Assembly (NCBI GenBank): GCA_030651695.1 | Contig: JAUSCD010000029.1 | Span: 434,001-498,000, forward strand | DNA length: 64,000 nt | Origin: Pseudohongiella sp. | GTDB taxonomy: Bacteria > Pseudomonadota > Gammaproteobacteria > Pseudomonadales > Pseudohongiellaceae | Direction of reading: 5' to 3' | In this document: positions 1 to 64,000 of the stretch, piece after piece | Layout: each line of letters opens with the position of its first letter | How positions within the stretch are numbered: the first letter of the stretch is position 1 | Program-made: the position numbers and the translations under genes | The notes under the pieces: model-generated | What the model saw: the letters and a program-made list of their open reading frames with translations, nothing else | The model's database searches: none | What the model was told of the DNA's origin: nothing

Positions 1-133
1 GTCGCTCCAGTTTTTCCATTTCTCTTCTACTTTTAAGTGTCATGCAATTTCCTGCGCCGGCACCGGCCCGTCTCGACTTCTATATTCCGATTGTCACCTA
101 TCCCCGGAATTCAGACCAGAGATGACGGCATAT

Positions 134-164
134 TGACAATATGTCATTTTCTGACAATATGTCA
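134..164 (+). promoter_or_regulatory. Tandem palindromic operator before RND efflux operon
   Basis: Two identical 13-bp copies of TGACAATATGTCA lie at 134-146 and 152-164, 18 bp centre to centre. Each is an inverted repeat (TGACA, 3-nt spacer, TGTCA). A consensus -35 hexamer TTGACA (133-138) overlaps the first copy. This pattern is typical of an operator for a dimeric repressor such as a TetR-family protein, which often controls RND pumps. No such regulator gene is visible in the window; it could lie upstream. The position also argues that the adaptor gene starts after it. Confidence 0.6.
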
Positions 165-192
165 AAACATCCCGTTGATTCCGGAGAATCAC

Positions 193-1368
193 ATGCCAGT
201 CTCTACGCAAACTGCCCACCACTTGCTGCCACCACCAGCCGGCTCTGCGCACCGGATCAAAAGCCGGCTCGCAAAAGCTGATTTGCGCCGAATACTGATT
301 TTGTCCATTTTAATTGGCATCATCCTGTCTGCGTGCTCTGACACAGAGGGGCAGGTCTCAATATCATCTACCGCAGAAGAACGTGCAATCCCTGTTCGCC
401 TTGCAACGGTGCAGTTACGACAGGACGAAGAACTGCTCCGCTTTGCAGGTGTCAGCCGGGTCAGGCAACGTGCGTTACTAACGTTCCAGGTTAGTGGCGT
501 CATTCAGAGCAGAAATACCGAAATTGGAGAAACCGTCAGTGCCGGGCAAACACTGATGACCTTGTACAGCCCTGCTCTTCAGCCCTCTTTTGACGCTGCA
601 CGTCACCGTCTTGCTCAATTGGAAGCAGATCAGTTACAGGCCATAAAAGAACGTGACAGGCTGCAAACGCTCTATGAGCGGGGTGTTATACCGTTGCAGG
701 AACTCGAGCAGCAGAGTACGCGTGTCAGCTCACTGATGTCAGCGGTGAGCAACGCAGAAGCGACGCTTGAACAGGCCGGCAGCCTGTTGCGTGAAGCTGC
801 TCTGTTAGCACCGTTTGACGGTACTGTAGAACAGATACTTCTGGAGCCAGGCGAATTCGCTCAGGCAGGCCAGCCGGCCGTCAGAATCTCATCATCATCG
901 CAACTGGAAACAGAAATCCGTGTTCCCGTCCATCTGACTGAGGGATTACACGTCGGTCAGCAGTTGCCGGTCTGGAGCAGCCTGGCAGCTTTGGGCAGTG
1001 CACGAACCCCACCGGGCGCCACAATTACTGAGATCGGTCAAAGCAGCACCGGGGATAGTGCTTTGTATCCTGTGGTATTGGCGTTGAACGAGCACTATCA
1101 ACGAACCGGTGAAGCGCTTGAGATTGGGGTGCCCAGACGCAACCAGTCCGCACTGGTGATCCCAATGGCAGCTGTGATGCGCTCGGCAGACGGATTGACG
1201 GTGTTCCGCAGCAATAGAAACCGGGTCCAGCGCGTTGCCGTCGAAATAGAACAGTTACAAGGCGAATTGGCAGTGATCAAATCAGGATCGCTCGAAGAAG
1301 GTGCGCAGATTGTGTACGCGGGCATTACCCGTCTGGCAGACGGAGACCTGATTGAGGTGCTGCCATGA
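193..1368 (+). CDS. RND efflux periplasmic adaptor lipoprotein (HlyD/AcrA type)
   Basis: Membrane-fusion subunit that links an inner-membrane RND pump to an outer-membrane channel. The reading frame is open from position 37, but ATG 193 is preferred: it has GGAG 7 bases upstream, sits after the tandem operator, and gives a lipoprotein signal ending LSAC with the modified Cys at about residue 48. Next come a lipoyl-like half motif (QVSGVIQSRNTEIGETVSAGQ), an alpha-helical hairpin rich in Leu/Gln/Glu, the second lipoyl half (APFDGTVEQILLEPGEF), and beta-barrel/membrane-proximal domains to the C-terminus. The stop overlaps the pump start by 4 bases, so the two are translationally coupled. About 391 residues, usual for the family. 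Substrate cannot be read from sequence. Confidence 0.9.
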   Translation: MPVSTQTAHHLLPPPAGSAHRIKSRLAKADLRRILILSILIGIILSACSDTEGQVSISSTAEERAIPVRLATVQLRQDEELLRFAGVSRVRQRALLTFQVSGVIQSRNTEIGETVSAGQTLMTLYSPALQPSFDAARHRLAQLEADQLQAIKERDRLQTLYERGVIPLQELEQQSTRVSSLMSAVSNAEATLEQAGSLLREAALLAPFDGTVEQILLEPGEFAQAGQPAVRISSSSQLETEIRVPVHLTEGLHVGQQLPVWSSLAALGSARTPPGATITEIGQSSTGDSALYPVVLALNEHYQRTGEALEIGVPRRNQSALVIPMAAVMRSADGLTVFRSNRNRVQRVAVEIEQLQGELAVIKSGSLEEGAQIVYAGITRLADGDLIEVLP

Positions 1369-4300
1369 TCGAGCAGATTTTGAGGCGCCCGCGACTGGTT
1401 TTACTGGTGATGGTCATGTTATGCCTGTCGGGGCTCGCTTCGTTTGGCAATATGGCAAGACAGGAAGATCCCCAGTTCCCTTCTCGTAACGGCCTGATCA
1501 CAGTCTTGTATCCAGGCGCGACGGCTGAAGCTCTGGAACGCCTGGTTTTGGAACCGTTGCAGGATGAAATTTCGCAGGTCGAGGAGGTAAACGAGTACAG
1601 CGCGGTGGCGCGAACTGGTGTCGCGTTAGTCAGCGTTACACTCAATGACGACATTTACGATACTGACCCTGCGTGGGAGCGTGTGCGGCAGGCGATGGAC
1701 AGAGCTGAATTGGAGTTTCCTGAAGGCATTGGTGAAATGTCGCTGGACGACCGACTGACAGGTCTTCCAGCAGTTGTGTTGGCAGTAGCAGGTGATCCTT
1801 CCGTTGTAAAATTGAGCGAAGCCGCTGAACAACTAAAACGCGCGCTGGCTGGTATGCCAGGGCTTTCGCGCATAGAAATAGAAGGTGATGCCGACGAACA
1901 AATTACCATAGCACTTAATGATGTAGACCTTGCCAGACTGCAAGTCACTCCCGGGCAGATTGCAAATATTCTTGCGCAACGCAATCAGGTCAGCCCCGGT
2001 GGTTTTATTATTCTGGACAACAAACGTATCGGACTTATTGGCAATACAGAGTTCAGCAATATTCCGGAACTGGCTGCAACCCAGATACCTATACCCGCAG
2101 GCGGATCCGTTCCTCTTTCGGCATTCGCCGGGATATGGCGAACGGCAGCTGAACCCGAACAACCTGCGACCTGGCAAAATGGTGAGCGTGTTGTAGCATT
2201 AAATATCTATTCCCGCGCGAATCAAGTCGACGCCATCAGTTTTGGCCGGAATCTGCGGGAACGTGTGCAACAAGTGGCACAGGACTTTGAGCCACTTGAA
2301 ATACGCGAACTATTTTTTCAGCCTGATCAGGTCAGTTCAAGACTCAACGAGTTACAACTGAGTTTGCTGATCAGTATGTTGATCATTACAGCCGTGGTTT
2401 TTGCAGGCATGGGTTGGCGCATGGGAATTCTGGTCGCCACCATGCTACCAATTGTCTCTCTTATCAGTCTGAGCATCTATGATATGGGAGGCGGTGTTCT
2501 GCACCAGATCGCTATTATCGGTCTGGTGATCTCCCTGGGTATTCTGATCGACAATGCAATTGTCATGGTTGAAAACATACAGGACAGGCTGAACCTTGGC
2601 GCAACTCCCTATGAGGCCATGACAGAAGCAGTCAAGGAACTTGCCGGACCGTTGGGAGCATCAACCGGAACGACGCTGGCAGCATTCACTCCCCTGCTAT
2701 TATCAACCGGAGGCACAGCGGATTTTACCCGTGGCATACCCGTCATGATTATGCTCACTTTGAGTGTGAGTTATGTTCTGGCTATCAGTTTTGCTCCTCT
2801 GCTTGCAGCCTGGTTTCTTAAACCATCACCAGCACGCAGAGACATCTGGTTTGAAAAAACCGGCCGGGCGCTGGCAACTATCAGCGAACGCAACCCGCGT
2901 TTGATCATTGTGGCTGGACTTTTGATTGTTACAGCAAGCGCTTTCAGTATTCGTCTGCTCAGTTTTCAATTTTTCCCCAATGCTGATCGCCCACAAGTCG
3001 TGATTGAAATGTTTCTGCCCGAAGGTACGGATCAGGCTCACACCAGCGATGTCTCAGCAGATCTTGAGCGACTGATACGCCAACAGGACCATGTCGAAAG
3101 TATCCACCGGTTTGTTGGAGCTACCGGCCCCGGCTTCTATTACAATCTTCCCAATTCAACACGCGCACCCAACCGGGCCCGACTTGTGGTCAATATGCGT
3201 TCGTTGGCGGATACCGGTCCTCTCATGGACTGGGTACGCGAGCACGCATCAACACAACTGCCCGAAGTGGAAATTGTTGCCGGCACACTTGCACAAGGGC
3301 CACCAAGAACAGCGCCTGTTGAAGTCCGTATTCAACATGTGGACAACCAGACCCGTCTGGCCGCAACTGAGCAGGTTTTCCGATTGATCAAATCCATTCC
3401 GGGCGCGGTAGATGTCCGCCACGATATGGATCTCGGAACACCAGTGCTCAAGGTTAATGTAGATGATGCCACTGCTGCACGTTACGGTTTGAATCGTGCA
3501 GACGTCGCCACCACGCTTTTCGCGCGCAGCTTTGGGTTGCCTGCAGAACAGTATCGTCAGGAACGCGAAGCGGTACCAATTATTCTGCGTTCGAGCGCCG
3601 GGATTCAGAGTGATCTTTCAGCGGTGTTGTCCAGTTACATCTACAACTCAGCTGGCGATGCCATCCCCCTTAGCCTTGTCGCCAGAGTAGAAGCTGATTG
3701 GCAGGCTGCCAGTATCCAGCACAGGAATGGAGTCAGAGTGTATAGCGTCACTGCCGGACTCGATGCCGGATACAACTTCAGTCAGATCCTCGATGTCATG
3801 AATGCACGGCTGCAGCAGGAACCGCTGCCCGCAGGCACACGTATGCAGCTTGGTGGCGATCAGGAAAGTTCCGGAGAGGCTAATCAGGCAATTCTGAAAA
3901 CAGCACCGATTGGAATCCTGCTGTTACTGTTTTTCCTGCTGCTGCAGTTTAATTCCTACCGGCGCGTCGGAATCATCCTGTTGACGGTGCCGTTGGCAGC
4001 AGCAGGAATTTTTCCAGGGCTTGTACTCAGCGGATTACCGTTTGGGTTTCAGCCGCTGCTGGGCATCATCGCACTGGTTGGTATTGTGGTGAACAATGCT
4101 ATCGTGTTGCTGGATCTGGTTGATTCTAAACTCAAGGCTGGCTTCGATATCAATGCGGCTGTCAGTGAGGCGGTGACACGTCGCACACGCCCTATTCTGC
4201 TTACGACTGCGACTACTGTTGCGGGGCTGTTACCGTTGGCTTTGTCGTCTTCAACATTGTGGCCGCCTATGGCTTGGGCGATTATCTCGGGTCTGTTGGC

Positions 4301-4397
4301 GTCTACGATACAAACTCTGCTGGTGGTGCCTGCAGTCTGTAGGCTGACTCTCGGGAGGAAACCGGAAGACCGGATGGTTGTTGAGGCTACAGCGTGA
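1365..4397 (+). CDS. RND efflux pump inner-membrane permease
   Basis: Proton-driven exporter of the AcrB/HAE superfamily, 1010 residues. An N-terminal transmembrane helix is followed by a large periplasmic loop, a helix bundle (about 335-490), a second periplasmic loop, and a second bundle (about 850-1000). The TM4 motif reads GILIDNAIVMVEN at about 392-404: the first of the two AcrB relay aspartates is kept (D396) while the second is Asn, as in several RND subfamilies. TM10 carries GIVVNNAIVLLD. Start codon overlaps the adaptor stop (ATGA). No outer-membrane factor gene follows, so a TolC-like protein from elsewhere must be used. Substrates unknown; drugs, solvents or metabolites are all possible. 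Confidence 0.92.
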   Translation: MIEQILRRPRLVLLVMVMLCLSGLASFGNMARQEDPQFPSRNGLITVLYPGATAEALERLVLEPLQDEISQVEEVNEYSAVARTGVALVSVTLNDDIYDTDPAWERVRQAMDRAELEFPEGIGEMSLDDRLTGLPAVVLAVAGDPSVVKLSEAAEQLKRALAGMPGLSRIEIEGDADEQITIALNDVDLARLQVTPGQIANILAQRNQVSPGGFIILDNKRIGLIGNTEFSNIPELAATQIPIPAGGSVPLSAFAGIWRTAAEPEQPATWQNGERVVALNIYSRANQVDAISFGRNLRERVQQVAQDFEPLEIRELFFQPDQVSSRLNELQLSLLISMLIITAVVFAGMGWRMGILVATMLPIVSLISLSIYDMGGGVLHQIAIIGLVISLGILIDNAIVMVENIQDRLNLGATPYEAMTEAVKELAGPLGASTGTTLAAFTPLLLSTGGTADFTRGIPVMIMLTLSVSYVLAISFAPLLAAWFLKPSPARRDIWFEKTGRALATISERNPRLIIVAGLLIVTASAFSIRLLSFQFFPNADRPQVVIEMFLPEGTDQAHTSDVSADLERLIRQQDHVESIHRFVGATGPGFYYNLPNSTRAPNRARLVVNMRSLADTGPLMDWVREHASTQLPEVEIVAGTLAQGPPRTAPVEVRIQHVDNQTRLAATEQVFRLIKSIPGAVDVRHDMDLGTPVLKVNVDDATAARYGLNRADVATTLFARSFGLPAEQYRQEREAVPIILRSSAGIQSDLSAVLSSYIYNSAGDAIPLSLVARVEADWQAASIQHRNGVRVYSVTAGLDAGYNFSQILDVMNARLQQEPLPAGTRMQLGGDQESSGEANQAILKTAPIGILLLLFFLLLQFNSYRRVGIILLTVPLAAAGIFPGLVLSGLPFGFQPLLGIIALVGIVVNNAIVLLDLVDSKLKAGFDINAAVSEAVTRRTRPILLTTATTVAGLLPLALSSSTLWPPMAWAIISGLLASTIQTLLVVPAVCRLTLGRKPEDRMVVEATA

Positions 4398-4411
4398 TTT
4401 GAACTGGGGAC

Positions 4412-4592
4412 GCGACGGGTGTGTGTCGCCATGCCAGACCGGCCGCATCCTCTGAAGAACCGACCGGTGCTGCGCAACTCAACTTCGCGACTGCGCCGCT
4501 CAGGATTCGGACAATGCTCGCACTTTTTCGGTCGGTTCTTCAGAGGATAAACGCGGCCTGATTGGTCTGGCATGGCGACACACACCCGTCGC
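4412..4592. repeat. 181-bp long imperfect inverted repeat (MITE-like or giant hairpin)
   Basis: Outer arms of 29 bp (4412-4440 and 4564-4592) are perfect reverse complements. Further in, GGCCGC (4441-4446) pairs with GCGGCC (4553-4558), and a second perfect 20-bp arm (4447-4466) pairs with 4529-4548. About 60 bases remain as the central loop. It lies between the convergent RND and acyl-CoA ligase genes. No target-site duplication is obvious. It could be a small non-autonomous mobile element, a species-specific intergenic repeat, or a bidirectional transcription barrier. Confidence 0.8.
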
Positions 4593-4631
4593 TCACTCCG
4601 CATTATGCTTCAATTCATTTCTTTCTTCAGA

Positions 4632-4668
4632 CATTGCTGCGCGGAGCAGACTGATCCGCGCAGCAATG
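4632..4668 (-). terminator. 14-bp perfect hairpin at end of acyl-CoA ligase gene
   Basis: Arms 4632-4645 and 4655-4668 are perfectly complementary (CATTGCTGCGCGGA and its complement) around a 9-nt loop, a few bases after the stop of the minus-strand ligase gene. There is no U-tract on either side, so it may act as an mRNA-stabilising 3' end or as a weak terminator. Confidence 0.5.
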
Positions 4669-4671
4669 ACA

Positions 4672-6312
4672 TCAACGTTGGTCTGGCAGTTTGTAGCCGT
4701 CAGCTTCAAGCTTGGCGCGGACGACTTTTTTGTCCATCTTGCCGGTAGCTGTTAATGGAATTGCATCCACAAATAATACGTCGTCCGGCAACTGCCACTT
4801 GGCAAACTTCGACTCACAGTGTTGCAGCACATGCTCGTGAGCAACTTCCGCACCCGGCTTCCTGATCACCAGTGCAACCGGCCTTTCATCCCAACGAGGA
4901 TGTGGGTGTGCTACTACGCAAGCCTGGGCAACACCTGACAAACCAACAATATGGTTTTCAAGATCCACCGATGAGATCCACTCCCCTCCTGACTTGATCA
5001 GATCTTTTGTACGGTCAGTAATGATGATGTAACCTTCAGGATCGATTTTTGCAACGTCACCTGTGATCAACCAACCATCGTGAAATTTATCTGGCTGCGG
5101 ATTATTAAAGTACTCGGAACATATCCACGGCCCACGGATCAACAGTTCGCCAAAGGCGACGCCGTCGTGTGGCAATACGTTCCACTTGTCGTCAAAAATT
5201 TCGATCTCAAGTCCGGGAATTGGCAGACCCGCTTTGGCTTGATTGCGCGCGCGCTCCCCATCTGACATGTCCAGATGTTTACGTTTGCCTGTTCGTCGGC
5301 TGATGGTTGCCAGAGGACTGGTTTCTGTCATACCCCAGCCCTGCACCATCTCTACATTCAATGCATCCCAGTACCATTCAATCAATGACGGAGGCGGCGC
5401 AGAACCACCACAGGTCAGACGTGTCAGTGCTTTAAATTTGTATTTGCCCGGATTGGCTTCGATCAACCCTCTGACACCCTGCCAGATAGTAGGCACACCA
5501 GCAGAAATGGTGACGTCATAATCCATCAGCATACGAGCAAGGTGATCAGGAACCATAAAACGGTGCGGATACACCTGTTTCATACCCAGCATGGTCGCAA
5601 CCCATGGCAGACCCCAGGCATTGGCATGGAACATTGGCACGATGCCCAGCAAGGTATCAGTCGCCGACAACCCCATCACATCGGTCATCGCAATCGAAAT
5701 GGTGTGGAGGTAATTTGCGCGATGGGTATACATGACCCCTTTAGGCTTGCCAGTGGTGCCACTGGTGTAACACAGGCCCATGGCAGAGTTTTCATCAATT
5801 TCCGGCCAGTTGTATCTGGTTGGCTTTCCTTTAATGAACGCCTCGTAATCTACGGTGTTCGGCAAGGAGGTTGACCAGTTTTCAAAACCCGGCTCGGCAG
5901 CCACAATAATTTTTTCTACCGATGGCATTTTACCAGCCAGTTTTTCCAGCAACGGCAGAATATCTGCATCTACAATAATGATTTTGTCCTGTGCATGATT
6001 GATGATGTATTCAAGATCAACCGGCGACAGACGGATATTCAATGTGTGTACTACGGCGCCCATGCATGCTACCGCATGATAAGCCTCAAGGTGACGGGCA
6101 CCATTCCACATAAATGTAGCGACACGATCACCAATCTTTACACCCGCATCATTTAGTGCATGAGCAAGCTGATGAGCACGATTACGGGTTTCCAGCATGG
6201 TCTGACTGCGGGCACCATCTGCGGTGGCGGTCATGATCTCTACTTCGGGCTGCAGCATAGCCCCCCGATCCATCAGCCTGTGCATTAACAAGGGAGTCTG
6301 TTGCATTGTCAT
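4672..6312 (-). CDS. Fatty-acid/medium-chain acyl-CoA ligase (AMP-forming)
   Basis: Adenylate-forming enzyme, 546 residues, that activates a carboxylic acid with ATP and joins it to CoA; cytoplasmic, feeding beta-oxidation. The AMP-binding motif YTSGTTGKPKG is near residues 178-190, the adenylate core GWGMTETSP in the middle, the hinge motif GWLITGDVAKIDPEG about two thirds along, then DRTKDLIKSGGEWIS. The C-terminal catalytic Lys lies in TATGKMDKK. Start ATG 6312 is supported by AGGAG 8 bases upstream; a second ATG two codons on is possible. Overall resemblance is to AlkK-like medium/long-chain ligases, but acyl specificity cannot be fixed. It is monocistronic in this window. Confidence 0.9.
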   Translation of the reverse strand: MTMQQTPLLMHRLMDRGAMLQPEVEIMTATADGARSQTMLETRNRAHQLAHALNDAGVKIGDRVATFMWNGARHLEAYHAVACMGAVVHTLNIRLSPVDLEYIINHAQDKIIIVDADILPLLEKLAGKMPSVEKIIVAAEPGFENWSTSLPNTVDYEAFIKGKPTRYNWPEIDENSAMGLCYTSGTTGKPKGVMYTHRANYLHTISIAMTDVMGLSATDTLLGIVPMFHANAWGLPWVATMLGMKQVYPHRFMVPDHLARMLMDYDVTISAGVPTIWQGVRGLIEANPGKYKFKALTRLTCGGSAPPPSLIEWYWDALNVEMVQGWGMTETSPLATISRRTGKRKHLDMSDGERARNQAKAGLPIPGLEIEIFDDKWNVLPHDGVAFGELLIRGPWICSEYFNNPQPDKFHDGWLITGDVAKIDPEGYIIITDRTKDLIKSGGEWISSVDLENHIVGLSGVAQACVVAHPHPRWDERPVALVIRKPGAEVAHEHVLQHCESKFAKWQLPDDVLFVDAIPLTATGKMDKKVVRAKLEADGYKLPDQR

Positions 6313-6499
6313 TTATTGTGCTCCTGATGCGGTTATAACGTTTTTCTGGTTAACGGGTGAATCCAATGGCAGTGGCAACACAGGCCAGCCAACAAGGTAC
6401 AGAAGACTAAACCAGGTGTTGGAACAGTTCAACAGATTGTGAATGGATTCAGCTTGAGGCAGGAACGTCCGGACGGGATATTGAAATCCCCATGCACAA

Positions 6500-6530
6500 C
6501 CGGGGAAACTGCCTGTGGCAATTTCCCCGG
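6500..6530 (-). terminator. Hairpin downstream of small secreted protein gene
   Basis: CCGGGGAAA and TTTCCCCGG flank an inner CTGCC/GGCA stem with a 3-nt loop. It lies 40 bases after the stop of the minus-strand gene at 6572-6976. No strong U-tract follows, so termination efficiency is uncertain. The rest of the 6313-6571 interval shows only the upstream region of the ligase gene. Confidence 0.45.
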
Positions 6531-6571
6531 TGTATTTGGTTCACGTTGCAACGAACGCGAAATAAAAGCTG

Positions 6572-6976
6572 TTACTGGCGGGTATAAGTTGCAGTGATGA
6601 CGTATTCCCCAGCTTCGTTACGCTGAACCATTTCAATTTTCGGACTGGTAGGTCCGAACAACCACTTCACAGAAAAATAAACCCGGTTATGAACAGGTGG
6701 CAAAGTAATGTAAGAGCCTGCCAGATTGGTTGAGTGAGAAATGCCAACGCCATCCCACATACAGGCGGCGACACCACGCGATTCGATTCGGTAATAGGCA
6801 TCGGCAAACTTGGGAGCTGGTATGTTGATAGCTGTGATGCTGAGCGCACAATCATCACCACCATCCGATTTGTATTCACCTTCAATCTGCGCCAGCGCCG
6901 ATTGGCCGGCGAGCACCATGGCTGCTGCAACACTGCTGATTGCCAGACACTTGCGAACGTTAAATTTAGTAGTCAT
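6572..6976 (-). CDS. Small secreted protein of unknown function
   Basis: 134 residues with a clear Sec signal peptide: positive N-terminus (MTTKFNVRK), hydrophobic core, and an AxA-type cleavage site in SALAQ near residue 29-30. The mature part is about 105 residues, has two cysteines (in DDCALS and AACMWDG) that could form a disulfide, and has a beta-rich composition. I do not recognise a family. Its promoter carries a near-consensus FNR-type box correctly placed (7052-7065, with TAGTAT at 7025-7030), so expression may rise under low oxygen. It lies beside the amine-oxidase gene but is separated from it by a strong terminator, so it is its own unit. Confidence 0.7.
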   Translation of the reverse strand: MTTKFNVRKCLAISSVAAAMVLAGQSALAQIEGEYKSDGGDDCALSITAINIPAPKFADAYYRIESRGVAACMWDGVGISHSTNLAGSYITLPPVHNRVYFSVKWLFGPTSPKIEMVQRNEAGEYVITATYTRQ

Positions 6977-7051
6977 GTATGCCTCGTTAGTATGTTTTAG
7001 CTCACGCTTTTTTTTGACAGCGCCATACTAATCAAGGCAGCAAAGCTGACT

Positions 7052-7065
7052 TTGAGCTAGATCAA
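7052..7065 (-). promoter_or_regulatory. FNR/Anr-type box with class II promoter geometry
   Basis: On the plus strand this reads TTGAGCTAGATCAA, matching TTGAT-N4-ATCAA at 9 of 10 positions. On the minus strand a -10-like TAGTAT lies at 7030-7025, predicting a start near 7018. The box centre is then about -40.5, the class II activator position. The gene served would be the small secreted protein at 6572-6976. Confidence 0.5.
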
Positions 7066-7092
7066 AGTAGTGATTCAAGACTTTTACAAAAC

Positions 7093-7131
7093 AAAAAAAT
7101 GGGCCGTTCTGACTAACAGTCAGAACGGCCC
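7093..7131 (-). terminator. Rho-independent terminator of amine oxidase gene
   Basis: A perfect 14-bp stem GGGCCGTTCTGACT with a 3-nt loop (7101-7131) is followed on the minus strand by seven T (7099-7093). It ends transcription of the minus-strand amine oxidase gene about 85 bases after its stop. Confidence 0.9.
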
Positions 7132-7214
7132 GAGGACTACCCATCAAGAGGAACTTCAAGTACTACCAAACAAACCAGCCTGATATCTATCCTGGATCCA
7201 GACTGGCCCCATCA

Positions 7215-8798
7215 TCACGCACCGGCTTCAGCCCGCACGCGTTGATCCATGTGTGCCATCGCCCAGTGAGCCGACATAATGGCGCTTTCCATCCATGCTG
7301 ACTTCTTGCTGATCTGATCACCTATCATGTAGTGACGACCGCTGGGTTGCTGCAATGTATTGTAATGACGCTCGTTTTCAGGTGTTGAAGCACCCCAGCG
7401 CGCGGAGCACCCGAGCATATGGTTCATGCGGTGCCAGGCAATGGTGACGCCGTGCTCAGCCATTGCGCGGTACTGCGGATGGACTTTCTCACCTTGCGCC
7501 AACATCGCTTCAATACGCTCTTCCTGCGTCATACGGGTAAAATCCATACCGTTGCCGTAATCATACGCAGCCAGCATGACACCCTTCTGTTTCATCAGAC
7601 CGTGGAATGGATACCAGATCTGGCGTATAGGCTGATTGGTCCAGGTGATACCACCGTAGATCTCCTCATTTTCCCAGAACCGCTCTTTCATCTGGAAACC
7701 GCCTTTATAGGCGACTCCGCGACGAATAACTTTCATTGCCGCGCGGTACTCATCAGGGAAGTTGGCCTCTATGCCGACCATCAGGTGAGAGGGGATACAG
7801 TTAAATACATAGTCAGCCTTGATGGTATGACGCTGACCGGCCTGATCATAAGTCACATCGATACTATCGCCGTGATCATGTACTGACATCACCATCGCGT
7901 GTAATTCAACTTTTCCGGTCAGCTGACGCAGGAAACCGTCAGTGATCTTGTCCATGCCGCCTCTTGGCTGCATCAACATGGGACCGGTTTCGCCTTCATT
8001 TTCCAGCAGTACTGAGCGCAATGCACCGATGTTGGCTTTAAGCAAATCGCGAACATTGATCATTTCGCGCTGTACTGGCTCATCGATGAAGCCACTGTCG
8101 CCCACAGGACCGTTGCGTCCACTGCCGGTGTATTTTCCAGCAGAATTGAGGTCGCCGAACTGTCGAATCACAGTCAGCATTTTCTCGGCTTCAGATTCAG
8201 TGAATGGCTGATCCAGTTCCGCGCTGTGAAAACCTTTGAACATCAACTCAGCCATAAACCCCTTAAGGTTCGTGCTGATATCGATATTGCGCATGGGTTT
8301 GCCACCATTCAATTCCGGATCATGAACCAGGGCATGTTTGTTTTCATTGATAAACAACTCAAGCTCTACTCCCAACTCCTTACAGTAGTGAAGGATATTT
8401 TTGTGTGAGCTGGGAATACGGGCCGCACCACAGTTGAGATACAGGTGCGGCTCATCATCAAATTTGCATATCTGCGGGTTGCCGATTTCGTCAATCAGAC
8501 TGCCATGACGGACAGTCATGATGCGGCCACCACAACGATGTGAAGATTCCAGCACCGTGCATTCATAACCGGCTTTAGTCAGCTCGTACGCTGTTGTGAG
8601 ACCGGAAATACCCCCACCCAGAACAACAATACGCTTACGTTGTCCGTTAAGTGGCATCAGTGCAGGCACGCTGGCGAGAGTGCTTGAGGGAATAAGACCC
8701 AAAACACCACCAATACCGAGTACTGCAGCAGTGCCGCCAGTAGCGGCAATCAAATTCAGAAATTCACGACGGGTTACAGGTTTAGACACAGACTTCAT
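7215..8798 (-). CDS. Tat-exported FAD-dependent amine oxidase
   Basis: Flavin amine oxidase of the monoamine/L-amino-acid oxidase family, 527 residues; expected to oxidise an amine or amino acid to the imine. The N-terminus has a twin-arginine motif (TRREFLNL, about residues 9-16) and a Gly/Ala-rich hydrophobic stretch, so a folded, FAD-loaded enzyme is exported to the periplasm. The Rossmann motif VLGGGISGLTTAYEL starts near residue 59, followed by the GGRI motif, and the C-terminal FAD contact is in GRHYMIGDQISKKSAWMESA. GAGG stands directly before the ATG, so a GTG three codons later (8789) has better spacing and may be the true start. A divergent CadC-like regulator and a nearby exported RidA protein suggest it works in periplasmic amine catabolism. 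Substrate unknown. Confidence 0.88.
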   Translation of the reverse strand: MKSVSKPVTRREFLNLIAATGGTAAVLGIGGVLGLIPSSTLASVPALMPLNGQRKRIVVLGGGISGLTTAYELTKAGYECTVLESSHRCGGRIMTVRHGSLIDEIGNPQICKFDDEPHLYLNCGAARIPSSHKNILHYCKELGVELELFINENKHALVHDPELNGGKPMRNIDISTNLKGFMAELMFKGFHSAELDQPFTESEAEKMLTVIRQFGDLNSAGKYTGSGRNGPVGDSGFIDEPVQREMINVRDLLKANIGALRSVLLENEGETGPMLMQPRGGMDKITDGFLRQLTGKVELHAMVMSVHDHGDSIDVTYDQAGQRHTIKADYVFNCIPSHLMVGIEANFPDEYRAAMKVIRRGVAYKGGFQMKERFWENEEIYGGITWTNQPIRQIWYPFHGLMKQKGVMLAAYDYGNGMDFTRMTQEERIEAMLAQGEKVHPQYRAMAEHGVTIAWHRMNHMLGCSARWGASTPENERHYNTLQQPSGRHYMIGDQISKKSAWMESAIMSAHWAMAHMDQRVRAEAGA

Positions 8799-8939
8799 CC
8801 TCTACGATCATTCTTTCTTATAAACCGGACCAATCTTCCGGACTGCTTATAGAACGGCATTATCAAGCATGCCTGCACACAAAGTCCTGCCCAAAAGATT
8901 CCCAAAACCTACTAATGCACAGCAAACCACCTTCCCGCA

Positions 8940-8956
8940 TGCACTTTTTAAGTGCA
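8940..8956. promoter_or_regulatory. Perfect palindrome in divergent oxidase/regulator promoter region
   Basis: TGCACTT and AAGTGCA flank a 3-nt TTT spacer. It is the only striking structure in the 371-bp gap (8799-9169) between the amine oxidase and the divergent regulator, so it is a natural candidate operator for that regulator. No clear -35/-10 pair could be assigned in the rest of the gap. Confidence 0.4.
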
Positions 8957-9169
8957 ATACTGGTTTTCAGGCGCCAGCATAGCGCTTAAATACATCGCAT
9001 CATAACCAAATTGCCTTCATTTGCGCTGGCCCCTATCTTGCATGCCAGAAACATACCTGAATCAGCACGCTGACAAGAAAAGTCACGTTACAGCCACAAA
9101 GTAAACCGGGTTCAGCTTGACCTTTGATGCCGATTTTGATTGCATATCGGCAAACAAGAAACCTCCTTT

Positions 9170-11299
9170 ATGACAGAAAACATCAGTTCTACTTACGATA
9201 ATCATCCCGTTCAGATCGGCGACTGGAATGTCTCGCCGGGAGCCTGCACTGTCTCCAGAAACGGTAAAGAAAATAAAATCACTCCCCGCAGCATGGACGT
9301 TCTGCGCCTGCTTATAAATAATGCAGGAAGCGTAGTCAGTCCCAGCGAATTTCTCGACACCATCTGGCGCTCTCCGATAGCAACCGACCATGCTGTGCAC
9401 AAGGCTATTGCAGAACTGCGCAGCGCACTGGAAGATGATGCGCATCAGCCCCGGTACATCAAGACCGTTCCCAAACGCGGATATACCCTGATAGCTGATG
9501 TGCGTCGCGAGCAGACTGTAGCCGGCATCAAACCTGCAGATCAACCGACTATCGCCGGAGCGCCTGAGATCCACGCCGGATCCGGACGGCTGACCGTCAA
9601 CTCATCCCCCGAATCCTGGTGGAAACGAGTCGCCATTGCGGCTGTGCTGTGTGCGTTGGTAATTACTGTCCCATTGATGTGGCGTTCTACCAACTCTACA
9701 CCGGAAGCCAATGGTGTGGTCAAACTGGCTGTACTACCCTTTTCATCCCGGGACTTTAGTGATGATAATCAGATTCTTGCAGAGGGAATCAGAGAATCTT
9801 TAATACACGGACTGTCGAAGATTGGACATCTGCAGGTGTTGTCCCCGGCAAGCACCCCCGGTTCGGTCAGCGTCAGTCGAAACGAAGAGCGCAGCTATCT
9901 TCGCGACGCCGACCACGTACTTCAGGGCAGCGTAATGATCTCCGACGGGCGCATGCGAGTGATTGTGCATCTGGTTCGCGCACGTGACGGTCTGCGTGAA
10001 TATTCAGATCAGTTTGATATGCCCATAAATGACATATTTGCCGTTCAGGACCAGATCGTCAGCAACGTTGTAAGCGCCTTGAGCGTCTACCTGAATGATG
10101 CCGAACGCTCTCAGATGATGGACTGGGGCACCACCAATCCTCTTGCTTATGAGCGCTTCCTGCGCGGGGAATTCTACAATAATCAATTCAATCCGGCCGA
10201 CTGGGAACGGGCAATCAGCTACCACCAGGCGGCCATAGAGCTCGATCCCAACTTTCTTAATGCCTATCACGGACTGGCGACAGCAGCCAACAATCTGGCT
10301 GTCTACAGTGGTTCGGATACCATAACGGAGATGTATGAGATCGTGCTGGATGTACACAGAGAGATCTCCCGTATAAACCCCGGCAGCGAAATTCTCAATT
10401 CCATTGAAGCTATCAAACTGCGTATGCGTGGCTCCAGCTACATTCAGCAGGAGATTCAGCTGCGCGAACAAATACTGTCAGGTAATCCCCCGCATTTTGC
10501 GATGGCACACTACGGCCTTCTGCTAATCGGCGCCCGTATGTACGACGAAGCTGCCCGTTTTCTTTCACAGGCTCCGGAAGTCGGCCCCTACGAAATTTCT
10601 CCTGACGAAGTGTGGAGCTATCGCATTAACGTACTGACACCGCCTGAAACGGTCATGGCGCGCAAGAACCAGCTTCAAAAACGTCCGTTCCATGTCTCGA
10701 TATTAGGCTCAGTGGCGGTCAATCTGGCAATTCTGGGAGACTTCAGACAGGCTCAGATTTACCTTAATCAACAGCGCGAAGTGGACTCCGAAAATCTTCT
10801 TGCGCACTACACCGAAGTGGTTATGGGCTTTCTGTCAGGAAACATTCAACCCGGCTCTCAGGAATATCTCGCAGCCATGAGAGAACATCCCGACTTTTAT
10901 TATAACAACGGTGTTCTTGCCTTTATGGCCGGGGACATAGACCGCGGCGTGTATTACTGGACCAACCTGCCCTCAGTTCAGCTGCGCCGCCTGTTTAATG
11001 TCACGCACTCGGCAGAAAAATTCTTCCCGGATCATGTTCTGACGTCCGCAGAGTATCAGGATGTACTTGAATCTCTTGGTGCCGGCATCAGTTGGCAGCA
11101 CCGCCTGATGGAGGGTGTTATCCAGATGGAACAGGTAACAGGTGTCGCTCTCAGTCGTTCTGCGCGCGATGCCTATGAGCGCAACGAAATGATGATGAAG
11201 AACAATTTGTGGTCGGAACAACAGTGGGCCGAGTTCAACCATCACAAGACCCAGCGTATCAATCAGGCATCAACTTTGAGCGCTCCCCGCATCCACTGA
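9170..11299 (+). CDS. CadC-like membrane transcription regulator with TPR-type periplasmic domain
   Basis: About 709 residues. An OmpR/ToxR-type winged-helix DNA-binding domain occupies residues 10-105 and ends in the typical VPKRGYTLIADV. A linker is followed by one transmembrane helix (about 155-172, AIAAVLCALVITVPLMW). The outside part starts with a TolB-like segment (KLAVLPFSSRDF, about 184 on) and continues as helical tetratricopeptide-like repeats to the end. One-component signalling across the membrane is the known mode of such proteins. A TTG at 9140 would add 10 residues; ATG 9170 is preferred. It sits between the divergent amine oxidase and a TonB receptor, so it probably senses a substrate of that system and controls both sides. 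Confidence 0.85.
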   Translation: MTENISSTYDNHPVQIGDWNVSPGACTVSRNGKENKITPRSMDVLRLLINNAGSVVSPSEFLDTIWRSPIATDHAVHKAIAELRSALEDDAHQPRYIKTVPKRGYTLIADVRREQTVAGIKPADQPTIAGAPEIHAGSGRLTVNSSPESWWKRVAIAAVLCALVITVPLMWRSTNSTPEANGVVKLAVLPFSSRDFSDDNQILAEGIRESLIHGLSKIGHLQVLSPASTPGSVSVSRNEERSYLRDADHVLQGSVMISDGRMRVIVHLVRARDGLREYSDQFDMPINDIFAVQDQIVSNVVSALSVYLNDAERSQMMDWGTTNPLAYERFLRGEFYNNQFNPADWERAISYHQAAIELDPNFLNAYHGLATAANNLAVYSGSDTITEMYEIVLDVHREISRINPGSEILNSIEAIKLRMRGSSYIQQEIQLREQILSGNPPHFAMAHYGLLLIGARMYDEAARFLSQAPEVGPYEISPDEVWSYRINVLTPPETVMARKNQLQKRPFHVSILGSVAVNLAILGDFRQAQIYLNQQREVDSENLLAHYTEVVMGFLSGNIQPGSQEYLAAMREHPDFYYNNGVLAFMAGDIDRGVYYWTNLPSVQLRRLFNVTHSAEKFFPDHVLTSAEYQDVLESLGAGISWQHRLMEGVIQMEQVTGVALSRSARDAYERNEMMMKNNLWSEQQWAEFNHHKTQRINQASTLSAPRIH

Positions 11300-11461
11300 A
11301 TGCGGGGGCCTGCGCAAGAGCCTCCCAGTCCTTGTAACTTTCGGCTAAAAATCAGCAAATCCCAGATAGATCAAACCCTTGCTATTCTATTCCTGAATAA
11401 ACTCAGTTATGCTCGGCCGCACCACACGCCACGTCGTATGGTGTTCAGGAAAAAAGAGCAA

Positions 11462-11532
11462 ACCCGCGTATTACCTGCCTTCAAGAGGATTTAGTAGGTA
11501 TTGAGAAGGTTTTTAGGAGGACTTTCGCGGGT
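11462..11532 (+). other. Possible structured leader in 5' region of TonB receptor gene
   Basis: Nested complementary segments: ACCCGCG (11462-11468) with CGCGGGT (11526-11532), TACCT (11472-11476) with AGGTA (11496-11500), and CCT (11478-11480) with AGG (11486-11488). They lie within the 353-bp gap 11300-11652. The region also has several AGGA/GGAGG-like runs. It does not match riboswitch classes I know (no cobalamin-box signature seen). Could be chance. Confidence 0.25.
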
Positions 11533-11652
11533 GCATGTTCTCATAATCGGGCTAGCCGTGAAGCTACACCCAAAATAAATACAGATAAAAAACGGCAGGC
11601 TCTTAATCGGTTCATGAACAAGACGCACTTACTACAGAAAAAGGAATAATCA

Positions 11653-14187
11653 ATGAATAAGACTCCAAAACTCAGCACACTTTCGTCTGCGTTGGTGTTG
11701 CTCGGGTCCATAGCTGCGGTCGCACCCGCTGCTTACGCCCAGCAAGGCGCTGCACCCGCTCTCGAAGAAGTAGTAGTCACCGGCTCACGAGCTGCGCCAC
11801 GTACCGCCATGGACTCTGCAGCTCCTGTTGACGTGTTCTCTGCTCAGGACTTCCAGGACCAAGGCACTTCAGACATCAACGATCTGATGCGCAACCTGGT
11901 TCCAACGTTCAACGTTCAGACCCAGGACATCAACGATGGTTCCTCACTGGTACGTCCGACCACTCTGCGTGGCCTGCCAGCTGACAACACTCTGGTTCTG
12001 ATCAACGGCAAGCGCCGTCACCGTTCTGCTGTAATTCAATACGGCCGTGCCGGTACCCACTTCCCTGACATCCAGATGATCCCGCCGATTGCCATGCGTC
12101 AGGTTGAAGTTCTGCGTGACGGCGCATCAGCGCAGTACGGTTCAGATGCAATTGCCGGTGTATTCAACTTTCAGTTGAAAGAGAACACTGAAGGCGCGTC
12201 ATTCGAATACAAAACCGGCCAGTACACAGAGACCAAAGACGGTACTCTGCAGTACGTAGCAGGTAACGTGGGCCTGGCACTGGGCAATGACGGTTTCGCA
12301 AGCCTGAGCTTCGACGTCACTAACCAGATGCGCAGCGACCGTTCTATTCAGCGCGCTGACGCGCAGGCGATTATCAATGCCGGCAACCGTGCAGTACCGG
12401 TTAATGCCCAGAAGCAAGGTCTGCCTGACGTATCCAACTTCAACCTGGTTGCCAACACTGGCATTCAGCTGTCAGCCAACGCAGAGCTTTACTCCTTCGG
12501 TAACTACAGTGAAAAAACCAACGAACTGGACTTCTTCTACCGTCCGGCTGAAAACCGTGGTGGCCTGTTCACCAGCGGCGCAAACCACCTGATCCTGGAC
12601 ACCACAGGCAACGGCACTGGCAATTGCCCGACTATCCCGCGTAGCGTCTACCCTGCTGCCGGCAGCTCGCTGAATGTCCTGAATGCTGTTGGCGCAAACC
12701 CCAACTGCTTCAGCTTCCTTGAGTGGTTCCCGGGCGGATACACGCCAGTATTCGGCGGCGACATCGTTGACATGTCAAATGTCACGGGTATGCGCGGAGA
12801 GTTCTCTAACGGCACCCGTTACGACGTGAGCATGAACAACGGATTCTCTGAAGTAGAATTCTTTATCTACAACACTACTAACCCGTCAATGGGCCCGGCG
12901 TCTCCAACGTCATTCCGGCCAGGTGTTTACACAACTGTTGAAAACACCCTGAACTTCGATTTTGTAACACCAATCGCAGTCGATGGCCTGTACTCACCGC
13001 TGAGCTTTGCATACGGTGCCGAATGGCGTCGTGAGATTTTTGAAGTCTCCAACAGAGACGACAATGCCTGGAAAGTCGGTCCATACGCTACTCAGGGTGC
13101 CAACATCGGCTCTGACGGTTTCCCGGGTTTCTCCCCGACTGCACAAGGCAAGTGGGATCGTAAAAACTGGGCATTCTACGTAGATATCGAAGCTGATGTT
13201 ACCGAGCGTCTGTTGTTGGGTGTAGCTGTTCGTTATGAGGATTTCTACAACACTTTTGGTGACACCACTGAAGGCAAACTGTCAGCACGTTACCGTCTGA
13301 CGGACAACATGAACATCCGTTCAACGTACAGCACAGGTTTCCGTGCACCGTCACCAGGTCAGGCCAACATCTCCAACATCTCTACCGGTGTTGATGCTGG
13401 TATCACTATCAACCAGGGCCAGATTCCTCCAACAAACCCGATCTCTGTGGCGTTTGGTGGCAAACCTCTGACTCCGGAACAGGCTGAGAACTTCTCTGTT
13501 GGTTTTGCGTGGCAAGTGGGCGGTGTAGATCTGACCGTTGACTACTACAACATCAAGATGGAAGACCGCATCCTGAACTCCAGCAACTTCGACATTACGC
13601 CTGCAATCGCAGCGCAGCTCGAAGCCTCCGGTATCGTTGGTGCACGAAGCATTACCCGCTTCAACTACTACACTAACGACCTGGATACCACCAACCAGGG
13701 TGTGGAAGCAGTAGCTTCTTACACATACGATTGGGGCAACAGCAGCACCCAGTTCCAGGGCTCATGGGCCTGGACCAAACAGGAACTGGACAGCTTCACG
13801 CCAGGCCTGTTGAACCGTGCCGGCCAGTTGACACTGACTGACCAGATCCCATCAAATCGTGGTAACTTCCGCGCTAACCACCGCATGGGTGACTGGCGCA
13901 TGACTCTGCAAGCTAACTACTACGACAAGTACCTCGTAGTACCAGCCACTGCAGATCCAACCCGCGACTACTGGGCTCAGTCTGAAGTAATTTTCGGCAC
14001 AGAGATTGCGTACGAATATAATGAAAACTACACATTCATTATCGGCGCAGACAACGTGTTCAGCACCAAGCCTGAAGAAGTACGTCCAATCGACGTCGGT
14101 TCAGGTACTTCACAGCGTTACCTGACTTCATCAGGCTTCAGCCCGAACGGCCGATTCCTGTATGGTCGTGTACAGGTGAACTTCTAA
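11653..14187 (+). CDS. TonB-dependent outer-membrane receptor
   Basis: 844 residues. A Sec signal peptide ends in AYAQQ (about 30), followed directly by the TonB-box-like LEEVVVTGSR. The plug domain (about 45-165) has the usual LRGLPADNTLVLINGKRR and LRDGASAQYGSDAIAGVFNF motifs. The rest is a 22-strand-type beta-barrel ending in an aromatic C-terminus (VQVNF) recognised by the Bam machinery. It imports a substrate too large or scarce for porins using TonB energy. AAGGAATAATCA before the ATG supplies the ribosome site. It is followed by terminator hairpins and then by cytochrome and RidA genes, and preceded by the CadC-like regulator. The cargo may be the amine compound handled by the oxidase, but this is inference. 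Confidence 0.93.
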   Translation: MNKTPKLSTLSSALVLLGSIAAVAPAAYAQQGAAPALEEVVVTGSRAAPRTAMDSAAPVDVFSAQDFQDQGTSDINDLMRNLVPTFNVQTQDINDGSSLVRPTTLRGLPADNTLVLINGKRRHRSAVIQYGRAGTHFPDIQMIPPIAMRQVEVLRDGASAQYGSDAIAGVFNFQLKENTEGASFEYKTGQYTETKDGTLQYVAGNVGLALGNDGFASLSFDVTNQMRSDRSIQRADAQAIINAGNRAVPVNAQKQGLPDVSNFNLVANTGIQLSANAELYSFGNYSEKTNELDFFYRPAENRGGLFTSGANHLILDTTGNGTGNCPTIPRSVYPAAGSSLNVLNAVGANPNCFSFLEWFPGGYTPVFGGDIVDMSNVTGMRGEFSNGTRYDVSMNNGFSEVEFFIYNTTNPSMGPASPTSFRPGVYTTVENTLNFDFVTPIAVDGLYSPLSFAYGAEWRREIFEVSNRDDNAWKVGPYATQGANIGSDGFPGFSPTAQGKWDRKNWAFYVDIEADVTERLLLGVAVRYEDFYNTFGDTTEGKLSARYRLTDNMNIRSTYSTGFRAPSPGQANISNISTGVDAGITINQGQIPPTNPISVAFGGKPLTPEQAENFSVGFAWQVGGVDLTVDYYNIKMEDRILNSSNFDITPAIAAQLEASGIVGARSITRFNYYTNDLDTTNQGVEAVASYTYDWGNSSTQFQGSWAWTKQELDSFTPGLLNRAGQLTLTDQIPSNRGNFRANHRMGDWRMTLQANYYDKYLVVPATADPTRDYWAQSEVIFGTEIAYEYNENYTFIIGADNVFSTKPEEVRPIDVGSGTSQRYLTSSGFSPNGRFLYGRVQVNF

Positions 14188-14200
14188 TCCGTTAAAACCA

Positions 14201-14273
14201 GATTGAACAGGGGTCTCCCCTGTTCAATCGCCGGATTGGATAAGAGAGAGACGGGCGCCGCCCGTCTCTTTTT
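14201..14273 (+). terminator. Double hairpin terminator after TonB receptor
   Basis: First stem: GATTGAACAGGGG and its complement around TCT (14201-14229). Second stem: AGAGACGGGCG and its complement (14247-14269) followed by TTTTT. The second is a good intrinsic terminator on the plus strand. Confidence 0.85.
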
Positions 14274-14427
14274 AAAACAAGAGATTTGAAAGAACACAAG
14301 TTTTTGCCAGGCACTACAACAGTAATAAAAACCTCACAGACAGATCGCGTTTCACAGCACTTGCCATCGGCAGCGCTGCGCTCGAACGTCTGATCATGAT
14401 TCAACAAAAGCTCAAGGGTCTAAAGGT

Positions 14428-15054
14428 ATGAAAAAAGCAGGATTCTGGTTAAATCTGGCGCTGGGTACAGCTCTGTGCGCAAGCGCACAGGCCGCAACCG
14501 TTGACGGCGTGGAAGTCAGTGACCGGTTCTGTCTGACCTGCCACGGCACAGATGGTCAGGGCAATATAGGTATTGATGCTCCGCGTCTTGCTGGTATGGA
14601 GAGATGGTATCTGCAACGACAGCTGGAAATATTCCGTGACGGCCTTCGTGGCACACATCCGGACGATCTGCCCGGCCGTGAAATGCAGCCAATGGCAGTT
14701 ATTCTGAGCGACGACAGCATTCAGGACATTCTCAACTGGGTTGAGACCTGGGAATACAAACCCGCAGAAATTACACTGACTGGCGGTGATCAGACCCGCG
14801 GTCAAACCTTGTACCAAAGCTGTGCGGCTTGCCATGGCGCCGACGGTGAAGGCAACGAGGCGTTAAAAGCACCCGCCCTGCGCGGGCAAAACGATTTTTA
14901 TCTGGTCAATCAAATCAGGAACTTCAAAGCCGGTAGCCGTGGATATGATTCACGCGACCAGCAAGGCACCCAAATGCGCATGATGGCTCAAAGCATTCCT
15001 GACGACCAGGGCATCATTGACATAGTGACGTATATCAACACATTAGGTCGTTAA
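14428..15054 (+). CDS. Di-haem cytochrome c (c4-like)
   Basis: 208 residues with a Sec signal (cleavage near SAQA-AT, about residue 23). Two covalent haem motifs are visible: CLTCH at 35-39 and CAACH at 132-136, in two similar domains of about 90 residues each, as in cytochrome c4. Each domain has a Met-containing segment (EMQPMAV, QMRMMAQ) able to give the axial ligand. It is a periplasmic electron carrier. It lies between a TonB receptor and the RidA gene, 48 bases before the latter, and probably shares its transcript. It could take electrons from the periplasmic amine oxidase or another dehydrogenase and pass them to a terminal oxidase. This partner assignment is inference. Confidence 0.9.
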   Translation: MKKAGFWLNLALGTALCASAQAATVDGVEVSDRFCLTCHGTDGQGNIGIDAPRLAGMERWYLQRQLEIFRDGLRGTHPDDLPGREMQPMAVILSDDSIQDILNWVETWEYKPAEITLTGGDQTRGQTLYQSCAACHGADGEGNEALKAPALRGQNDFYLVNQIRNFKAGSRGYDSRDQQGTQMRMMAQSIPDDQGIIDIVTYINTLGR

Positions 15055-15102
15055 TCCAAACGCCCTGCAGTAACCATAAGTAGTAACCCAAAGGAGATCA
15101 AC

Positions 15103-15618
15103 ATGACACGTTCTACTATCAAACAGGCGCTGACCGGTGCAGCATTGGCTTGTGGCCTGGCTGTAGCCAGCTCTTCCGCCCTTGCACAGGATGTCATCAT
15201 TCATCCTAATGCGGGCACCTTCCCCATTGCCAACGCTGTTGAAGTAGGCCCGAATGCCTCCATTATTTTCCACAGCGGCGTCACTCCCGGCGCAGCCAAT
15301 CCCAATGCTGAACGCGGCACTCCCGAGTTTTACGGCGATACCAAAACCCAGGCGATCAGCGTGTTCAACCGCATGCAGGCCGATCTGGAAAGACACGGCC
15401 TAAGCATGGGCGACGTTGTGAAGATGACTGTATTTCTGGTTGGCGACCCGGCAATGGGCGGCCAAATGGATTTTGATGGCTTCATGGAAGCCTACCGTAT
15501 GTTCTGGGGCACACCAGAGCAGCCGCGTCTGCCGGCCCGTTCAACCGTTCAGGTTGCCGGCCTGGTCGGACCGCTGATGTTTGTTGAAGTGGAAGTGATC
15601 ACGGCAACAACTCGCTAA
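15103..15618 (+). CDS. Exported RidA/YjgF-family imine deaminase
   Basis: 171 residues. RidA proteins hydrolyse reactive enamines/imines to ketones and ammonia, normally in the cytoplasm. Here a clear signal peptide (positive start, hydrophobic core, cleavage in SALAQ at about residue 29) precedes the RidA domain, so it is periplasmic. The conserved catalytic Arg is kept in PARSTVQV (about R146), as is the typical C-terminal VEVEVI strand. AAGGAG precedes the ATG. With an imine-producing Tat-exported amine oxidase in the same neighbourhood, an attractive reading is that it clears the imine product in the periplasm. A strong terminator follows, ending the cytochrome-ridA unit. Confidence 0.9.
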   Translation: MTRSTIKQALTGAALACGLAVASSSALAQDVIIHPNAGTFPIANAVEVGPNASIIFHSGVTPGAANPNAERGTPEFYGDTKTQAISVFNRMQADLERHGLSMGDVVKMTVFLVGDPAMGGQMDFDGFMEAYRMFWGTPEQPRLPARSTVQVAGLVGPLMFVEVEVITATTR

Positions 15619-15626
15619 GTGCACTA

Positions 15627-15671
15627 CGGTCGGGTGGCCTCCCCTCCCGTTTAAGCCACCCGGCCGTTTTT
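15627..15671 (+). terminator. Intrinsic terminator after ridA-like gene
   Basis: CGGTCGGGTGGC pairs with GCCACCCGGCCG (15627-15666), followed by TTTTT on the plus strand, starting 8 bases after the stop codon. Confidence 0.85.
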
Positions 15672-15708
15672 ATGTCCTTTCTGATATCACTGTGAGTCAT
15701 AAAGGAAT

Positions 15709-15745
15709 AAAAAAAGCCCGGATCAGGAAGATCCGGGCTTTTTTT
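15709..15745. terminator. Bidirectional terminator between convergent genes
   Basis: A perfect stem GCCCGGATC/GATCCGGGC with a 5-nt loop is flanked by seven A on the left and seven T on the right, so it works on both strands for the ridA-like gene and the facing TonB receptor gene. Confidence 0.92.
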
Positions 15746-15792
15746 ATTGGTGTTTCTTTAAATTGCGTCAGATCACCAATTCCCAAAAACTA

Positions 15793-15812
15793 CCCGCCGG
15801 TTACCCGGCGGG
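15793..15812 (-). terminator. Hairpin just after minus-strand TonB receptor stop
   Basis: CCCGCCGG, 4-nt loop, CCGGCGGG; on the minus strand it is followed by GTAGTTTTTGGG. A likely first terminator for the receptor gene at 15819-18692. Confidence 0.6.
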
Positions 15813-15818
15813 CTGGTC

Positions 15819-18692
15819 TCAGGAATTAGGCTGCCACTCCACGCTCATGTAGAACTGACGTCCCCATGGGCTCTGAAGTCGGCTTGCAAAACCACCTAAC
15901 ATCGGCAGACGTTGTGGCTCACGGTCAAACATATTGTTTACACCAAGGCTGAGAGTGATCTCGCTATCCAGGTATCTGTCAACCATATAGGTGTACTGGG
16001 CGTTAGCAATTGTCCATGCACGAACACGTCCATTGCTGGGCGCCGGTGTGCCGGTCAAAGCATTCTGAACGACCGCATCAAATACAACACTGTCCTGATG
16101 GTTGTAAGTGAACGAAGCACTGTGATTATCGCGGTACCAGCCCAGACGAGCCTGAGACTTGAGCTTGGGTACAGGACCTACAATACCGGTTCTGTCGTTT
16201 TGCATACCCAGCGCATCCACAATCACACCCTGTCCACCGTCATACTCGTAGTTGGTGTTATAGGTTGCACTGAGGGTAGTTGTAAAAGTACCCAGATTGC
16301 TGGTGTCGAAGCTGTAACGCGCGCGTGCGTCAAACAGGTCAACCCACACACTGCTGACGTTTTTGGCCTGACTCACAACACGGTTCACACGTTGGGTGTT
16401 TGGGTCACGGGTCACACTTGCCAATGGTGTACCACCAGCCGCGACCCATGCATTGGCCGCGTTACGGGTCGCCGAGCCGGGAGCACTGCTATAGGTAGCA
16501 GCAGTGGATCCGATTGCCTTCAGCATTTCCTGAAACTCTATGCCTACTATATCCAAAGTACCCAGGGTCCGGATACGGTCGATGTATTCAATGGACTGAT
16601 AATCCATACTCAGAGTGAAACTGTCCACTGGCTCCCAGGTAAAACCCACGTTCCAGATATCTGAGGTCTCTGGTCTCAGATTAGGGTTACCGGAGGAACA
16701 GGTAGCGCCCCCATTCAGCACACCACCCGAAAGCGGGTCGGCACCAAAGAAGATTTCACCACAGCCTTCGTTAGGGTCAAACGGACGCGCGCTGGCGGGT
16801 GTCGGTGCCAGGAAGCTTTCCCCGATGGAGCCGCGCAGTGCCAGTGTTGGCAGTACTTCCCAGCGCAGTGCCACTTTTGGTGTGGTCGTTGCCAGATCAT
16901 AAGTGGTAAAACGTTCGTGTCGCACCGCGATCTGGGCATCCAGTGTCTCTAACAGAGGCACTTCAAACTCCATATACGCTGCCTGCACTCTGCTGCCGTA
17001 ACGGCGATCAGAGGGTACACTGTCAGCGATACTGGCGTTGTAGTTCTGACGAATCTTGGATAGTGGATGAGCGTTGTTGGTTTCAGCAACATCACGCATC
17101 TGATAACCAATTGCCATCTGAGCCATGCCTGCTGGCAGCTCAATCAGATCACCGGTTGTATTGAGTTCAAATACCGTCAGTTCGCTGGTACCTGTGCGAT
17201 AGCGCACGGAAGGAGCTATCCAATCTACCAATGCCTGGCTATTTCCGGTGACTCCTGCCTGATAGAACGGAGAGCGCGTATCAGCAGAACCAAAGGGGTT
17301 AAACCACTCATTGCCAGCAGGACCACCGCGACCAATCAATGCGGACTGCAGATTGACCATGTTGATCGAGTTGTTAAGTGAATTTGTGTGCGAACGCTGG
17401 TAGCTGAACGCGCTGTTGGCAGTCCAGCTGTTTGAAATGTCGAATGCAGCGCCTACTTTATAACGCTGGATCAGCGTATTGTTTTTGTTCTTGCGTGCAC
17501 CTGTTGCGTCATCAACATATGAGGGCAAGGTACCCGCAAACATAAACGGACGCCACTCGTAGGGCACCACATCGAACCCATAAGGGTTGGCAGGATGGTT
17601 GGCTGGCACAACCAGACCATCACGGTTATTGCCATTCAGCTGATAAGTCAGCGTTTGGTGGCTGTCACTCGCGCGATTGGCCAGTGACATCTGGGCATTC
17701 AGGCGCACGCCATTTGGTAGTTCATAATTCAGGTTCTGGAAGAAATTGCTTTCCTGTTTGCCTTCTGCCAAAGGCCACTGCACGGAATAGTTCACAAAGC
17801 AATTATTACCCGGGCGCACAATACCGCTCGGGTTGTTGAATGGTTCACCAAAGTCAGTAACTGCGTTAAAAGTACCACAACTAGGATCCAGCAGGTTACC
17901 ACCTGTAACAGTGCCGCGATGGAGCTCTCCCGGCACCGGGTTCGCGCCGTTTACCCGACGGTAAACACCCGGATTGCCGGACGTCGCCCAACCGTAAGAC
18001 GCCCGCAGCAGACGTGGACGTTCAAAGTTCATCAAAGGTGTGGTTACTGAATGGTCGACAGCAGCAACATACTCCAGACCGTTGTTAAAGGTGCGTCCCC
18101 AGAGGATACCAAGTCGGTTATCCTCAAAATCCCCTGATTCATCGCGCTGGTGATTAACACGCACGCGCAGCCCGTCAAAACTCTTGACCGGGATGATGTT
18201 CACCACACCTGCAACCGCGTCGGAACCGTACAGAGCTGAACCACCGTCCAAAACTACTTCCATGCGCTCGATAGCAATTTCTGGCAGCAAGGTATTAATC
18301 GCTGAATCAACGGAGCGCATACCGTCCAAAAGTGTCAGAGTGCTGTTCTCACCAAGGCCACGCAGGTTGAATGTGGTGCCAACGCTGGTTTGTGCGCCCG
18401 CAGCACCAGCATTCACGCTGGCGACTGTATTGGTATTCTGGGTATATGTCAGGTCACGAATATAGTTGCCCATATTGGGCGCACCCGACGCCTGGATATC
18501 CGCCTGGCTGACAGTATCAACCGGGTTGTTTTGTGCAAACGCACTGTTCCTGATAAAAGAACCGGTGACTACCACTTCTTCCATTTGCGGTGCACCTTGC
18601 TGAGCAAAAACCAAACCTGGTGCTGCCAGAGCACCTGCCATGCAGCTCTGGATCAGATAACTCAGGTAACGTTTTTGTTTTTGGTTATTCAT
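15819..18692 (-). CDS. TonB-dependent outer-membrane receptor (large, 957 residues)
   Basis: A signal peptide of about 30 residues (LVFAQQ) precedes MEEVVVTGSFIRNSAF, a TonB-box-like start. The plug has LRGLGENSTLTLLDGMR and MEVVLDGGSALYGSDAVAGVVNI. A long barrel follows, with many Asn/Tyr/Thr-rich strands, ending in FYMSVEWQPNS. Two cysteine pairs are present in surface-loop regions (for example SCGTF...NNCF and GCGEIFF...ATCS), a pattern seen in receptors for larger organic ligands. It converges on the ridA-like gene across three terminators and has its own promoter region. It may belong to the same uptake/amine system, since it is the second receptor beside it. Ligand unknown. Confidence 0.92.
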   Translation of the reverse strand: MNNQKQKRYLSYLIQSCMAGALAAPGLVFAQQGAPQMEEVVVTGSFIRNSAFAQNNPVDTVSQADIQASGAPNMGNYIRDLTYTQNTNTVASVNAGAAGAQTSVGTTFNLRGLGENSTLTLLDGMRSVDSAINTLLPEIAIERMEVVLDGGSALYGSDAVAGVVNIIPVKSFDGLRVRVNHQRDESGDFEDNRLGILWGRTFNNGLEYVAAVDHSVTTPLMNFERPRLLRASYGWATSGNPGVYRRVNGANPVPGELHRGTVTGGNLLDPSCGTFNAVTDFGEPFNNPSGIVRPGNNCFVNYSVQWPLAEGKQESNFFQNLNYELPNGVRLNAQMSLANRASDSHQTLTYQLNGNNRDGLVVPANHPANPYGFDVVPYEWRPFMFAGTLPSYVDDATGARKNKNNTLIQRYKVGAAFDISNSWTANSAFSYQRSHTNSLNNSINMVNLQSALIGRGGPAGNEWFNPFGSADTRSPFYQAGVTGNSQALVDWIAPSVRYRTGTSELTVFELNTTGDLIELPAGMAQMAIGYQMRDVAETNNAHPLSKIRQNYNASIADSVPSDRRYGSRVQAAYMEFEVPLLETLDAQIAVRHERFTTYDLATTTPKVALRWEVLPTLALRGSIGESFLAPTPASARPFDPNEGCGEIFFGADPLSGGVLNGGATCSSGNPNLRPETSDIWNVGFTWEPVDSFTLSMDYQSIEYIDRIRTLGTLDIVGIEFQEMLKAIGSTAATYSSAPGSATRNAANAWVAAGGTPLASVTRDPNTQRVNRVVSQAKNVSSVWVDLFDARARYSFDTSNLGTFTTTLSATYNTNYEYDGGQGVIVDALGMQNDRTGIVGPVPKLKSQARLGWYRDNHSASFTYNHQDSVVFDAVVQNALTGTPAPSNGRVRAWTIANAQYTYMVDRYLDSEITLSLGVNNMFDREPQRLPMLGGFASRLQSPWGRQFYMSVEWQPNS

Positions 18693-18867
18693 ATTGATGC
18701 CTCTCTCCTCTCAATTTTTTAAACTATTTTTGGCCTGGATGTAGCTGGCATTGCACCGGTTCACTCATATTGCGGAGCGATGAATTTACCGACGGCATCA
18801 ATATACAGATCAAACACCGGGCCAGCGCGCCCGCTATAGAAAAGTTACATTCTTAATTGCAGAAACG

Positions 18868-19159
18868 TCACAAATGGCAGTAGTTGGCCAATCGCGTTAC
18901 AAAGAATCACAAATGGACGGATCGAGTTGCCAATTCGATATCCGAATTAACCAAGTGTTCTCAAACCATCATTCAATTACATTCTTCCACGCGGGATTTC
19001 GCACAATATTGGCGCGTTTTTCCGCACCATCATTGTGCAAAGAGAGCGCTTGCACTAGAGCACCTGCTCTGTCGAAAGTGAGAATATGCTCATTGCAACA
19101 TTGACACTTTGTCACGCATAATCGGCCCATCGTGTCATGGTATCGCTAAATGTGACAAA
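18868..19159. promoter_or_regulatory. Divergent regulatory region (TonB receptor / MaoC hydratase)
   Basis: The 546-bp gap 18693-19238 contains no gene I can support. Within it are two direct copies of TCACAAATGG (18868-18877, 18907-18916, 39 bp apart). A palindrome TGACACTTTGTCA (19102-19114) has the same arms and 3-nt spacer as the operators at 134-164 and also overlaps a TTGACA hexamer. TTTGTCAC (19108-19115) is inverted against GTGACAAA (19152-19159). These are candidate binding sites; the factor is unknown. Confidence 0.35.
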
Positions 19160-19238
19160 TGCTCTGTGCTATCCGGGCGCAGGATCTCGACTAACCGAGA
19201 CCTCCTCTTAATCCACTAACAATGTAAACAACAATAAA

Positions 19239-19823
19239 ATGGCCCAATCAGATTATTTGAAAGATCTGCGCGACTATATTAACGAGTCAGCAAAAATCAC
19301 ACCTGACTCCCAGTTGCGCAATTATGTCAAAACAACATTCCTGACTTTGGACGGCAATGCTCTGCCATTGCGGGTTCCATTTGACCAGACTCAGGAATTC
19401 ATTGGCAGGCAGGTTGGCCTGACAAAATGGTTTCTGGTCGATCAGAAGAGAATGAACAAATTCGCTGAAGCAACCGGCGACTATCAGTTTATCCATATAG
19501 ACAAAGACCGAACCGCTCGCGAAACCTGTTATGACGGTACCATCGCTCATGGCATGTTGACCATATCGCTGTTGACAACCTTTGCTACGGCAGCATCATT
19601 AAAAATCGAAGGCACGCGCCAAACGATTATTTACGGCATGGACAATGTTCGCTTTCTGAATCCGGTACGCATTGGCAGCCGAATACGCGGCCGCTTTGTA
19701 CTGAGCAGTGCCAGCGAACGCAGGCCAGGGGAGATACTGCTACGTCACTCAGTCACTATAGAAATTGAAGACGAGGACAAACCGGCGCTTCTGGCGGACT
19801 GGCTAGTTCTGTCAATTCTTTAA
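19239..19823 (+). CDS. MaoC-like hot-dog dehydratase/hydratase
   Basis: 194 residues. The MaoC hydratase motif is plain: FAEATGDYQFIHIDKDRA-like segment followed by YDGTIAHGMLTISLL, containing the catalytic Asp and His of (R)-specific enoyl-CoA hydratases. The fold is a single hot-dog domain with a preceding helical segment of about 55 residues. Proteins of this type hydrate trans-2-enoyl-CoA, linking beta-oxidation to (R)-3-hydroxyacyl-CoA, though some act on other CoA thioesters. The ribosome site is weak (AACAATAAA before the ATG). It stands alone, convergent with the FMN glutamate-synthase-like gene. Confidence 0.85.
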   Translation: MAQSDYLKDLRDYINESAKITPDSQLRNYVKTTFLTLDGNALPLRVPFDQTQEFIGRQVGLTKWFLVDQKRMNKFAEATGDYQFIHIDKDRTARETCYDGTIAHGMLTISLLTTFATAASLKIEGTRQTIIYGMDNVRFLNPVRIGSRIRGRFVLSSASERRPGEILLRHSVTIEIEDEDKPALLADWLVLSIL

Positions 19824-19843
19824 AAATTCTTTGACTTTTAAAT

Positions 19844-21466
19844 CTATACAAAACGTTCTGCCTCTGCATGCATCCAGTCTTCCGCATAAATGGCAGGGAT
19901 GGATTCGTTCAGAAGTTGTCCCGACAAAAGAGGAGTATATACCTGATCAAAGTGACGCAAGCCGTTTGTAGTACGTTGGTAAAGATCAGCTGGCTTCAGC
20001 TCGCTGGGCGAACTGTAGCCCAGAGCTCCACAAAGCTCCAGAAAAGCGGAAACCGTTCCCGCCTGGTAGTTGCGCACACGCTCAGCACGCAGATCAACGT
20101 CCAGGGCTTTGGAACGTGCGGCGTCCTGAGTGGCAACGCCGGTCGGGCATTTGTTCGTATTGCAGGATTTAGACTGTATACAACCCAAAGCCAGCATCAT
20201 GGCACGAGCAGAGTTCACCACATCCGCACCCAGAGCAATCTTTGCCATCATGTCGAAACCACTTGCATTTTTCCCGGCACTGATCACGCGTATCTGATTT
20301 CGGAGCCCTGCTCCTCTGAGCACCTGGGATACAAAATATGTGGCTTCCAGACATGGCATGCCAAGCCGGTTGCTGAACTCAAGAGGCGCTGCCCCGGTAC
20401 CACCTTCCGCACCGTCCACCGTAATAAAATCCGGCAGAATCCCTGTTTTTAACATCGCTTTCACTATCCCCATAAACTCTGATTTTTTACCGATGCAGAG
20501 TTTGAATCCAATGGGTTTTCCTTGTGACAACTGGCGCAGGCGCTGCACAAACTGCAAGAGCCCTTCGGGCGTATCAAACTCCGGATGGTTGGCCGGCGAA
20601 TAAACGGTTTTACCAACTTCAACTAATCTGATACGCGCAATTTCCTCACTGACTTTGGCGCCCGGCAGCACGCCTCCATGTGAAGGTTTTGCTCCTTGCG
20701 ACAATTTAATCTCAATCATCTTTACTACGTCTTGAGACGAAGCCAACCGAAATGCCTCGTCGCTAAACCGGCCGGCAAGATCACGGCAACCAAAATAACC
20801 GGTGCCAATTTGCCACACAAGATCACCACCGTAAGACAAATGATATGGGCTGATACCACCTTCACCAGTGTTGTGGAAAAAACCGCCGAGTTTTGCGCCT
20901 TTGTTCAGTGCACTGATTGCATTGTTGCTGAGCGCGCCAAAACTCATACCTGAAATATTCAGCAGTGATGCCAGATAGGGTTGTGTGCAGTGCGGCCCGC
21001 CAATCAATACACGTGAACTATCCGGATCAATGTGTCTGGCATTGATGGAATGGAAAATACACAAATAACCATCTGCAGTGATATCGCGCTCAGTACCAAA
21101 TGGCAAAGTGTCATCCAGCCTTTTGGCGCGGCGATAGATCAGGTCGCGAGTCTCACGGTTGAATGGTGCCTCTTCCTGATTGTCAGCAATAAAATACTGC
21201 CTGATTTCAGGGCGAATACCTTCCAGCATGAAACGGATATTGGCAAATACCGGATAATTTTTACGAAGATTGCTATCGGCCCAGCGTAAATCATAAAGTC
21301 CCACCGCTGTGAACAGCAAGAACAGAACACTCAATAAAAGCAATCCGGGTTGCCGTAGAAAATCCGCAGGCCACAGCGAGTAGCCGGTGGCCTGCAACAA
21401 CAGGAATACACTGAGTGGTGTAAACAGCAAAGCAATCAGCCAGTAGAAACGCACAGCGCCGGTCAT
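19844..21466 (-). CDS. Membrane-anchored FMN-binding glutamate-synthase-like protein
   Basis: 540 residues. Two hydrophobic helices at about 6-26 and 40-58 anchor the N-terminus. The remainder matches the central and FMN domains of the large glutamate synthase subunit (HNTGEGGISPYHL, KLSQGAKPSHGGVLPG, DGAEGGTGAAPLEF). A cysteine cluster CIQSKSCNTNKC (about 430-441) fits the 3Fe-4S site. The glutamine amidotransferase domain is absent, so it is not a full GltB; such stand-alone proteins have been described as archaeal-type or YerD-like and their true substrate is unsettled. It is followed 24 bases upstream by a nitronate monooxygenase gene on the same strand, probably one operon. Confidence 0.85.
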   Translation of the reverse strand: MTGAVRFYWLIALLFTPLSVFLLLQATGYSLWPADFLRQPGLLLLSVLFLLFTAVGLYDLRWADSNLRKNYPVFANIRFMLEGIRPEIRQYFIADNQEEAPFNRETRDLIYRRAKRLDDTLPFGTERDITADGYLCIFHSINARHIDPDSSRVLIGGPHCTQPYLASLLNISGMSFGALSNNAISALNKGAKLGGFFHNTGEGGISPYHLSYGGDLVWQIGTGYFGCRDLAGRFSDEAFRLASSQDVVKMIEIKLSQGAKPSHGGVLPGAKVSEEIARIRLVEVGKTVYSPANHPEFDTPEGLLQFVQRLRQLSQGKPIGFKLCIGKKSEFMGIVKAMLKTGILPDFITVDGAEGGTGAAPLEFSNRLGMPCLEATYFVSQVLRGAGLRNQIRVISAGKNASGFDMMAKIALGADVVNSARAMMLALGCIQSKSCNTNKCPTGVATQDAARSKALDVDLRAERVRNYQAGTVSAFLELCGALGYSSPSELKPADLYQRTTNGLRHFDQVYTPLLSGQLLNESIPAIYAEDWMHAEAERFV

Positions 21467-21490
21467 TTGTAATATTTCCTTCTGACGCTG

Positions 21491-22450
21491 TTACCCCTGA
21501 CACAATCGGGCGCGTGCTTCCGCGTATTCACGCTTGAGTTTATTGATGTATACAGCAGCAGGCGTGACCTCGCGGATCACACTGATGCCCTGACCACAGC
21601 CCCAGATATCACGCCAGGCTTTCTTTTGATCGTTGCCACCAAAATTCATTTTGCTGGGATCAGAGTCAGGAAGATTGTCCGGATCCATACCGGCATTCAG
21701 AATGCTGCCCTTTAAATAGTTACCATGTATACCTGTATAGAAATTGCTGTAAACAATATCGTCAGAATTGCTTGCAACAATCATTTGCTTGTATTCGTCA
21801 ACAGCTCTTGCCTCTTCAGTCGCGATAAAGGGGGATCCTATGTAAGCAAGATCCGCCCCCATGGCTTGTGCTGCCAGAATCGCCCCGCCCGACGCAATTG
21901 ATCCGGACAAAAGCAGAGGGCCATCAAACCACTCACGCACTTCCTGGACCATGGCGAACGGACTCTTCACGCTGGCATGACCACCTGCGCCAGCTGCCAC
22001 ACAAATCAAACCGTCGGCCCCCTTGTCTATGGCCTTATGGGCAAACACATTATTGATAACATCATGCAGCACCACGCCGTTCCATTTATGTACAGCCTGA
22101 TTAACATCCTCTCTGGCACCGAGGCTGGTGATGATAATCGGCACTTTGTATTTTTCACACAACGCCATATCGTGGTCCAGCCGGTCGTTGCTACGGTGAA
22201 CGATCTGATTGATCGCAAACGGTGCTGCCGGATTGTCCGGATTGGCCTGATTCCACGCGGCCAACGTTTCGGTTATTTCTGCCAGCCAGTCTTCCAATTG
22301 TTCCGCCGGTCTTGCGTTCAGCGCCGGCATGGAGCCGACGATCCCGTTTATGCACTGCGCGATGACCAATTTTGGATTACTGATGATAAAAAGCGGTGAG
22401 CCCACCACAGGGAATGGCAGGTTTTGCAGGACAGGCGGCAATCGTGACAT
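21491..22450 (-). CDS. Nitronate monooxygenase-family flavoprotein
   Basis: 319 residues, TIM-barrel FMN enzyme of the 2-nitropropane dioxygenase/NMO family. Visible: the N-terminal SPLFIISNPKLVIAQCINGIVG, GADGLICVAAGAGGHA (substrate and phosphate contacts) and LLLSGSIASGGAILAAQAMGADLAYIGSPFIAT near the FMN phosphate site. NMO enzymes oxidise alkyl nitronates such as propionate-3-nitronate; other family members act on enoyl substrates. It has a short gap to the FMN glutamate-synthase-like gene and lies downstream of the MDR dehydrogenase gene on the same strand, with a hairpin between. Substrate not determinable. Confidence 0.87.
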   Translation of the reverse strand: MSRLPPVLQNLPFPVVGSPLFIISNPKLVIAQCINGIVGSMPALNARPAEQLEDWLAEITETLAAWNQANPDNPAAPFAINQIVHRSNDRLDHDMALCEKYKVPIIITSLGAREDVNQAVHKWNGVVLHDVINNVFAHKAIDKGADGLICVAAGAGGHASVKSPFAMVQEVREWFDGPLLLSGSIASGGAILAAQAMGADLAYIGSPFIATEEARAVDEYKQMIVASNSDDIVYSNFYTGIHGNYLKGSILNAGMDPDNLPDSDPSKMNFGGNDQKKAWRDIWGCGQGISVIREVTPAAVYINKLKREYAEARARLCQG

Positions 22451-22492
22451 GAAAACTCCAGTTATTTTTATACAATTTCAGATAACTACGAC

Positions 22493-22533
22493 CCTGTTCC
22501 CGGCCCCGGATCACGACCGGGCAGTGGAACAGG
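22493..22533 (-). terminator. Hairpin between MDR dehydrogenase and nitronate monooxygenase genes
   Basis: CCTGTTCC (22493-22500) pairs with GGAACAGG (22526-22533), with a GC-rich inner part (CGGCCCCGG/CCGGGC). No U-tract, so it may be an attenuator or stability element inside the minus-strand gene row. Confidence 0.4.
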
Positions 22534-22551
22534 ACAGGCTACTCAATCGAC

Positions 22552-23553
22552 TCAGAGGAATCCCTCAAGTACAAGTTTGCCCAAAGTATGCTCAGACTTG
22601 AGCAACTCATGGGCTTTTTCCAGATTTTCCGGTGTAATGCGACCCAGATGCTGACCCACTGTGGTCTTTATAACGCCTTTATCCACCAGACGGGCAAGCT
22701 CGCTCAGCAGTTTGTGCTGCTCGTCCATATCAGCGGTCTGGAACATGGCACGGGTAAACATGAACTCCCAATGCAAAGACAGACACTTCTGCTTCATCAG
22801 TTTGATATCCAGCGGTTCGGCCGGGTCATCTATCAAAGCCAGCCGCCCCTGCGGACGCAACATGGCCACCAGATCGGGGTAGTGCTGCCCGGTACGATTG
22901 ATACCAGCGACATCAGTTACGTCAGCGATGCCGGCAGCCTTCAGCTCTTCCTGCAGCGACTTTGTATGGTCCAGCACATGGTGTGCGCCCATGCTCTTGA
23001 CCCATGCCCTGCTATCGTCGCGAGAGGCAGTACCAATGACTGTCGCAGAAGTAAGCTGACGGGCAAGCTGGACAAGCACAGAGCCTACTCCACCGGCTGC
23101 GCCTACCACCAGAACAACGCGATCGGAGGCCGCATCCCCGATCGGCACCTGCAGCCTGTCAAACAACATTTCCCATGCCGTGATAGCAGTGAGCGGCATG
23201 GCGGCCGCCTCGGCATCAGACAGGCTTGCAGGCGCCAACGCTGCGATACGCTCATCAACGCACTGAAATTGGGCGTTACAGCCAGATCTTGTGACATCAC
23301 CTGCGTACCAGATCCGATCCCCTGCTTTAAAGCGACTGACACCGGAGCCAATGGCTTCGACAATGCCAACGGCATCCCAGCCCAGGATTTTGGGTTGGTC
23401 AGCCGGTGGCTGAACCCGTCCACGGATTTTTGTGTCGACTGGATTCACCGCGATAGCGCTCACGCGAACAAGCAGATCCTGAGGGCCAGGAGATGGGTTA
23501 GTGGTTTCAAACTGGTATAACGGACCGTTGGCGGTGTACCCGATGGCTTTCAT
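22552..23553 (-). CDS. Zinc-free MDR alcohol dehydrogenase / quinone oxidoreductase-like
   Basis: 333 residues of the medium-chain dehydrogenase superfamily, QOR/zeta-crystallin branch (often labelled zinc-type alcohol dehydrogenase-like). A GroES-like N-terminal domain includes PVDTKIRGRVQP and LGWDAVGIVEAIGSGVSRFKAGDRIWY. The NAD(P)H Rossmann motif is VVGAAGGVGSVLVQLAR (about 150-167). Catalytic-zinc Cys/His ligands are lacking, consistent with a reductase of quinones or enones. Start ATG 23553 follows an AGGGAGTT site. A strong terminator between it and the heat-shock gene marks it as the promoter-proximal gene of the row. Confidence 0.88.
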   Translation of the reverse strand: MKAIGYTANGPLYQFETTNPSPGPQDLLVRVSAIAVNPVDTKIRGRVQPPADQPKILGWDAVGIVEAIGSGVSRFKAGDRIWYAGDVTRSGCNAQFQCVDERIAALAPASLSDAEAAAMPLTAITAWEMLFDRLQVPIGDAASDRVVLVVGAAGGVGSVLVQLARQLTSATVIGTASRDDSRAWVKSMGAHHVLDHTKSLQEELKAAGIADVTDVAGINRTGQHYPDLVAMLRPQGRLALIDDPAEPLDIKLMKQKCLSLHWEFMFTRAMFQTADMDEQHKLLSELARLVDKGVIKTTVGQHLGRITPENLEKAHELLKSEHTLGKLVLEGFL

Positions 23554-23651
23554 GGCAACTCCCTGTTTTAGTAGTTGCCCCGAGTATACTGCAGAAAATA
23601 GCTGGCGTCAGAGACAGAAATGGCGCTTGGACAGTGTGTTCGCGACCAGTC

Positions 23652-23680
23652 AAAAAAAGAGGCAGCCCGTGGGCTGCCTC
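23652..23680 (-). terminator. Rho-independent terminator of hsp20 gene
   Basis: Stem GAGGCAGCCC/GGGCTGCCTC (23659-23680) with a 2-nt centre is followed on the minus strand by seven T (23658-23652). It closes the small heat-shock gene. Confidence 0.92.
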
Positions 23681-23718
23681 GAACGGCGAATAACAAATCC
23701 GATACCTTCCAGACGGGC

Positions 23719-24180
23719 TTACTTTGTGTCGGCTCTGGCTTCGAGCAAGCGGTTGCCCGTGCCAATCTGAATCTGGCGCGGCTTCATCGCTTCCGGAACT
23801 TCCCGGCGCAAATCAACATGCAGCAGCCCATTTTCCAGATGTGCGTTTACCACTTTGATATGGTCGGCCAGCTGAAACACACGCTCAAAGTTGCGCGCGG
23901 CAATACCCTGGTGCAGATACTGGCGCTCGGCGCTATCGTCAGCTTTTTCGCCACGTACCTTTAATGTCTGCTGCTCCGACTGAATCTTTAATTCGGCGTC
24001 AGTAAAACCGGCAACAGCCATAGTAATCCGATAGTCATCGTTACCAAGCCTTTCGATATTATATGGCGGATAACTGGGTTGAGTCTGCTCACGCTGAGCA
24101 ATGGAATCCAGCAACTGGCTCAGGTGGTCAAAACCGATAGTAGAACGGTACAGTGGTGCAAAATCAAAAGTTCTCATCAT
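23719..24180 (-). CDS. ibpA: Small heat-shock protein Hsp20 (IbpA-like)
   Basis: About 154 residues. ATP-independent holdase that binds unfolding proteins and hands them to DnaK/ClpB. The start MRTFDFAPLYRSTIGFDHL is nearly that of enterobacterial IbpA/IbpB, followed by the alpha-crystallin domain (PPYNIERLGNDDYRITMAVAGF to the GLLHVDLRREVPE segment). An upstream TTG would add six residues, but ATG 24180 (or the next ATG, 24177) is correctly placed after AGGA. The 5' region carries a sigma-32-like promoter and a ROSE-like hairpin, so both transcription and translation should respond to heat. It ends at a strong terminator. Confidence 0.93.
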   Translation of the reverse strand: MMRTFDFAPLYRSTIGFDHLSQLLDSIAQREQTQPSYPPYNIERLGNDDYRITMAVAGFTDAELKIQSEQQTLKVRGEKADDSAERQYLHQGIAARNFERVFQLADHIKVVNAHLENGLLHVDLRREVPEAMKPRQIQIGTGNRLLEARADTK

Positions 24181-24184
24181 CAAA

Positions 24185-24198
24185 TCCTCATCGAGCAA
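24185..24198 (-). promoter_or_regulatory. ROSE-like RNA thermometer core
   Basis: On the minus strand the leader reads TTGCTCGATGAGGA just before the ibpA start. The UUGCU motif (24198-24194) can pair with the Shine-Dalgarno AGGA (24188-24185) around a short loop with a G-G opposition, which is the signature of ROSE elements found before small heat-shock genes. Warming would free the ribosome site. Confidence 0.65.
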
Positions 24199-24288
24199 TA
24201 AGATTAAAACAAGTTTTTAAGTACGCCTATCTTGCAGATCAGGCATTCAGAACAGAGCCCATCAAGAGCCTCCATCCTGACATCTTTG

Positions 24289-24315
24289 ATAAGGTCAGCC
24301 CGGAAACTTTTCAAG
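24289..24315 (-). promoter_or_regulatory. Candidate sigma-32 heat-shock promoter of ibpA
   Basis: CTTGAAA (24315-24309), 14-nt spacer, CCTTATC-like -10 (24294-24289). The -35 matches the sigma-32 consensus; the -10 is partial. The predicted start near 24281 gives a leader of about 100 nt, as expected for a ROSE-controlled mRNA. Confidence 0.6.
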
Positions 24316-24378
24316 TCGGAAATTAAAAATATTTTAAAAAAACAGGCAGAGACCGGACGTGTGAACTATAAACATTGT

Positions 24379-24540
24379 GGGCGTCAGGACGACTGCCTTG
24401 TTCACGGATGACACACACCCATCTGAGGACAGAGCCCTGAAAGCTCAAGTCCTGCCAGGGAGGGCAGGCGCCGGGCTGTCACTGCTTCCTGCTGGCCCGG
24501 TGACTTTTTCCGGGGGCAGTTTCTGCCCCCGTTTTTTTTT
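24379..24540 (+). ncRNA. Candidate CsrB/RsmY/RsmZ-type regulatory RNA
   Basis: No protein gene on the plus strand lies between the hsp20 and SDR genes, yet a strong intrinsic terminator is present: CGGGGGCAG, TTT, CTGCCCCCG (24511-24531) and nine T (24532-24540). Upstream, four stem-loops in a row carry GGA in the loop: AGGAC (24386-24390), CGGA (24405-24408), AGGA (24426-24429, stem TCTG/CAGA) and AGGGAG (24457-24462, perfect 6-bp stem CCTGCC/GGCAGG). A fifth stem is CCGGGC/GCCCGG (24471-24500). A -10-like TATAAA is at 24367-24372, predicting a start near 24379 and an RNA of about 160 nt. Loop-exposed (A)GGA motifs are the binding sites of CsrA/RsmA, and this size and architecture match RsmY/RsmZ. 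A GacA upstream box was not found. Function is inference. Confidence 0.72.
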
Positions 24541-24668
24541 GCGCTGCCATAAGGCTGCAAACAATAGCCTGGCATCAGAGCGCTGCTTGCACGTTCGATA
24601 AACTTCGCTGATAGTGGGCTACGGATCTGATACGATCCGAAACTCATTCAGAATTTCCCGGATATTTT

Positions 24669-25454
24669 ATGACCAGAACAGTGTTGATCACCGGAGCCTC
24701 CTCAGGTTTTGGCAAAGCCTGCGCGGAACGTTTTGCCGCTGCAGGTGACCGTTTGATATTGCTTGCACGACGAAAAGAGCGGCTGGAGAAACTAGCCCAA
24801 CAGCTTGGGGAAAACTGCGAAACCACTTTGATCGCTGTAGATATCACAGATGCAACTGCTCTCGAAAAAGCCCTCAGTTCGCTCGCCCCGCCATTTGATC
24901 AGCCCGACATTCTGATCAACAACGCGGGTCTGGCGCTGGGCCTGCTACCCGCGCCCGAGTCTGATATACAGGACTGGGAAACCATGATCAGCACCAACAA
25001 TCTTGCGCTGGTGCGCATGACGCGTCTTATCCTGCCGGGTATGTCAGAGCGCAACCGCGGGCACATCATTAACATCGGATCGACTGCAGGCAACTGGCCT
25101 TACCCGGGTGGAAATGTTTACGGCGCCACCAAGGCCTTTGTGCAGCAGTTCAGCCGCGGACTAAGGTCAGATGTGCTGGGGAAAAAAATCAAGGTCACCA
25201 ATATTGAACCGGGCCTGGCAGAAACAGAGTTTTCTCTGGTGCGCTTTAAACATGACAAAGAGCAGGCTGGTAAAGTTTATGAAGGCACGCAACCTCTGAC
25301 TGCGCAAGATGTAGCGGATGCCGTATTCTGGGTTTGTGCTACACCTGCGCATGTCAACATCAATTCGATAGAGATGATGCCGCTCTGCCAGGCATGGGGA
25401 CCATTCAAAATCGATCGCACTATGGAATTTGATCAGGCATCAGAAATAGATTGA
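24669..25454 (+). CDS. SDR-family NADP-dependent 3-hydroxy acid dehydrogenase (YdfG-like)
   Basis: 261 residues. Rossmann motif TGASSGFGKA at about 7-16, NNAG near 88-91, and the catalytic Tyr/Lys pair YGATK at about 151-155, with Ser in NIGSTAGNW. The pattern and length match YdfG-type enzymes, which oxidise serine, L-allo-threonine and 3-hydroxy acids with NADP. Cytoplasmic. ATG follows a weak site (GGATATTTT). It lies downstream of the terminator of the candidate small RNA, so it should have its own promoter in 24541-24668. The gene after it is 67 bases away on the same strand. Confidence 0.87.
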   Translation: MTRTVLITGASSGFGKACAERFAAAGDRLILLARRKERLEKLAQQLGENCETTLIAVDITDATALEKALSSLAPPFDQPDILINNAGLALGLLPAPESDIQDWETMISTNNLALVRMTRLILPGMSERNRGHIINIGSTAGNWPYPGGNVYGATKAFVQQFSRGLRSDVLGKKIKVTNIEPGLAETEFSLVRFKHDKEQAGKVYEGTQPLTAQDVADAVFWVCATPAHVNINSIEMMPLCQAWGPFKIDRTMEFDQASEID

Positions 25455-25521
25455 TAACGGTGATCTGGTGGCAACCTGAAACGTATCCACTATACCGTGT
25501 ACGAAATAATCAGGTGTTTCT

Positions 25522-26637
25522 TTGACGTCAAACAATTCTGTAGTGCTCCACTCCCAACGTGCCGGGGCCGCCATAAAGACCGCGTTTGTAGCCGACTCCC
25601 TGGCTATGCCTGTGCATTGGTACTACCGGAGGGCAGATATTGAAAACAACTTCCCAGGTGGAGTGCGTGATTTACAGGCGGCGCCCGATAGCCACCCCTC
25701 CTCTGTGATGTCATTGCACTCAACCCGCCAAGGGGGGCGCGCAAACAACTACAGTGCGGAGCCCGGCCGAGATGTAGTCGGCGATTTAATACTAAAAGGG
25801 CGTCGCCGTTTCTGGAACGTAAACAATATGCACTACCACCAAGGCATGGTGGCCGGTGATAACACGCTTAATGCTCATTGTGCGCGGGTTTTGATGCGGA
25901 CCATCAATAGCAATCAAGGTCAGTACAACAAACTGCTCTTTCTTGATGACTACATTGGTTTTATGACTGCAGATCCACCTGCGCATGCAGACACCTATGC
26001 GGAATCTTCGCATCGCGGTTTTTTCGCCAATCTCCAACGAGGTTTACCACCCCAGCGTTGCGCTGCCGTTACACACGACACCGCGTCAATTGGAGGTCTG
26101 GTCAGTATCGGCCCACTCGCCATTGCCCTGCTGAGGAACGGTCATACATTATCAAGTGCACAAAATCACTGTCGGGTACACATGTTCCTCAGCCACCCCG
26201 ATCCACACATGGCTTCGATCAGTGATAGCTATGTCAAACTGATTGACCGGTTGCTGACCAGAGAAGACGATCAGAACGTCATTACACTACTGGAAGAGAC
26301 AGCCGCCGAAAGCGCGGGATTCAGATTGCAGAACCTGCTCGACAAAAAGCTGGATGATTACGAAGTAGTAGGACTGCGTTACTCAACTGCTTGCTACATT
26401 GAGGGTGCCTGGCCCTCTGTGCTGTATCTGGCAGCAAAATATGCGTCCGATACCCGCGCAGGCTTAATAGCCAACACCAATGCGGGTGGTGACAACGTTC
26501 ACCGGGGCTTTGTACTCGGCATTTTGTACGGGCTGATAAGCGGTCAGACACAGGATGACTGGTTTCAGCGCCTGATCGCAAGCGAGGCTCTGGAACAAGA
26601 GATCAGTATCCTGGTGTCTGCCGGACATCAGAACTGA
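25522..26637 (+). CDS. ADP-ribosylglycohydrolase-like protein (divergent)
   Basis: 371 residues resembling the ARH/DraG fold: the N-terminal segment AGAAIKTAFVADSLAMPVHWYY corresponds to the GAxxGDALG metal motif, and a C-terminal segment TNAGGDNVHRGFVLGILYGL corresponds to the GGDxDTxA metal site. In canonical enzymes two Asp of the C-terminal motif bind Mg; here only one is evident, followed by Asn-Val-His, so activity may differ from removal of ADP-ribose. The start codon appears to be TTG (25522); a downstream GTG is possible. Converges on the cupin-like gene with a 4-base gap. Substrate unknown. Confidence 0.65.
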   Translation: MTSNNSVVLHSQRAGAAIKTAFVADSLAMPVHWYYRRADIENNFPGGVRDLQAAPDSHPSSVMSLHSTRQGGRANNYSAEPGRDVVGDLILKGRRRFWNVNNMHYHQGMVAGDNTLNAHCARVLMRTINSNQGQYNKLLFLDDYIGFMTADPPAHADTYAESSHRGFFANLQRGLPPQRCAAVTHDTASIGGLVSIGPLAIALLRNGHTLSSAQNHCRVHMFLSHPDPHMASISDSYVKLIDRLLTREDDQNVITLLEETAAESAGFRLQNLLDKKLDDYEVVGLRYSTACYIEGAWPSVLYLAAKYASDTRAGLIANTNAGGDNVHRGFVLGILYGLISGQTQDDWFQRLIASEALEQEISILVSAGHQN

Positions 26638-26641
26638 TCGC

Positions 26642-27334
26642 TCAACGCTTGCCTTCGTTGATAACCAGGGACACTGTTGCATCACTTCGGTTATGAATCT
26701 GGTAGCCAATACCCGCCTCTCTCCATGCCCAGTCGCCCATGGCTTTAAGCTCCTGCGTAATGCCATCAGCACGACTGACATGAACCAGCCCCTCACTGAC
26801 CTGCACAATGGCTACGGGATAGGTGTGTGTGGTGCGCGCACTGGACTCCCCGGGCGCCAGTTCGAGTCGATAGGACCTGAACCATTCATTCTCCAGTTGT
26901 GCAGTCATCGCCGGAACAGGCAGATCCGTCGCTACCAGTGCAATCGCCTCGCCATAGTTGGCCAATGCAATAATCCGGAAAAGCCCCGGCCCGGCGTTGT
27001 TGACCCGATGGGTGTACTGCTCAGTGACGTAGGATGTAACACTACTGACACGCCCGTTCAGAGTTCCTTCACCATTGCTGATGAACGTATACAGAATTGC
27101 AGCGTCATGGGTGTGCGGCAAAGTCGTATCACCGGGATTGATCTGCACATCCAGCAATCGCAGATTGCCATCGCGCAGCACGGTGCGATGCCGGGGTTCA
27201 TCCACAATATTCACTGTCCGCACCGGGTCAAACCCTTCGTTTCCAGTGGCCGCAGGCTGACCGCTCAATCCGGCAGAAACACACATTAAAACCAACATCA
27301 AGCCTGCAGAAATGGCGCTTTTCTGATTTTTCAT
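26642..27334 (-). CDS. Exported cupin-like protein of unknown function
   Basis: About 230 residues from ATG 27334, where a Sec signal peptide begins (MKNQKSAISAGLMLVLMCVSAGLSGQPA). The mature part contains two related beta-barrel halves: RNLRLLDVQINPGDTTLPHTHDAAILYTFISNGEG and WFRSYRLELAPGESSARTTHTYPVAIVQVSEG, both like the cupin pattern in which His residues bind a metal (PHTHD in the first half). It therefore looks like a bicupin, secreted to the periplasm. A frame open further upstream gives 28 extra residues, but the signal peptide fixes the start. Divergent from the secreted protease gene. Ligand or reaction not known. Confidence 0.65.
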   Translation of the reverse strand: MKNQKSAISAGLMLVLMCVSAGLSGQPAATGNEGFDPVRTVNIVDEPRHRTVLRDGNLRLLDVQINPGDTTLPHTHDAAILYTFISNGEGTLNGRVSSVTSYVTEQYTHRVNNAGPGLFRIIALANYGEAIALVATDLPVPAMTAQLENEWFRSYRLELAPGESSARTTHTYPVAIVQVSEGLVHVSRADGITQELKAMGDWAWREAGIGYQIHNRSDATVSLVINEGKR

Positions 27335-27521
27335 TGTCAGTATCCCGTTTGTTGTAATTGTCGGCAAACCGTTATAGCGAGAAACAAATGGTACCTCCCC
27401 CGTTCCGTGTCGCTGCAATCATAGGTAAGTCGTTTTATTATTTCACCTCAAGATTCAGATTTTCTTTTTGCGGGCACTGCCTGATAATGCCAGCATCTCA
27501 AACGGAACTGGAAAAAACAAC

Positions 27522-29192
27522 ATGCGCGCCATCCGCTCCAAGCCTGCATTGCTGCTTGTACTGACTCTGCTTGGCCCATTCTCTGTGATCCTGCCTCCCC
27601 CTGCCTCTCATGCACAAACACCCACTTACGACATAGATAGCATGTCGCGTGCTGCTGTGCAGGTTCGGGTGGATGACGGCACGGGTTCGGGTACGCTTGT
27701 CATTTTGGACGGCATACCCACAGTGTTTACCAATCGTCACGTTGTAGAAGGTTTTAATGAGGCGACTATCGCCGTTCTGACTGACGTCAATGAGCCTGCA
27801 GAACCCAGATTCATCGCCAGACTGATTGGTTTCTCTGAAGTTTACGATTTCGCGGTGTACACCATCACCAGCGACATGCAAGGCAATATTGTCAGGGCCA
27901 GCGACCTGCGTAACGGCAGATTTGGCATCACTGTACCGGATATAACTGTCCACGACGCCAATAACAAAGACAGCGATGTACGTCGCGGTGACGTGGTAGG
28001 CATTTTTGGTTACCCGGGTATTGGTGACGATGAACTGGTCTATACAACAGGCATCATTTCTTCCGTACAGTTTGGTGAGTATGAAGGGCAGCGTCTTCCA
28101 ATGTGGTATCGCACCACCGCTGAAATGTCTCCGGGCAATAGCGGGGGTATGGCACTGAATGCGCGCGGGGAGTTTATTGGCATACCAACCAGTGTCCGCA
28201 CTGAGTACGAGACAGGCGGCCGCCTGGGCAGCTTGCTGGCAGTACCATTCGTGATGGCCATTCTGGACGATGATGACGGCCTGGTAGCATCCTGGTCCGG
28301 AGCACGCAGCAACAGCGGTGAGCTGGACCTGTCCCAGGAACCGGGTTTTGGTTCCATCACGCTTGCATTCGAAGAGCTGCGCGAGCCCTACATCTCCGAA
28401 CTTATCTCTGGTGGCAGCGTGGATGTATCATATCTGGGCAGCGATTGTGTCGGTTATGCCGCCAGCAATCCTGATTTCCGGGTAAATCTCACATACAGTG
28501 CGAGTGAACTCGACATCATTTTTATAGCGGACGATCAGGTATCCGACACCACTCTGATAGTTAATGGTCCGGACGGACAGTGGCACTGCAACGATGACGG
28601 ATCAAGTGGCTCCTTTGATCCGATGCTCAATTTCTTCGATGCTGCTTCGGGTCAGTACGACATTTGGGTAGGCAGTTATACCAGCAGGGAGTCAGTATCA
28701 GGAACACTGAGTATCGTTGACGCAAGTCAGTTTGACGGCACTGTCTTACCTGAGATTGGCCAGGCCTCAGAGTTGGACTGGACACAAGACCCTTATTTTG
28801 GCTCTATAAATCTGAGAGCGGGTTTTGTACCTGATCCCCACAAGGTCGAAGTCACTGCTGGAGGCTCGGTGGATGTCGCCAACGGTACATATGGCAGCGA
28901 GTGCCGCGGCTATGCCTCGTCTGCACCCGATTTCCAGTTGAATTGGGATGGAGGCGGCAACAGACTGCAAGTCTACTTTGTGGCCGAAGATGGCTCAGAC
29001 GCAACACTGATTCTGAATACTCCTGACGCCAACTGGCTCTGCAACGATGATGCCCCGGGTACACTCAACCCGGGCATCACCATTAGTTCTCCCGGAAATG
29101 GTCGTTATGATGTCTGGGTTGGCGCCTATTCCCGGGGAGAGTATATCAGCGGGGATCTCTACATTACCGAGCTGACCACAGATGTGCCGTGA
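27522..29192 (+). CDS. Secreted trypsin-like serine protease with duplicated C-terminal domain
   Basis: About 556 residues. A signal peptide ends near SHAQT. The S1-type catalytic triad is visible: His in TNRHVVEG, Asp in VYDFAVYT, Ser in SPGNSGGMA, as in HtrA/DegP-like chymotrypsin-fold proteases, but no PDZ domain follows. Instead two homologous domains of about 130 residues occupy the C-terminus (about 265-400 and 410-555). Each starts LDxxQxPxFGSI, has GGSVDV, C-GYAxSxPDF, TLIxNxPDxxWxCNDD and YDxWVGxYxxxExxSG. Cysteine pairs suggest disulfides; the CNDD loops may bind calcium. Start ATG 27522 is preferred over an upstream alternative because the signal peptide begins there. Likely periplasmic or secreted; target unknown. 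Confidence 0.82.
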   Translation: MRAIRSKPALLLVLTLLGPFSVILPPPASHAQTPTYDIDSMSRAAVQVRVDDGTGSGTLVILDGIPTVFTNRHVVEGFNEATIAVLTDVNEPAEPRFIARLIGFSEVYDFAVYTITSDMQGNIVRASDLRNGRFGITVPDITVHDANNKDSDVRRGDVVGIFGYPGIGDDELVYTTGIISSVQFGEYEGQRLPMWYRTTAEMSPGNSGGMALNARGEFIGIPTSVRTEYETGGRLGSLLAVPFVMAILDDDDGLVASWSGARSNSGELDLSQEPGFGSITLAFEELREPYISELISGGSVDVSYLGSDCVGYAASNPDFRVNLTYSASELDIIFIADDQVSDTTLIVNGPDGQWHCNDDGSSGSFDPMLNFFDAASGQYDIWVGSYTSRESVSGTLSIVDASQFDGTVLPEIGQASELDWTQDPYFGSINLRAGFVPDPHKVEVTAGGSVDVANGTYGSECRGYASSAPDFQLNWDGGGNRLQVYFVAEDGSDATLILNTPDANWLCNDDAPGTLNPGITISSPGNGRYDVWVGAYSRGEYISGDLYITELTTDVP

Positions 29193-29225
29193 GGTTCAGT
29201 GTCAGCAGCTGCTCTCATCCTGTTC

Positions 29226-30407
29226 TCACAGGGTTACAGAAATTTTACTGATGACGGTCAAGGCTTTCTGAATCGCTTTGTCCGTATTCTCGTCACGCGC
29301 CAGTGCAACACCCAGACGACGCTCGCCATTAACTTCAGGTTTACCGAATAAACGAATATCAGTATCTGGCTCGGCTAATGCTGCATGCAGATTACCGTAT
29401 TGCATGTTCGTTGAATGCCCTGCTGCCAATAATACTGCAGATGCTGATGGTCCGAGTTGCCGGATCACCGGGATGGGCAAACCCAGAATGGCGCGGGCAT
29501 GCAGGGCAAATTCGGAAAGATTCTGAGAAATCAGTGTGACCAGGCCCGTATCATGAGGGCGCGGGGATACTTCGCTGAAATATACCTTGTCGCCTTTTAC
29601 AAAAAGCTCTACGCCAAATATTCCGTGACCGCCAAGAGATTCAGTCACTGCTGCTGCAATCCGTTGTGATTCAGCCAGAGCGACGTCAGACATCTGCTGT
29701 GGTTGCCAGGATTCGCGGTAATCGCCCCTTTCCTGCCGGTGCCCGATAGGTGAGCAGAAACTGGTGCCATCGCGGTGACGAACAGTCAACAGGGTAATTT
29801 CATAATCAAAATCTATAAAACCTTCAACAATCACCTTACCTTTGCCAGACCGGCCACCGGACTGCGCGTGATCCCATGCCATGATGATATCGCTTTCGGT
29901 TTTAACTGTGCTCTGGCCTTTGCCTGAAGAGGACATAATGGGTTTGACCACACACGGCAAACCAACTGCCTTGATAGCTGCCAGGTAGCCTTCGCGGGTC
30001 TCCGCAAATTGGTAAGGAGAAGTAGACAGTCCCAGCTCTTCTGCCGCCAGACGACGGATGCCTTCACGGTTCATGGTCAGCTGTGCAGCTCTGGCAGTCG
30101 GGATTACATGCCAACCTTCAGATTCCAGGGCGACCAGCTCATCGGTGGCAATAGCTTCAATTTCCGGCACAATCAGGGCTGGCTTTTCGTTTTCAACAAG
30201 CGCACGCAGCGCAACTGCGTCCAACATATTGATGACATGACTGCGATGCGCCACCTGCATAGCCGGCGCATTGGCATATCGATCGACTGCAATCACTTCA
30301 CACCCAAGGCGCATCAACTCAATCACCACTTCTTTGCCGAGTTCTCCGCTGCCCAGAAACATGACGCGGGTAGCGCCCGGTGATAACGGAGTACCGATAG
30401 TGCTCAT
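29226..30407 (-). CDS. purT: Formate-dependent phosphoribosylglycinamide formyltransferase
   Basis: 393 residues, ATP-grasp enzyme that makes formyl-GAR from GAR, formate and ATP in purine synthesis, cytoplasmic. It aligns almost end to end with E. coli Pur[107 protein letters not shown] and RLFGKPE. ATG 30407 gives the family's usual length; an upstream in-frame start would add 16 unrelated residues. The next minus-strand gene upstream (methyltransferase) ends 84 bases away. Confidence 0.97.
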
Positions 30408-30491
30408 AAGTGTGTCCGATCTGAATGGGTGACTGAAGCGGGCGATTGCAAACAAGTCCAGACTCTAGCGGATATTCCCACCGGCGGCAAT

Positions 30492-31265
30492 TCAGAGTGG
30501 TTTGCCCGCTACCACAATGATATTAAAACTCTCCCCGGCCCAGGCTTGCAGCCGACTGTAATCATGCTCAAGCAAGGTCACTTCAAATCCGGTTTCCTGC
30601 AGCCACTGCTTCAGACCATGAATACTGATGGCCGTCATTGTATGTTTGTCCTGCCATACACGTTTCTCTGATGACTGCGCTGAATCAGCTTTAACTTGCT
30701 GGTTGATAGACAGATGCAGATGCATCGCCTCACCTGCCCCGCAATAGGTCCATCCAGAGGTAAAACTCATTATTGAGTGTTCTGTCTCCACACGGGTACT
30801 GACAAAATGCCGGCTGTTTATGCCGGTAATGTCCACCGTGTTAAAGATGAAAACACCCCCGGGCTTGAGCGCGTCAAATGTCCGCTTCAAAGTCAGCTTC
30901 AGCGAGGAAACCGGATGGCTGTAGTGGATTGAATACAAAAAACAACTGATCAGATCGTAATGGCATGACGCTTCCAGCGCTGACATATCACTCAAAATAA
31001 ACTCAGCGTTCGGGCAACGCCTGACCGCCTGCGCAAGCATGTCTGCACTGTTGTCCAGACCTGTCGCCACAAAGCCGTATGACTGCATTGGCAATATGTG
31101 CGCGCCAGTGCCACACGCAAGGTCCAGATAATGATGTCCACCTGAGTTTGCAAAACAGTCATAAGCCCGTTTGGCAAAGGCACATTGAGCGGCGTAATCC
31201 ACCTCAGCGCAGAACAAGTCATAGTAGCCGGAAAGATCGGCGTATAAATTTCCGGATTGGATCAT
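30492..31265 (-). CDS. Class I SAM-dependent methyltransferase
   Basis: About 257 residues. The SAM-binding motif I reads YLDLACGTGAHILPM, followed by GLDNSADMLAQAVRRCPNAEFILSDMSAL, SCFLYSIHYS and the post-motif KPGGVFIFNTVD. The N-terminus NLYADLSGYYDLF is typical of small-molecule methyltransferases. Start ATG 31265 removes an unconvincing 27-residue extension, though no strong ribosome site precedes either. Substrate unknown; the neighbours (PurT and amine dehydrogenase operon) do not settle it. Confidence 0.82.
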   Translation of the reverse strand: MIQSGNLYADLSGYYDLFCAEVDYAAQCAFAKRAYDCFANSGGHHYLDLACGTGAHILPMQSYGFVATGLDNSADMLAQAVRRCPNAEFILSDMSALEASCHYDLISCFLYSIHYSHPVSSLKLTLKRTFDALKPGGVFIFNTVDITGINSRHFVSTRVETEHSIMSFTSGWTYCGAGEAMHLHLSINQQVKADSAQSSEKRVWQDKHTMTAISIHGLKQWLQETGFEVTLLEHDYSRLQAWAGESFNIIVVAGKPL

Positions 31266-31365
31266 TGGTACGGACTTTAATCGCGAGAAATGAGGCGCGT
31301 AGTTTGAAGAGTTAACCAGATGCGTGCAAGCAGTCTGTATATACACCCTACGAAGTGTTCAACTC

Positions 31366-32529
31366 TCAGGGCAGCAGATGCTCGTAGCGCTGGTCAGTGA
31401 GCATTCTCAGAAATGCTTCGATGGCATCCATATGGCGGGTGGACAAGGGAACCCCGGCATTCAGTTTCACCATGTCGCGATGGCCGTCGACCTCCGGCTC
31501 ACCCCAAGGTTCATTGGTTTCCGGATTGACCTGGGAGGTTCCACCGCTTGTATTGAATTTGTTGTAGAACAACAACACCGTGCGCAGTTCCCTGAAGATA
31601 CCATTGTGCATATATGGCGAAGTGACCGCCACGTTGCGCAAGCCTGGCACTTTAAAGCGGCCCTGCTGCATAAAACCGGGGTCTACATAATCAACTCCCT
31701 TATCGTTGGACTCGCGCAACTGTCTATTCACAGGTAAACCGATGTTCTCATAGCGGTAATTTGAAAACGTTTCGCCAGCACTGTTAGGCAATGAATTCAG
31801 TTGGTGGCAATGACTGCAGTTGGCAAAACCATTGTTAAAGAAAAGCCCCATGCCTATCGATTCCTGCAACGTGGGTTGAATTTCACCACGCAGGTAACGG
31901 TCATATCGGGAATCGAATGTAGAGAACAAATCTGTGCGCTGGAAAGCAACTATTGCGCTTGCAAATGCCGCGTCCAAAATATCAGGCTTGTCAAAAACAT
32001 CGTCGGAAAAAAGACGGCTGAAAGCCTGTTGATAAAATTCTTTCTCCATCAATCTGATTCTGAGCGCAGACGTGTCAGGTAAGGCCATTTCCGCTGGGTT
32101 ATATAAGGGTGAGCTGGCCTGCTGCTGCAGATTGTCAGCACGGCCATCCCAGAATTGACCGCCTGCATGTATACCGGGTTCGATTTCCTGCAACGATGGG
32201 GCATACGCCGCATAAGTCAGGCTGGGTGCATTGCGGTCACCCAGCGACTTCCCGTCTGCTCCTAATGAGGCAGCAGCCGAAACCCGGTTGGGGCGAGTAT
32301 CAGTAAATGCGCGCGCAGGATCATGACAGCTGGCGCATGACTGCGTTCGGTTAATTGATAGATCCGTATCAAAAAAAAGCCGCTGTCCCAGTTGGACCAG
32401 AGACTCAGCCAGAACGTGATCAGCACTTGCGGAATCTCTCGCCCATGGGTCGGCGGTTGCTGTCATCAGTGGCGCAAGCACACAAATCGTCATCAACAAT
32501 TTGTGTGCCTGACGTGACACTGATCTCAT
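31366..32529 (-). CDS. MauG-like di-haem cytochrome c peroxidase-family protein
   Basis: About 387 residues with a signal peptide (MRSVSRQAHKLLMTICVLAPL...TATA). Two haem motifs: CASCH (about 65-69) and CSHCH (about 238-242), spaced as in bacterial cytochrome c peroxidase and MauG. Also typical: GRFKVPGLRNVAVTSPYMHNG. MauG uses a bis-Fe(IV) state to finish the TTQ cofactor on the amine dehydrogenase small subunit by oxidising two tryptophans; position as last gene of the operon with that subunit makes this role very likely here. The frame is open to ATG 32568, overlapping the cytochrome gene; ATG 32529 gives the cleaner signal peptide. Confidence 0.85.
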   Translation of the reverse strand: MRSVSRQAHKLLMTICVLAPLMTATADPWARDSASADHVLAESLVQLGQRLFFDTDLSINRTQSCASCHDPARAFTDTRPNRVSAAASLGADGKSLGDRNAPSLTYAAYAPSLQEIEPGIHAGGQFWDGRADNLQQQASSPLYNPAEMALPDTSALRIRLMEKEFYQQAFSRLFSDDVFDKPDILDAAFASAIVAFQRTDLFSTFDSRYDRYLRGEIQPTLQESIGMGLFFNNGFANCSHCHQLNSLPNSAGETFSNYRYENIGLPVNRQLRESNDKGVDYVDPGFMQQGRFKVPGLRNVAVTSPYMHNGIFRELRTVLLFYNKFNTSGGTSQVNPETNEPWGEPEVDGHRDMVKLNAGVPLSTRHMDAIEAFLRMLTDQRYEHLLP

Positions 32530-32536
32530 CACACTG

Positions 32537-32995
32537 CTAATCCAGACTGTTGCCTGCACTCGAGTCATTCGCCTGCGCTCTGTGCGCGGTGAGTTGATCG
32601 CGCAGTTTTTGTGGATCAGCGAGAATTTCCTGTTGGTACCCTACAATCTCCGCTGCTGAATAAGGTTTCAGGTTCGCCCCTTCCGGAGCAAACCGGCTCA
32701 GAATCAAATTCAGAACCTGAGTCAGCTGCTCGTCGGTCATCGGCGATTGTACAACACCGGGCACTCTCGCCATGTATGCCCTGCCTTGCGTAAAACTTGC
32801 AAAGTAAGGCATGTCAACACGCAGATCTGGCACATGTGGCGGCATTCCAGATCCGTCTTCGATGTGACATCCCCCACAGTGCAGCAGGTAATTATATTCT
32901 GCTCCTTGCGCCAGTGTGGCTGCTGACGCCATCAACGCAGCAGCAGACACGCCAGCAAACAAGAAAGACTTAACGCATGCTGTTGCTGTCGCCAT
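32537..32995 (-). CDS. Mono-haem cytochrome c of amine dehydrogenase operon
   Basis: About 152 residues with a signal peptide (FLFAGVSAAALMASAATLAQG). One haem motif CGGCH is near residue 40 of the precursor, right after LLH, and the downstream MTDEQLTQVLNLILSRFAP helix is typical of class I c-type cytochromes. It should accept electrons from the TTQ dehydrogenase or support MauG. The gene overlaps the small-subunit gene by about 26 bases (start ATG 32995; a TTG two codons earlier is possible), so expression is coupled. Confidence 0.85.
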   Translation of the reverse strand: MATATACVKSFLFAGVSAAALMASAATLAQGAEYNYLLHCGGCHIEDGSGMPPHVPDLRVDMPYFASFTQGRAYMARVPGVVQSPMTDEQLTQVLNLILSRFAPEGANLKPYSAAEIVGYQQEILADPQKLRDQLTAHRAQANDSSAGNSLD

Positions 32996-33557
32996 GACCA
33001 ATCACCAGTGCCAGTGTGCAATGATACGCGTGGCTGGTTGATCCAAAACACCACAGAATGCTGTTCGATTTGGACGGGAAGTAAACCGGCTTGTCGCCCT
33101 CACTTCGTGAACAACCACAACTGCCACAACTGCTCTTGCCACAACAATCGTTGTAGGAAATCAGATAGTCACGACCGTCGGCAGGGTTGTGGCAGGTGCC
33201 GACCCAGGCTACTGTGGCGGTCTGCGATCCTGCAGGACACTGGGTATTGGAACCACCACAACAGGTACAGAGGGTTCCGCTCATACCACAATAGCGCCAG
33301 TACTCACATTGCTGCGGATCGCCCATTTCTACGATGTCTGCGACACCATTCACCTGCTGGCGCGGAGTGACATTTTGTGCATTGGCTTCACGTAGCACAG
33401 GCAACACCGGGAATGCTCCCATACCCGCCATAAACACTCCCAGCTTGCCCAAAAACGAACGTCGCGAAGTGTGGCCCGCCAGAAAACGAATGGCGCCTGT
33501 AGTTCTGGCATCAAGATCCTTTAAAAGCTGCTGGATCAATTGTTCTCTGTCGCTCAT
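32970..33557 (-). CDS. aauA: TTQ amine dehydrogenase small (light) subunit
   Basis: 195 residues; carries the tryptophan tryptophylquinone cofactor. The two cofactor tryptophans are W118 in ATVAWVGTC and W169 in ILWCFGS. The subunit is very cysteine-rich (14 Cys after residue 80, in CEYWRYC, LCTCCGG, DCCG, SCGSCGC, YHC), matching its disulfide-knotted fold. A long leader includes SRRSFLGKLG (31-40), a twin-arginine signal. Residues such as DKPVYFP...SILWCFG and SQTATVAWV look closer to aromatic amine dehydrogenase than to methylamine dehydrogenase, hence the tentative symbol. The start overlaps the MauD-like gene stop by 4 bases. Confidence 0.93.
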   Translation of the reverse strand: MSDREQLIQQLLKDLDARTTGAIRFLAGHTSRRSFLGKLGVFMAGMGAFPVLPVLREANAQNVTPRQQVNGVADIVEMGDPQQCEYWRYCGMSGTLCTCCGGSNTQCPAGSQTATVAWVGTCHNPADGRDYLISYNDCCGKSSCGSCGCSRSEGDKPVYFPSKSNSILWCFGSTSHAYHCTLALVIGHGDSNSMR

Positions 33558-34213
33558 GCCTTTTCTCCTATTACTGCCTGATGGCCTGCCACTGGTTTTT
33601 TACTTGCAACTATTTCTTCAAACTGATGTTCGGTTTTTACCAAATACTCCTGCACTGACTCGTAACCACTTTGCATAGCATTAACCAGTGACTCCAGGTG
33701 CTCGCGACTGTTGACCAGCCCTTTTGAGCGCAGCACACCTTTCTCATCCAACAAGACGGCATAAGGCAGTTTGCCCACCTCAAACTTCATGCCGAGGTCC
33801 ATCGACACGATGTAGGGATAGTCCTCAATTTTCATGCGCTTGATATACTCTTCGTGTTTCGCTGTCTGTCCGCCATCGCTGCCAAACACCAGTTCCAGTT
33901 TTTCGCTTTTGGCCATGCTGACCGCCATTGGAACCAGGTCCTTGCAGATCGGGCACGTCGGCGATACAAACATGATCAATTTTGCCTTCTTTGATGGTCC
34001 GCCAATAGTCAATGGCGCACCTTTAATGTCACTCATAGCCAACACAGGCGCCGGCTGCCCCACTTTTGGACCGGCCGTTGTCATCAGCGCCCCTGCTGGT
34101 GCGAGACGGGTATGCAAAATACCAATCTGGCGAGCCAGTGCGATTACAGCAAATATCAGTACCAGCACCACCAGTGCCAGCAGCATCACAATGGCAAACA
34201 AACTATTTCCCAT
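33554..34213 (-). CDS. aauD: Amine dehydrogenase accessory protein MauD/AauD (thioredoxin-like)
   Basis: 219 residues. An N-terminal membrane helix (FAIVMLLALVVLVLIFAVIALA) anchors a periplasmic thioredoxin-fold domain with the redox motif CPIC in FVSPTCPICKDLVP. MauD is needed to form the many disulfides of the small subunit; without it the subunit is degraded. GQPAPVLAMSDIKG is the usual start of the domain. Located between the MauE and small-subunit genes in the classical order. AGGAG lies 9 bases before the ATG. Confidence 0.93.
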   Translation of the reverse strand: MGNSLFAIVMLLALVVLVLIFAVIALARQIGILHTRLAPAGALMTTAGPKVGQPAPVLAMSDIKGAPLTIGGPSKKAKLIMFVSPTCPICKDLVPMAVSMAKSEKLELVFGSDGGQTAKHEEYIKRMKIEDYPYIVSMDLGMKFEVGKLPYAVLLDEKGVLRSKGLVNSREHLESLVNAMQSGYESVQEYLVKTEHQFEEIVASKKPVAGHQAVIGEKA

Positions 34214-34224
34214 GAGGGCAACTC

Positions 34225-34758
34225 CTATTTCCTGAGACCAAAGTTTTTAAGAACAGAATGATTTCTCACCAGAAGTTCAACCATTAGATAGGCCGTGGCC
34301 AGTACTGCGGTGAACAAGGCTACAAATATCAGATCAATTGTTGTTATCGCCCTGTCCAAAACAGGCACTACAAGGACCAGCGCGCCAGTAGCCAGTACCG
34401 CATTGCGCAGCAGCAACATTGGCGACAGAGTCTGCGGAATGTCTCCACAACCACAATCGATTTCGCTTCGGCCGCGACTCATATTGACCGCCATGGCCAG
34501 CGCGTAAACAACCAACAGAGTGGCGGCCACCAATGCAGCAATGGGGCGCGTAACCGGGATCAACAAGGCAAATACCAGACTCATTTCAAGCCATGGCAGC
34601 GCCTTCGCACTCAAGGCAAGTAGTGACTCGGGTACAATCTGATAGGCAGCGAGCTGCGCTTGAAAGCGCCGGTTGTCACTCAACTTGTGCCGGGCTGCCA
34701 TAAAAAACAACAGCGCCAGTGCAGTTGAGATAACCAGAGGTAATAGTGGATCGATCAT
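34225..34758 (-). CDS. aauE: Amine dehydrogenase accessory membrane protein MauE/AauE
   Basis: 177 residues with four or five hydrophobic helices, DoxX/MauE family. Conserved pieces seen: AARHKLSD near the first helix, EMSLVFALLIPV, RSEIDCGCGDIP (a Cys pair that may relay redox equivalents to MauD). MauE works with MauD in folding and export of the small subunit. It lies 11 bases upstream of the MauD gene and 28 bases downstream of the large-subunit gene. Confidence 0.9.
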   Translation of the reverse strand: MIDPLLPLVISTALALLFFMAARHKLSDNRRFQAQLAAYQIVPESLLALSAKALPWLEMSLVFALLIPVTRPIAALVAATLLVVYALAMAVNMSRGRSEIDCGCGDIPQTLSPMLLLRNAVLATGALVLVVPVLDRAITTIDLIFVALFTAVLATAYLMVELLVRNHSVLKNFGLRK

Positions 34759-34786
34759 GATGTTTTCCCCCGCGTTGACCGCATGA

Positions 34787-35920
34787 TCAGAACAAGTTCT
34801 GTATCAGGTTGCCGCTGACATTAATGTCGCGGATTTTGCGGCCAGTGCTGGCGTCGTGCACCTGCAAACCGGTACTCGTCATCAACAACAGCAAAGGATC
34901 ATTGCCGGGCGTCAACTGCACAGCACTTACGGTCTGATCGCCTTCCATCTTTAAACGATAACCCCGGTTTTTGGTGGTCATGTTAAATGCCCAGACCTCT
35001 TTGCCTGGTTTTTCGAAAGTTTCCTGACCACCACCTTCATGCATCACAGTCATCATCAGGCCAGCTTCTGCACTGTAGGTGAACGCCTGACGACCACCAA
35101 TACGCCAGCTGTCGTCTCTGGCAAATTCAACCCCATTTACATCTTTGGTTCCGTTTGTTTCGGGATTGAGTGTCCAGCCCTCCGAAATCTCGACTCCGCC
35201 ACCGTTCAGTGTAGCCTCATACACCAGGCCTTCAAGCGAGACAAACATCCAGCCAGCGCCAGTCGGAACTGCGTAGTCGAATACCGGATCTGCCATCACA
35301 TCGAAAAATGCCGGGCTGCGCGCCCGACTGACTTCTGTGCCGGTGTCACTGAGCGTGATGTATTGAATCGTGCCATCGCCGCACGGCATCATAAAACCGC
35401 GGCCCAGCGGATAGACTGCAGCACATCCGGGCGTAGCGATTTCGCCGACAGCAACATTGTTGATGACATCAACAATCGTCACTGACATAGCAGGTGTTAT
35501 GTTCCAGATACCCACAAAACGTTCGTCAATCAAAGCAATCATGCCGCTGTGACCAATACCGGCCGGCAGCACCGGAAGAGGTATTTCGCCAACAGGCGAA
35601 GCGGTTTCAATATCAAATGAGATCAATACGTTTTCAAGGTCACCGTATACATCACGTTTATAATAGCTGCCGTAGGTGTAGATTTTTCCCTGAGTCATGT
35701 GCGGGCGCACAGCCGGTGAAAAACGGGAAAGTGGCAATGTACCTTTGACCTCTCCCTCTTCCACATCTACCAGATACGCGGTGTTGCCGCCGCGTATGGA
35801 AACCCATCTCTCCGTCGGCTCACCGATGGAGGTCACACTTCCTACAATGCGGTCCCACTGCGCGTTGGCCGCTCCACAGCTAAGCATGAGCCCAAGAACC
35901 AAGAGTTTGCGTTGCAACAT
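34787..35920 (-). CDS. aauB: TTQ amine dehydrogenase large (heavy) subunit
   Basis: About 377 residues. A signal peptide (MLQRKLLVLGLMLSCGAANA) precedes a seven-bladed beta-propeller of the methylamine/aromatic amine dehydrogenase heavy-chain family. Segments such as MSVTIVDVINNVAVGEIATPGCAAV, FMMPCGDGTIQYI, FFDVMADPVF and KEVWAFNMTTKNRGYRL follow the aromatic enzyme closely. With the TTQ subunit it forms the alpha2-beta2 enzyme that oxidises primary amines to aldehyde and ammonia in the periplasm. First gene of the operon aauB-E-D-A-cytochrome-mauG; GGAG before ATG 35920 picks this start over one 4 codons upstream. No mauF homologue is seen, as in known aau clusters. Confidence 0.92.
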   Translation of the reverse strand: MLQRKLLVLGLMLSCGAANAQWDRIVGSVTSIGEPTERWVSIRGGNTAYLVDVEEGEVKGTLPLSRFSPAVRPHMTQGKIYTYGSYYKRDVYGDLENVLISFDIETASPVGEIPLPVLPAGIGHSGMIALIDERFVGIWNITPAMSVTIVDVINNVAVGEIATPGCAAVYPLGRGFMMPCGDGTIQYITLSDTGTEVSRARSPAFFDVMADPVFDYAVPTGAGWMFVSLEGLVYEATLNGGGVEISEGWTLNPETNGTKDVNGVEFARDDSWRIGGRQAFTYSAEAGLMMTVMHEGGGQETFEKPGKEVWAFNMTTKNRGYRLKMEGDQTVSAVQLTPGNDPLLLLMTSTGLQVHDASTGRKIRDINVSGNLIQNLF

Positions 35921-35953
35921 CTGACACTCCATTTGTGTTTACAGGTTTTTCTT

Positions 35954-35996
35954 TCACAGATGCCTTTTTATCACTTGGCTTGCATGATTTCTGTGA
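35954..35996. promoter_or_regulatory. Inverted repeat in divergent amine dehydrogenase/antiporter promoter
   Basis: TCACAGA (35954-35960) and TCTGTGA (35990-35996), centres 36 bp apart, in the short gap between the divergently read aauB and NhaC-like genes. Candidate site for a shared regulator; the regulator gene is not in the neighbourhood. Confidence 0.35.
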
Positions 35997-36040
35997 GTCA
36001 AACGACGTACAATGCCGGCCAAACAACAAGGAATGACGCC

Positions 36041-37546
36041 ATGTCTGACGCCTCACCTGATATAACCAGCCTGATTCCCATCCTGACTGCACTGGTGGTT
36101 GCCATCAGTCTGCGCAACGTCATTGTGGGTCTGTTCATCGGATTATTTGTGGGCGTGTTGCAGATTAACGGCCTGTCGTTTCTGGCGGGTATCAGTATCC
36201 TGGTCAAAGACCATCTGGTACCGCAGGTCATGGACAGCTACAACGCAGGCGTGTTGGTTTTACTGGGATTCATTGGCGGATTTGTAGCATTGATGGAAGG
36301 CTCCGGGGGCGGTGCTGCGTTCGCGACTAAAGTCACCCGTTACATCACCAACAGAGTAAAACTGCAGATTTCAGTCTGGATGGGCGGTGTTGTCATATTT
36401 TTTTCTGATCTTGGTACACCGCTTATCGTAGGCCCGGCGTTCCGGCCGCTGGCGGATTCGATGAAGTTATCACGCGCCAAACTCGCTTATATTATTGACT
36501 CAACTGCATCACCGATTGCGGTACTGGTTCCGTTTATTGGCTGGGGCGTCTACATCATGAGTCTGTTGGAGCAACAGTTTCAGTCGCTGCAGATCCAGAC
36601 GTCAGACTTTGCAGCACTGGTATCTGCAATGCCCTATCAGTTTTACGCATGGCTGGCGGTGCTTGCAGTTCCGGTGCTGGCCCTGACCCGCGTTGATTTT
36701 GGTCCGATGCAGCGCTCAGAACAAAAAGCGCAGATTCAGGCAGACGTTGGCCCTGTGACTGAATCGTCGGACTCTGTCCTGCCCGTCATAGTCAACGCTC
36801 GCGCATCTTATGTCTGGATGCCGCTGATGGTGCTGGGGTTTGTATTACTGTGGACGCTGGTGCCGCTGGGTTTCCCGTTTGGGCGGGTCAGCGGCTCAGA
36901 TTTCAGAGCAGGTTTATCTACCGCCTATATCGCTGCCGCCCTGTGTCTTGTGGCCTTAATGGCGTACTACGGCTCCCGCCGCATCATGGAAAGTGTGCGT
37001 CAGTATCTGGAGGGTGTGGGACGCATGACCCAGGTGGCCATCATGCTGCTACTGGCATGGGCACTGGGTGATCTGCTGGGTGTACTGGGAACCGATATTT
37101 ATGTGGCGTCAGTCGCTGCACAAAACATCAATCCTGTGTTCCTGCCGGTGATGATATTTATGGTGTCATGTCTGATTTCATTTGCGACAGGATCTTCATG
37201 GGGAACCTATGCCATCATGATTCCCTTGTCGCTGCCAGCCGCGGTAGCAATCGGAGCGCCTATTGAAGTTTGCATAGGTGCAATTTTGTCCGGCGGATTA
37301 TTTGGCGACCATTGCTCACCAATATCTGAAACTACCATTCTGGCCGCCACAGGCGCCAACTGTGACCAGTTTGAACACTTCCAGACTCAGTTACCTTATG
37401 CACTGGGGAATGGACTGATCTGTATAGCCGGATTTCTGATTGCAGGAACATTCGCCACGCCCTGGATTCTGGCGCTGCTTTTTATTGCACAGATATCATT
37501 GTTGGTGTTGATGAAAAAACGCCAATCACGACAGGTCAGCGCTTAG
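36041..37546 (+). CDS. NhaC-family Na+/H+ antiporter-like transporter
   Basis: 501 residues with about 11-12 transmembrane helices. The NhaC/ArsB-NhaD-like signature is seen in FFSDLGTPLIVGPAFRPLAD, IIDSTASPIAVLVPFIGWG, FATGSSWGTYAIMIPLSLPAA and GGLFGDHCSPISETTILAATGANC. Family members exchange Na+ for protons or carry small carboxylates/amines. ATG 36041 with AAGGA is preferred over an earlier frame start that would run into the divergent operon's promoter. Placement opposite the amine dehydrogenase operon hints at a role in amine or ion traffic linked to it. The stop overlaps the convergent dehydrogenase gene by 11 bases. Confidence 0.85.
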   Translation: MSDASPDITSLIPILTALVVAISLRNVIVGLFIGLFVGVLQINGLSFLAGISILVKDHLVPQVMDSYNAGVLVLLGFIGGFVALMEGSGGGAAFATKVTRYITNRVKLQISVWMGGVVIFFSDLGTPLIVGPAFRPLADSMKLSRAKLAYIIDSTASPIAVLVPFIGWGVYIMSLLEQQFQSLQIQTSDFAALVSAMPYQFYAWLAVLAVPVLALTRVDFGPMQRSEQKAQIQADVGPVTESSDSVLPVIVNARASYVWMPLMVLGFVLLWTLVPLGFPFGRVSGSDFRAGLSTAYIAAALCLVALMAYYGSRRIMESVRQYLEGVGRMTQVAIMLLLAWALGDLLGVLGTDIYVASVAAQNINPVFLPVMIFMVSCLISFATGSSWGTYAIMIPLSLPAAVAIGAPIEVCIGAILSGGLFGDHCSPISETTILAATGANCDQFEHFQTQLPYALGNGLICIAGFLIAGTFATPWILALLFIAQISLLVLMKKRQSRQVSA

Positions 37547-39437
37547 GCCTGAACGCCAGCAGAACATTTCCGGGCTGCTGGTTAAAGCGCTCATAACCCG
37601 AGCCCACAAATATCATGCCCGCACCTGCCGCAACCGAGTGTGCGTCAATGGAGCCGCCACGTGCTTCGATTCCGTTGATTGTGGGAAAACTCTGCGCAGT
37701 ATCAAACTCAAACAAGACATGGCCGGTATTGTTATCGAAGACAAACAAACGTCCGTCGATATTGCCTGCTATCAGTGCGCCATCAACAACCAGTGGTAGT
37801 GCTGAAAACCCATAACGTTGCGCACACCCGGGTACAAAATCACTACGCCCGTCAGCGCAGTCAGGGCGCGCACGATACTCCCAGTCCGGGTTGCCTGTAG
37901 CAATATCAAAAGCGTATATACCTGAGTGAATAACATCGTCCGGCCGGTTGGCTCCGTTGGGATCACTGATAGGCAACAACACACGATGCCCGTCGACGGC
38001 AATACCCCAGTGGTTACCGCCTAGTGCACCGCCCTCACCCATACGCTGCTGCCACACCAGGTCACCATTGTCAGGATTGAGCGCCCACAGATGTCCGGAT
38101 TTCTGACCAGCCAACAGGCGTTCAGTTCCATCGGCCAGTGTGACCAGTACTGCAGCGCCACCGAAGTCCCAGTCCTTGCGGATGCTGTCCTCAGGTGACG
38201 GACAATTGGGTCCGGGGTTACGGCCTGAGCAGGCCATATTCCAGACATCGTTGGCAATGGCCTGAAATTGCCAGCGTACCGCGCCGCTATCAATATCCAG
38301 GGCGACTATCGCATTGCTGGTATCAGTTGCCGGCAGTGAAGTATTTTCACCGGTGGTGACGTACAGTAAACGCCGCTTCACATCCAGGCTGGGGCTTGAC
38401 CAGATCGGCGCACCCGAAGGGCCTCTTAACCTGGCCCCTGCAGAATTAAACTCACCGGTATAAACAGCAGGCGGCATGGTAACGTAGGTCCACAGGCGTT
38501 CTCCGGTTTTGATATCAAGGGCAATAACAGCGCCGCGACCATCGCAACACTCGTGCAGCGGGTCAGCACCCCGCGCGACACCGGACGCGGAAACCGGCAC
38601 ATACAGTCGGTTTTCATATGGCAGAACAGCGCCTGTCAGTCGCGTAGCAACACCGTCATCCACCTCTCCCGATTGCATCCAGATCAATTCTCCTGTCAGC
38701 GGATTCAATGTGTGTAACCTGGCCTGCTCGTCAGTAATAAACAGATAACGCAGCCCGTCATCCTGAGCATCAGAGATCGAGGCTGGTGCCCGCAACGCAG
38801 CTCCCGCGTCATACGTCCATTTGATACAGCCTGATTCAGTATCCAGCGCCAACAGATGTCCTGTAGAGGCAGCGGGATAAAACAGTGTATCCCCTGAAAT
38901 TACCGGCGAAGATCTCAGACCGGCAATATTCGGAAATCCAATTGCCCAGGCCAATTCGAGATTCGCCATGTCACCCTTGGCCAGACCTGCCTGTACAGGG
39001 CTCAGATTGCGAGAGAACGCAAGATCAATACCAGCCCATGACATGGCGATATGATCAAGTGAAATGGCAGACTGCTGCTGTGAGCACATATTGTTTGTAA
39101 GCCACTCGTCACTGGGCCTGGTGGCAGCCAGATAATCGATCAGCACATTTCGTTGTGCGTCATCCAACGCCTGAGCCTGCGCTGACATCAACCCCTCAGT
39201 CAGTGTGTAATGCAGTGCTTCAGCCGACATCGACTGTAAGGTACGCAGACTCGCGGCGCGCGCATCACCGCCGGCATGACAGCCTGCACAATATGCCTGA
39301 TAGATCTGCGCTCCGGGATGCGCTGCCTCTTCATCCTGTTGCTGTGCAATCACATTGGCGGAAAATAAAAAAGAGGTGGCTGCGATTGTTGCAGTCAACT
39401 TTGGCAAGGGGCGCAAACAGGCATGAATTTTGAGCAT
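37536..39437 (-). CDS. Haem c-PQQ fusion dehydrogenase (PVA-dehydrogenase-like)
   Basis: About 633 residues. A signal peptide (LTATIAATSFLFSANVIAQ) is followed by a small cytochrome c domain with CAGCH near residue 57, then an eight-bladed quinoprotein beta-propeller: repeats such as LLALDTESGCIKWTYD, LHTLNPLTGELIWMQSG, VIALDIKTGERLWTY and LWALNPDNGDLVWQQRM. The domain order (haem first, PQQ second) and length resemble polyvinyl-alcohol dehydrogenase rather than ethanol dehydrogenases, which carry haem at the C-terminus. It should oxidise an alcohol in the periplasm and pass electrons to its own haem. No PQQ synthesis genes are in the window. Start set at the signal peptide; upstream frame is non-coding in appearance. 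Confidence 0.85.
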   Translation of the reverse strand: MLKIHACLRPLPKLTATIAATSFLFSANVIAQQQDEEAAHPGAQIYQAYCAGCHAGGDARAASLRTLQSMSAEALHYTLTEGLMSAQAQALDDAQRNVLIDYLAATRPSDEWLTNNMCSQQQSAISLDHIAMSWAGIDLAFSRNLSPVQAGLAKGDMANLELAWAIGFPNIAGLRSSPVISGDTLFYPAASTGHLLALDTESGCIKWTYDAGAALRAPASISDAQDDGLRYLFITDEQARLHTLNPLTGELIWMQSGEVDDGVATRLTGAVLPYENRLYVPVSASGVARGADPLHECCDGRGAVIALDIKTGERLWTYVTMPPAVYTGEFNSAGARLRGPSGAPIWSSPSLDVKRRLLYVTTGENTSLPATDTSNAIVALDIDSGAVRWQFQAIANDVWNMACSGRNPGPNCPSPEDSIRKDWDFGGAAVLVTLADGTERLLAGQKSGHLWALNPDNGDLVWQQRMGEGGALGGNHWGIAVDGHRVLLPISDPNGANRPDDVIHSGIYAFDIATGNPDWEYRARPDCADGRSDFVPGCAQRYGFSALPLVVDGALIAGNIDGRLFVFDNNTGHVLFEFDTAQSFPTINGIEARGGSIDAHSVAAGAGMIFVGSGYERFNQQPGNVLLAFRPKR

Positions 39438-39620
39438 CAGAAATCTCGTTTTTATTGATTTGTGTCGAGCTGCAACCGGGCATGTCTGGAGTAAAACAGA
39501 AATCCGCTGACTTGACCAGACAGACTGGATGATTGTCGTCTGAGGCAAACGGTGCACCGAACCGGAGCTGCGTGTATAGTCGTGTAAAGTTCCGTGCAGA
39601 ACTTATACAGGAGTTTCAAG

Positions 39621-40463
39621 ATGAGCATCCCCGGTGTTAACAGTGATCGTGTCACTCTCAGCATAGACAACGGTATTGCAGATATCCGGCTGAATCGTGC
39701 GGATAAACGCAATGCGCTGGACAGCGAAATGTTCAGCTCGCTGGCGGCGATGGGGGAACATATCAAAACCCTGGCCACGGTGCGCGTGGTTGTATTGTCG
39801 GGCGAAGGAGCGTCATTTTGTGCGGGACTCGACTTTGCGTCCTTTCATGTCATGGCTGCCGGCGGCTCGGCAACGGGTTTTAAGAAAGACGGCCAGTTTA
39901 ATGCCGGCGCACTGACCGACGGCGGCCTTACCCATCTGGCGCAGCAGATCTGCTGGGTGTGGCAACAGATTCCGGTCCCGGTGATTGCAGCAATCCACGG
40001 CCACGCCCTGGGCGGCGGTATACAACTGGCACTGGGCTCTGATATCCGTTTTGTGCATCCGGATACACAAATGTCAGTGCGGGAGATTTATTGGGGCATT
40101 ATTCCTGACATGACAGGCACACTGACTTTATCCCGTCTTGTGCGGCCGGACATTGCCAAAGAACTGGTATTTACCGGCAAAATTATTGATGGACGTGAAG
40201 CGCACCGCATTGGACTTGCCACACATTTGTCTGACAGCCCGCGTGATGATGCCATGGCGCTGGCGAGAGAAATTGCCGGCCGCAACCCGCATGCGGTACG
40301 TGGTGCCAAACATCTGCTTAATCTGCAGGTAAACGCCAGCGCTGCAGCACAGTTTGCAGCGGAGCGCGAAGTGATTTTTTCACTGATGGGATCTGACAAC
40401 CAAAAGGAGGCAGTCGCTGCTCATTTTGAAAAGCGGGATCCGCGATTTACGGACCCCGCCTGA
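39621..40463 (+). CDS. Enoyl-CoA hydratase/isomerase (crotonase family)
   Basis: 280 residues. Crotonase-fold motifs: IADIRLNRADKRNALDSEM, VLSGEGASFCAGLDF (first oxyanion-hole peptide) and AAIHGHALGGGIQLALGSDIRF (second). The usual catalytic Glu positions fall in MSVREIYWGIIPDMTG, where the second Glu of hydratases is replaced, as in many isomerase-like members, so the precise reaction is open. Cytoplasmic CoA-thioester enzyme. ATG 39621 follows AGGAG; an in-frame TTG nine codons earlier is not needed. Stands alone and converges on the DUF5916-type gene. Confidence 0.87.
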   Translation: MSIPGVNSDRVTLSIDNGIADIRLNRADKRNALDSEMFSSLAAMGEHIKTLATVRVVVLSGEGASFCAGLDFASFHVMAAGGSATGFKKDGQFNAGALTDGGLTHLAQQICWVWQQIPVPVIAAIHGHALGGGIQLALGSDIRFVHPDTQMSVREIYWGIIPDMTGTLTLSRLVRPDIAKELVFTGKIIDGREAHRIGLATHLSDSPRDDAMALAREIAGRNPHAVRGAKHLLNLQVNASAAAQFAAEREVIFSLMGSDNQKEAVAAHFEKRDPRFTDPA

Positions 40464-40492
40464 TCGCTAAAAAGATCTTGCCAGGCGTGGCT

Positions 40493-42922
40493 TTATGAAC
40501 CCAGGCGGTAACGCAATTTCACCACCAGAGTATCAACAACGGGTTTAGACCACGCTTCAACCAGCATGCCCGAATAATCGTCAAACGCAGAGCCCGGCAG
40601 ATTGCCGCCTCGGGTGTACACGACAAACAAGTCCGACAACGGTGCAATTTCCCAACGATAACGCGCCTGGAAGCTCAGGCGGCTGATGATAAAACTGTCA
40701 TCCGTCAAATTGGGTTTGGCAACTTCGCGCAGTTGCTCAATGCGGTTAGGGTTAACTTGCAAAAACTTGTTCTCAAACGCTTTCAGTCCGGTCCACTGCA
40801 TACCAAAACGAAGTTGTTGGCGCGCATCTATGAAATAATCCAGCGTAAATTTTGGTGACCACTGGTGCCCTTCGAAACTGGTGTAGCGCCCATTGCCGCG
40901 ATAAACCAGCAAACCCTCACGTTCAGCGTAAGACAGGTCAAGCGCCATTGAAAAATGGCTCACCGGACGATAGCTTACGCCGACGGATGTAGTCAGGAAG
41001 TTTTCACCCAGGTCTTCAGAATTGGCGTCGACGCCTGCTGTATACCTGATCGGTTGCGCCGGATCTGTCTCCCAGTTCGCAACAAACTGCCATCTGCCGG
41101 GAACGTAAAAGTCACCGCTGCCACGCCCCAGTCTGTCATCAATTCGCCTGTGGTAATAACGCAAGCTGACCATGGAGCTATGGTTGTTCAGATACGTATA
41201 GTTTCTTGTCCCGAATATACCTTGCCTCACCCAATCGTTATTTCCATTCCACTGGTTAAACAAAAATATACTGGTGCTGCGCGAACGCAGTCCTTCAATG
41301 TTGGACTCGTTGCGTGTGTAGTTATAATCGAAATGCATCAGATCATTTCTGGTCAGAAAACCGAGTGTATTCAGTTCCAGTTTGTCGTCGTGATAACCCG
41401 CTGCGATACGATGCTGCTGACCACGCTGGGGTTGATAAATCAAATCGGCAAAAGCACCGTTGCCCTGCACACCGTTTACATCACTATTAACTACCTGACC
41501 ATCAAATACCCAGCGGGTATCAGCAGAAAAATAATGCATATCGATGCCGTTCACTACAGCATCAACCGCCGAGTGTGAAACTGAGGTGCCCATCCAGCCA
41601 ATCGAACGTCGGGCGCCACCTGAAGTATCTTCATACAATAATCGACCAACAGTGAAGTCACGACCCTCCGCCTCCAGTCTGACGACAGAGCCATCAGGGC
41701 GCACTCCCCGAATGTCCATATCATCTTCGGACGCTACCAGAACGCCATAACGCAGTGATCCGTTTTGTCCGGTAAACTTGGCTGCACCTATCAGATCGGA
41801 CTGAGCGCTGAGATCAGTAGCAACTGTAGTGACCCCGGCAGGAACACGATACAACGCTGCGCTACCAATACGACGGGTATTCAGCAATGTTGTTGGGCCA
41901 CCCGGCCCCCGCGCACTCTGATTACGGGGTGAGGTTGCAAAAACATCCTGCCCCTCGAGAAAAAAAGCTCTCTTTTCAGGAAAAAATGTTTCGAACGCGG
42001 TGAGATTCACCACGACATCATCGGTTTCCACGTTGCCAAAATCCGGATTCAGAGTCGCTGACAATTGTGTGTTGGATGTTGGGCGCCAGAATACTTCAAC
42101 CCCGGCACGCAGTTCGGTGTCATCGCGAACTGCATCGTGCGTCGTGGAGACGTATGGGTACCAGGTAAGCTGTGTCCGCGGCTCTATGTTTTCCAACTCA
42201 AATTTCTGAAAGGCAGACAGGAATTCGTTGACTGTGCTAGGCAAAGCAGGTGCCGACCACGTCTCATTCAAATGGCCGACCTGGCGCTCCAGATAGATAC
42301 CGATCTGGCGGCTGTCACCTTGTGACCGGGGCAATGCCATCATGGACCAGGGAATAAAATACTCTGCTGCCCATCCACCTTCAACTTCGCTGGTTTCAGC
42401 ATCCCATGACCCGTCCCATTGCATGTTCATGGAACGTTCCGGCAAAATTGTGCCATCTGTTTTTGAGCCGCCAAGATTTACGCGCATCATATAACCATAA
42501 AGGCCCTCTCCTGATGCATCGATGCTGATGACAACACCATCGCGCTCTAGTCTGGTATCACGCGGCGTCATGCGCGCCACCAGAGAGTCAGAAGGTTGAT
42601 AGTTCATGATCCCGACGTAGATGCCTCGATCGGTATAAAATATTTTTGTCTCGGTCCGCAGAGATGCGCTGACCATGGTGTCGGGTGTAATCACACGCAT
42701 GCCATCGATGACAGGTATCTGCTGCCAGACAGACTCATCAAGGCGACCATCGAGAGTGATATTGGCGCGGCTTTCATCAACTCTGGTCAGCTTGGGCACA
42801 ATATCTTGTGCATTAGCTGACGGGAGTGATATTAACAGCGCTGCAGATGCAAGTGTTGTGATGGACGACGCGGCCCGCGATATGGCCTGACGTAACAAAT
42901 TCCGGTTAGTATTACAGGACAT
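40493..42922 (-). CDS. DUF5916-type outer-membrane protein with CBM9-like domain
   Basis: 809 residues. A signal peptide (cleavage near SANAQD) is followed by a carbohydrate-binding-module-9-like beta-sandwich (ITLDGRLDESVWQQIP ... IYVGIMNYQPSDSL ... VEGGWAAEYFIPWSMM), then a DUF5916 region (NPDFGNVETDDVVVNLTAFETFFPEKRAFFLEGQDVF) and many alternating beta strands that look like an outer-membrane barrel. Members are common in marine bacteria near peptide and sugar degradation genes, but their role is not established. Separate transcription unit with its own promoter gap to 43078. Confidence 0.82.
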   Translation of the reverse strand: MSCNTNRNLLRQAISRAASSITTLASAALLISLPSANAQDIVPKLTRVDESRANITLDGRLDESVWQQIPVIDGMRVITPDTMVSASLRTETKIFYTDRGIYVGIMNYQPSDSLVARMTPRDTRLERDGVVISIDASGEGLYGYMMRVNLGGSKTDGTILPERSMNMQWDGSWDAETSEVEGGWAAEYFIPWSMMALPRSQGDSRQIGIYLERQVGHLNETWSAPALPSTVNEFLSAFQKFELENIEPRTQLTWYPYVSTTHDAVRDDTELRAGVEVFWRPTSNTQLSATLNPDFGNVETDDVVVNLTAFETFFPEKRAFFLEGQDVFATSPRNQSARGPGGPTTLLNTRRIGSAALYRVPAGVTTVATDLSAQSDLIGAAKFTGQNGSLRYGVLVASEDDMDIRGVRPDGSVVRLEAEGRDFTVGRLLYEDTSGGARRSIGWMGTSVSHSAVDAVVNGIDMHYFSADTRWVFDGQVVNSDVNGVQGNGAFADLIYQPQRGQQHRIAAGYHDDKLELNTLGFLTRNDLMHFDYNYTRNESNIEGLRSRSTSIFLFNQWNGNNDWVRQGIFGTRNYTYLNNHSSMVSLRYYHRRIDDRLGRGSGDFYVPGRWQFVANWETDPAQPIRYTAGVDANSEDLGENFLTTSVGVSYRPVSHFSMALDLSYAEREGLLVYRGNGRYTSFEGHQWSPKFTLDYFIDARQQLRFGMQWTGLKAFENKFLQVNPNRIEQLREVAKPNLTDDSFIISRLSFQARYRWEIAPLSDLFVVYTRGGNLPGSAFDDYSGMLVEAWSKPVVDTLVVKLRYRLGS

Positions 42923-43020
42923 TTTTCCCTCTCTTATTGTCTGGACCTTGGGTTATATTGAAATTTATGGTCCATTTTTATTTTTGTACTTATTCAGTAC
43001 TTAGGGGGAATATACCTGCC

Positions 43021-43038
43021 CTCGGTTGAATCACCGAG
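43021..43038 (-). terminator. Hairpin after class V PLP enzyme gene
   Basis: CTCGGT, 6-nt loop, ACCGAG, 40 bases beyond the stop of the minus-strand PLP gene. No U-tract follows, so it is a weak candidate. Confidence 0.3.
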
Positions 43039-43078
43039 AAAGGCTACAATTAGTTGCAAATATTAGCCATAAGTCAGC

Positions 43079-44800
43079 CTAGTGACCTTGTGCATAAACC
43101 TCACTCAGCGCCTCACCCGGCTGCATAAACCAACGTAAAGATTCATGGGCATCAGACAAACTCAGGTCCTGGGCTGGGGTCTTGTACTGCATATCACACA
43201 ATTCTTGCCCAGCTTGTGCAAGCAATGCCGCCAAGTCCGGTTGAACGCACGGCGGCCGGTCATGTCCGGATTCACCTGACTCACGGGCAACAGTAAAGTC
43301 AGTTTGCAGCCAGCATAATTCAGCCATAAGATCTTCGCGGCCAGCCTGCTGATCGCGATGACGCCAGACACCGTGCGCAGCATCGTACCGGTAACACGGC
43401 AATAGCCTCCAGCCATGCTCTGCCACCAGTTCCAGCGCCCCCAGCAGATACTTGAACTCCTGATCAGATATGAAGTAGTTAAAATTCAGGCGTACCCAAC
43501 CCGGACGCAGTACGCCCACTCCGCAAGTGACGGCGTCCTCGATCTGCTTGCTGAATTCCATATCCATACCCAACAAGGTGTGAGCATAAGGGCCGGCGCA
43601 CGAACATCCTCCGCGCACCTGAATACCAAACAGATCGTTCAACAGCGACACTACAAAACCATAGTGCAGCTCCTGCCTTACGGTGCTCTTGCCAGAGCCC
43701 TGGCCGCAATAAAATCTCAGAGAGAAGATCGGCAGGCGTTCAGCATCGGCACTCCCGAGCACCTCAATATTCTTACAGGCAGTCAGTCGCAGCATGGCTT
43801 TGTGTGACAACTCGCCTTCACGCCTCTGTATCACGTCAGTACCTACCTGCTGCTGCAGTGAAAACACAAGACCGGCACGAATTGACTCAACAATAGCGGG
43901 TGTACCGCCCTCCTCTCGCCTTTCAACGTCTTTGACGTACACATGATCAAGAGGAGTGACATACGATACCGTGCCGCCACCGATCATTGCAGGCACCTGG
44001 TTGCGGAACAGATGCTCCTTTGCCACCAGAATGCCGGGCGTGCCGGGACCACCCACAAACTTGTGCGGAGACAAAAATATCGCATCCAGTGGACAATCAG
44101 CATTCATATCAATATCAACATAAGGACCCGCGGCAGCGTAGTCCCAGCAGGCCAGCGCGCCGTAGCGTTTGAGTATTGCCGTCACGGCCTGCACATCACT
44201 TTTTATTCCAGTAACATTGGAAGCAGCAGAAAAACTCCCTATCAGAAGGCACCGCGAACAGTGCTTTTCCAATGCTGTCTCCAACGCCACCACATCGATA
44301 CCGCCTCTGGCATCGAGTGGGATGACTTCGACCTCGGCAATACTTTCGCGCCATGGCAACTCATTAGAGTGATGCTCGTAAGGGCCAATGAACACAACCG
44401 GCTTTAGCGACTCCGGGACGGCATCAGCCAGGCTGCAGCGCAGGCTTAACTCGGCGGGAAGGCGCAGGTTCAGCACGTCGATCAGTTTGTTGATGGCAGC
44501 TGTTGCCCCGGAGCCACAAAAAATGACTTTGTCCTGTTTGCTGCCCTTAACTGCCCGACGAATCATCTCTCGTGCCGATTCACGCCACGCAGTGGTTCGG
44601 GCTCCCGTCAGGGTGGTTTCAGTGTGGGTGTTGGCGTAAAACGGCAAAACCTGGTCCCGAATCATGTCCTCAACAAATGCCAGGCTACGTCCGGAAGCTG
44701 TGTAGTCGGCATAAATTAAAGGCTTGTCACCAAATGGGGTCCTAATTGGCTGGTATTGGCCTATGACGTTGTCGCGGATTTTTTGTATCAGAGCACTCAT
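43079..44800 (-). CDS. Class V PLP-dependent aminotransferase/desulfurase-like protein
   Basis: 573 residues, longer than the roughly 400 of SufS/IscS/CsdA. The PLP Lys lies in FLSPHKFVGGPGTPG, preceded by CWDYAAAGPYVDI (the Asp that contacts the pyridine nitrogen) and ANTHTETTLTGARTT near the N-terminus. A Cys pair RGGCSCAGPYAH stands where desulfurases carry the catalytic Cys. About 100 extra residues form the C-terminus without a recognised domain. It could be a cysteine desulfurase, a selenocysteine lyase or an amino-acid lyase. Divergent from an Lrp-type regulator, a common arrangement when the enzyme degrades an amino acid sensed by that regulator. Confidence 0.82.
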   Translation of the reverse strand: MSALIQKIRDNVIGQYQPIRTPFGDKPLIYADYTASGRSLAFVEDMIRDQVLPFYANTHTETTLTGARTTAWRESAREMIRRAVKGSKQDKVIFCGSGATAAINKLIDVLNLRLPAELSLRCSLADAVPESLKPVVFIGPYEHHSNELPWRESIAEVEVIPLDARGGIDVVALETALEKHCSRCLLIGSFSAASNVTGIKSDVQAVTAILKRYGALACWDYAAAGPYVDIDMNADCPLDAIFLSPHKFVGGPGTPGILVAKEHLFRNQVPAMIGGGTVSYVTPLDHVYVKDVERREEGGTPAIVESIRAGLVFSLQQQVGTDVIQRREGELSHKAMLRLTACKNIEVLGSADAERLPIFSLRFYCGQGSGKSTVRQELHYGFVVSLLNDLFGIQVRGGCSCAGPYAHTLLGMDMEFSKQIEDAVTCGVGVLRPGWVRLNFNYFISDQEFKYLLGALELVAEHGWRLLPCYRYDAAHGVWRHRDQQAGREDLMAELCWLQTDFTVARESGESGHDRPPCVQPDLAALLAQAGQELCDMQYKTPAQDLSLSDAHESLRWFMQPGEALSEVYAQGH

Positions 44801-44938
44801 GTTGAATTAGCCTGGTTCGGTCAGAAAGGTCGATAGCTCAGTAGTGTAGTGCAGAGCCGGTGAAACATTGTTCCCTTTTGCGACACTGAAAGCCATTTAT
44901 ACGGATACTTGTTCCTTGATTACCTGTAATTACGGTAC

Positions 44939-44971
44939 ATTATTCCGACATTGCAAATTTTTAGGAATAAT
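44939..44971 (+). promoter_or_regulatory. Inverted repeat enclosing the Lrp-like gene ribosome site
   Basis: ATTATTCC (44939-44946) and GGAATAAT (44964-44971) are perfect inverted repeats; the right arm contains the AGGA ribosome-binding site of the gene starting at 44975. It may be an operator for auto-regulation or an RNA hairpin that hides the ribosome site. Confidence 0.4.
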
Positions 44972-44974
44972 CAC

Positions 44975-45421
44975 GTGGACTCACAGGACAAAAAACTGCT
45001 TGGACTCATGCAATCAGACGCCAGCCTGTCTGTTGCCGAATTGGCTGATCGCACCGGCATGTCAAAATCAGCTTGCTGGCGACGTATACAAAAATTCGAG
45101 GACACTGGGGTCATCCGCCAGCGAGTCACTCTGCTTGATCCTGCCAAACTCGGTTTGGGGCTGACTGTATTTGTGACAATACGTACCAACCAGCACAACG
45201 CAGCCTGGGCAGAAAAATTCAAAGCCGTGGTTCAGGGTGTTGAAGGCGTGCTTGAGGTCTATCGACTTGGCGGCCAGATAGACTATCTGCTGAAAGCTGT
45301 CGTCGCTGACATGCCCGGTTACGATCGCCTTTATCAGAATCTGATTGAGGCCGATCTGTTCGATGTGACTGCCAGTTTTGTGATGGAAGAGATCAAAATG
45401 ACAAGTGCGCTGCCGCTTTGA
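44975..45421 (+). CDS. Lrp/AsnC-family transcription regulator
   Basis: About 148 residues. An N-terminal helix-turn-helix (LLGLMQSDASLSVAELADRTGMSKSACWRRIQKFEDTGVI) is followed by a C-terminal RAM ligand-binding domain (GVEGVLEVYRLGGQIDYLLKAVVADMPGYDRLYQNLI). Such proteins form octamers or dimers of dimers and respond to amino acids. The start is GTG 44975, which has AGGA 9 bases upstream; a TTG 8 codons earlier lacks such a site. Divergent from the class V PLP enzyme gene across 174 bp, the likely target. Confidence 0.92.
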   Translation: MDSQDKKLLGLMQSDASLSVAELADRTGMSKSACWRRIQKFEDTGVIRQRVTLLDPAKLGLGLTVFVTIRTNQHNAAWAEKFKAVVQGVEGVLEVYRLGGQIDYLLKAVVADMPGYDRLYQNLIEADLFDVTASFVMEEIKMTSALPL

Positions 45422-45527
45422 CAGTCTGTTGTTCGGTATATTTGCCTGAACCGGGAATAAACCGGCGATGCAAGCGTTAGTCATTGGAGACCCCCTAAAA
45501 ACAACGTGGTAGCAAGAGGGCAAAGGT

Positions 45528-45968
45528 ATGACTAAGGCACAGGCAGAAAAAATAAAAAGTATGAGCTTCAGGCTGACAGCTATCGGGGTTCAGCTGAAAA
45601 CCGGTAGGGACGAAATCATGGTGTGCGGCCCTCTGGAAGTTGTATCCCGCATTCGTATCAATATGCCGTCTGCCTTGCCTCAAAGCTGGATGACGCTGGC
45701 GTTTACTGACTCCTGCGACAGGCAAAAACAGATACTGATACAGGACAACGCGCTGGATGATGCGCACTACTGGGCGCTACTGGGAGATCTGTATCAGGAG
45801 AACTTCCACATCACCCGGGGATTTGAGGAAGTTGTCCGCGATTACCTGCTGCATACTCTGGCACAGACACACGAATTTGAGCTAAGACACACAGTACCGG
45901 TGCATTCGGTGCTTCTCAGTAACAACACTCCGGGCAGGCCAAGTTTGTATGAGTCTTACCTGTCCTGA
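45528..45968 (+). CDS. Hypothetical cytoplasmic protein
   Basis: 146 residues, no signal peptide or membrane helix. Starts MTKAQAEKIKSMSFRLTAIG, contains MVCGPLEVVSRIRINMP and ends SLYESYLS; mixed alpha/beta composition. I do not recognise a family. AAAGGT precedes the ATG. It follows the Lrp-like gene by 106 bases on the same strand and may be co-transcribed. It converges on the prpF gene. Confidence 0.55.
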   Translation: MTKAQAEKIKSMSFRLTAIGVQLKTGRDEIMVCGPLEVVSRIRINMPSALPQSWMTLAFTDSCDRQKQILIQDNALDDAHYWALLGDLYQENFHITRGFEEVVRDYLLHTLAQTHEFELRHTVPVHSVLLSNNTPGRPSLYESYLS

Positions 45969-46003
45969 GTTCAACACGCTGCCTGGCGTGATATTGTCTG
46001 AAC

Positions 46004-47200
46004 TCAGCAGGACGGCACTCTTACCCAGCCTTCCATCAGTATGCGTGAACTGCGGCTCATAATTGCTTTCCTGACCTGCCATTCGCCGTCTTTTTGCGTC
46101 GCCTCAGCACCCACACGAAGTGTTCCGGACGGGTGGCCAAATCTGACTGCAGTGCGGTTGCCGCCGCCAGCTGCAAGATTTACCAGGGTGCCAGGAATCG
46201 CCGCCGCGGTGCCGATCGCAACAGCCGCAGTGCCCATCATGGCATGGTGCAGCTTGCCCATAGACATCGCTCTGACCAACAAATCTATATCCGCTGCGTT
46301 CACCCGTTTCCCGCTTGATGACACGTAGTCCTTCGGGGGCGCAACAAATGCGATTTTGGGTGTGTGTTGTCGACCAGCCGCTTCACTGATATCCCCAACA
46401 AGACCCATTTTTACTGCGCCGTACATGCGAATGGTTTCGAACATGGCAAGAGCATTGATATCGTTGTTGATTGCATCCTGCAATTCTGTTCCCGTGTACG
46501 CAATATCTGCAGCATTAACAAAAATCGTCGGAATCCCTGCATTAATCAGCGTTGCTTTGAATGAACCAACACCCGGTACTTCAAGATCATCTACCAGATT
46601 GCCTGTCGGAAACATTGAACCGCCGGCATCGCCCTCATCTGCCGGATCAATAAATTCAAGCAGCACTTCAGCCGCCGGGAAAGTCACTCCATCAAGTTCA
46701 AAATCCCCGGTCTCCTGAACTTCCCCGTTGGTTATTGGCACATGCGCAATGATGGTTTTTTTGATGTTCGCCTGCCAGATCCGTACTGTGCAAACACCGT
46801 TTCGCGGAACTCTTTCCGCATCCAGCAACCCCTTGCTGACAGCAAACCCGCCAACCGCAGAAGAAAGATTGCCGCAGTTGCCGCTCCAGTCGACAAAAGC
46901 TTTGTCAATGGAGACCTGGCCGAAAAGGTAGTCGACATCATGATCAGCCTTTGAGCTTTTGGAAATGATCACAGTCTTGCTGGTACTGGACGTCGCTCCG
47001 CCCATGCCATCAATGTGTTTACCATAGGGGTCAGGACTGCCAATCACCCGCAGCAACAGATTGTCGCGGGCAGCACCGGGTACCTGCGCCGGCTCAGGCA
47101 ACTCGCCAAGCAGGAAAAAAACGCCTTTGCTGGTGCCGCCGCGGATGTAAGTGGCAGGTATTCTTATTTGTCGCGGGAAATTTGTAGCATGCTGGCTCAT
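46004..47200 (-). CDS. prpF: 2-methylaconitate cis-trans isomerase
   Basis: 398 residues of the PrpF family (diaminopimelate-epimerase fold). Motifs: RIPATYIRGGTSKGVFF at the start, GMGGATSSTSKTVII, DYLFGQVSIDKAFVDWSGNCGNLSSAVGGFA, PTIFVNAADI and RFGHPSGTLRVGAEA. It isomerises the trans-2-methylaconitate made by AcnD so that a normal aconitase can rehydrate it in the methylcitrate cycle. Cytoplasmic. The start overlaps the acnD stop by 4 bases. Last gene of the prp operon. Confidence 0.95.
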   Translation of the reverse strand: MSQHATNFPRQIRIPATYIRGGTSKGVFFLLGELPEPAQVPGAARDNLLLRVIGSPDPYGKHIDGMGGATSSTSKTVIISKSSKADHDVDYLFGQVSIDKAFVDWSGNCGNLSSAVGGFAVSKGLLDAERVPRNGVCTVRIWQANIKKTIIAHVPITNGEVQETGDFELDGVTFPAAEVLLEFIDPADEGDAGGSMFPTGNLVDDLEVPGVGSFKATLINAGIPTIFVNAADIAYTGTELQDAINNDINALAMFETIRMYGAVKMGLVGDISEAAGRQHTPKIAFVAPPKDYVSSSGKRVNAADIDLLVRAMSMGKLHHAMMGTAAVAIGTAAAIPGTLVNLAAGGGNRTAVRFGHPSGTLRVGAEATQKDGEWQVRKAIMSRSSRILMEGWVRVPSC

Positions 47201-49809
47201 GCTGACACCCCCACTGTTGATTCAAGAAAATCCTGAGCAAACCGTTGTAAAACGCCGCCGGCCTCGTAAATGGAAAGCTCTTCATCGCTGTCCAGTCTGC
47301 ACCTAACCGGCACACTGACTGATTCACCACTTCTGCGGTGAATAATCAGAGTCAGATCAGTGCGGGGTTTACGATCACCTATAACGTCAAAGGTTTCTGT
47401 GCCGTCAATTGCTAATGTTTTGCGCGTGGTGCCAGCTTTAAACTCCAGCGGCAGCACACCCATACCAATCAGATTTGTACGGTGAATACGCTCAAATCCT
47501 TCCGCAACGATCGCCTCAACGCCAGCCAGACGCACACCTTTCGCCGCCCAGTCGCGTGACGAACCCTGACCATAGTCAGCGCCGGCAATAATGATCAAAG
47601 GTTGTTTACGCTCCATGTAGGTTTCAATCGCTTCCCACATGCGCGTTACCCGCCCTTCCGGTTCAATACGGGCCAATGAACCTTGTTTGACTTTGCCATC
47701 AACCACAACCATTTCATTGATCAGTTTCGGGTTAGCAAAAGTCGCACGTTGTGTGGTCAGGTGGTCGCCACGGTGTGTGGCGTAAGAATTAAAATCCTCT
47801 TCAGGCAATCCCATTCTGTGCAGATACTCACCAGCAGCGCTGTCCATCATGATGGCGTTCGATGGAGACAAATGATCGGTGGTAATATTGTCACCCAGCA
47901 CGGCAAGCGCACGCATTGCTTTCATGCTGCGTTCACCAGCCAACGCACCTTCCCAATACGGCGGACGGCGAATGTACGTGGATTGCTCGCGCCATTCATA
48001 TAACGGACTGATTGTGCTGTTTTGCTCACGATCAAGATCAAACATTGGGATGTACACCTGACGGAACTGTTCAGGTTTAACTGAAGCCTTTACAACAGCA
48101 TCAATCTCCTCATCGGTGGGCCAGATATCTTTCAATCGGATTTCGCGCCCCTCCACGACACCCAATACATCTTTCTCAATATCAAATCGAATGGTGCCCG
48201 CAATCGCGTACGCCACTACTAACGGAGGAGACGCCAGAAACGCCTGTTTGGCATAAGGATGGATACGGCCATCAAAATTGCGATTTCCTGACAACACCGC
48301 CGTGGCATAAAGATCTCTGTCAATTATTTCCTGCTGGATTTTTGTGTCCAGCGCGCCGGACATGCCATTACAGGTAGTACAGGCGAAGGCAACCACACCA
48401 AAACCCAGCTTCTCCAGCTCGGACTCCAGACCGGCTTCCTGCAAATATAATTTGACGGTTTTGGAACCCGGGGCCAGCGACGTTTTCACCCAGGGTTTAC
48501 GTGTCAGACCCAGTCGGTTTGCGTTTCGCGCGATCAAACCCGCTGCTACCACGTTTCGTGGGTTGCTGGTGTTGGTGCAACTGGTAATGGCCGCAATAAT
48601 CACAGCTCCATCAGGCATCAACCCTGCAGCCTCTTGAGCTCGCGCCTGTGTCAGATCACTTGCTATACCCTTGCTCGCAAGTTCCGTCGTTGCCACCCGC
48701 GCATGCGGATTGCTGGGGCCTGCCATGTTGCGTACAACAGATGACAGATTAAATGTAAGAACACGTTCGTATTCCGCAGTTTGCAGTCTGTCCGCCCACA
48801 GGCCCAGGTGTTTTGCGTAGGTCTCTACGAGTTTTACCTGCGCGTCTTCACGACCAGTCAGCTTCAGATAGTCTATTGTCTGCTGGTCGATAAAAAACAT
48901 CGCGGCAGTAGCGCCATACTCGGGCGCCATATTGGAAATCGTTGCGCGGTCGCCGAGTGTCAGGGCGGCTGCTCCTTCACCGTAAAACTCAAGATACGCA
49001 CCTACTACTTTGGACTGGCGCAGGAACTCTGTTAAAGCGAGCACCATGTCGGTAGCGGTAATGCCTTCCTGCAATTTGCCCGTGAGTTCAACACCAATAA
49101 TATCAGGCAGGCGCATCCAGGAGGCACGACCCAGCATGACATTCTCTGCTTCCAGGCCGCCGACTCCGATAGCAATAACACCCAGCGCATCCACATGCGG
49201 TGTGTGGCTGTCGGTGCCAACACAGGTATCAGGAAACGCCACATTGTTGTCTACGTAAATCACCGGCGACATTTTTTCAAGATTGATCTGGTGCATGATG
49301 CCGTTGCCGGGCGGAATCACGTCGACGTTTTTAAACGCCTGTTTGGTCCAGTCAATGAAATGAAAGCGATCTTCATTACGTCTGTCTTCAATGGCGCGGT
49401 TTTTTTCAAAGGCCTGTGGATCGTAACCGCCGCACTCAACGGCGAGTGAGTGATCAACAATCAATTGTACGGGGACAACCGGGTTGACTTTAGAGGGATC
49501 TCCGCCCTGCTGGGCGATAGCATCCCTCAGACCGGCTAGATCAACAAGCGCGGTCTGCCCGAGAATATCGTGACAGACAACGCGTGCTGGAAACCAGGGA
49601 AAGTCGAGGTCGCGCTTGCGTTCGATCAACTGTTTGAGAGAAGCGGTCAGATTCTCCGGGGCGCAGCGACGCACGAGATTCTCTGCCAGTACACGGGAAG
49701 TGTATGGGAGTTTTGCCCAAGCGCCGGGGGTAATGTTGTTGACTGCTTCCGGGGCGTCGAAATAGTCGAGCCGGGTGCCGGGGAGAGGTTTTCTGTGTTT
49801 GGTGTTCAT
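47197..49809 (-). CDS. acnD: Fe/S-dependent 2-methylcitrate dehydratase
   Basis: 870 residues, aconitase superfamily; dehydrates 2-methylcitrate to trans-2-methylaconitate in propionate breakdown. Iron-sulfur ligands lie in ITSCTNTSNPRN and ACTTCNGMSGALD. Other landmarks: CVGTDSHTPHVDALG, KVVGAYLEFYGEGA and the swivel domain AGADYGQGSSRDWAAKGV. ATG 49809 (MNTKHRKPLPGTRLDYF) gives the family's length; a longer open frame upstream crosses the inverted repeat and is not coding in appearance. Separated from prpC by 245 bases that hold a long hairpin. Confidence 0.96.
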   Translation of the reverse strand: MNTKHRKPLPGTRLDYFDAPEAVNNITPGAWAKLPYTSRVLAENLVRRCAPENLTASLKQLIERKRDLDFPWFPARVVCHDILGQTALVDLAGLRDAIAQQGGDPSKVNPVVPVQLIVDHSLAVECGGYDPQAFEKNRAIEDRRNEDRFHFIDWTKQAFKNVDVIPPGNGIMHQINLEKMSPVIYVDNNVAFPDTCVGTDSHTPHVDALGVIAIGVGGLEAENVMLGRASWMRLPDIIGVELTGKLQEGITATDMVLALTEFLRQSKVVGAYLEFYGEGAAALTLGDRATISNMAPEYGATAAMFFIDQQTIDYLKLTGREDAQVKLVETYAKHLGLWADRLQTAEYERVLTFNLSSVVRNMAGPSNPHARVATTELASKGIASDLTQARAQEAAGLMPDGAVIIAAITSCTNTSNPRNVVAAGLIARNANRLGLTRKPWVKTSLAPGSKTVKLYLQEAGLESELEKLGFGVVAFACTTCNGMSGALDTKIQQEIIDRDLYATAVLSGNRNFDGRIHPYAKQAFLASPPLVVAYAIAGTIRFDIEKDVLGVVEGREIRLKDIWPTDEEIDAVVKASVKPEQFRQVYIPMFDLDREQNSTISPLYEWREQSTYIRRPPYWEGALAGERSMKAMRALAVLGDNITTDHLSPSNAIMMDSAAGEYLHRMGLPEEDFNSYATHRGDHLTTQRATFANPKLINEMVVVDGKVKQGSLARIEPEGRVTRMWEAIETYMERKQPLIIIAGADYGQGSSRDWAAKGVRLAGVEAIVAEGFERIHRTNLIGMGVLPLEFKAGTTRKTLAIDGTETFDVIGDRKPRTDLTLIIHRRSGESVSVPVRCRLDSDEELSIYEAGGVLQRFAQDFLESTVGVSA

Positions 49810-49863
49810 AGTTTTGCGCCTTGGGGGTTTCACAGTTCTGGGTGGCAACGCGTAGTTTGAGCC

Positions 49864-50025
49864 GGGGAAAACTGCGGTAGGCAGTGAGAGGCTGGTTGGC
49901 AGGAGGGATATTGCGGACACGCTGTGAACCCATCACTGGGCGCTCGGCGACGCCCGTCCGGGGCGTCGCCGGTCCGCAACATCCTCCTGCCAACCCGCAT
50001 TGACTGCCGGTGCCACATTTTCGCC
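49864..50025. repeat. Long imperfect inverted repeat inside the prp operon
   Basis: Best-matched arms: 49894-49918 and 49972-49995 (GGTTGGCAGGAGG...TTGCGGAC and complement, with small differences); weaker complementarity extends to 49864 and 50025. The centre holds a perfect 10-bp hairpin CGGCGACGCC/GGCGTCGCCG (49945-49971). It lies between prpC and acnD. It may be a mobile intergenic repeat, or an element that tunes expression of the distal genes. Confidence 0.7.
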
Positions 50026-50054
50026 TTATCCTTGAATACTGCGCGACGCTCCGC

Positions 50055-51182
50055 TTACCGCTGGTTGATTGGTCTGACCTTTCTGGGTTCGGGGCCGGTG
50101 TATTCTGCGCTGGGACGAATGATGCGGTTGTCAGCGCGCTGCTCCATGACGTGGGCGGCCCAGCCGGTCAGGCGGCTCATCACAAAAATGGGAGTAAACA
50201 GTTTTGTTGGAATGTTCATGAAGTGGTAAGCCGAAGCGTGGAAGAAGTCGGCGTTGCAGAACAGTTTTTTCTCGCGCCACATGACTTCTTCACAACGTAC
50301 TGATACTGGATAAAGAACGTTGTCGCCAACGTCGGCAGCGAGTTTTTCGGCCCAGGATTTGATGATGGCGTTACGCGGATCGGACTCTTTGTAAATGGCG
50401 TGGCCGAAACCCATGATTTTTTCTTTACGTGCGAGCATGCCCATCATTTCCTGTTCGGCGTGTTCGGCGCTGGTGAATTTTTCAATCATCTCCATGGCGG
50501 CTTCATTGGCACCTCCGTGTAGCGGACCACGTAATGAGCCTATGGCGCCGGTAATACAGCTGTGCATATCAGACAGTGTTGATGCGCAGACTCGTGCGGT
50601 AAAGGTTGATGCGTTAAATTCGTGCTCTGCATACAGAATAAGCGAGACATTCATCACCTGTTCGTGCAGGGCGTTGGGTTTTTCGCCACGCAGCATGTGC
50701 AGGAAATGTGCACCGATGGATTCATCATCAGTCAGTTCGTTGATACGCACGCCATCGTGTGAGAAGCGGTACCAGTAGCAGATGATTGACGGGAATATCG
50801 CCAGCAATCGGTCGGCTGCGGCCTGCTGCTGATCAAAACTGGTTTCGGTTTCCAGATTGCCCAGCATGGAGCAACCGGTACGCATCACATCCATAGGGTG
50901 TGCTTCTTTCGGAATGCGCTCCAGTACTTCTTTTAATGCTTTGGGTAAACCACGCAGCGATTTGAGTTTTGATTTGTAGGTTTTCAGCTCTGCAGCGTTT
51001 GGCAGATGCCCTTTTAAAATCAGATGAGCAACTTCTTCAAAATGGCAGTTCTCTGCCAGATCCTGCAGGTCGTAACCGCGATAGGTCAATCCGGAACCGG
51101 ACACACCCACGGTCGAAAGTGCTGTTTTGCCGGCGATCTGTCCGCGCAGGCCTGCGCCACTGAGTACTTTTGCTTCTGCCAT
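50055..51182 (-). CDS. prpC: 2-methylcitrate synthase
   Basis: 376 residues of the citrate synthase family; condenses propionyl-CoA with oxaloacetate. Start MAEAKVLSGAGLRGQIAG is typical of PrpC. Catalytic His residues fall in GPLHGGANEAAMEMI and GFGHAIYKESDPRN, with the catalytic Asp in the C-terminal VDF/NADFFHASAYHFM region. ATG 51182 follows AGGAG; an earlier in-frame start is unlikely. 16 bases separate it from prpB. Confidence 0.96.
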   Translation of the reverse strand: MAEAKVLSGAGLRGQIAGKTALSTVGVSGSGLTYRGYDLQDLAENCHFEEVAHLILKGHLPNAAELKTYKSKLKSLRGLPKALKEVLERIPKEAHPMDVMRTGCSMLGNLETETSFDQQQAAADRLLAIFPSIICYWYRFSHDGVRINELTDDESIGAHFLHMLRGEKPNALHEQVMNVSLILYAEHEFNASTFTARVCASTLSDMHSCITGAIGSLRGPLHGGANEAAMEMIEKFTSAEHAEQEMMGMLARKEKIMGFGHAIYKESDPRNAIIKSWAEKLAADVGDNVLYPVSVRCEEVMWREKKLFCNADFFHASAYHFMNIPTKLFTPIFVMSRLTGWAAHVMEQRADNRIIRPSAEYTGPEPRKVRPINQR

Positions 51183-51198
51183 GTTGTCTCTCCTGATG

Positions 51199-52083
51199 TT
51201 ATTTTTTCTGCTGCGCAAACAAAGAATCCAGATGTTCTTCGTAACGATGATAGTCAATGCGATCGTACAACTCAGCCCGCGTCTGCATGGTGTCGATCAC
51301 ATTCTTCTGTGTGCCATCGCGTCGGATGGCGTTATAGACATTCTCTGCGGCTCTGTTCATTGCGCGGAACGCAGACAACGGATACAGCGCCAGCGAAATA
51401 TTTACCGACGCCAACTCTTCTGTAGTGTAGAGCGGTGTCGAGCCAAACTCTGTAATATTAGCGAGTACCGGGACTTTAAGGCGATCCGTAAATATTTTGT
51501 ACATATCAAGTTCAGTGATGGCTTCAGGAAAAATCATATCAGCACCCGCTTCGATACAGGCTGCTGCACGGTCAAGTGCAGCATTCAGGCCTTCCACAGC
51601 CAGTGCGTCAGTGCGCGCCATAATCACAAAACTGGCGTCAGTACGTGCATCCACAGCTGCTTTTATGCGATCAATCATTTCCTGCTGTGTCACAATTTCC
51701 TTGTTCGGACGGTGGCCGCAACGTTTGGCGCCTACCTGATCTTCGATGTGCATCGCAGCTGCGCCAAACTTGATCATCGACTTCACAGTGCGCGCCACAT
51801 TAAATGCACTGGCGCCAAATCCGGTATCAACATCAACAAGTAGTGGCAGGTCACACACGTCTGTAATTCGCCTGACGTCAATCAAGACATCATCAAGACC
51901 GGTTATGCCCAGATCGGGCAAACCCAGAGATCCGGCAGCCACGCCCCCGCCGGACAGATAGATGGCTTTAAATCCGGCACGTTTGGCCAGCAGTGCATGG
52001 TTAGCATTAATAGCACCGATGACCTGCAATGGATGTTCTTCAGCAACGGCATCACGGAAACGTTGACCTGGTGTATTAATCAT
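51199..52083 (-). CDS. prpB: 2-methylisocitrate lyase
   Basis: 294 residues; cleaves 2-methylisocitrate to pyruvate and succinate. Aligns throughout with E. coli Prp[72 protein letters not shown] (active-site Cys) and [19 protein letters not shown] 52083 with AGGAG is chosen. The first codons overlap the end of the gntR-type gene by 8 bases, tying regulator and enzyme expression together. Confidence 0.97.
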
Positions 52084-52822
52084 TCTGCGTTTTCTCCTGC
52101 ATAAGTTGTTCAATATTTCGACGCGATGCGCTGATATGCCGACGCATCAGCATCTCGGCCAGCTCTGCATCACGATCCGCAATGGCCTGAATAATCCGGT
52201 GGTGCTCGGCGAATGCCTGTTGCGGCCGTTTCGGAGTAGCCGAGTATCGGTAACGATACATTCTTAGCAAATGATAAAGATCACCACACAACATATTGCT
52301 GAGCGTACGATTCTTGCTGCCTTGAATAATCAGATAATGAATATCCAGATCACCTTCCTGTTGATAATACGACTCGTTAGCTTGCAGGCCGCTATGCTGC
52401 TCGTGCATGGCCAGCACTTCACGCAGGCCGGCGATCTCGGATTCGGTCATATTTTGGGCTGCCAGGCGACAAGCCATACCCTCCAGCGCTTCCCGCACAT
52501 GATAAAGCTCAATCAACTCCTCATAACTCAGTGAAGCGACTCTCACCCCTGCGTGCGGAATACGTACCACCAGTCTGCGCCCTTCGAGGCGTCGGATAGC
52601 TTCACGCAAGGGACCTCGACTGATGCCAAATGTGCTGCTCAGGTACTGCTCGCTGATACGGGCGCCCGGCGCTATCTGACCTTTGACGATGGCGTTCTGT
52701 ATGCGCTCGAAGGCGCCATCGGACAAGGTTTGCCCGGTATTTCTTGGCTCGGAAATGGTCAATTGTAGATGATCTCGAGTTTTAGCTATCTTAAACCAAT
52801 GAATTACCGCGCCATGATCCAC
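52076..52822 (-). CDS. GntR-family (FCD) regulator of methylcitrate operon
   Basis: About 248 residues. An N-terminal winged helix ([50 protein letters not shown]) is followed by an all-helical FCD ligand domain with metal/ligand residues ([27 protein letters not shown]). It heads the operon prpB-prpC-acnD-prpF. A perfect palindrome with TTGT/ACAA core lies 11 bases upstream, a probable self-regulation site. The start seems to be GTG 52822; no better ATG is in frame, so the exact N-terminus is uncertain. Many gammaproteobacteria use this GntR type in place of the sigma-54 activator PrpR. Ligand probably 2-methylcitrate or a relative (inference). Confidence 0.9.
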
Positions 52823-52832
52823 CTCTTACCAA

Positions 52833-52848
52833 GGATTGTCAACAATCC
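52833..52848 (-). promoter_or_regulatory. Palindromic GntR operator upstream of prp operon
   Basis: GGATTGT-CA-ACAATCC, a perfect 7+7 inverted repeat, 11 bases before the regulator start codon. The TTGTnnACAA core is like operators of FCD-type GntR repressors. Expected to mediate auto-repression of the whole prp operon. Confidence 0.65.
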
Positions 52849-52968
52849 GTAATACTTGTGCTACTGTGACATACATCAAGGATTTGAGCACACAATCCGC
52901 CACCCAATTGCCGGGTTTTGTGATACTTTCATCTTACGCAGGACGGATTTCTGCATGAGGATTTCTGA

Positions 52969-53439
52969 ATGTCATCCATGATCGATCGTTTTTCGGTTTT
53001 ATGTGCTCTCGCCATACTTGTCGGCTGTAACACTCTGGGCAGATACGAAACGCCTGATGTGAACGTCACCTCATTCAATATCGCTCCAACGTCGTCAGGC
53101 GCTGCACCACAATTTGACATCGGCATCCAGATTATTAATCCCAACAGCAGAGCACTGCCTTTGCGGGGAATAAGCTACTCACTCGAAATTGAGGGGCAAC
53201 GCGTTCTGAGTGGCGCAAAACCCGACCTGCCCCAAATACCGGCCTACGGCACTGTCAATTTTGTTATTCAGGCCAGCCCGGATCTTATTGGCAGCGCACG
53301 TTTAATCAGCGATCTGTTTTCACGGCAGCGTGACAGCCTCGGGTTCACATTCAAGGCAAGACTGGATCCGGGTACCATCATGCCCGCGATAAACGTAGAA
53401 GAATCGGGACGTTTTAATCTTGGTGCAGCAAGACTTTAA
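52969..53439 (+). CDS. LEA14-like (WHy-domain) lipoprotein
   Basis: 156 residues. The signal ends in a lipobox (AILVGCNTLG, Cys near residue 20). The remainder, from PDVNVTSFNIAP to KARLDPGTI, has the WHy/LEA type 2 pattern (FDIGIQIINPNSRALPLRGISYSLEIEGQRVLSG), a beta-sandwich linked with desiccation and stress proteins in many organisms. Likely anchored to the inner or outer membrane on the periplasmic side. First of a plus-strand row of small envelope genes. Confidence 0.82.
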   Translation: MSSMIDRFSVLCALAILVGCNTLGRYETPDVNVTSFNIAPTSSGAAPQFDIGIQIINPNSRALPLRGISYSLEIEGQRVLSGAKPDLPQIPAYGTVNFVIQASPDLIGSARLISDLFSRQRDSLGFTFKARLDPGTIMPAINVEESGRFNLGAARL

Positions 53440-53486
53440 TCAGAGAAAATAAACATAACAAACGCACTTCTTTTGGTGAGGAAAAT

Positions 53487-53729
53487 ATGAGTCTGAGCAA
53501 TGAAATAATTGAAGAAATGGATTTGCTGATGAAGTTTGATCTTAGCAGCGCCCGGGTGGGACTCAAAGTCCACAGCAATGCAGATCCCAAGGTAATTGCC
53601 GCAGCAAAACGCTTGCACACCAAGGATCTTGTAGAACACGAAGACGGAGGCTTTCTGACTACTCTGGGACATGAAGCAGCAGAACATCTGCAAGCGGCAC
53701 GCGTGATCCTGGAAGGCGTAACAGATTGA
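53487..53729 (+). CDS. TIGR02647-type small conserved protein
   Basis: 80 residues, soluble: EEMDLLMKFDLSSARVGLKVHSNADPKVIAAAKRLHTKDLVEHEDGGFLTTLGHEAAEHLQ. The pattern FDLSS...GxKVHxxADPxxIAAAxRLHxKxL matches a family known as TIGR02647, described as a small possible DNA-binding protein in gammaproteobacteria; no activity is known. A ribosome site GGTGAGG precedes the ATG. Sits between the LEA-like and the DUF883-like genes. Confidence 0.82.
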   Translation: MSLSNEIIEEMDLLMKFDLSSARVGLKVHSNADPKVIAAAKRLHTKDLVEHEDGGFLTTLGHEAAEHLQAARVILEGVTD

Positions 53730-53774
53730 TAATATTGTTAGTATGTTTTCAACGATATATAAAAGGAGTTCAGT

Positions 53775-54125
53775 ATGGCCAGGTCCAATTCCGCAAAGGA
53801 AACATTGTCAGAGGAATTCGAATCCACAGTCGAAAAGGTACGCGCACAAATGTCCCCTGCAGATAAAGAATTTGAAGCCAGCAAATCAGCTGCGCTCGAA
53901 GCACTGGATAAACTTCTGGAAGCGCGGCAGCACTTCCAGAATGCCGCCACAGCCGCAGGCGTCGATCTCAAACACGAAGCAGTTGAACAGCTTATGGCTG
54001 GGAAATCCAAAGCCGAAGATCTGGGTGCAGAGCTAAGCGAGTTTGCACGCACCAAGCCAGGTACAACAGTCGCTCTCGCGTTTATGGGAGGATATATACT
54101 GGCGCAACTGCTGAGTCGTAAATAA
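53775..54125 (+). CDS. DUF883/YqjD-like ribosome- or membrane-associated protein
   Basis: 116 residues. A charged helical N-terminal part (ESTVEKVRAQMSPADKEFEASKSAALEALDKLLEARQHF, coiled-coil-like) and one C-terminal hydrophobic helix ending LAQLLSRK, the layout of ElaB/YqjD proteins that sit on the inner membrane and can bind stationary-phase ribosomes. AAAGGAG precedes the ATG. Its stop shares a base with the next start (TAATG), so translation is coupled with the YqjE-like gene. Confidence 0.78.
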   Translation: MARSNSAKETLSEEFESTVEKVRAQMSPADKEFEASKSAALEALDKLLEARQHFQNAATAAGVDLKHEAVEQLMAGKSKAEDLGAELSEFARTKPGTTVALAFMGGYILAQLLSRK

Positions 54126-54553
54126 TGTCTGAGCAGAATCAGGCAGAGTCTGATGTCGCCGCTGGCAAATCTGACATAGGCGCAAGTATAGATTGGCTAA
54201 GAAGCCTTGTTACGCTGAGTACTGCAGTATTCCGTCTTGGCATAGCTGAAGCATCACTGGCCAGAGAAGATCTTGGCCGGTTGATTCTTGTTTACCTGTT
54301 GATCGTGCCCGTCTTCCTGCTGACATGGATTGCGCTGGGAGTCCTGGCTGCGTGGATTGTTTTTGAACTTTCCTCGTCAGCAACACTGGGTATTGCAAGC
54401 TTTGCAGCTATCCAGGTGGGGACGTGCCTGCTGCTGGTGAACAGAATCAAAACTTACCGACACAGTTTTACTCTGCCTGAAACCCGAGCTCAAATTATGG
54501 CCATTATTGAAGAGGTTCGTGATGAAACGGGCAAATCGACTCCTGCAGATTGA
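54125..54553 (+). CDS. YqjE-like inner-membrane protein (holin superfamily III)
   Basis: 142 residues with two strong transmembrane helices (LIVPVFLLTWIALGVLAAWIVF and TLGIASFAAIQVGTCLLLV) in the middle and polar ends. The N-terminal LVTLSTAVFRLGIAEASLAREDLGR is typical of YqjE/phage-holin superfamily III proteins. Second gene of the yqjD-E-K-like set. The next gene starts inside its 3' end. Confidence 0.78.
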   Translation: MSEQNQAESDVAAGKSDIGASIDWLRSLVTLSTAVFRLGIAEASLAREDLGRLILVYLLIVPVFLLTWIALGVLAAWIVFELSSSATLGIASFAAIQVGTCLLLVNRIKTYRHSFTLPETRAQIMAIIEEVRDETGKSTPAD

Positions 54554-54794
54554 GAAGCTGCGGCGGGCGGTAACAATCAGCCGTTATGTTGCGTTAACGT
54601 CAAGCCAGCGACCGGTCGCCCTGATCAAGAAATATCCGGCGATTGTCATGACGGTATCAGCTCTGCTGTTGGGATTGTTAACGCGTGGCGCCATTTCCAC
54701 TCCACTACCTGCTGCAATGAAGATCCTGTCGATACCCCTGTTCAGGAAACTTGTTGCTCATGCAGTTGTGAGCTATCGGCGAAGTATTCGTTAA
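54522..54794 (+). CDS. YqjK-like small membrane protein
   Basis: About 90 residues; basic N-terminus (KRANRLLQIEKLRRAVTISRYV), one hydrophobic helix (AIVMTVSALLLGLLTRGAI) and a basic C-terminus (HAVVSYRRSIR). The start ATG 54522 has AGAGG upstream and overlaps the yqjE-like gene by about 32 bases. Position and layout match YqjK in enterobacterial yqjDEK operons; sequence alone is too short for certainty. Confidence 0.65.
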   Translation: MKRANRLLQIEKLRRAVTISRYVALTSSQRPVALIKKYPAIVMTVSALLLGLLTRGAISTPLPAAMKILSIPLFRKLVAHAVVSYRRSIR

Positions 54795-54884
54795 TGCACT
54801 CACTGACACAAAAAAGAAGCTGACTGTCAAAAATAGGTCACACACCTCTGCCAGACTGCCGTTTTTTACGCAGAGAATACCGGC

Positions 54885-56369
54885 ATGAAATTCGCTTCCC
54901 GTGAGACTTTAATAGTGGCAGTGACCGTCGCTGCGAGCCTCTCGCTCGCCCTCGGCAGCAACTATCTTTCAAGTGCTTCCAACCAGCAGGCCCGCCAATG
55001 GCTTGCGGGCGACCACCACATCCACAGCCGCTTCAGCGTCGGCTGGGATAACAGCACCAATCCGCCAACACCCGTTCTGGCCGGCGACGCGATCTACCCG
55101 ATACCAATGAATGCCGTAATGGGCAGAAAGCACGGACTCGACTGGATGGTCGCCACCGATCATGGCGGTCCGAACCATGCTCAACTCAACAGAGACTATG
55201 CCTACAAAGAACTGCTTGAATCACGTCTGGCTGTACCTGATGTGGTGCAGTTTTTTGGCATGGAATTCGATACTCCCGGCGCGGACCACTCAAGTGTCAT
55301 CATCCCCTATTCCGATCATGAAGCAGACGATCTGTTCAGCGTAGAAAGCCGCTTCAGCAAACGCCAGCCGTGGCCTGCTGATGCGTCGTGGGATACTGAA
55401 CCACGCATGCTTGAAGCCCTTGAATATATGCGTGAAATGGCCAGGTTGCCAATTGTGATTGCGCATCATCCATCACGCTCAGCTGCTGATCTTCGTGACT
55501 ATGGTTCCACCAGTGCGACTGAACTCAGGCAGTGGAATGATGTTGCACCACAAGTCGCCATCGGCATGGAAGGTTCTCCGGGGCACCAGGCGGCTGTTCT
55601 GAGACAGCCCCCTTTGGGCATAGCCAACGCAGGAATGGAAGCCAACCCTCCTGCCTCAACCGGCAGTCGCGGCAGTTACAGACGTTACCCAACGATGGGT
55701 GGTTATGATCAGATGACGGCCGAACTCGGGGGGTTCTGGGATTCCATGCTGGCAGAAGGTCGTCATTGGTGGATCACTGCAAACTCGGACAGCCATGTTC
55801 ACTGGCGCGACGGTGGCTCGGATTTCTGGCCAGGGGAATACTCAAAGACATATATTCTGGCAGAAAAGAACCACCACTCTATTCTTGAATCATTCCGGCA
55901 AGGACGTATTTTCGTCACTACCGGAGACTTGATCTCAGAGCTTTGGTTTACGGTCTCTGCGACTGATAAACAAACAGATACCGGAGGTACATTGACGGTG
56001 AGCCGCGGTGCCGACTTAAACATCAGCATCCGTTTTCTGGATCCGGATGCCAACAATTTCAATGGCAAGAACCCGAGCGTTCAGCGTGTTGATCTGATCG
56101 TTGGTCAGATCACTGGCAAAGTTGTCGACCCGGCAACCAGCACCACAGCCTCAACCAATGTCGAGGCGCGCTTCAGCGATTCGGATTGGCGCACTGACGG
56201 CAACTACCGCGTCATCGACTACACCCTGAGCGACGTGCAAGCTCCGCTATATCTGAGAGTGCGCGGCACCAATACCACTGAACTTGAACCCGAGCCTGAT
56301 CCGGCGGGCGAAAACCCCTGGGACGATCTCTGGTTTTATTCAAACCCCATTTTTGTGCAGGTTGAATAA
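54885..56369 (+). CDS. Exported PHP-domain metallophosphoesterase (CehA/McbA-like)
   Basis: 494 residues. An N-terminal signal/anchor (LIVAVTVAASLSLALGSNYL) precedes a PHP-type TIM-barrel: DHHIHSRFSVGWD, WMVATDHGGPNHAQL, GMEFDTPGADHSSVI, IVIAHHPSR and ANSDSHVHWRDGG supply the metal-binding His/Asp set. The CehA/McbA family includes carbaryl hydrolase, but most members are uncharacterised. A beta-sandwich C-terminal domain of about 150 residues follows (GGTLTVSRGADLNISIRFLDPD...). Probably periplasmic hydrolase of a phosphoester, ester or carbamate. Confidence 0.82.
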   Translation: MKFASRETLIVAVTVAASLSLALGSNYLSSASNQQARQWLAGDHHIHSRFSVGWDNSTNPPTPVLAGDAIYPIPMNAVMGRKHGLDWMVATDHGGPNHAQLNRDYAYKELLESRLAVPDVVQFFGMEFDTPGADHSSVIIPYSDHEADDLFSVESRFSKRQPWPADASWDTEPRMLEALEYMREMARLPIVIAHHPSRSAADLRDYGSTSATELRQWNDVAPQVAIGMEGSPGHQAAVLRQPPLGIANAGMEANPPASTGSRGSYRRYPTMGGYDQMTAELGGFWDSMLAEGRHWWITANSDSHVHWRDGGSDFWPGEYSKTYILAEKNHHSILESFRQGRIFVTTGDLISELWFTVSATDKQTDTGGTLTVSRGADLNISIRFLDPDANNFNGKNPSVQRVDLIVGQITGKVVDPATSTTASTNVEARFSDSDWRTDGNYRVIDYTLSDVQAPLYLRVRGTNTTELEPEPDPAGENPWDDLWFYSNPIFVQVE

Positions 56370-56387
56370 GGTTTCGGACAGCCTTCT

Positions 56388-56416
56388 GCCGGGTTGGCCA
56401 CTCTCCCACACCCGGC
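56388..56416 (+). terminator. Hairpin after PHP gene
   Basis: GCCGGGT, 15-nt loop, ACCCGGC about 19 bases after the stop; no U-tract. Weak terminator candidate ahead of the ABC-F gene. Confidence 0.35.
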
Positions 56417-56498
56417 GGTGCCCTTTGAGCGAGGATTCTGCTAGTATGCGCCCCTTTGTTTACAGCCAGCACAAATTATTGTCAGCACAGGGCCTATC

Positions 56499-58082
56499 TT
56501 GATCTCCACAGCCAACCTCACCATGCAGTTCGGATCCAAACCTCTGTTCGAGAACGTGTCCGTTAAATTCGCCAAAGGCAAACGTTACGGTTTGATTGGC
56601 GCCAATGGCTGCGGCAAATCCACATTCATGAAGATTCTGGGCGGCGACCTGGTGCCTTCCAGCGGTCAGGTTATGCTGGAGCCAGACGTACGGCTGGGTA
56701 AACTGCGCCAGGATCAGTTTGCTTATGAGCAGTTTACTGTGCTCGACACGGTCATCATGGGCCATGAAGAACTGTGGAAGGTAAAATCCGAGCGAGACCG
56801 CATCTACGCTCTTGAAGACATGACTGAAGCCGATGGCATGGCTGTAGCGGAGCTTGAAGTGCCGTTTGCCGAGCTGGACGGCTACACTTGTGAGTCACGC
56901 GCCAGTGAGCTGCTGCTGGGTCTGGATATTCCGCTGGAACAACATACAGGACTCATGAGCGCCATGGCGCCAGGCTGGAAACTGCGTGTACTGCTGGCAC
57001 AGGCATTGTTTTCAGACCCTGATGTGTTGTTGCTGGACGAACCCACCAACAACCTCGACATCAACACTATCCGTTGGCTTGAACAGGTGCTGAATCAACG
57101 TAACAGCACCATTATTATCATTTCGCATGACCGCCACTTTCTGAATGCGGTATGCACCAATATTGCTGACATGGACTACGGTGAGCTGCGGGTTTACCCC
57201 GGCAACTACGATGACTTCATGATGGCCTCAACGCAGGCTCGCGAACGTCTGTTGAGCGAAAATGCCAAGAAGAAAAACCAGATTTCAGAGCTTCAGGCAT
57301 TTGTGAGCCGCTTTTCTGCCAACGCCTCCAAAGCCAAACAGGCAACTTCGCGCGCCCGCCAGATTGAAAAAATCCAACTGGAAGATGTCAAACCTTCCAG
57401 CCGTGTCAGTCCTTATATCCGATTCACCGAGAACAAACGGCTGCACAGACAGGCACTGATCATGGAGAATGCCGGCAAGTCGTTTGACAAACCCCTGTTC
57501 TCCAAACTCGGGCTGCAGATTGAGGCTGGCGAACGCGTGGCTATTATTGGGCCTAACGGCGCAGGTAAAACCACTTTGCTGCGTTGCATGATGCAGGAAG
57601 TTGCACTGGACTCAGGCAAATTAAAATGGGCCGAGCAAGCTGATATCGGATATTTTGCCCAAGATCACAGCAGCGAGTTTCTTGAGGAAATCAGCCTGTT
57701 CGACTGGATGAAACAATGGACCAAAGGCGACCAGCAGATGGTGCGCTCGGCACTGGGTCGTATGTTGTTCTCCAGCGACGATGTGAACAAAACTCTTCCC
57801 GTACTCTCGGGCGGAGAAAAAGCTCGTATGCTTTTTGGCAAATACAGCCTGGTCAATCCAAACGTATTGTTAATGGACGAACCCACAAACCACCTTGATA
57901 TGGAATCCATCGAGTCGCTTAACCTGGCGCTGGAAAATTACCCCGGCACGTTGGTTTTTGTCAGCCACGACCGGGAGTTTGTGAGTTCACTGGCAACCCG
58001 CATTATTGATATGCAGCCCGGTGGTTTAATCGACTTCAAAGGCAATTATGAGGATTATCTGAGGAGCCAGGGGATCTATTAG
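56499..58082 (+). CDS. ybiT: ABC-F family ATPase, YbiT type
   Basis: 527 residues, two ATP-binding domains with no membrane part; ABC-F proteins act on the ribosome. Aligns almost completely with E. coli YbiT. Walker A sites GANGCGKST and GPNGAGKTT; Walker [12 protein letters not shown] and [11 protein letters not shown]; second signature [10 protein letters not shown], whereas the first is the YbiT-specific [14 protein letters not shown]. The linker ([25 protein letters not shown]) is the P-site-tRNA interaction motif. The start is TTG 56499, at the same place as the YbiT N-terminus. Monocistronic. Confidence 0.95.
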
Positions 58083-58129
58083 GGAATACAAGTCATATTC
58101 CCTTCATAGAACATTGTTGCGTCTGACTG

Positions 58130-58636
58130 CTACTGGACGGACACCGGTGGCAGGCGTGATAACTCGCCGAACATGTCCATCGTTGGCAGGTCTGGTTTAA
58201 ATGCCATGTGGCAAGCTTCACAACTTTCCACTAGTTGATCTCCTGCCCGCCGAATCAGAGTGCGATCTCTTGAACGGGCAGAATTGACGGCATGACGGCC
58301 CGCGTCGCTCATCTGCTGAGCAAACACGTTCCAGGCAGGTTCAGCCACCCACTCGTCATCCATTGGACCGGTTCCCGGGAACTGCAACAACGCGCCACCA
58401 ATCTGAATCTGGTATGCCATGCGCTCAACTTCCCGCCACTCGGCATCGGTTTCCGGCTGCTCCCAGTCAGCACGCCAGATCGGATCCGCCGCGTGATTCA
58501 CAAGCGCGACCATGACCTCATTCAGACTCACGGGCAAACGCACCTGCCCTTCGGTTGTCTGTGATTCGTTGGAACAAGCTGTCAGCGAAGCCATGGCAGC
58601 TGTCAGTGCAAACACCTTCATCTTGATCGAATACAT
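58130..58636 (-). CDS. c-type cytochrome lipoprotein (c'-like)
   Basis: 168 residues. Signal ends in SLTACSNE, a lipobox (Cys near residue 21). A helical body leads to one haem motif near the C-terminus, CEACH in VESCEACHMAFKP, as in cytochromes c' and related four-helix proteins. Such proteins can bind NO or act as electron carriers. A near-consensus FNR-type box stands about 100 bases upstream, consistent with expression under oxygen limitation or nitrosative stress. ATG 58636 or the ATG five codons later (58621) may start it. Confidence 0.8.
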   Translation of the reverse strand: MYSIKMKVFALTAAMASLTACSNESQTTEGQVRLPVSLNEVMVALVNHAADPIWRADWEQPETDAEWREVERMAYQIQIGGALLQFPGTGPMDDEWVAEPAWNVFAQQMSDAGRHAVNSARSRDRTLIRRAGDQLVESCEACHMAFKPDLPTMDMFGELSRLPPVSVQ

Positions 58637-58733
58637 TTGCTTCTCTCCTCTACTCTGCAGGAAAATTCCGCAGGCTATGGAACTGATAGTACAGAAACTT
58701 TGGGTCCGTTAACTATACAAGAACAACGTGAGC

Positions 58734-58747
58734 ATGATCGAGATCAA
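58734..58747 (-). promoter_or_regulatory. FNR-type box upstream of c'-like cytochrome
   Basis: ATGATCGAGATCAA matches TTGAT-N4-ATCAA at 9 of 10 positions. A -10-like TATAGT lies at 58717-58712 on the minus strand, placing the box centre roughly 36 bp before the start, slightly closer than the ideal -41.5. Confidence 0.4.
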
Positions 58748-58786
58748 TTTTTGGGTAGAAGGCGCTCCAATTCCTAAAGGGGTGAT

Positions 58787-59551
58787 TCAGAGGTTATCGG
58801 GCCCCTGCTCCCGATTACCTGATGCAATCAGGTTTGGCGATACACCGGTTGCGCAATTCAGATAGGCCGAAGTCTGAATCCATTGTTCATCCGGGTAGTA
58901 AGCGAACAGAAACTGCCCGCCTTTGAGATTGTCGACCACATCACGAATGGCGTGCTGCGGCACCGCGGGGCAACCATGACTGCGACCTATACGGCCCTGG
59001 CGGGCAACCCAGCTTTCATCAACATAGTCAGCGCCGTGGATAACAATGGCACGGCTGCGCGCCTGATCATTGATGCCCGCCTCCATTCCGTCCATGCGCA
59101 GTGAGTAACCGTGCTGCCCGTAATAACTTTCCTGGGTACGGAACAGGCCGATGCTGGATTGGTGACTACCTTCGATATTGGAAAAAGTCCGTGCGAAATT
59201 GTCGCCAGAGCCTTGCCCGTGCGCCACCAGCTCGCGCATAAGCAGAGAATGCTCATCCAGATCAAATAACCAAAGGCGCCGCTCTGAGGAAGCCAGGGAA
59301 AAGTCGATGACGGCGAGTCGGGTGGCCGGTTCTGCGCCATGGTTGATCGCACAGGTCATGGCTGCCAAAGCACGCTCCAGCGCCTGTGGGTTAAGATCGG
59401 GAGCAGCAGTCGCTAGCCGGGCATGCAGTTGTCTGACGTCGGCATACGCCGGGGTGAGCCCTGACGAGAGCAGCAAAGCGCACATCGCACCCATTAAGAT
59501 TAGCAGGTTTTGTGGTTTGCGACTGTTTTTGTCTGTCTGATGGCTGAGCAT
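58787..59551 (-). CDS. Murein L,D-transpeptidase catalytic-domain protein (YkuD_2 family)
   Basis: 254 residues with a signal peptide (NLLILMGAMCALLLSSGLTPAYA). The catalytic pattern is AIVIHGADYVDE ... GRIGRSHGCPAVP, giving the His and Cys of an L,D-transpeptidase/carboxypeptidase. Proteins of this family (PF13645) act on peptidoglycan in the periplasm, though their chemistry is less well studied than classical YkuD enzymes. Divergent from the larger YcbB-like gene, so a pair of cell-wall enzymes shares one promoter region (59552-59675). Confidence 0.82.
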   Translation of the reverse strand: MLSHQTDKNSRKPQNLLILMGAMCALLLSSGLTPAYADVRQLHARLATAAPDLNPQALERALAAMTCAINHGAEPATRLAVIDFSLASSERRLWLFDLDEHSLLMRELVAHGQGSGDNFARTFSNIEGSHQSSIGLFRTQESYYGQHGYSLRMDGMEAGINDQARSRAIVIHGADYVDESWVARQGRIGRSHGCPAVPQHAIRDVVDNLKGGQFLFAYYPDEQWIQTSAYLNCATGVSPNLIASGNREQGPDNL

Positions 59552-59675
59552 TGCTTTTTCCCCGGTCTACTGTCCTGATTGAGCAGTTGTTGCGCAATTG
59601 TGAAGCCAATAGGAACCAAGCCGGTGTGATAAACTTTCATCAAATGACTCACAAAGTGAAAAGCGAGGGTAACTC

Positions 59676-61253
59676 GTGATAAAGCATTGCACAATGGCTT
59701 TCCCACTGCTTCTGAGCAGTCTTGTTGCATATGCTGCGGCAGATCAAACTCTGGCTGCCGCTGACCTGCAACAGACTCTGGCCGGCGATATAGCGCAATC
59801 CTGTGACATTCATGCTGAAATCCGCTCAGTTGACATACAGAAAGCACTGACAGAGATATACCAACGTCTGGGCTTCGAATACTTATGGCAACAACCTCAA
59901 CGCCTGCACAGCTTGCAAGCGGAGTTGGTGCAACTCACAGACGATGGGCTTGAATCAGAAGATTACAGTTTCGCCTTGAACGCCGGGTCTGCGGGTGATA
60001 GCTGCTCTGAACTGCGCATCAGCGCTGAGTATTTGCTGGCACTTGAGCATCTGAGCCGTGGTCGTCTGGCGCAAGCTGACTATGAATCTGTTTGGCGTGC
60101 CAGCCCCCTGCCGACAACGTCGGCACCCCTGCTAATGGATCTGGCCATGACTGGTCTGAGTGTGGGCATCAGTACGGCATTTGATCAGGCCCGCCCGGGT
60201 TTAATGCAGTATCGCAGCCTGCGCGCCACCTACGCTGCCATGGACAAATCCCCACCAGAGAGGCTCCCTGTACCTGCCGGACCACTATTGCGTCCGGGCA
60301 TAAGCGATGTCCGCCTTGAGCAGATCAGAAAGCAGTTGCTGGAAGATGGTTTTTTGTCTGCCAGCCAGGCGGAGGACGTGTCGCCAGAATTATACGACGG
60401 GACACTGGAGCAGGCGGTGCGTCGTTTCCAGTCAAACCAAGGTTTACAGGCAGACGGGATTATCGGACCACAAACAATCCGCGCCATGAACATCACACTG
60501 AAACAACGCCTGCAGCAAGTGCAGATCAATCTGGAACGGCTGCGCTGGATCAATGCTGAGCGCAGCGATTATCTGCTACTGATCAATGTTGCAAGTGGCC
60601 ATCTGCAGCTTTTACGCGGTAATGACCTAATCTGGCAAGCGCGCGCGCAGACGGGGCGGGCGAGTCGACCAACACCAGCGTTGGTGTCCAATATAAATCG
60701 CATTACGCTGAATCCGGGCTGGACCGTGCCGCCCACAATTTTGCGAGAAGACATCTTGCCTCAGATACGTCGAAATCCTGAGTATCTGGAATCGCGCGGC
60801 ATTCAAATTCTCGATGCGCAAGGCAATCAGTTAGAACCACAGCAGATAAACTGGAGCAATCCTCGTGGCATTGTACTGCGACAACCACCGGGACCGACCA
60901 ATCCCTTGGGGCAGATTGTGTTTCGCCTGCCTAATCCCTACTCAATCTACCTGCACGACACGCCGAGCCAGCAGTTATTCCAACAGACCAATCGCAATGT
61001 CAGCTCCGGCTGTGTGCGTGTGGAAGACGCAGATGGGCTGGCGGAACAGTTGTTTGCCCACCTTTCTGAATCACAACGTGAACGTATTGCCGGGCAACTG
61101 GCCAGCGGCCAGACACACGAAGTGCCGCTGATGAACGGACCTCAGGTGATCCTGGCATATTGGACAGCTTATGCTGATGAAGACGGGCGGCCGGCTTTTT
61201 TCCCGGACACGTATGGGCTTGATCCGGTATTGGGCGCTGCTCTGGCTGATTAG
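59676..61253 (+). CDS. L,D-transpeptidase, YcbB/LdtD-like
   Basis: 525 residues. A signal peptide precedes a scaffold domain, a peptidoglycan-binding domain (YDGTLEQAVRRFQSNQGLQADGIIGPQTIRAMN) and the YkuD catalytic domain (IYLHDTPSQQLFQQTNRNVSSGCVRVEDADGLAEQLF), with the catalytic Cys in SSGCVR and His in YLHDTPS. Forms 3-3 cross-links in peptidoglycan. E. coli LdtD is about 615 residues, so this is a somewhat shorter member. Convergent with rnk. Confidence 0.92.
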   Translation: MIKHCTMAFPLLLSSLVAYAAADQTLAAADLQQTLAGDIAQSCDIHAEIRSVDIQKALTEIYQRLGFEYLWQQPQRLHSLQAELVQLTDDGLESEDYSFALNAGSAGDSCSELRISAEYLLALEHLSRGRLAQADYESVWRASPLPTTSAPLLMDLAMTGLSVGISTAFDQARPGLMQYRSLRATYAAMDKSPPERLPVPAGPLLRPGISDVRLEQIRKQLLEDGFLSASQAEDVSPELYDGTLEQAVRRFQSNQGLQADGIIGPQTIRAMNITLKQRLQQVQINLERLRWINAERSDYLLLINVASGHLQLLRGNDLIWQARAQTGRASRPTPALVSNINRITLNPGWTVPPTILREDILPQIRRNPEYLESRGIQILDAQGNQLEPQQINWSNPRGIVLRQPPGPTNPLGQIVFRLPNPYSIYLHDTPSQQLFQQTNRNVSSGCVRVEDADGLAEQLFAHLSESQRERIAGQLASGQTHEVPLMNGPQVILAYWTAYADEDGRPAFFPDTYGLDPVLGAALAD

Positions 61254-61284
61254 GAAACTGCTCAACCTGAGAGCATCGCTGGGA

Positions 61285-61707
61285 TCACGATGCAGGCCGA
61301 TGAAAATCTCCCGATCTTTCGGGTTGATACACAACTTCTTCGATACTGACAGACAACAGCCCGCCACCCGGTTTAGGCCATTCGATGTGATCACCTTGGG
61401 ACAGACCGAGCAATGCGCTGCCCACAGGTGCAAGCACAGAAATTTTATGACCGCTGGCATCCATGTCTCTGGGATATACCAGTGTCAATTTGAATTCTTC
61501 CGACGATGACTGCACTTTGAATCTCACAGTGGAGTTCATGGATACCACAGTTGGAGGCATATCCTTGGGTTCAACAATTTCAGCCCTGGCAAGTTCAGCT
61601 TCCAGTTCTGCTTTGCCCGGAAATGCGCCGACTGGCAGTGACTCCATCAAGGCCTCGAGCCTGTCTGCGTCGAATGTAGAAATGATGATTTTAGGTCTGG
61701 TACTCAT
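61285..61707 (-). CDS. rnk: Regulator of nucleoside diphosphate kinase (Rnk)
   Basis: 140 residues. Short coiled-coil N-terminus (FDADRLEALMESLP) followed by a GreA/GreB-type C-terminal FKBP-like domain (LVYPRDMDASGHKISVLAPVGSALLGLSQGDHIEWPKP). Rnk binds RNA polymerase and influences nucleotide balance and alginate in pseudomonads. The 236-bp gap upstream (61708-61943) contains a perfect FNR/Dnr box with class II promoter geometry, so it may be induced with the denitrification genes next to it. Confidence 0.92.
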   Translation of the reverse strand: MSTRPKIIISTFDADRLEALMESLPVGAFPGKAELEAELARAEIVEPKDMPPTVVSMNSTVRFKVQSSSEEFKLTLVYPRDMDASGHKISVLAPVGSALLGLSQGDHIEWPKPGGGLLSVSIEEVVYQPERSGDFHRPAS

Positions 61708-61820
61708 AGCTTTTCACTTTAAAATATAAAAATTGACAGCACGTCATGCGACATCGCAGGCAAGAGAATATCAGGTCACGTCAGACAAATCCCAATATTA
61801 GCGTACTGTGCGGAGCTGTT

Positions 61821-61834
61821 TTGATGCTGATCAA
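61821..61834 (-). promoter_or_regulatory. Perfect FNR/Anr/Dnr box in front of rnk
   Basis: TTGATGCTGATCAA: exact TTGAT-N4-ATCAA. On the minus strand a -10-like TAATAT lies at 61800-61795, predicting a start near 61788 and box centre at about -40, the class II activation position. No other gene lies downstream on that strand before rnk. Confidence 0.75.
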
Positions 61835-61943
61835 TGATTTCTGAATGCAAAAGACTCCATAATCAGGTCTGCCTACGCAAGTTGTGTGTCAGACAGTCAG
61901 GCATCTTTTGCCTATGGCGGAACATGTTCTTGTATCACATCCA

Positions 61944-63236
61944 TTAATGATCAAAAATTTCCGGATCAGCTTCTCCCGTAACATGAAGAAGACCCCAGGC
62001 GCCTTTATCTGCCCGCATCAAAGCGTGATCGACTAACACATAGGTTCCGGGATAGTCCACGGTGAATTCTACAATCGAAGCGCCGCCGGGCAAAACGGCT
62101 GTGGTCTGTACATTATGGAACTGTGCGCCACCGATATTGGCTTCCGGGTAGACAGTATCAAATATTTCTCCAACCACATGAAACGACGAAGCCAGTGCAA
62201 CGCCGCCGTTACCAACATAGAGGCGCACGCGATCGCCAACCTCTGCTGTCATGCTCTCCGCAAGAGCCCCGGTGCGGCCATTAAAAACCACATAATTTGG
62301 ATTACTATCCAGCATCTTCCGACCATCAAACACTTGCAGGCCTCTTCGGCCAATTGTCCCTGTTGTGAACAACTCACCCTGAACGATATAAAACTCACGA
62401 TCTACTTCAGGCAGACCACCCTCCGGTTCAACAAGAATCATTCCATACATACCATGACTCATATGAACCGCCATATTGGGCACTGCGCAGTGATAAATAT
62501 ATAACCCGGGGTTAAGTGCGCGGAACCGAAAAGATTTTTCTTCACCTGGTGCCACAACGCTAGCCTCACCGCCACCGCCTGGACCGGTCACAGCATGCAG
62601 ATCTATATTGTGCTCATGAAGACTGCTCTCATGATTGCGCAGCGTAAAATTTACCGTGTCACCTTCACGAATTCTCAGCATGGGTCCGGGAACCTGTCCG
62701 TTAAAAGTCCAGTAGTTAAAACTGATACCTGGCGCTAATTCAGCCAAAACTTCTCGGGTTTCCAACTCCAGACTGATCTGCTGTGGCGCACGGCGCACCG
62801 GCGGTGGCACCGCACGTGGATCTGCCGCGATATCATCGACTTTTTCAAAGTCACCAATGCGACGAAAGAACTCCAGCACGTTGCCTAAAGGTAGCGCTGG
62901 CCCACTGGCTGGCCCATAGGTTTCTCCGTATTGTGGGTACTGCAACAAATGGCGAGTCCCCAGTGAGATCAATATAAACAGAGCCAGAGAACTCACAAAA
63001 ATCGCCATGGAGGTCAACATCCCGGCAGGATAATCCAGCCTGTGGATCAATCTCATAAAAAAATACCAAGAGGCAGTGGCGGCAGCGGCCAGAGTTAGTA
63101 CCTCCAGAAGCGAAATACGCACATTCCAGATCAAGGCAGGACCGCCAAGAACGAGCATGGTAATCACGACCAGGAGCATCACTGCAATAACAGCATAAAC
63201 AAGCAGGCCGGATAAACGCTCAAGATTTGGCTTCAT
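61944..63236 (-). CDS. nirK: Membrane-anchored copper nitrite reductase (NirK)
   Basis: About 430 residues; reduces nitrite to NO in denitrification. Three hydrophobic helices at about 11-31, 41-62 and 72-92 anchor an unusual N-terminus, followed by a linker and the two cupredoxin domains. Type 1 copper ligands: H209, C250, H258, M263. Type 2: H214, H249, H404. Catalytic Asp D212 and His H353 are also kept. The sequence YHCAVPNMAVHMSHGMYGMILVEP with a short Cys-Met loop is of the Nitrosomonas-like clade rather than the Alcaligenes type. ATG 63236 follows AGGA and removes a non-coding-looking extension. Follows nnrS, probably one operon. Confidence 0.94.
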   Translation of the reverse strand: MKPNLERLSGLLVYAVIAVMLLVVITMLVLGGPALIWNVRISLLEVLTLAAAATASWYFFMRLIHRLDYPAGMLTSMAIFVSSLALFILISLGTRHLLQYPQYGETYGPASGPALPLGNVLEFFRRIGDFEKVDDIAADPRAVPPPVRRAPQQISLELETREVLAELAPGISFNYWTFNGQVPGPMLRIREGDTVNFTLRNHESSLHEHNIDLHAVTGPGGGGEASVVAPGEEKSFRFRALNPGLYIYHCAVPNMAVHMSHGMYGMILVEPEGGLPEVDREFYIVQGELFTTGTIGRRGLQVFDGRKMLDSNPNYVVFNGRTGALAESMTAEVGDRVRLYVGNGGVALASSFHVVGEIFDTVYPEANIGGAQFHNVQTTAVLPGGASIVEFTVDYPGTYVLVDHALMRADKGAWGLLHVTGEADPEIFDH

Positions 63237-63341
63237 AAATAGTATCCTTTTGATCAGTAGTTTGTTATCAACACAGATCGAACAACGCAGCGGGCCCCAG
63301 CTATTTTTCAGGATTCCACCCTGTTGGATTTTTTGTGACAA

Positions 63342-64000
63342 CTATTTTGATGGACCGATCAAAATCGGAATATAACGCATCGCAAAACACATCAATGCCA
63401 AAAACCAGAGCGCGGCGGCCACCTCAAGCCAATACCATCCGCCTGAGACTGAAGCAGCAATACGAGTGAGAGCTGCAAGACTCAACAGTATGATTGAAGT
63501 TGTTAACAAATAATGACTTTTTAAAACACGCCCGGTATGTCCCAGTGCTGCCCGTGCACCGACACTGATAATCATGCTGGTAATGGCGCCTATGGTCAGT
63601 GCATGCACGGCAGCGCTTACAGGAATAAAACCAGTCAGAGACAGCGTCCACAGCAGAATGCCCGTCACCAGCCAGGCATAGGACAAGTGCATCATCCATA
63701 CAAGTGGATCAGACAAGGTCAGCCAGAATTTCCAGCGCAACAACCGCCAGGCCTGGGCCACAAAACAGCTAAACCCCAGAGGTATAGCGATTACAACAGA
63801 CCACCTGAATATGACGCTTGCCACAAACAGCAGCAGCAAACCAATGGCAAGCTGATCAACCCGACCATAAGGTGAAGGCAAGCTGGCCGGAGACAGCTCC
63901 TCACCCTGTGGCGCTTGCCGTCGCAACCAGTTGCCGGTAAAGGCAGGGATGATACGCCCACCTATCACATTGATCAGCACGATCACTAGCCACAGCTGGG
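63342..64000 (-). CDS. nnrS: NnrS family haem-copper membrane protein (5' end cut by window)
   Basis: C-terminal part, at least 214 residues, of a polytopic protein of about 400. GGRIIPAFTGNWLRR is an NnrS landmark, and six or so membrane helices follow (including MHLSYAWLVTGILLWTL and VHALTIGAITSMIISVGARAALGHTGR, with His residues for haem/metal). NnrS occurs with nitrite and NO reductase genes and protects against nitrosative stress. The frame continues past the window edge, so the start is not visible. Ends 105 bases before the nirK start. Its last codons form a palindrome (63345-63364). Confidence 0.9.
   Translation of the reverse strand, partial: QLWLVIVLINVIGGRIIPAFTGNWLRRQAPQGEELSPASLPSPYGRVDQLAIGLLLLFVASVIFRWSVVIAIPLGFSCFVAQAWRLLRWKFWLTLSDPLVWMMHLSYAWLVTGILLWTLSLTGFIPVSAAVHALTIGAITSMIISVGARAALGHTGRVLKSHYLLTTSIILLSLAALTRIAASVSGGWYWLEVAAALWFLALMCFAMRYIPILIGPSK

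Follow-up and report, generated by a model that had tools for sequence, protein, structure and literature searches.

The window, a stretch of 64,000 nt from Pseudohongiella sp., most likely encodes a member of a candidate family of small RNAs with two CsrA-binding sites, more like McaS than like a many-site sponge. Our preferred reading, which we hold at a probability of about 0.7, is that of a new RNA family whose members act in trans and are transcribed independently, and in which the hairpins H1 and H3 would be clamped by a CsrA dimer and the GCUUCC of hairpin H4 would pair with mRNAs. The case for this reading is built from a conserved RNA with covarying stems, an invariant GGA and an invariant GCUUCC, two sites whose spacing stays constant where the RNA is compact, a terminator, and the occurrence of a CsrA gene throughout the genomes of the genus.

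Position, promoter, and neighbours of the RNA gene

The features of the locus are listed in Table 1. The 5' end of the RNA, placed from the −10 box, would lie at about 24374–24379, and the terminator at the other end has a stem of 9 bp with 8 G-C pairs, followed by 9 U. No open reading frame of at least 80 aa was found on the plus strand in the RNA stretch between hsp20 and the SDR gene. An earlier note on this DNA had proposed an unannotated small RNA with an intrinsic terminator in this interval, free of plus-strand genes, and the terminator, the list of open reading frames, and the conservation of the RNA all agree with it. A terminator-like hairpin also follows H4 in the relatives (by eye), with a short U-tract in G426.

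Table 1. Features of the small RNA locus, in window coordinates
Feature	Position	Strand	Description
hsp20	23719-24180	-	divergent neighbour of the RNA
Promoter-like site of the RNA	24343-24372	+	-35-like CAGGCA (24343-24348), 18-nt spacer, -10 TATAAA (24367-24372); by eye
Small RNA gene	24374-24540	+	about 162-166 nt; start placed a few nt past the -10 box, end at the U-tract
H1	24380-24397	+	putative CsrA-type site 1, loop AGGAC; GGCGUC-AGGAC-GACUGCC; stem covaries
H2	24405-24425	+	loop ACACACACC; minimum-energy fold; only in seven longer members
H3	24451-24468	+	putative CsrA-type site 2; CCUGCC-AGGGAG-GGCAGG; ANGGAX hexaloop, C-G closing pair
H4	24470-24501	+	changing stem; invariant GCUUCC (24484-24489) in upper loop
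Intrinsic terminator	24511-24540	+	stem 24511-24531, U-tract 24532-24540
Promoter-like site of the SDR gene	24587-24615	+	TTGCAC, 17 nt, GATAGT; by eye
SDR gene	24669-25454	+	downstream of the RNA

A generic promoter scan did not report the site upstream of the RNA (24343–24372). At the −10 place, CTATAA was found in all 14 genus members, for which it was a requirement of the extraction, with 0 failures. The −35 place mostly reads (T)GGCA in the genus, the exceptions being G008, G010, and G013, and TTGGC(A/G) stands there in 9 of the 11 RNAs from a second genus of the family. By eye, G010 has an inverted repeat of 12 nt (CTGTGCAAAATT / AATTTTGTGCAG; L077/L078) that extends over the −35 region, nearly the same repeat occurs in G008, and related AT-rich GCAAAATTTT stretches lie there in some other members; this repeat is a possible regulator site.

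The hsp20 gene adjoins the RNA in all 14 genus genomes with a contig covering that side. Its own minus-strand leader region (24168–24315) has, by eye, a heat-shock-type promoter (CTTGAAAA ... CCTTATCA) and ends in UUAUUGCUCGAUGAGGAUU, or in AUAUUGCUUGAUGAGGAUAU in several relatives. ROSE-type RNA thermometers set UUGCU opposite AGGA, and the hsp20 leader, with UUGCU facing AGGA, resembles them, with no Rfam match and a fold that is not decisive.

The RNA could also be read as a cis-acting leader or attenuator of the SDR gene, since the two lie on the same strand, the terminator stands about 130 nt ahead of the SDR start codon, and the SDR gene follows the RNA in 12 of the 15 genus genomes. We consider this highly improbable. 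No SDR gene was found at this locus in G008, G010, and G013, where the RNA is followed by a different gene (TetR-like by eye), and the association of the RNA with the SDR gene is therefore not obligatory. In the three second-genus genomes examined (G029, G414, and G420), the gene that the RNA faces is convergent and methylcitrate-synthase-like. The SDR gene of the window also has a promoter-like site of its own, which argues against the RNA being its leader. Such boxes with the same spacing were seen in L008–L011 (G003, G014, G012, and G007) and were not evident in the other loci.

Distribution of the RNA in two genera

Homologues were found in all 15 genomes of the same, Pseudohongiella-like genus (model R2, E ≤ 1.1e-7), ten further genus genomes having come from a nucleotide search of 56 relatives. 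Three covariance models were used, R1 and R2 for the H3–H4 core and R3 for H1, H3, and H4. In the second genus, 10 of 14 genomes carry the RNA, nine of them found with R3 and one (G426) added by local search, and no RNA was found in G018, G025, G034, and G432. The homologues differ enough among themselves to allow covariation to be counted. The RNA and hsp20 lie 1.7–2.4 kb apart in the seven second-genus genomes that have both on one contig (G029, G414, G420, G423, G426, G429, and G439); in six of these the RNA lies 5' of hsp20 and is oriented away from it, and in G414 it is on the 3' side. On the other side of the RNA, a prpD-like gene begins and runs away from it in G029 and G414 (by eye).

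A search with R3 over 390 genomes of the order gave no member outside the family: matches at E ≤ 0.01 occurred in eight genomes, six being the genus itself and two lying inside protein genes. The genome-wide model searches scored no more than 11–40 candidates per genome, so weak members can be missed. Stretches near hsp20 in other genera of the family (16, and one more) held nothing above 16.2 bits with the filters off. The RNA family is, as far as seen, restricted to two related genera of marine bacteria. Each genome of the Pseudohongiella-like genus has a single strong copy, and its place is conserved.

Folding and covariation of the hairpins

In unconstrained folds, the 14 genus RNAs formed 26 hairpin loops bearing GGA, compared to a mean of 1.6 and a maximum of 6 in 200 rounds of shuffling, while the 11 second-genus RNAs (from 10 genomes) formed 22, compared to a mean of 2.1 and a maximum of 6. 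Two GGA loops were folded in 12 of the 14 genus RNAs and in all 11 of the second genus; G005, which is cut by a contig end, was left out of these counts. The window RNA is one of the two genus RNAs with a single GGA loop, and its fold reaches −73.3 kcal/mol, compared to −59.7 kcal/mol for shuffles (z −2.9; 3 of 200 shuffles as good).

In the full-length window RNA, H1 is a minority state. It is the minimum-energy fold of the first 27 nt and of the first 55 nt, and it is lost once the next 18 nt are added; in the full-length molecule, longer-range pairing displaces it, and its GGA is looped in 1% of sampled structures. The full-length fold thus hides H1, and the window species may show only one site at equilibrium. 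Because H1 folds in the first 27 and 55 nt, yet has a probability of 0.01 in the complete molecule, it may be a transient or protein-stabilised hairpin in this species. Its loop probability is 0.82–1.00 in the other 13 full-length genus members. The second site, H3, is present in 96% of sampled structures of the window RNA and has a probability above 0.7 in the genus members, except in G008 (0.64) and G010 (0.21).

Between the two sites, where the earlier note drew its CGGA and AGGA loops, the relatives have either a hairpin with a UCACACAC-type loop or nothing. H2 has a CACACAC-type loop in the relatives, and it is missing from the 8 genus members of compact form and from all 11 RNAs of the second genus. 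Where it occurs (the window, G001, G002, G004, G005, G006, and G011), the CACAC-type loop is kept and the stem changes. One branch of the genus may have gained or kept H2 as an additional site for binding or pairing.

The earlier note had described four consecutive GGA hairpins. The first and last of these are H1 (AGGAC) and H3 (AGGGAG), which are conserved; the two between them, with CGGA and AGGA loops, had a probability of 0.00 and are not conserved. In the orthologous intergenic regions, a comparison that the note had named beforehand as its refuting test, the loops and stems of H1 and H3 are kept and the CGGA and AGGA hairpins are lost. H1 as drawn in the note agrees with how the first 27 and 55 nt fold and with the relatives, and not with the full-length window RNA.

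Covariation was counted on alignments made with MAFFT from sequence alone, one of 10 RNAs (A6) and one of 16 (A7), with the longer members outside both. A7 comprises 16 of the 19 compact RNAs, the omitted ones being two G435 copies (identical there to G417) and G439 (identical to G429). These 16 distinct sequences come from both genera, and among the 12 pairs of H1 and H3, 8 changed on both sides. The covariation score was 0.582, compared to 0.298 for shuffles, and none of 500 shuffles equalled the alignment in score, in its count of doubly changed pairs, or in percentage paired. The covariation signal was lost when the pairing partners were slid. In H1, 50 of 50 cells were paired in the 10 RNAs and 77 of 80 in the 16, and 4 of 5 stem pairs changed on both sides in the 10 RNAs. 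In A7, some pairs speak against the structure: pair 31-41 of H3, next to the closing pair, is mismatched in 8 of the 16 sequences, pair 26-46 fails in 4, and pair 27-45 in 2. For H1 and H3 in A6, the covariation score (0 of 500) and the cells paired were above shuffles, and the number of pairs changed on both sides was not (127 of 500 as good). A third alignment, A3, of 11 sequences, gave by itself an unconvincing structure count, with 47 of 500 shuffles as good. The structures scored on A3, A6, and A7 were named after viewing the folds of these same RNAs.

For the lower stem of H4, 4 of 8 pairs changed on both sides in an alignment of 15 (A4), counts that lean towards the structure because this alignment was fitted to the model; changes in the H4 stem were also seen by eye in the second genus.

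Two CsrA-type sites at a constant spacing

The GGA is invariant in the loops of H1 and H3, and the neighbouring letters vary. The H1 loops were AGGAC, ACGGAC, ACGGAU, AGGGAAY, AGGGAUC, ACAGGACAA, AAGGAAG, and ACGGAAG, and the H3 loops were ANGGA(A/G/C/U), with all four bases at N, apart from one AUUGGAG. According to the available part of Duss et al. (PMC4005645), an ANGGAX hexaloop on a stem is a high-affinity site of RsmE, and affinity is lower without the N. Both H1 and H3 present an A(N)GGA(X) loop on a stem, and H1 of six genus members, the window among them, lacks the N (AGGAC), which by the same partial source would be the lower-affinity form. The second-genus H3 is mostly CANGGAUG, which is close to the CsrA SELEX consensus RUACARGGAUGU as given in the available text of PMC7652899.

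All 18 compact RNAs measured by script have their two GGAs 22–25 nt apart. In G007, where the script found no H3, the spacing taken from fold positions is 23 nt, and the H3 loop probability is 0.98. One CsrA dimer bridges sites 10–63 nt apart, with an optimum above 18, in the available text of PMC7652899. The sites of the longer members with H2 are 61–74 nt apart (six measured), and two of these (72 and 74 nt) lie beyond the 63-nt bridging limit of that text, unless H2 draws the sites together.

A classical Csr/Rsm sponge, whose sole job would be the titration of CsrA, as in RsmY and RsmZ, with GCUUCC being structural, is possible but in our view doubtful. It would fit the presence of two A(N)GGA sites in almost all members, the intrinsic terminator, and the single CsrA gene, in a genome with no CsrB or RsmY model match over the cut-off. 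Yet each RNA has 2–5 GGAs in total and two conserved sites, compared to 9–25 GGA motifs in the Csr RNAs of the available part of PMC11882849. In the same part, CsrA binding by sRNAs that have only one or two GGAs is given a much lower affinity and efficiency, an argument against a pure sponge. An RNA with two sites would titrate CsrA poorly, the invariant GCUUCC would be unneeded, and no GacA box was found. The earlier note had proposed a four-site, Gac-linked sponge of CsrA/RsmA; its recognition part is supported by the invariant GGA, the covarying stems, and the CsrA gene present in all 15 genomes of the genus, and we regard the comparative evidence that CsrA/RsmA would recognise this RNA as strong, while the four sites and the Gac link are not supported.

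The invariant GCUUCC loop

The most conserved element of the RNA went unremarked in the earlier note, where H4 appeared as a "GC stem". GCUUCC was found in the H4 loop in 25 of 25 RNAs, and in the partial G005 copy. Its CUUCC letters are 61–100% unpaired in the 14 genus RNAs, and several folds from the second genus have UCC base-paired. The invariance, together with the unpaired CUUCC in the genus, would fit a seed for mRNA pairing. In the window, CAGGAAGC occurs 6 times, compared to 2.2 expected, with 3 of 100 shuffles having as many and one occurrence being the RNA's own antisense; this count is not informative.

GCUUCC might instead kiss a GGA loop of the same RNA, making a toggle in which CsrA binding and mRNA pairing are mutually exclusive. 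A GGA(A/G)G, with which CUUCC could pair, is seen by eye at H3 in most of the genus and at H1 in most of the second genus; however, G007 and G014 have no such loop, and the H3 of most second-genus RNAs is GGAU, a mismatch that weakens the kissing. Given UUCC, a purine beside an invariant GGA is common by chance, and the gap between H3 and H4 is 1–2 nt in most members, which is sterically hard. We therefore consider the toggle unlikely.

Csr and Gac components of the genomes

In the search for CsrA, which covered the Pseudohongiella-like genus, one match was found in each of the 15 genomes. The CsrA of the window genome keeps Arg44 and Leu4, the latter being a position with a known role. No Rfam 15 family (4227 families) matched over its gathering score in the whole window, and 19 loci, 17 of them carrying the RNA, had 0 matches at gathering scores. 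Within 24180–24680 there were 11 weak matches, the highest at 18.2 bits against a cut-off of 48. In the window's own genome, the best CsrB (RF00018) match was 14.1 bits against 71 and the best RsmY (RF00195) match 24.5 bits against 57, both elsewhere than the RNA; the RsmY-like match L034 was rejected as merely a terminator-like stretch (by eye). The covariance models of RsmZ and RsmX had no match over the gathering score in the window or the 19 loci. The proposed membership in the CsrB/RsmY/RsmZ families is not borne out by these searches, and the suggestion of a possibly undescribed RNA agrees with them.

The GacA box is TGTAAG-N6-CTTACA. The best matches upstream of the RNA in 25 regions had 3–5 mismatches out of 12, which is no better than shuffled sequence, and the earlier note had already remarked on the absence of a clear box. 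Among 10 UvrY-like matches, the two best scored 196 and 180 bits (identities of 43% and 37%), compared to an NCBIfam cut-off of 280 and to 451 for E. coli UvrY, and no response-regulator gene (gacA) was found directly beside uvrC. These proteins are below the cut-off for a GacA/UvrY orthologue, and the genome could have a diverged orthologue. With no GacA box above shuffled sequence and GacA-like proteins below the cut-off, the view of a Gac-linked CsrB/RsmY/RsmZ sponge is only partly supported. If the RNA controls CsrA, its switch is probably something other than a Gac-type signal, because there is no GacA box, the UvrY-like proteins are below the cut-off, and no gacA lies by uvrC.

Repeats and rejected candidates

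Weak model matches outside the two genera were inspected in part, leaving out, for example, L051, L054–L062, L230, and L231. Twelve were rejected as members (L045–L047, L052, L066, L188, L189, L192, L193, L195, L201, and L227), being parts of long inverted repeats with ANGGAN hairpins, a verdict reached by eye with nine loci folded. We also rejected L252 and L253, which lie within dnaG-like and proB-like reading frames, and L226 and L191, which look like coding sequence (by eye). The repeats of L046, L047, L052, L066, L188, L192, L193, L201, and L227 (at about position 1500) are dispersed, intergenic, and found in several genera of the order. Each is a long inverted repeat that folds at −65 to −104 kcal/mol, mostly with two ANGGAN-loop hairpins on top, and they look like mobile or repeated CsrA-type decoys.

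That repeats with similar ANGGAN hairpins are dispersed in this order leaves room for the RNA itself being merely a structured element, of DNA or RNA, that regulates nothing, such as a repeat, a mobile-element end, or a long terminator. Against this, the element has a single strong copy per genus genome, a conserved place, and its own promoter-like site; no flanking inverted repeat of at least 12 nt was found around it except an AT palindrome, and the covariation keeps the loop letters. An element with no role is very unlikely in our judgement.

Similar elements in two genera were seen at L064 1500–1560 (G000:C22, in the window's own genome) and L190 1500–1560 (G435:C20). By eye, part of the H4 loop has its complement on their other strand, over 13 nt in the window genome and 8 nt in G435, a terminator-like hairpin follows, and toxin-antitoxin-like genes lie alongside. 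They may be chance matches or a partner RNA; we estimate that about one such chance match is expected, because the model search spanned hundreds of megabases.

Discussion

The closest functional precedent is McaS of Escherichia coli, which in the available parts of PMC10729762 and PMC7652899 has two CsrA-bound GGA sites (of four GGAs) together with mRNA-pairing regions, and whose mRNA pairing is enhanced by CsrA (PMC10729762, in part). Like McaS, the new RNA is short and has two CsrA-type GGA sites; unlike in McaS, these are in two dedicated hairpins, and mRNA pairing is only predicted. The two RNAs are likened by design, and no Rfam family matches the new RNA. With RsmY, RsmZ, RsmX, CsrB, and CsrC, the new RNA shares A(N)GGA loops on stems, an intergenic gene, and an intrinsic terminator, but it has two conserved sites and not many (about five or more), no model match over the cut-off, no GacA box, and an extra invariant loop without GGA.

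Other families are more distant. The terminator-proximal hairpin and pyrimidine-rich stretch recall the mmgR/suhB and anti-hemB sRNAs, whose models scored 17.8 bits (cut-off 41) and 18.0 bits (cut-off 49.5), respectively, the likeness being mainly the terminator. TwoAYGGAY RNA (RF01731) is named for two AYGGAY motifs and has two hairpins with such loops. Both it and the new RNA have two hairpins with GGA loops, but the new RNA is not matched by its model, which gave no match at E ≤ 10 in 24180–24680 and none at E ≤ 1 in five relatives. The TwoAYGGAY model does match the dispersed repeats, below its cut-off of 43, at 39, 32, and 31 bits (L066 once and L047 twice); these long inverted repeats, in another genome of the order, have an architecture unlike that of the new RNA.

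In our preferred reading, the A(N)GGA loops of H1 and H3 would be clamped by one CsrA dimer, and the GCUUCC of H4 would pair with GGAAGC-like mRNA sequences, probably near ribosome binding sites. Accumulated RNA would then withdraw some CsrA from weak mRNA targets, and/or the RNA and CsrA would act jointly on the paired mRNAs, as McaS does. Transcription, CsrA binding, the clamping of each RNA by one dimer, and the role of GCUUCC are what we infer from these comparisons.

The usual marks of a Csr RNA are numerous GGA repeats and control through GacA/UvrY. Searches on these criteria would miss the family, because it has two conserved sites and no visible Gac link. Our literature search gave no paper pairing Pseudohongiella with CsrA, and only community surveys, judged by title, pairing it with small RNA; the RNA would be the first candidate Csr RNA for Pseudohongiella-type bacteria. 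A more specific idea, which we offer tentatively and do not favour, is that of a minimal CsrA-guided sRNA, in which the 22–25 nt spacing docks the dimer and GCUUCC steers the unit to GGAAGC-like ribosome binding sites. If this were true, CsrA would be a cofactor of the sRNA and not merely titrated by it, and a single dimer would set the architecture of a Csr RNA, in bacteria that lack a recognisable GacA. The family offers a small, well-defined RNA for testing whether dimer-clamped hairpins alter the effect of an sRNA on its mRNA targets.
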